Positions 1-12,241 of a stretch of 12,241 nt of DNA are shown here, one piece after another. The DNA is from JACPSX01 sp035288405 [NCBI: bacterium] (GTDB lineage: Bacteria > JACPSX01), in assembly GCA_035288405.1 (NCBI GenBank), contig DATEAK010000023.1, positions 1 to 12,241 of the forward strand. Reading direction: 5' to 3'. Under the pieces are notes generated by a model, which had not been told where the DNA came from, did no database searches, and worked only from the letters and a program-made list of their open reading frames with translations. The translations under genes and the position numbers were made by a program. Every line of letters starts with the position of its first letter. The stretch's first letter is position 1.

Positions 1-58
1 TTGAGGTAGCACGAGAATAAGCCCGGCCTGCGACGGGAGTCAAGGAAAAAGAGGTATA

Positions 59-78
59 GGGGAGAGGGGATTTTTGAG
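59..78. repeat. Solo copy of the repeat tail motif near the window start
   Basis: GGGGAGAGGGGATTTTTGAG matches the tail motif found at 1194, 1867 and 2107, apart from two extra T bases. It lies in the gene-free first 143 bases of the window, where I see nothing else. The rest of the element may lie outside the window, to the left. Confidence 0.5.
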
Positions 79-143
79 GGTGCTTTGGAGAAACGGAATA
101 CCGTAGAAAAGGAAACTGATTAGTCCCAGCTCGGACCTACCGG

Positions 144-530
144 TCAACCTTCACTTCCTTCACCCCCAATGGGCAATGGACGAATCCGAATACGGGTTTG
201 TTCAAAGACGACAACACTTCCCTGCTCTAGGACTTCTTCGATCGCCGCCAGATTGGCCAGCAAGAGTGCTAACTGCTTCTCGGGTCGCCGCTCTGAACCA
301 CGCCGAAATAAAAGTATCGATGGCTTGCTTTCTTTACGTAGCGCCAGCAGCGTCCCAAAATCGGTGTCGGCAGAGACGAGAACCCGATTTTCCTCGACGG
401 CTTTCTCAAAAATCTCCTCGTCCTCAGCCTCCTGCAAGCCATAGTCTCGCACATGTACCGCATCATGTCCGGCTAGACGCAAGCCCTCCGCCACATTCCG
501 TGATAGCGCGTTGTCTACCAGGAATTTCAT
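144..530 (-). CDS. DUF5615 PIN-like protein, probable toxin of a TA pair
   Basis: This 128-residue protein looks like the DUF5615 (Mut7-C/PIN-like) family, small putative ribonucleases usually paired with DUF433 proteins. The N-terminus [10 protein letters not shown] places the first acidic residue at D6. An acidic cluster follows at E34-E39, and the motif [10 protein letters not shown] gives D55 and D57. This spacing fits a PIN-like metal-binding centre. The order [16 protein letters not shown] then SADTDFG is typical of the family. The start ATG overlaps the stop of the upstream DUF433 gene by ATGA, so translation is probably coupled. The last residues (PIGGEGSEG) are low-complexity and may be dispensable. 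RNase activity and a toxin role are inferred from the family and the pairing, and nothing in the sequence tests them. The family call is confident. Confidence 0.87.
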
Positions 531-757
531 GGTGCCGCGACGAGCGGAATTTCTCGCTCACGCACTGCTTCGGCGGCATACCGCAGGGCCTCTTGGATGT
601 CTTCATGTTCAAGGTCAGGCAACGCCTGAAGAATCTCCTCTTCGGTCATCCCGTCAGCAACCATGCTGACAACCGTCGCAACTGGAATCCGCAGCCCGCG
701 CAGGCAGGGGACCCCACCCATTTGCTGAGGATTTACCGTGATCCGGGTAAAAGTCAT
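527..757 (-). CDS. DUF433 domain protein, probable antitoxin
   Basis: This 76-residue protein belongs to the DUF433 family, a small winged-helix-like domain found as the partner of DUF5615 proteins. Visible hallmarks are [21 protein letters not shown], the conserved G-x-P-x-x-x-G-x-R-I-x-V segment, and a C-terminal helix with [19 protein letters not shown] start it at the ATG at 757. A strong GGAGG lies 8 bases upstream of this ATG. The in-frame GTG at 766, which would add three residues (MRK), overlaps that Shine-Dalgarno and is unlikely to be used. It is the first gene of a two-gene operon and overlaps the toxin-like gene by ATGA. It probably neutralises the DUF5615 protein and may repress the operon, as inferred from family behaviour. 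I found no clear promoter upstream. Confidence 0.87.
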
Positions 758-763
758 CTTTCT

Positions 764-770
764 CACCTCC
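764..770 (-). promoter_or_regulatory. Shine-Dalgarno deciding the DUF433 start
   Basis: Read on the minus strand this is GGAGGTG, with GGAGG 8 bases before the ATG at 757. It covers the alternative GTG at 766 and therefore argues for the shorter protein. Confidence 0.7.
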
Positions 771-1037
771 TGTATGCGTCGCGAGCGATTGTGAGATAAA
801 CCTTACCACCTCATCCCCCTGAAAATCAATGACCTTCCTGGCCGTCCTCTTGTGGACGCCAAGCTGCAAGAATTGGAAGACGGTCTCATTTCCCGACTGC
901 AGCTTAGCCAACACAAGGGGCTCTTTTGCCCTCCGAAAGGCTGCCAATCCCTCGGGTGGGGTGGTGACAAGCCTTCCGTTCATCCTTCGACCGGGTACCC
1001 TGCTTCCGGGTGAGGACGAACGGAGGAAGCCTTGGGG
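771..1037. other. Intergenic stretch without a recognisable gene
   Basis: This is the gene-free stretch between the DUF433 gene and the first repeat element. A minus-strand open frame beginning at 983 (MNGRLVTTPPEGLAAFRRAK...) runs through it and into the DUF433 gene out of frame. It has no properly spaced Shine-Dalgarno: GAAGG directly abuts the ATG. It matches no family I know. It could be a decayed gene fragment, because its first 60 residues have a plausible protein-like composition, but I cannot support it as a gene. I see no promoter, terminator or RNA here. Confidence 0.4.
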
Positions 1038-1208
1038 CTCACCCTAACCCTCTCCCCAGTGGGGGAGAGGGAACTTTAGAGGGCGAGGGCGCTTCCCTTT
1101 CACCCCCACCTGTATCCTTGCTCCCCCGTCGAGGGGGAGGAAATGTGTTGGGTCGATCCTCCCCTAGAAAAGGGGAGGAGGTGATAGATAAAAGGGAGAG
1201 GGGAATTG
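1038..1208. repeat. Composite hairpin-rich dispersed repeat, copy 1
   Basis: This is a non-coding array of GC-rich stem-loops. Stem one pairs 1048-1057 with 1062-1071 (10 bp, 4-base loop). Stem two pairs 1121-1127 with 1133-1139 (7 bp, 5-base loop). Stem three pairs 1157-1164 with 1172-1179 (8 bp, 7-base loop). The copy at 1897-2123 shares the 16-mer CCTTTCACCCCCACCT (here at 1096-1111), the 12-mer GATCCTCCCCTA (1155-1166) and the tail GGGAGAGGGGA (1194-1204). The opening CTCACCCTAACCCTCTCCCC resembles intergenic palindromic repeats that are widespread in bacterial genomes. The stems lack U-tracts, so they are not classical terminators. The element sits downstream of mazF and upstream of the DUF433 operon. 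It could form RNA structure or be a non-autonomous mobile element, but this is not shown. Confidence 0.75.
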
Positions 1209-1215
1209 TGGGGGG

Positions 1216-1560
1216 TTAAGGAGCAAACATTTCCTGCAGAACCGCCAGTACGGAAGCCACCGCGCTGGGAGCCAAGCGTCCCAGTGGCCTCACCAGTCGC
1301 TCGGTATCAACCGTGCGCAACTGGTCGACGGCGACGAATCCCGCTCTCCCCTGAAAGCGGCATCGAACGCGCCATGGATAGGCACGCCCTCCCGTCGTCA
1401 TAGGGGCGACGATCACAATATGCAGATGCTGATTCAATTCGTCAGGAGAGACCACAAGGCAGGGACGCGTCTTGCGAATTTCGCTGCCGCGTGTGGGATC
1501 GAGCTGGACCAAGTACACCTCGCCACGCAACGTGGTGACCCGCTCTATCGCCACTCCCAT
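1216..1560 (-). CDS. mazF: MazF/PemK-type endoribonuclease toxin
   Basis: This 114-residue protein is a MazF/PemK-family toxin, a sequence-specific mRNA interferase. The order of motifs is clear: LRGEVYLVQLDPTRGSEIRKTRPCLVVS in the first 40 residues, HIVIVAPMTT around 47-56 and GFVAVDQLRTVD around 74-85. By spacing, R32 (in KTRP) and T55 (in APMT) correspond to the catalytic Arg25 and Thr48 of Bacillus subtilis MazF, so the active site looks intact. Length is normal for the family. The start ATG at 1560 lies inside the 3' end of the antitoxin gene with a 16-base overlap. GAGG sits only 1 base before this ATG, so the GTG six bases downstream (at 1554) is an alternative start. Translation is probably coupled to the antitoxin. 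The family call is firm and the target sequence is unknown. Confidence 0.92.
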   Translation of the reverse strand: MGVAIERVTTLRGEVYLVQLDPTRGSEIRKTRPCLVVSPDELNQHLHIVIVAPMTTGGRAYPWRVRCRFQGRAGFVAVDQLRTVDTERLVRPLGRLAPSAVASVLAVLQEMFAP

Positions 1561-1796
1561 TCCTCTTCGTCAAACCGCGTCGTTGTCGGCGGGTCAAGAA
1601 GCCGGTCGTCGCCCTGCTTCCGCATCCGCCGGGCGGCAGCCGCCCAGCCTGCCCGAGGTCGGGCCGCTCTGCGTATCACAATGCGCCCGGGCTCGGCTTG
1701 CAGTTCGACTTCATCCGGGAGCTGAGCCTCCTCCAGCAGTACCTTGGGGAGGCGTATACCGCGTGAATTACCGATCCGCACAATGCGAGTCTTCAT
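1545..1796 (-). CDS. mazE: MazE/AbrB-type antitoxin
   Basis: This 83-residue protein has an N-terminal swapped-hairpin AbrB/MazE DNA-binding domain (about residues 1-45: MKTRIVRIGNSRGIRLPKVL, then a second strand pair ending GRIVIRR). A basic linker follows. The C-terminal tail is acidic and Trp-rich (RFDEEEWEWR), of the kind that wraps around a MazF dimer. I choose the ATG at 1796 because GAGGG lies 5 bases upstream. An in-frame TTG at 1808 would add four residues but overlaps the ribosome-binding site. It is the first gene of the pair, directly followed by mazF with a 16-base overlap. Antitoxins of this type usually repress their own promoter, and a candidate promoter lies just upstream. 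The identity is well supported by domain pattern and context. Confidence 0.88.
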   Translation of the reverse strand: MKTRIVRIGNSRGIRLPKVLLEEAQLPDEVELQAEPGRIVIRRAARPRAGWAAAARRMRKQGDDRLLDPPTTTRFDEEEWEWR

Positions 1797-1821
1797 CAGA
1801 GCCCTCAATCAATGTGCTTAT

Positions 1822-1851
1822 ATTGTAATCACGCAGTAAAGCGCTTGGCAA
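1822..1851 (-). promoter_or_regulatory. Candidate sigma70-type promoter of mazEF
   Basis: On the minus strand, TTGCCA (1851-1846) and TACAAT (1827-1822) are separated by 18 bases. The -10 matches TATAAT at five of six positions, and the -35 TTGCCA matches TTGACA at five of six. Transcription would begin near 1815, about 18 bases before the antitoxin ATG. Position, spacing and AT content all agree. It has not been tested, and no operator repeat is obvious. Confidence 0.6.
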
Positions 1852-1866
1852 GAGCATTTATTCAGC

Positions 1867-1884
1867 GGGAGAAGGGGATTTGAG
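1867..1884. repeat. Solo copy of the repeat tail motif
   Basis: GGGAGAAGGGGATTTGAG is nearly identical to the terminal motif of repeat copy 2 (GGGAGAGGGGATTTGAG at 2107-2123). A related copy, GGGGAGAGGGGATTTTTGAG, lies at 59-78. All are on the same strand and in non-coding DNA. Confidence 0.6.
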
Positions 1885-1896
1885 CATAGTAAGCTT

Positions 1897-2123
1897 CAGA
1901 TGGCGCCCTCACCCTGGGCCTTTCACCCCCACCTTCATCCTCCCCCAGGGGAGGAGATATGTTGGGGTGATCCTCCCCTACCAACGGGGAGGAGAAAGGT
2001 TGGGTTGATCCTTCCCCAGAAAGGAAGAGGAGGTAAGCTGATTCTCTCCCAGAAAAGGAAAGGGAGAGAGGATTTGAGGCAGATCCTTACGACGAGAAGT
2101 GTGGAAGGGAGAGGGGATTTGAG
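1897..2123. repeat. Composite hairpin-rich dispersed repeat, copy 2
   Basis: This is a longer copy of the element at 1038-1208. It shares CCTTTCACCCCCACCT (1919-1934) and GATCCTCCCCTA (1969-1980). Stems are visible at 1939-1945 with 1948-1954 (the inner bases must form the loop), 1971-1978 with 1986-1993 (8 bp, 7-base loop), an imperfect one at 2010-2027, and 2044-2050 with 2062-2068. Units of about 40 bases, each a stem followed by a G/T-rich spacer ending in GAT, recur, so the element looks internally amplified. It ends with GGGAGAGGGGATTTGAG, immediately before the -35 box of the UbiD gene. It is non-coding and its function is unknown. Confidence 0.75.
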
Positions 2124-2125
2124 TA

Positions 2126-2154
2126 TTGACCGGCAAGCCGGGACGGTTTAAGAT
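2126..2154 (+). promoter_or_regulatory. Candidate promoter of the UbiD gene with a palindrome in its spacer
   Basis: TTGACC (2126-2131), a 17-base spacer and TAAGAT (2149-2154) form a good sigma70-like promoter. Initiation near 2161 would leave a leader of about 94 bases. The spacer contains CCGGCAAGCCGG (2130-2141), with 5-base arms around AA, placed where a repressor or MerR-like activator could act. It begins right where the repeat element ends. The promoter is plausible by spacing and match. The operator role is speculative. Confidence 0.5.
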
Positions 2155-2244
2155 CAGCGCCCAAACTCATCGCCAGGATGGAACGCACGATCTCCTCACG
2201 GCGCGCAGCGGGTTTTTTATCGTCTATCCGAATCAAGTCGGAAC

Positions 2245-2250
2245 GGGAGG
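2245..2250 (+). promoter_or_regulatory. Shine-Dalgarno deciding the UbiD start
   Basis: GGGAGG lies 4 bases before the ATG at 2255 and supports the shorter reading frame over the upstream ATG at 2126. Conserved UbiD sequence begins right after this ATG (MKDRDLRDFI). Confidence 0.65.
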
Positions 2251-2254
2251 CGGC

Positions 2255-3703
2255 ATGAAAGATCGAGACCTCAGAGATTTTATAAAGATGGCCCAGGAAG
2301 CGGGAGATCTGCGGCGCATATCTCCGGAAGTGGACTGGGACCTGGAGCTTTCCCACATCGCCAAGATCAACGAAGAGAGAAGGGGTCCCGCTCTCCTCTT
2401 TGAGAACGTGAAGGGATACGACATCCCTGTCTTCAGCAGCATCTTGAGCACTCCGAAGCGTCTGGCCATGGCCCTGATGATGCCCACCGACTGGTCTATC
2501 TGCCAGATGGCCAAAGAGTGGGTGCAACGCTGCCAGAATCAAAGGATCGCCCCGGTGGAGGTCCAGGAAGCCCCCTTCAAGGAAAATATCCTGAAGGGAG
2601 AAGCCGTGAACTTGTATCGGCTCCCGGCTCCCCGATTTTACGAGCACGACGGCGGCCGCTATGTGGGGACCTTTTGCACCTGGGTCACCCGAGACCCCGA
2701 GACCGGATGCGTGAATCTGGGAACCTACCGCCTCCAGATTCTCGACCCGCGCTCCGCCGGATCCTGGGTGGTCCGCGGCAAGCATGCGGAGCTTCACCTG
2801 CGCAAATACGCCGCTCGGAACGAGCCTATGCCGGTCGCCGTCATCTTGGGCTACGACCCTCTCATGATCCTCTGTTCCGGGGCTCCTCTCGCGTTCGGCG
2901 AGTCCGAATACGATCTCATGGGGGCGTTGCGCGGCTTCCCGGTTCCGGTAACACGAGGAGAGGTCGTGGATCTTCCCGTCCCGGCCAATGCGGAAATCGT
3001 GCTCGAAGGCTATGTGTGGCCGGGCCGGCTCAAACCGGAGGGCCCTTTCGGAGAGTTCACCGGCTATTACAGCGGGGGGGAGCGCGAGGGCATCGGTCCC
3101 TCGCCGAAAGAATATATCGACGTGCAGTGCATTTCGCATCGGAACCACCCGATCTACCCCATCTGCTCGGTGGGAAGACCGGTCACGGACGACCACATGA
3201 TCGTCAGCCTCTTCCGCACCTCAAGTCTCTGGCTGGACTTGGACGCCATGAAGATTCCGGGAATTCAGTCCGTGTATATCCCTCCCGAATCGTGTGGAAG
3301 CTTCATTGCCATCGTCTCCGTAAAGCAAATGTATCCTGGTCATTCTCGTCAGGTCGGCAACGCCGTCCTGGCCAGCAACTGCGGGACTTACGCCGTGAAG
3401 ATGGTGATTGTGGTAGATGAAGATATTCCGGCCGACGATCTGGATAAGGTGCTCTGGGCCTTGAGCGTCCGTTATCAGCCGGACCGGAGCACAGATGTCT
3501 TGCGGGGACAGCGCTCGAACCCCCTGGACCCCTCTCTGCATGTCGATGCCCGGGATGTCACCTCCAAGATCATACTGGATGCCACCATACCTTTTGATTG
3601 GAAGGAAAAACCCCGGGTCGCGTCTCTTTCCCCCCAGGTGGTGGAGAGAGTGCTCGGTCGATGGAAGGAGTACGGTCTGGAGGATATCTCTCCAAAACGC
3701 TAG
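2255..3703 (+). CDS. UbiD-family prFMN-dependent decarboxylase
   Basis: This 482-residue protein is a UbiD-family (de)carboxylase, which uses prenylated FMN to remove or add CO2 on aromatic or alpha,beta-unsaturated acids. The key residues align by spacing with Aspergillus niger Fdc1. N154 and R159 (NLGTYR) match N168/R173, H177 matches H191, and E218 (GESEYD) matches the metal ligand E233. E262 and E267 (EGPFGE) match the catalytic E277/E282. Cofactor-binding and acid/base sites therefore look complete. Length is normal. I choose the ATG at 2255 because GGGAGG lies 4 bases upstream. The open frame extends back to 2126, but that part overlaps the promoter and has no homology I recognise. No UbiX flavin prenyltransferase is present in the window, so the cofactor must come from elsewhere. 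The gene precedes an ABC importer, amidase and dehydrogenase, which suggests a catabolic rather than a ubiquinone role. The substrate is unknown. Confidence 0.93.
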   Translation: MKDRDLRDFIKMAQEAGDLRRISPEVDWDLELSHIAKINEERRGPALLFENVKGYDIPVFSSILSTPKRLAMALMMPTDWSICQMAKEWVQRCQNQRIAPVEVQEAPFKENILKGEAVNLYRLPAPRFYEHDGGRYVGTFCTWVTRDPETGCVNLGTYRLQILDPRSAGSWVVRGKHAELHLRKYAARNEPMPVAVILGYDPLMILCSGAPLAFGESEYDLMGALRGFPVPVTRGEVVDLPVPANAEIVLEGYVWPGRLKPEGPFGEFTGYYSGGEREGIGPSPKEYIDVQCISHRNHPIYPICSVGRPVTDDHMIVSLFRTSSLWLDLDAMKIPGIQSVYIPPESCGSFIAIVSVKQMYPGHSRQVGNAVLASNCGTYAVKMVIVVDEDIPADDLDKVLWALSVRYQPDRSTDVLRGQRSNPLDPSLHVDARDVTSKIILDATIPFDWKEKPRVASLSPQVVERVLGRWKEYGLEDISPKR

Positions 3704-3755
3704 GATCCGGGCTCTCGTGCCGGACAAAGTCTCCGAGTGCCTTGCGAGTGTATGA

Positions 3756-3784
3756 TTGACATCAACAGGCGGGTAACTTACCAT
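3756..3784 (+). promoter_or_regulatory. Candidate promoter of the ABC-transporter/amidase operon
   Basis: A consensus TTGACA (3756-3761) is followed after 17 bases by TACCAT (3779-3784). It lies in the gap between the UbiD and ATPase genes. Initiation near 3791 would give a leader of about 60 or 125 bases, depending on the ATPase start. The -35 overlaps a small palindrome, TTGACATCAA, and TTCAAC...GTTTGA half-sites lie just downstream (about 3809-3823). These are possible operator sequences, but no regulator gene is in the window. Confidence 0.5.
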
Positions 3785-3903
3785 GTTCTCAAATATTACA
3801 GATCCTCAAATTCAACAAGTTTGACCGATCTTGATCGAGTCCGGCGGGGATGTCCTTGGATATCCCCCGGGTCTGTGGGGTACAGAGAGAAAATAACATA
3901 CCA

Positions 3904-3909
3904 GAGGGG
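3904..3909 (+). promoter_or_regulatory. Shine-Dalgarno favouring the GTG start of the ATPase
   Basis: GAGGGG lies 6 bases before the in-frame GTG at 3916. The competing ATG at 3850 has only a GGGG that abuts the start codon, which is too close for normal initiation. Confidence 0.45.
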
Positions 3910-3915
3910 GTACTG

Positions 3916-4758
3916 GTGCCTGGCTCTCAACCATATCAGGTAACTTCCTGTTTCGACGAATCCACACAAAACAGCCTCAAATCCACTCTGATCGAGGTTC
4001 GTGGAGTCAGCAAGTCCTTTCGGATTCAACAGGCGTCTTTTTGCGTATTCGAGGGGCTCAATCTAGCGATCGAGGAGGGCAGTTTTGTTTCCATCGTTGG
4101 TCCGTCGGGCTGTGGCAAGTCCACCCTGCTTAAGGTGATCGCCGGTTTGCAACGTCCCACCTCAGGTTCGGTATTCTTCAAGGGAGAGCCTGTTACAAAG
4201 CCCCCCGCTAACATGATCTATCTCTTTCAGCAGTACCCGAAATCGGTCTTTCCTTGGCGGACCGTCTGGCAAAACGTCCTCTTCGGCATAGAGGACAAGA
4301 AAGATCTGGACCGCGGGGAAATCCAGGAAAGGGGTCGCAAGTACCTGGCGCTGGTGGGACTGCAAGGAAACGAGACCCTTTACCCTTCTCAGCTCTCCGG
4401 AGGCATGCAGCAACGCCTGGCCATTGCCCGGGCCCTCGCCTGTGAACCGGAAGTGGTACTGATGGATGAACCCTTCAGCGCCGTGGATGCGCTGACCCGG
4501 ATGAAACTCCAGCAGCTTCTGTTGGAGATCTGGGACCGGGTGAACATCACCGTTATCTTTGTCACCCACGATGTAGAGGAGGCTGCCTTACTTTCCCGCA
4601 GGGTAATCGCCTTGACCCGGACCCCCGCCATCATTGATAAAGACTTGCGGATCGACCTTCCCTACCCACGCAATCACTTGACCACGCGGGAAGATCCCAG
4701 ATTTGGAAGTTATCGGCGCGAGCTTCTGCAAAGCATTTTTCAGGCGGAAAGCATGTGA
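3916..4758 (+). CDS. NitT/TauT-type ABC transporter ATP-binding protein
   Basis: This is the cytoplasmic ATPase of an importer of the nitrate/sulfonate/taurine (NitT/TauT, SsuB/TauB) family. All nucleotide-binding motifs are present in order: Walker [11 protein letters not shown]-loop [13 protein letters not shown], signature LSGGMQQR, Walker [13 protein letters not shown] and the H-loop THD. The short Q-loop region and the [13 protein letters not shown] segment are typical of this subfamily. The start is uncertain. The GTG at 3916 has a well-placed GAGGGG and gives 280 residues, close to family length. The ATG at 3850 gives 302 residues with a long unmatched N-terminus. The permease gene follows after 16 bases. 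The family call is firm. The substrate cannot be read from the ATPase; the surrounding enzymes suggest a nitrogen-containing organic acid. Confidence 0.93.
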
Positions 4759-4774
4759 AGGGAGAGCCATCAAA

Positions 4775-5530
4775 ATGCGGGAAAAGTGGCCGGGAATCAC
4801 CCTGATCTCCATCCTCCTGGCAGGCTGGGAAGTCTTGGTTCGCAGCGGAATGATCGATACCCCAAGCTTGCCACCCGTCTCGCTTATCTTTATTGCGTGG
4901 TATCAAGCCGTCATCTCCGGCGAGCTGATCGGACACCTGCTGCCCAGCCTGCAGAGGATTGCCATCGGTTACTCCCTTGCGATCGCCGTCGCCGTTCCGC
5001 TCGGCTTGCTCATGGGTTCCATCAAACTCGTTTACTCTCTCTTCGAACCTCTCACCGAACTCATCCGTCCCATACCCAGCGCCGCTTATGTCCCCATGGC
5101 CATCCTCTTTTTTGGCATCGGGAATGAAATGAAGGTGTTCGTGATCTTCCTGGCCTGTATCTGGCCGATCCTCCTGAACACCTATGGCGCGGTGAGGGGC
5201 ATTGACCCCGTTCTCGTGGAAACCGGGAGAACCTTCGGCTATTCTCATGCTAAAGTGCTCCGCAAGGTCGTCTTTCCCTCTATTTTGCCGGAGATTTTTA
5301 CCGGCATGCGCGTGAGTCTAGGGATTGCCCTGATCGTCGTCGTAGTGGCCGAAATGATCGCCGGCAACAACGGCATTGGCTACTTCATCCTTGATAGACA
5401 GCGTTTCTTCAGAGTCGCAGCCATGATTGCCGGCATCTTTACCCTCGGTATAGTCGGATATGCGCTGAATTGGGTTTTCCTTCGCTTTGAGGGGTATGTT
5501 CTGCGTTGGCGCCAGACATCCGGGTCTTGA
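4775..5530 (+). CDS. NitT/TauT-type ABC transporter permease
   Basis: This 251-residue inner-membrane protein is the permease partner of the preceding ATPase. About six hydrophobic segments are visible, near residues 7-23, 62-84, 103-117, 119-137, 178-194 and 213-238. The cytoplasmic EAA loop that docks on the ATPase is clear (about 149-177: ETGRTFGYSHAKVLRKVVFP, then LPEIFTG). These are the marks of the BPD_transp_1 superfamily, SsuC/TauC type. I choose the ATG at 4775, which follows AAGGGAGA by about 9 bases. The frame is open back to 4703, but that would overlap the ATPase gene and add an unmatched hydrophilic leader. A single permease gene is normal for this family because the channel is a homodimer. 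The function class is confident and the substrate unknown. Confidence 0.93.
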   Translation: MREKWPGITLISILLAGWEVLVRSGMIDTPSLPPVSLIFIAWYQAVISGELIGHLLPSLQRIAIGYSLAIAVAVPLGLLMGSIKLVYSLFEPLTELIRPIPSAAYVPMAILFFGIGNEMKVFVIFLACIWPILLNTYGAVRGIDPVLVETGRTFGYSHAKVLRKVVFPSILPEIFTGMRVSLGIALIVVVVAEMIAGNNGIGYFILDRQRFFRVAAMIAGIFTLGIVGYALNWVFLRFEGYVLRWRQTSGS

Positions 5531-5705
5531 TCCAGGGCGGCGATGCAAAAACGTTGCGAGCTCTGGTTGGTTTTTTTTCGGGGGACTCTGCGGCTTTCCA
5601 ATGTCCGGGTCTCGCCAGAAAACGGCGAACCGGCGGAAAAGCCAGATTTCAGAGCGGAGAAAGCCCTTCCATCCCGTGCGGTCCAAACGATTGGAGGAAT
5701 AGACC

Positions 5706-6695
5706 ATGAAGAAACTTGCACTCTGGACGCTTCTGCTTTTCCCGGTGGTCACAGTCGCTTTGCTGGGGTTCGCCCTGGAGGGATACACAGCGGAAATGAG
5801 TGGGACACTCACCAACATCCGCTTCTCCTTCAACAAGAACGCCGGGCAGACTCCGCAGTACGTGGCCGACACCAGGGGATTTTTCAAGAAGTACGGGTTG
5901 AAGGTCGAACGGATCGAATTCAGCAACAACCCGGACATGGTGGCGGCGCTTGACCGGGGCCATCTGGAGATGATGGCTTCCATACCCGGTTCACCCCTGA
6001 GCGCCCGGGAGCAAGGGTACGATCTGGTCGCGTTCATGCAGAACGAAACCTCTAACTTCGCGGCCCCGGACTCCGGTGCGCTCATCGCCCGGCGTGGCAG
6101 CGGCATCAAATCCGTTGCGGATCTGAAGGGGAAGATCGTCGCCTGCCTCTATCTGAGCAGCCAGGACTGCATAGATTCCAAGTACGTCATCAAGAAAGCC
6201 GGCGTCGATCTAAAGTCGATTACCTTTATTGAAGCCAATTTCGGCACCCATTTCGATCTCCTGAGGTCTGGTCAAGTGGATGCTGTAAGCACAGTCAACC
6301 CTTTCACCACGCAGATCCTCACCAAAGGGGCGGGGGACTTGCTCGCATGGAATTACATCGAGTCGAATCCGGGCCAGCCCCTCGGCGCGTGGTGGGCGAA
6401 AAAGCAGTGGGTCACCAAAAACCCCCAAGTCGTAAGGGCTTTCCAACGGGCCATCAAGGATGCGATCGACTTCCTCCGGCAGGACAAGGTGCGGGCGCGA
6501 GAGGTTGTCGCCGAATACACCGGGCTGGATAAGGGGTTACTCACAGAGATGGCACCGTTGAACTGGAACTATCATGTCGATCCCCAGGCTTGGCAGCAGG
6601 AAGCGAAGATCCTGGTTGAGATGGGCGCCTTGCAGAAGATGCCGAAACCGGAGGAGTATTTCGCTGAACAGATCAAGGAGTATTTCAAGAAATAA
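5706..6695 (+). CDS. Periplasmic substrate-binding protein, NMT1/SsuA-like
   Basis: This 329-residue protein is the solute-binding component of the importer. It has an N-terminal Sec signal (MKKLALWTLLLFPVVTVALL) with cleavage likely after A23 or A29. No lipobox Cys is present, so it should be soluble in the periplasm, which suggests a Gram-negative cell. The mature part has the NMT1/SsuA two-lobe pattern: NAGQTPQYVADTRGFFKKYGL early, then NNPDMVAALDRGHLEMMAS, SVADLKGKIVACL, and LLRSGQVDAVSTVNPFTTQI in the second lobe. GGAGG lies 8 bases before the ATG. It is the third transporter gene, about 175 bases after the permease. The long gap without a visible promoter or terminator may hold a processing or differential-expression signal. 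The ligand is unknown. Relatives bind nitrate, sulfonates, pyrimidine precursors or aromatic acids. Confidence 0.92.
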   Translation: MKKLALWTLLLFPVVTVALLGFALEGYTAEMSGTLTNIRFSFNKNAGQTPQYVADTRGFFKKYGLKVERIEFSNNPDMVAALDRGHLEMMASIPGSPLSAREQGYDLVAFMQNETSNFAAPDSGALIARRGSGIKSVADLKGKIVACLYLSSQDCIDSKYVIKKAGVDLKSITFIEANFGTHFDLLRSGQVDAVSTVNPFTTQILTKGAGDLLAWNYIESNPGQPLGAWWAKKQWVTKNPQVVRAFQRAIKDAIDFLRQDKVRAREVVAEYTGLDKGLLTEMAPLNWNYHVDPQAWQQEAKILVEMGALQKMPKPEEYFAEQIKEYFKK

Positions 6696-6696
6696 G

Positions 6697-6709
6697 GGCC
6701 CGGAGGGCC
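6697..6709 (+). other. Short GC-rich stem-loop after the binding-protein gene
   Basis: GGCCC and GGGCC pair around a GGA loop two bases after the stop codon. There is no U-tract, so it is not a classic terminator. In ABC operons a stem-loop here can stabilise the binding-protein mRNA, but the stem is only 5 bp. This is a weak call. Confidence 0.3.
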
Positions 6710-6779
6710 GGCACTCGCTTCATGGCCATGGCTACCTGATTCCCCCGAGCAAGTGACTTCTCAGGGAGGAGGGTTCACA

Positions 6780-7283
6780 ATGAAGCAGCTCGTATCCAGA
6801 GGGGAAAATTATACGGAGATGTTGCCGAGTTTCCGGAGCCTCATCCTGAAGTTGGGAGTCCAGGCAGACGATGCCGTGATTTTTTCCGGTTGCCCCGGAA
6901 CCTGTTACTCTATGGCCACCTTCCTGGCCTTCGGGATCAGGGACCTAGGCTTTAAAATCTATTTCGCCGTCAATTCCGACTTGAACCAACTGTGGCACCT
7001 CGACTACGTGGATCATCTGGGAATGGTTGGAGCCAATAAGGTAGAGCCAGTGCAAGCCCAAGTGCTCATCCTGATGTCGGGCCTCATGAGGGTTCCATTG
7101 GAAGGTACGCTCAGCCTCGTCCGAGAGGCCTTGGCACCCGGGGGACATATTATCGGGGAGACAGTCGTCCCTGGACTGTTTGAAGACTCGAAATGGGATC
7201 AACAGATCCCGTTTCATGGCTTTTTTGAATTTGAAATGCGCAATCCCGCTTCTTACCTGGCTATCGAGGAAAAGAAAGGCTGA
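6780..7283 (+). CDS. DUF2124-like protein of unknown function
   Basis: This 167-residue cytoplasmic protein has no signal peptide or membrane segment. Its pattern resembles DUF2124, a family I know mainly from methanogenic archaea. VIFSGCPGTCYSMATFLAFGIRD (about 33-55) contains C38 and C42, LILMSGLMRVPLEG lies around 96-109, and GETVVPGLFEDSKW near 126-139 is followed by a hydrophobic/acidic C-terminus. The SGCPGTC loop could bind a metal, thiolate or phosphate, but no function is established. I choose the ATG at 6780, preceded by GGGAGGAGGG. A GTG at 6753 would add nine residues but lies upstream of that ribosome-binding site. It sits between the transporter and the GatC-like/amidase pair, 34 bases before the latter. 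This placement suggests a role tied to the imported compound. The family match is from memory and should be confirmed. Confidence 0.6.
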   Translation: MKQLVSRGENYTEMLPSFRSLILKLGVQADDAVIFSGCPGTCYSMATFLAFGIRDLGFKIYFAVNSDLNQLWHLDYVDHLGMVGANKVEPVQAQVLILMSGLMRVPLEGTLSLVREALAPGGHIIGETVVPGLFEDSKWDQQIPFHGFFEFEMRNPASYLAIEEKKG

Positions 7284-7317
7284 AGAATCCGGAAGAAGTT
7301 TCACACGAGGATTCTCT

Positions 7318-7515
7318 ATGTCTGCGAACGCAGAGCTGCTCAAAACGATTTTCCAAGAACTCCTGAACTTTGATCCCCATCCGGATGATCTGGAAACCCT
7401 TTCGCAAATGATCGACACCCTCAAGCAAGATACAGCCAGGCTGGAGGAAGTAGACACCACAGGGGTAAATCCAGCTTTCCTCTCCGAACCATTTGCCGGG
7501 CCCCGGAAAGTCTAA
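7318..7515 (+). CDS. GatC-like small protein, AtzG type
   Basis: This 65-residue protein resembles GatC, the small subunit of the tRNA-dependent amidotransferase GatCAB. The shared part is the helical segment LETLSQMIDTLKQDTARL followed by EEVDTTGVNPAFLSEP, close to the GatC pattern L-x-x-V-D-T-x-G-V-x-P. It is shorter than GatC (about 95 residues). In length and position it matches AtzG, the GatC-derived partner that stabilises the amidase AtzE in cyanuric acid breakdown. The amidase gene follows after one base and no GatB is present, so a role in tRNA amidation is unlikely. The ATG at 7318 follows CGAGG by 7 bases. The open frame back to 7180 overlaps the previous gene and is not used. It probably wraps around and stabilises the amidase, which is inference from GatC/AtzG structures. 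Confidence 0.75.
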   Translation: MSANAELLKTIFQELLNFDPHPDDLETLSQMIDTLKQDTARLEEVDTTGVNPAFLSEPFAGPRKV

Positions 7516-7516
7516 G

Positions 7517-8929
7517 ATGGATCAATCTCTCCTCTTTGCACCCATCCGCGAGCTGGCTCACAAGATACGAGAAGGCGAGACCAGTTCCCTTAGCGTCATG
7601 GAAAGCCTTCTGGAGAGGATCAACCGCTTAAACCCGCAAGTCCAGGCCTATTTGACGGTTTCCCAGGAACGCTCCCTGGAAGCTGCGCAGCAGAAGGACA
7701 GGGAGATGCGTGCGGGGAAAAACTCTGGACCCTTGCACGGCGTACCTCTTGCCCTGAAAGACAACATAGAAACTAAAGGTCTCAGGACCACCAACGGGGC
7801 CAAGCGGCTTCACGATCATATTCCCTCTGCAGATGCCACGATCGTCAAGAAGCTAAAAAAAGCTGGGGCTATTATTTTCGGCAAGCTCAACATGCACGAA
7901 ATTGCCCTGGGTGGTACGACAGACAACCCTCACTACGGCTTCACCAGAAATCCCTGGGATAGCAGCCGGATTCCCGGCGGGTCCAGCGGAGGCTCCGCAT
8001 CCGCCGTCGCCGCAGGGATGTGCCCTGCCTCTTTCGGGACCGATACGGCCGGAAGCATCCGCATACCCGCAGCGCTCTGCGGAATCGTCGGTCTCAAGTC
8101 CACGCTCGGACGCGTTAGCCGCTCGGGAGTGTTTCTTCTAAGCTGGTCCATGGACTGCGTTGGTCCCATCACGAGAACCGTCCGGGATGCTGCCCTCTTG
8201 CTGGAGGTAATCGGAGGATTTGACCCCAAGGATCCTGTCACCTCGAGGAAACGACTTCCCCGGTACACAGAGGAACTCGAGGCGGGAATAAAGGGCATCC
8301 GGGTGGGCGTCTGCAAGGAGTACTTCTCCGACCTCGTGGAACCCGACGTCCATCGCGCTTTTCAGGGCGCCATGACGGAGATTTCCCGCTTGGGAATCGA
8401 TGTAGTCGAGCTTCCCCTGAATCTTGAGCGTGCCCACGTTTCTGCGGCTCATGAAATCATACTGGCATCAGAGGCCGCCACGTACTATGAACCTCACCTG
8501 AGAGCGGGTATCGGAGACTTCGGCCCGGATGTCCGCTTGCGGCTCCAGCGTGGCCTGGCGATTCCGGCGGTTCACTATTTGAAAGCCCAGCAAGTCAGAA
8601 CCGTGATCCAGCAGCGGTTCCGGGATCTTTTTGACCAGATCGACGTCATGGCCTCACCCACGGTTGCTGTCCCGGCTCCTCTCAGGGGTCAACAAAACGT
8701 CTCGGCGGGAGGAATTCAGAGGAGTCTGAGAGAGGCCCTAGTCAGTTTGACTCTGCCCGTTAATCTCGTGGGTTTTCCGGCCATCACGGTCCCCTGTGGA
8801 TTCAGTTCCGAGGGTTTGCCCCTCGGCCTCCAACTCGTGGGGCGGCCTTTTGACGAAGCAACCCTGTTGCGGGTCGCCCATGGCTTTGAGTCAGCAACGC
8901 CGTGGAAAGATCAGAGGCCTCCACTGTAA
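7517..8929 (+). CDS. Amidase-signature hydrolase, GatA/AtzE-like
   Basis: This 470-residue enzyme is an amidase-signature hydrolase, which cleaves amide or related C-N bonds. The Ser-cisSer-Lys triad is intact: K81 (PLALKDNIETKG), S156 in the glycine/serine-rich motif PGGSSGGSAS, and S180 in FGTDTAGSIRIPA. The 24-residue spacing of the two serines matches FAAH Ser217/Ser241. The C-terminal part contains the usual NLVGFPAITVPCGFSSEGLP and PLGLQLVGRPFDEATLL. Length agrees with AtzE and GatA. The ATG at 7517 is one base after the GatC-like stop, with GGAAAG nearby. An upstream in-frame start at 7493 would overlap that gene. With its small partner and without GatB, it most resembles AtzE-type hydrolases rather than the tRNA amidotransferase. 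The substrate is unknown. A carboxylated urea, amide or cyclic-imide-derived product is plausible. Confidence 0.93.
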   Translation: MDQSLLFAPIRELAHKIREGETSSLSVMESLLERINRLNPQVQAYLTVSQERSLEAAQQKDREMRAGKNSGPLHGVPLALKDNIETKGLRTTNGAKRLHDHIPSADATIVKKLKKAGAIIFGKLNMHEIALGGTTDNPHYGFTRNPWDSSRIPGGSSGGSASAVAAGMCPASFGTDTAGSIRIPAALCGIVGLKSTLGRVSRSGVFLLSWSMDCVGPITRTVRDAALLLEVIGGFDPKDPVTSRKRLPRYTEELEAGIKGIRVGVCKEYFSDLVEPDVHRAFQGAMTEISRLGIDVVELPLNLERAHVSAAHEIILASEAATYYEPHLRAGIGDFGPDVRLRLQRGLAIPAVHYLKAQQVRTVIQQRFRDLFDQIDVMASPTVAVPAPLRGQQNVSAGGIQRSLREALVSLTLPVNLVGFPAITVPCGFSSEGLPLGLQLVGRPFDEATLLRVAHGFESATPWKDQRPPL

Positions 8930-8985
8930 AAAACGCGCCTACTCAGCACAACAGGCCCAACGAAACGAAAGGAAGACTTCCAGAG

Positions 8986-9984
8986 ATGAACGAGATTTCT
9001 GTAATCCAATACGGACTGGGTCCTATCGGCAGAATGATCACCCGCTGCCTTCTCGAGCGCCCGAAAATCCGCATCGTGGGGGCCATCGATATCGACCCTG
9101 CATTGGCGGGGAAAGATCTGGGCGAGGTGGCCGAACTCGGGAAGGATCTCGGGGTCCCTGTTTCTTCGGACGCCTCTCAGGTCCTGTCCTCGTCTCCATC
9201 CGGAGTCGTCATTCTGACGACCGGATCCTCGCTGAGCAAGGTAGCTCCCCAGATAGAACAGATTCTTGCCAAGGGCCACGCAGTGGTCTCAACCTGCGAA
9301 GAGCTGTCCTACCCGTGGAAAACGCAGCCCGACCTGGCCCGGCGCATTGACCAGGTGGCCCGCCAGCACAACGTTGCAGTTTTGGGAACCGGCGTCAATC
9401 CCGGTTTCCTCATGGACTTCCTCCCTCTGGCCGTGACCGCCTTGTGCACGGAAGTGAAATCCATTCGTGTCGGACGAGTCCAAGATGCTTCCAAGCGCCG
9501 CCTCCCCTTCCAGCAAAAGATCGGCGCAGGGCTCGACACGGATCAGTTTGACGCCCGGCTTAAGGACGGTTCCTTACGCCACGTGGGGCTCACCGAGTCG
9601 ATTCACATGATCGCCGCGAGACTGGGATGGGAGGTGGAAAGAATCGATGAGCGAATCGTGCCCGTCATCGCCGGCGCTCCCGTGGCCAGCGCGGAAATCC
9701 AGGTTTCGCCGGGACAAGTGGCGGGCATCGAACAGCTTGGGGATGGAATCATCGATGGGGAAGCTCGCATCCGTTTGTATATGAGGATGTCCTTGCAGGA
9801 ATCCGAATCCTACGAAAGCATCGAAATTAACGGCTCGCCGTATTTGAAGTCCGTGATGCCCGACGGCGTCCACGGAGATATGGCCACGACCGCAGTCGTC
9901 ATCAACGCAATCCCGGTCATACTGCGGGCAGAACCGGGACTGCGGACGATGGCCGACCTCCCTCCCGTATCATACTGGGAATGA
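8986..9984 (+). CDS. DapB-N/2,4-diaminopentanoate dehydrogenase-like oxidoreductase
   Basis: This 332-residue protein begins with a Rossmann dinucleotide-binding fold (YGLGPIGRMITRCL, GxGxxG at G10-G15) and the acidic second strand VGAIDIDPALAGKDLGE. This is the N-terminal domain seen in dihydrodipicolinate reductases and in 2,4-diaminopentanoate dehydrogenase. The C-terminus (about 293-326: DGVHGDMATTAVVINAIP, then LRAEPGLRTMADLP) matches the end of the 2,4-diaminopentanoate dehydrogenase group, which deaminates an amino acid with NAD(P)+ in ornithine fermentation. A true DapB is shorter (about 270 residues). The middle contains GTGVNPGFLMDFLPLA. I choose the ATG at 8986, which follows AAAGGAAG by about 9 bases. 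It lies 56 bases after the amidase and is the last gene of the block. It may oxidise or reductively deaminate an amino compound released upstream. The substrate is inference. Confidence 0.82.
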   Translation: MNEISVIQYGLGPIGRMITRCLLERPKIRIVGAIDIDPALAGKDLGEVAELGKDLGVPVSSDASQVLSSSPSGVVILTTGSSLSKVAPQIEQILAKGHAVVSTCEELSYPWKTQPDLARRIDQVARQHNVAVLGTGVNPGFLMDFLPLAVTALCTEVKSIRVGRVQDASKRRLPFQQKIGAGLDTDQFDARLKDGSLRHVGLTESIHMIAARLGWEVERIDERIVPVIAGAPVASAEIQVSPGQVAGIEQLGDGIIDGEARIRLYMRMSLQESESYESIEINGSPYLKSVMPDGVHGDMATTAVVINAIPVILRAEPGLRTMADLPPVSYWE

Positions 9985-9992
9985 GGATCCGG
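9985..9992. other. Convergent gene ends, 8-base gap
   Basis: The dehydrogenase stop (9982-9984) and the aminotransferase stop (9993-9995, minus strand) are separated by 8 bases with no room for a terminator hairpin. Transcripts from the two sides may overlap at their 3' ends. No stem plus U-tract is visible within either gene end. Confidence 0.55.
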
Positions 9993-10907
9993 CTAGAGGG
10001 AACTGCGTGCAGCAGCCACCTTGCGGGCCTGCTCGATAATATCCACTCCAGTGAGTTCAGCCCACGCCGCCAGAAGCCGGCGAGTAACCGGCCCTGGCAC
10101 TTCCTTCCCCACACGCCTGCCGTTGAAAGTTGCCACCGGAAACAAGGTGAAGCTGTTGGCGGTGATCATCATTTCGTCTGCCATGTAGAGATCGTACGGA
10201 GTCAAGTTGATTGCCGAAACCTCCAAACCGATCTTGGCGGCAAGGCCCGTGAGAGCCTGGCGGGTAATGCCGCCCAAAATGTTCTGGTCTTTCGGGCTAA
10301 TTAACTTCCCTTCTTGCACCATGAAGAAGTTAGAGGAAGCCCCCTCAGCGACATGGCCTTCCAGATCCAACATCAGGGCAAACGCTTCGGGATCAACGGC
10401 GCGGGCCTCCATTTCCGCCAAAATATGGTTTAGTTTGTTTGGAAGCTTGGCGCGAGGGTCCAGGCACTGAGGAGGGGTCCGCCGTGTCGACACCAGGACC
10501 AGTGCGATACCCTGCTCGTAGTTCTTTACAAACCGGTCAAAGGGAGGGGGAACACAATGGATGATCACCGTAGCCCTCCCTTCCGGCCGGAACATTCCAA
10601 CCCCCCGAGAGATTCTCTGCACGAGGAGAAAGTCATCATCGGAACCCAAGAAATGGCGGTTTCGGTTGAATACCTCCACGGTGATGTCGCAGACCTGCTG
10701 AGCGGTCAAACCGATATCGAGCCCGATGTATTTGAGAGAGCGAAACAGCCGGTCCACATGTTCCTTGAGCTTGAAGGGCCGGTGCCCGAAGGTCCGCGCG
10801 ATGTCATACACCCCGTCTCCAAAAACGAATCCCCGATCATACATGGAGATCCTGACCTCGCCTTCCGGAATATATTCTCCGTTACAATAAGCAATTCGTT
10901 CCGCCAT
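9993..10907 (-). CDS. Class IV PLP-dependent aminotransferase (D-amino-acid/branched-chain type)
   Basis: This 304-residue protein is a fold-type IV aminotransferase, the group of IlvE, D-alanine aminotransferase and aminodeoxychorismate lyase. Typical features are YCNGEYIPEGEVRISMYDRG at the N-terminus, FGDGVYDIARTF near 29-40, K154 as the likely Schiff-base lysine (DPRAKLPNKLNHILAEMEA), and E188 in AEGASSNFF, which contacts the pyridine nitrogen of PLP. ILGGITRQALTGLA near 220 is the phosphate-binding segment. Length is right for IlvE or DAT. The ATG at 10907 follows GAGG by 6 bases. The gene lies 20 bases downstream of the hydantoinase B gene, so they are likely co-transcribed. It may transaminate a D- or L-amino acid made from a cyclic amide. 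D- versus L-specificity cannot be told from the sequence. Confidence 0.9.
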   Translation of the reverse strand: MAERIAYCNGEYIPEGEVRISMYDRGFVFGDGVYDIARTFGHRPFKLKEHVDRLFRSLKYIGLDIGLTAQQVCDITVEVFNRNRHFLGSDDDFLLVQRISRGVGMFRPEGRATVIIHCVPPPFDRFVKNYEQGIALVLVSTRRTPPQCLDPRAKLPNKLNHILAEMEARAVDPEAFALMLDLEGHVAEGASSNFFMVQEGKLISPKDQNILGGITRQALTGLAAKIGLEVSAINLTPYDLYMADEMMITANSFTLFPVATFNGRRVGKEVPGPVTRRLLAAWAELTGVDIIEQARKVAAARSSL

Positions 10908-10927
10908 GTCTCGCCTCGCTTTTCGAG

Positions 10928-12241
10928 CTAGCTACTGCCCCCCTTGGGGCCATTCCCATCTGCCTGTCTTGATTCTCGAAGTTGTACGGTCTTTTTCTCA
11001 TCTACCGACAGGTCTCTAGGGTCGAGAACAACCCCATAATCCCTTTCCGCCGCCTGAATTGAAGTGTATCCGTCGCTTACGTCGGCCGCGACCAAATCCG
11101 GAGGCCGACTGTAAGGATCTCCCCAGCCACCGCCACCCCCCTTGAAAATGCAAATCCGATCCCCCGGTATCACCTGAGACTCCAGGCACCGTCCCGGGGG
11201 AACCTCCACATCGCCCGTCTCCCTCTGCAGGATGCAACGATTCGGGCTCCCATGTTTCCCTCCGCACAGGCCCGAGGAAGGATATTTCCCGCCCCATACC
11301 ATCAAAGCAGCAGAGGCCTCATGATCGATCATGCGTTCCACCGTTTTCACCCCCGGCCCACCTCGCCACCTCCCGGGGCCGCAGGAATCCTGGATAAACT
11401 CTCTTTCCTCGATAAAATGGGGGTATTGCACTTCGCTCATCTCTACCGTGGTATACGCCATCCCTCCCCGCGTAATGCAGAGGCCTCCCCAGCCGTCATG
11501 ACAGAAAGCAGCACCGTCTCCTCCGTTCATCATCACAAAGTTCAACGACAAATAAGGCTTCCCCGTCCTTGGATCGATGCCCGAAATGACCGGTTCCACC
11601 TTCTTATCCCACATGGTGCCGACCCGATTTGGAATCGCTTTTGAAAGGGCCAGAGTCACCACCTCGGCGATTTCGGCGCCGGGATGAATCGTGCAGAAGC
11701 CCGTGGCGGCCCCCTCACGGGGATTGACCACGCTCCCTTCCGGCGCAATCAAGCTGACGGGCCTGAAGATCCCCTCGTTTTTCGGGATCTCCGGGTCCAA
11801 AACACCACACAGGGCGATGAACGTCCAGGACCAGGTGTTCCCCAACGGGCTGTTAGCAAATCCTCTGACTTGGGGACTTGAACCGTTGAAATCCACCTTC
11901 AGGTCGCTCCCCTGGATCGTGACAGTGGCGTGAAAGTGAATGTCAAAGTTGTAATATCCATCACCGTCCAAGTAGGAGCTAGCCTCGTAGGTCCCGTCGG
12001 GCCAGCCTTCTATCTCTGACCTCACTCTTCTTTCGCTGTAATCGAGGGCGTATTCGAGAGCCTCCACTACCGTCTCCGGACCAAACTCATCCAGGAGCTG
12101 ATGAATGCGGCGCTCGGCGATCCGGCACGAAGCAATCATCGCATCAATATCACCTTGAAACCATTCCTTGAACCGCGAGTTTCGGATCACCCAATCGTAA
12201 ATATCCCACTTCATCTGTCCTCGCTCACAGATGCGCAAGGG
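10928..12241 (-). CDS. Hydantoinase B/acetone carboxylase alpha-type protein, 5' end cut by window
   Basis: This is the C-terminal 437 or so codons of a HyuB-type protein (family length about 520-590). It is open at the right window edge, so the true start lies beyond 12241. The frame reads through the last bases without a stop, and the in-frame Met codons near the edge are probably internal. Visible family features include GFANSPLGNTW, NPREGAATGFCTIHPGAEIAE, GGDGAAFCHDGWGG, FIQDSCGPGRWRGGPGVKT and the glycine-rich end FKGGGGGWGDPYSR. HyuB pairs with HyuA in ATP-dependent N-methylhydantoinases, oxoprolinases and acetone or acetophenone carboxylases. HyuA would be expected upstream, outside the window. 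The aminotransferase gene follows after 20 bases. The family is firm, and the substrate (hydantoin, 5-oxoproline, ketone or other) is open. Confidence 0.9.
   Translation of the reverse strand, partial: PLRICERGQMKWDIYDWVIRNSRFKEWFQGDIDAMIASCRIAERRIHQLLDEFGPETVVEALEYALDYSERRVRSEIEGWPDGTYEASSYLDGDGYYNFDIHFHATVTIQGSDLKVDFNGSSPQVRGFANSPLGNTWSWTFIALCGVLDPEIPKNEGIFRPVSLIAPEGSVVNPREGAATGFCTIHPGAEIAEVVTLALSKAIPNRVGTMWDKKVEPVISGIDPRTGKPYLSLNFVMMNGGDGAAFCHDGWGGLCITRGGMAYTTVEMSEVQYPHFIEEREFIQDSCGPGRWRGGPGVKTVERMIDHEASAALMVWGGKYPSSGLCGGKHGSPNRCILQRETGDVEVPPGRCLESQVIPGDRICIFKGGGGGWGDPYSRPPDLVAADVSDGYTSIQAAERDYGVVLDPRDLSVDEKKTVQLRESRQADGNGPKGGSS

What the first reader, a model, noticed from the sequence alone, without database searches (positions are those of the whole stretch)
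7318..8929. AtzG/AtzE-like pair: a GatC-derived mini-subunit with an amidase and no GatB
A 65-residue GatC-like gene lies one base before an amidase with a complete Lys81-Ser156-Ser180 triad, and no GatB is nearby. The same arrangement is known for AtzG-AtzE in cyanuric acid breakdown, where a GatC relic stabilises a catabolic amidase. Here it sits in a different setting (NitT/TauT importer, UbiD, DapB-like dehydrogenase), so it may be a further lineage of relic-transamidosome hydrolases with a new substrate.
Basis: partly seen in the sequence, partly recalled or inferred. Interest (0 to 1): 0.7.

Follow-up and report, generated by a model that had tools for sequence, protein, structure and literature searches.

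The report
Amidase with a GatC-like mini-partner
Beside a transporter operon lies an amide-cutting enzyme with a tiny partner protein that resembles a piece of the tRNA-amidation machinery; similar pairs sit beside other such enzymes, often unlabelled, and in some Acidobacteria the partner carries an export-like signal or is part of the enzyme itself.

Summary
Window 7318-7515 encodes a 65-aa protein and 7517-8929 a 470-aa amidase-signature enzyme with Lys81-Ser156-Ser180; no GatB is among 15 window proteins scanned. The amidase lies outside the GatA clade (100/100) and the AtzE/HpxY clade (100/100). In a 45-row tree it falls in a 14-row set whose members all have a mini-GatC partner (97/94); in a wider tree two partnerless rows join (93/92). 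The small protein's homology is weak alone (GatC 13.5 bits, cut-off 23); collective tests support it. Ten of 14 plasmid amidase loci read here have such a small gene, 8 of the 10 'hypothetical' or unlisted. Beyond the finding, some Acidobacteriota pairs have a Tat-like signal on the small subunit and none on the amidase, and others are single chains of Tat-like signal, mini-GatC domain and amidase, which ties the two domains together. Best reading: a cytosolic two-subunit amide hydrolase of a lineage beside AtzGE, substrate unknown. 'Relic of the transamidosome' is neither shown nor excluded. The host could not be tested; seven partner-bearing genomes each have a separate GatC and GatB.

The parts
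7318..7515 (+). mini-GatC subunit, 65 aa, two predicted helices and a tail with EVDTTGVNPAF (canonical GatC L080 has EVDTTGVEP, many minis EPA); ends before the C-terminal third of GatC
7517..8929 (+). amidase-signature hydrolase, 470 aa, Lys81-Ser156-Ser180
6780..7283 (+). DUF2124 protein, 34 bases before the mini-GatC gene; probably same operon (inference from spacing)
   Evidence: PF09897, 65.7 bits
5706..6695 (+). NMT1/SsuA-type substrate-binding protein of the importer
   Evidence: Pfam NMT1 90.2 bits; NCBIfam SsuA_fam below its cut-off
4772..5530 (+). ABC permease, TauC/SsuC/NtrB type
   Evidence: NCBIfam matches below their cut-offs
3994..4758 (+). ABC ATPase, NitT/TauT type
   Evidence: NCBIfam matches below their cut-offs
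2249..3703 (+). UbiD-family (de)carboxylase, over the cut-off of phenylphosphate carboxylase beta
   Evidence: TIGR02724, 509.1 bits, cut-off 468.95
8986..9984 (+). DapB/2,4-diaminopentanoate-dehydrogenase-like oxidoreductase
   Evidence: NF040740 278.6 bits, cut-off 400

Best explanation
The two genes encode one cytosolic enzyme: an amidase-signature hydrolase with a small, non-catalytic GatC-type subunit. Shown: gene order, intact catalytic residues, GatA/AtzE fold of the model, a two-helix small protein that resembles GatC, and a place on the tree outside GatA and outside AtzE/HpxY. Inferred: the small subunit docks on the amidase as GatC does on GatA and AtzG on AtzE and keeps it folded; the one-base spacing couples their translation; the complex hydrolyses an amide brought in by the NitT/TauT-type importer upstream, with UbiD and the dehydrogenase working on the acid or a neighbour compound. 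The same kind of partner stands beside other amidases that have no GatB next to them, and in Acidobacteriota it occurs with a Tat-like signal or fused to the amidase.
For: Gene order and catalytic residues. Tree: GatA (9 rows) 100/100 without the window; window inside a 14-row set, all labelled mini, 97/94; a 24-row all-mini set at 96 in a quick tree of 98 rows. GatA motif SNLxRYDG in 17 of 20 gatCA rows and 0 of 39 mini or Tat-mini rows; Q in IRxPA in 16 of 17 readable gatCA rows (20 in all) and 0 of 26 readable mini or Tat-mini rows (39 in all). Small subunit. Natural fusions: of 30 loci returned, 24 have the amidase in the same ORF as the mini match; a profile of the fused domain lists only minis and canonical GatCs before the first decoy at rank 28. 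Of 9 stand-alone Tat-minis fetched that were not in the training set, 8 are followed by an amidase within -11 to +33 bases and the ninth lies near a contig end. Function by context: a mini-amidase pair behind nitrile hydratase genes in Rhodococcus, and one behind ABC importer genes in G789. AtzG is non-catalytic and AtzE is not soluble without it (PMC6219798; part 1 of 5 and passages read).
Against: The window's small protein has no significant single match (GatC 13.5 bits; held-out E 0.34; Foldseek E 0.89; VIA Z 4.8, low for a helical protein; AtzG chains not among the 18 Foldseek rows). The fused-domain profile does not list it in the 70 rows printed. Only 12 of 29 hand-picked minis are listed by the GatC profile, and 4 of 18 held-out tests fail. 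Several amidases close in sequence (L125 and L128, 44-45% identity) have no partner that I could see. In the wider tree two partnerless rows, L044 and the long-branched L002, fall in the window's group. No complex could be modelled. Substrate unknown.
Confidence: 0.75

Rival explanations
1. It is a true AtzE/HpxY enzyme (1-carboxybiuret or oxalurate type) with an AtzG/HpxX subunit.
For: Best NCBIfam models are the two AtzE-family ones; AtzE structures are near the top of the fold list; the window is near the AtzE clade.
Against: Below both AtzE cut-offs (414.5 against 461; 394.5 against 425.75); outside the 100/100 AtzE/HpxY clade; no AtzG-like PF13318 match listed; no atzH/hpxZ next door: the next gene is DapB-like.
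Confidence: 0.12
2. The small ORF is spurious or an unrelated short protein; the amidase works alone, as many do.
For: No family match passes a cut-off; close homologues without a visible partner exist; 43 of 1850 wrong-frame pieces score as high in codon usage.
Against: Position, length, helices, GatC-like tail and rank ahead of all decoys.
Confidence: 0.09
3. It is a genuine GatCA of tRNA amidation with gatB elsewhere in the host.
For: GatA structures are the best fold matches and the best PDB sequence matches; split gat genes exist (recalled).
Against: GatA clade 100/100 excludes it; far below the gatA cut-off (385.6 against 481.1); IRIPA in place of IRQPA and no SNLxRYDG motif; the small protein ends before the C-terminal third of GatC.
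Confidence: 0.04

Closest known systems
AtzG-AtzE, 1-carboxybiuret hydrolase of Pseudomonas sp. ADP (PDB 6c62/6c6g)
   Same: 68-aa small subunit gene just before an amidase-signature enzyme; no GatB; catabolic setting; same fold of the large subunit (Z 57.6)
   Different: Window amidase outside the AtzE/HpxY clade and below its cut-offs; small protein not matched by PF13318; no atzH; importer/UbiD/dehydrogenase neighbours
HpxX-HpxY type pair of Klebsiella (hpxX, AtzE family amidohydrolase, hpxZ)
   Same: 61-aa subunit gene overlapping the amidase gene by 4 bases
   Different: Sits in the AtzE/HpxY clade with hpxZ; the window has neither
GatC-GatA of GatCAB
   Same: Fold of the large subunit; small model most like GatC, weakly; gene order C then A
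   Different: Short GatC, no GatB nearby, GatA motifs missing, separate clade
Tat hitchhiker pairs (PaoABC: PMC4273604, start of abstract in a search listing only; MelC1-MelC2: recalled)
   Same: In the Acidobacteriota relatives the small subunit carries a Tat-like signal and the amidase none
   Different: Not so in the window; export not tested; no GatC-type escort among the papers listed by my searches

Membership tests
Amidase signature family (PF01425) | Profile match and Lys-Ser-Ser triad | tested here: met
   432 bits, cut-off 27; K81, S156, S180
AtzE family (NF006631, TIGR02715) | Curated score cut-off | tested here: not met
   414.5 against 461 and 394.5 against 425.75
AtzE/HpxY clade | Branching inside the clade | tested here: not met
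   Clade of 6 rows 100/100 without the window; 13 rows 100
AtzG-like (PF13318) | Profile match of the small subunit | tested here: not met
   Not listed at E up to 10 (HMMER's filters drop most matches above about 0.1); AtzG and HpxX are over the cut-off
AtzG-AtzE gene pair | Small subunit gene directly before the amidase gene, no GatB | tested here: met
   One base apart; no GatB among 15 proteins scanned
AtzG-AtzE gene pair | Obligate complex; small subunit needed for solubility | not testable with these tools
   Needs expression; reported for AtzEG (PMC6219798)
AtzG-AtzE-AtzH cluster | atzH/hpxZ gene beside atzE | tested here: not met
   Next gene is DapB/Ord-like
GatC (PF02686) | Curated cut-off of the profile | tested here: not met
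   13.5 bits against 23
GatC fold | Two-helix GatC arrangement | tested here: inconclusive
   Top two Foldseek rows are GatC chains but E 0.89 and 2.2; VIA Z 4.8 and 4.7, next row 3.2
GatA of GatCAB (TIGR00132) | Cut-off, clade, SNLxRYDG motif | tested here: not met
   385.6 against 481.1

The most novel reading that the evidence does not exclude
The GatC-type small subunit is not a relic of the transamidosome but an old, general partner of a large branch of amidase-signature hydrolases, of which GatCAB is one derived member; many partners are missed by annotation. In Acidobacteriota the partner was turned into a Tat export escort that carries a signal-less amidase across the membrane, and was then fused to the amidase. 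The window pair is a cytosolic member beside AtzGE.
Probability: 0.35. Interest if true: 0.75.

Novelty: new variant of a known kind. Interest (0 to 1): 0.58.

Why it matters
If amidases of this branch need a hidden 60-aa partner for folding, as AtzE needs AtzG, enzymes cloned alone may fail for that reason, and labels such as 'amidase' and 'hypothetical protein' would need correcting. The Tat-bearing and fused forms give a direct test of co-export, and the spread of the partner bears on whether GatC arose with the transamidosome or before it.

Tried and rejected
Host genome: none is held, so 'is there a separate gatCAB in the host' could not be answered; seven partner-bearing genomes were checked instead.

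The one genome-contig scan gave 2 relatives only; viral contigs none. DUF2124 of the window: no match in plasmids. DapB/Ord-like protein: 29 plasmid records, best 47.9% in Halomarina, a haloarchaeon by name (recalled); this did not tell the host. Phyla other than those of G001 and G002 could not be surveyed: no handle for them. Group names for G genomes follow from the record titles of L001 (Bryobacterales) and L002 (Rhodobacteraceae); the genomes themselves are unnamed.

A complex model of the two proteins was not made: the tool folds single chains, and I did not build an artificial fusion.

Results against the reading. Foldseek for the small protein: no match at E <= 0.001, AtzG chains not among the 18 rows. 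The GatC profile lists 12 of 29 minis at E <= 50, its N-terminal part 14 of 29. The window's small protein is not in the 70 rows printed for the fused-domain profile. In one search, 4 of 18 held-out tests did not beat the decoys (L048, L132, L089; L051 was not listed); held-out tests such as L042 are helped by close relatives left in the training set. One of the 24 fused pieces (L204) was cut at the wrong place and is a signal piece; the Tat-minis in its list are not independent, since they fetched the fusions.

Ancestral state of the partner: not settled. The outgroup was not one side of a branch (3 rows on the wrong side), so gain against loss cannot be told.

Rows dropped: one search kept one in three gatCA rows and left out L091, L110_2 and L013; one search left out 12 distant or long-branched rows and L153, L154; one search used 45 of 98 rows chosen by hand; one search used 54 chosen rows. 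Labels: L093 was moved from none to mini by eye; L009, L017 and L019, labelled none, look like fused minis, and L017 and L019 still count as none. Minis and 'no partner' were judged by eye from upstream ORFs; the profile tests are the check. Of the short-frame matches I did not fetch G573:C36 (310-aa frame).

Full report
WHAT IS THERE. The amidase matches PF01425 with 432 bits; Lys81, Ser156 and Ser180 are present and invariant in a 17-row alignment. Its model has pLDDT 93.8 and matches GatA 2df4_A (Z 59.6, rmsd 1.5, 459 aligned) and AtzE 6c62_A (Z 57.6, rmsd 1.7, 455 aligned). Neighbours on the same strand, from the left: UbiD family, ABC ATPase, permease, binding protein, DUF2124, the pair, and a DapB/diaminopentanoate-dehydrogenase-like protein. 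No GatB is among the fifteen window proteins scanned.

IS THE SMALL PROTEIN GatC-LIKE? Alone it is weak: GatC 13.5 bits against a cut-off of 23; no useful PDB sequence match. Together the evidence is better. A profile of 53 canonical GatCs was run over 5043 six-frame ORFs and 29 hand-picked minis. The first 28 rows are canonical GatCs of the training set; then come L049, L045, L043, the window, L053 and L001, all directly upstream of amidases, and three more minis, before the first unrelated ORF (E 0.16 for the window against 6.1). With the N-terminal part only, the window has E 0.089 against 2.8 for the first unrelated ORF. The same profiles list only 12 and 14 of the 29 minis. Held out of a combined profile, the window protein has no decoy above it (E 0.34); this is so in 14 of 18 held-out tests, the window's included, while L048, L132, L089 and L051 fail. 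The model is two helices, pLDDT 87.7. The first two Foldseek rows among 350,542 chains are GatC chains, with E 0.89 and 2.2, and VIA gives them Z 4.8 and 4.7 against 3.2 for the next row. The tail reads EVDTTGVNPAF; canonical GatC L080 has EVDTTGVEP, and many other minis have EPA there. The ORF ends before the C-terminal third of GatC. Codon usage is coding-like (43 of 1850 wrong-frame pieces as high).

WHICH AMIDASE? NCBIfam ranks AtzE models first, but below their cut-offs, and gatA third. In a careful tree of 45 rows GatA (9 rows) is a 100/100 clade without the window, AtzE/HpxY (6 rows) another 100/100 clade without it, and the window lies in a 14-row set whose members are all labelled as having a mini partner (97/94). 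A quick tree of 98 rows gives a 24-row all-mini set (96). With distant rows added (54 rows) the same neighbours return at 93/92, now with two rows without partner (L044, L002). The GatA motif SNLxRYDG is in 17 of 20 gatCA rows and 0 of 39 mini or Tat-mini rows. The residue x of IRxPA is Q in 16 of 17 readable gatCA rows and in 0 of 26 readable mini or Tat-mini rows; 3 and 13 rows could not be read. Six of 39 rows without partner also have Q. The window has IRIPA.

HOW COMMON ARE SUCH PAIRS? Of 14 plasmid records read, 10 have a short ORF that I judged to be of this kind directly before the amidase and 4 (Streptomyces, Priestia, Shinella, Deinococcus) do not. Two are annotated as AtzG and HpxX, six as hypothetical protein, and two (Rhodococcus, Planktothrix) have no gene listed, though the PLSDB gene table is incomplete. 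Of nine minis scanned (eight of these ten and L001), only AtzG and HpxX pass the AtzG-like cut-off. In Rhodococcus the pair stands behind nitrile hydratase genes; in G789 behind DUF1028 and ABC importer genes. Seven partner-bearing genomes were checked: each has one separate canonical GatC match and at least one GatB_N match over the cut-off, so these pairs come on top of GatCAB.

AN UNEXPECTED EXTENSION. In genomes of the phylum of G001 (the Bryobacterales genome of L001; Acidobacteriota) some minis begin with a Tat-like signal. A profile of four such proteins (alignment A4) matched in 91 of 396 genomes at E <= 0.001, with at most 12 candidates scored per genome. Of the 30 loci returned, 24 have an amidase in the same ORF as the match: Tat-like signal (by eye), mini-GatC domain, amidase; in L204 the mini part is less clear. 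Twelve further places were fetched. Nine are stand-alone small ORFs; 8 of these 9 are followed by an amidase within -11 to +33 bases, and the ninth lies near a contig end. Two of these 8 (L213, L214) are near-copies. Of the other three places two are fusions and one is a broken frame. By a crude test 12 of 13 stand-alone Tat-minis have a Tat-like start against 120 of 5043 background ORFs, and 0 of 12 partner amidases do. The profile was trained on Tat-bearing minis, so the share with a signal is biased; the amidase next door is an independent check. A profile of the fused domain lists only minis (Tat-minis first) and canonical GatCs before the first decoy at rank 28. Of 8 Tat-mini and 7 fused rows in the 54-row tree, 7 and 6 form one clade (98/94), with the 6 fusions as a clade inside it (100/100); L129 (Tat-mini) and L019 (fused) lie elsewhere. 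Pfam finds only the amidase above cut-off in seven fusions, with GatC at 15.7 bits, below its cut-off, in one. Fusion of the two domains in relatives is the best sequence evidence that a mini-GatC works on its amidase.

HOW IT WORKS. Most likely the mini-subunit is structural, as AtzG is: non-catalytic, and AtzE is not soluble without it (PMC6219798; part 1 of 5 and passages read). The amidase hydrolyses an amide supplied by the importer. This is inference from gene order and family knowledge; the substrate is unknown. The window's mini has no Tat-like signal, so the pair is taken to be cytosolic.

WHAT IS KNOWN. AtzG-AtzE and atzG-atzE-atzH clusters in Proteobacteria are published (PMC6219798). 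Esquirol et al. 2018, whose title speaks of a vestigial complex, is not held; I know it from citations and PDB titles. A 2025 paper describes an uncharacterised GatA-like amidase in ammonia-oxidising archaea, distinct from gatCAB GatA (PMC12625717, passages). Searches for AtzG-like and DUF4089 gave no paper; GatC-like with amidase gave one, on yeast GatFAB; hitchhiker with amidase and related terms gave five, none on a GatC partner by title and start of abstract. Only open-licence PMC papers are held, and these listings were not read further.

LIMITS. No host genome, no complex model, two phyla surveyed in samples, minis picked by eye and then tested by profile, deep branches of the tree unresolved. 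'Relic' and 'ancestral partner' both remain open.

Noticed in passing
L156 3045-3344; L163 4422-4718 (-); L164 6622-6915 (-); L161 1304-1567 (-); L206, L207, L209-L214: Mini-GatC proteins with a Tat-like start directly before a signal-less amidase (L212 fails the crude Tat test): possible co-export by an escort subunit.
   Followed up: yes
L181-L188, L190-L205, L009, L216, L217: Single-chain proteins with a mini-GatC-like domain, most with a Tat-like signal by eye, before the amidase; Pfam labels only the amidase in the seven scanned.
   Followed up: yes
L017, L019: Amidases labelled partnerless carry an in-frame N-terminal piece resembling the end of a mini-GatC: perhaps a second, independent fusion.
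   Followed up: partly
L043 4802-4978: Unlisted mini-GatC ORF between nitrile hydratase genes and an amidase on a Rhodococcus plasmid.
   Followed up: partly
window 144-766 (-) and 1216-1808 (-): DUF433/DUF5615 (PIN-like) and MazE/PemK toxin-antitoxin-like pairs at the left end of the window (the MazE match is just under its cut-off).
   Followed up: no
window 6780-7283: DUF2124, described by Pfam as conserved in archaea, inside this operon; the DapB/Ord-like neighbour's best plasmid match is Halomarina, 47.9%. Host of the window unknown.
   Followed up: partly
G577: One genome of 4.7 Mb gave 44 amidase candidates at the first look, with mini, Tat-mini, fused and seemingly partnerless forms in it.
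   Followed up: partly
window 9993-12238 (-): Class IV aminotransferase and hydantoinase-B-like gene on the other strand, convergent with the operon.
   Followed up: no
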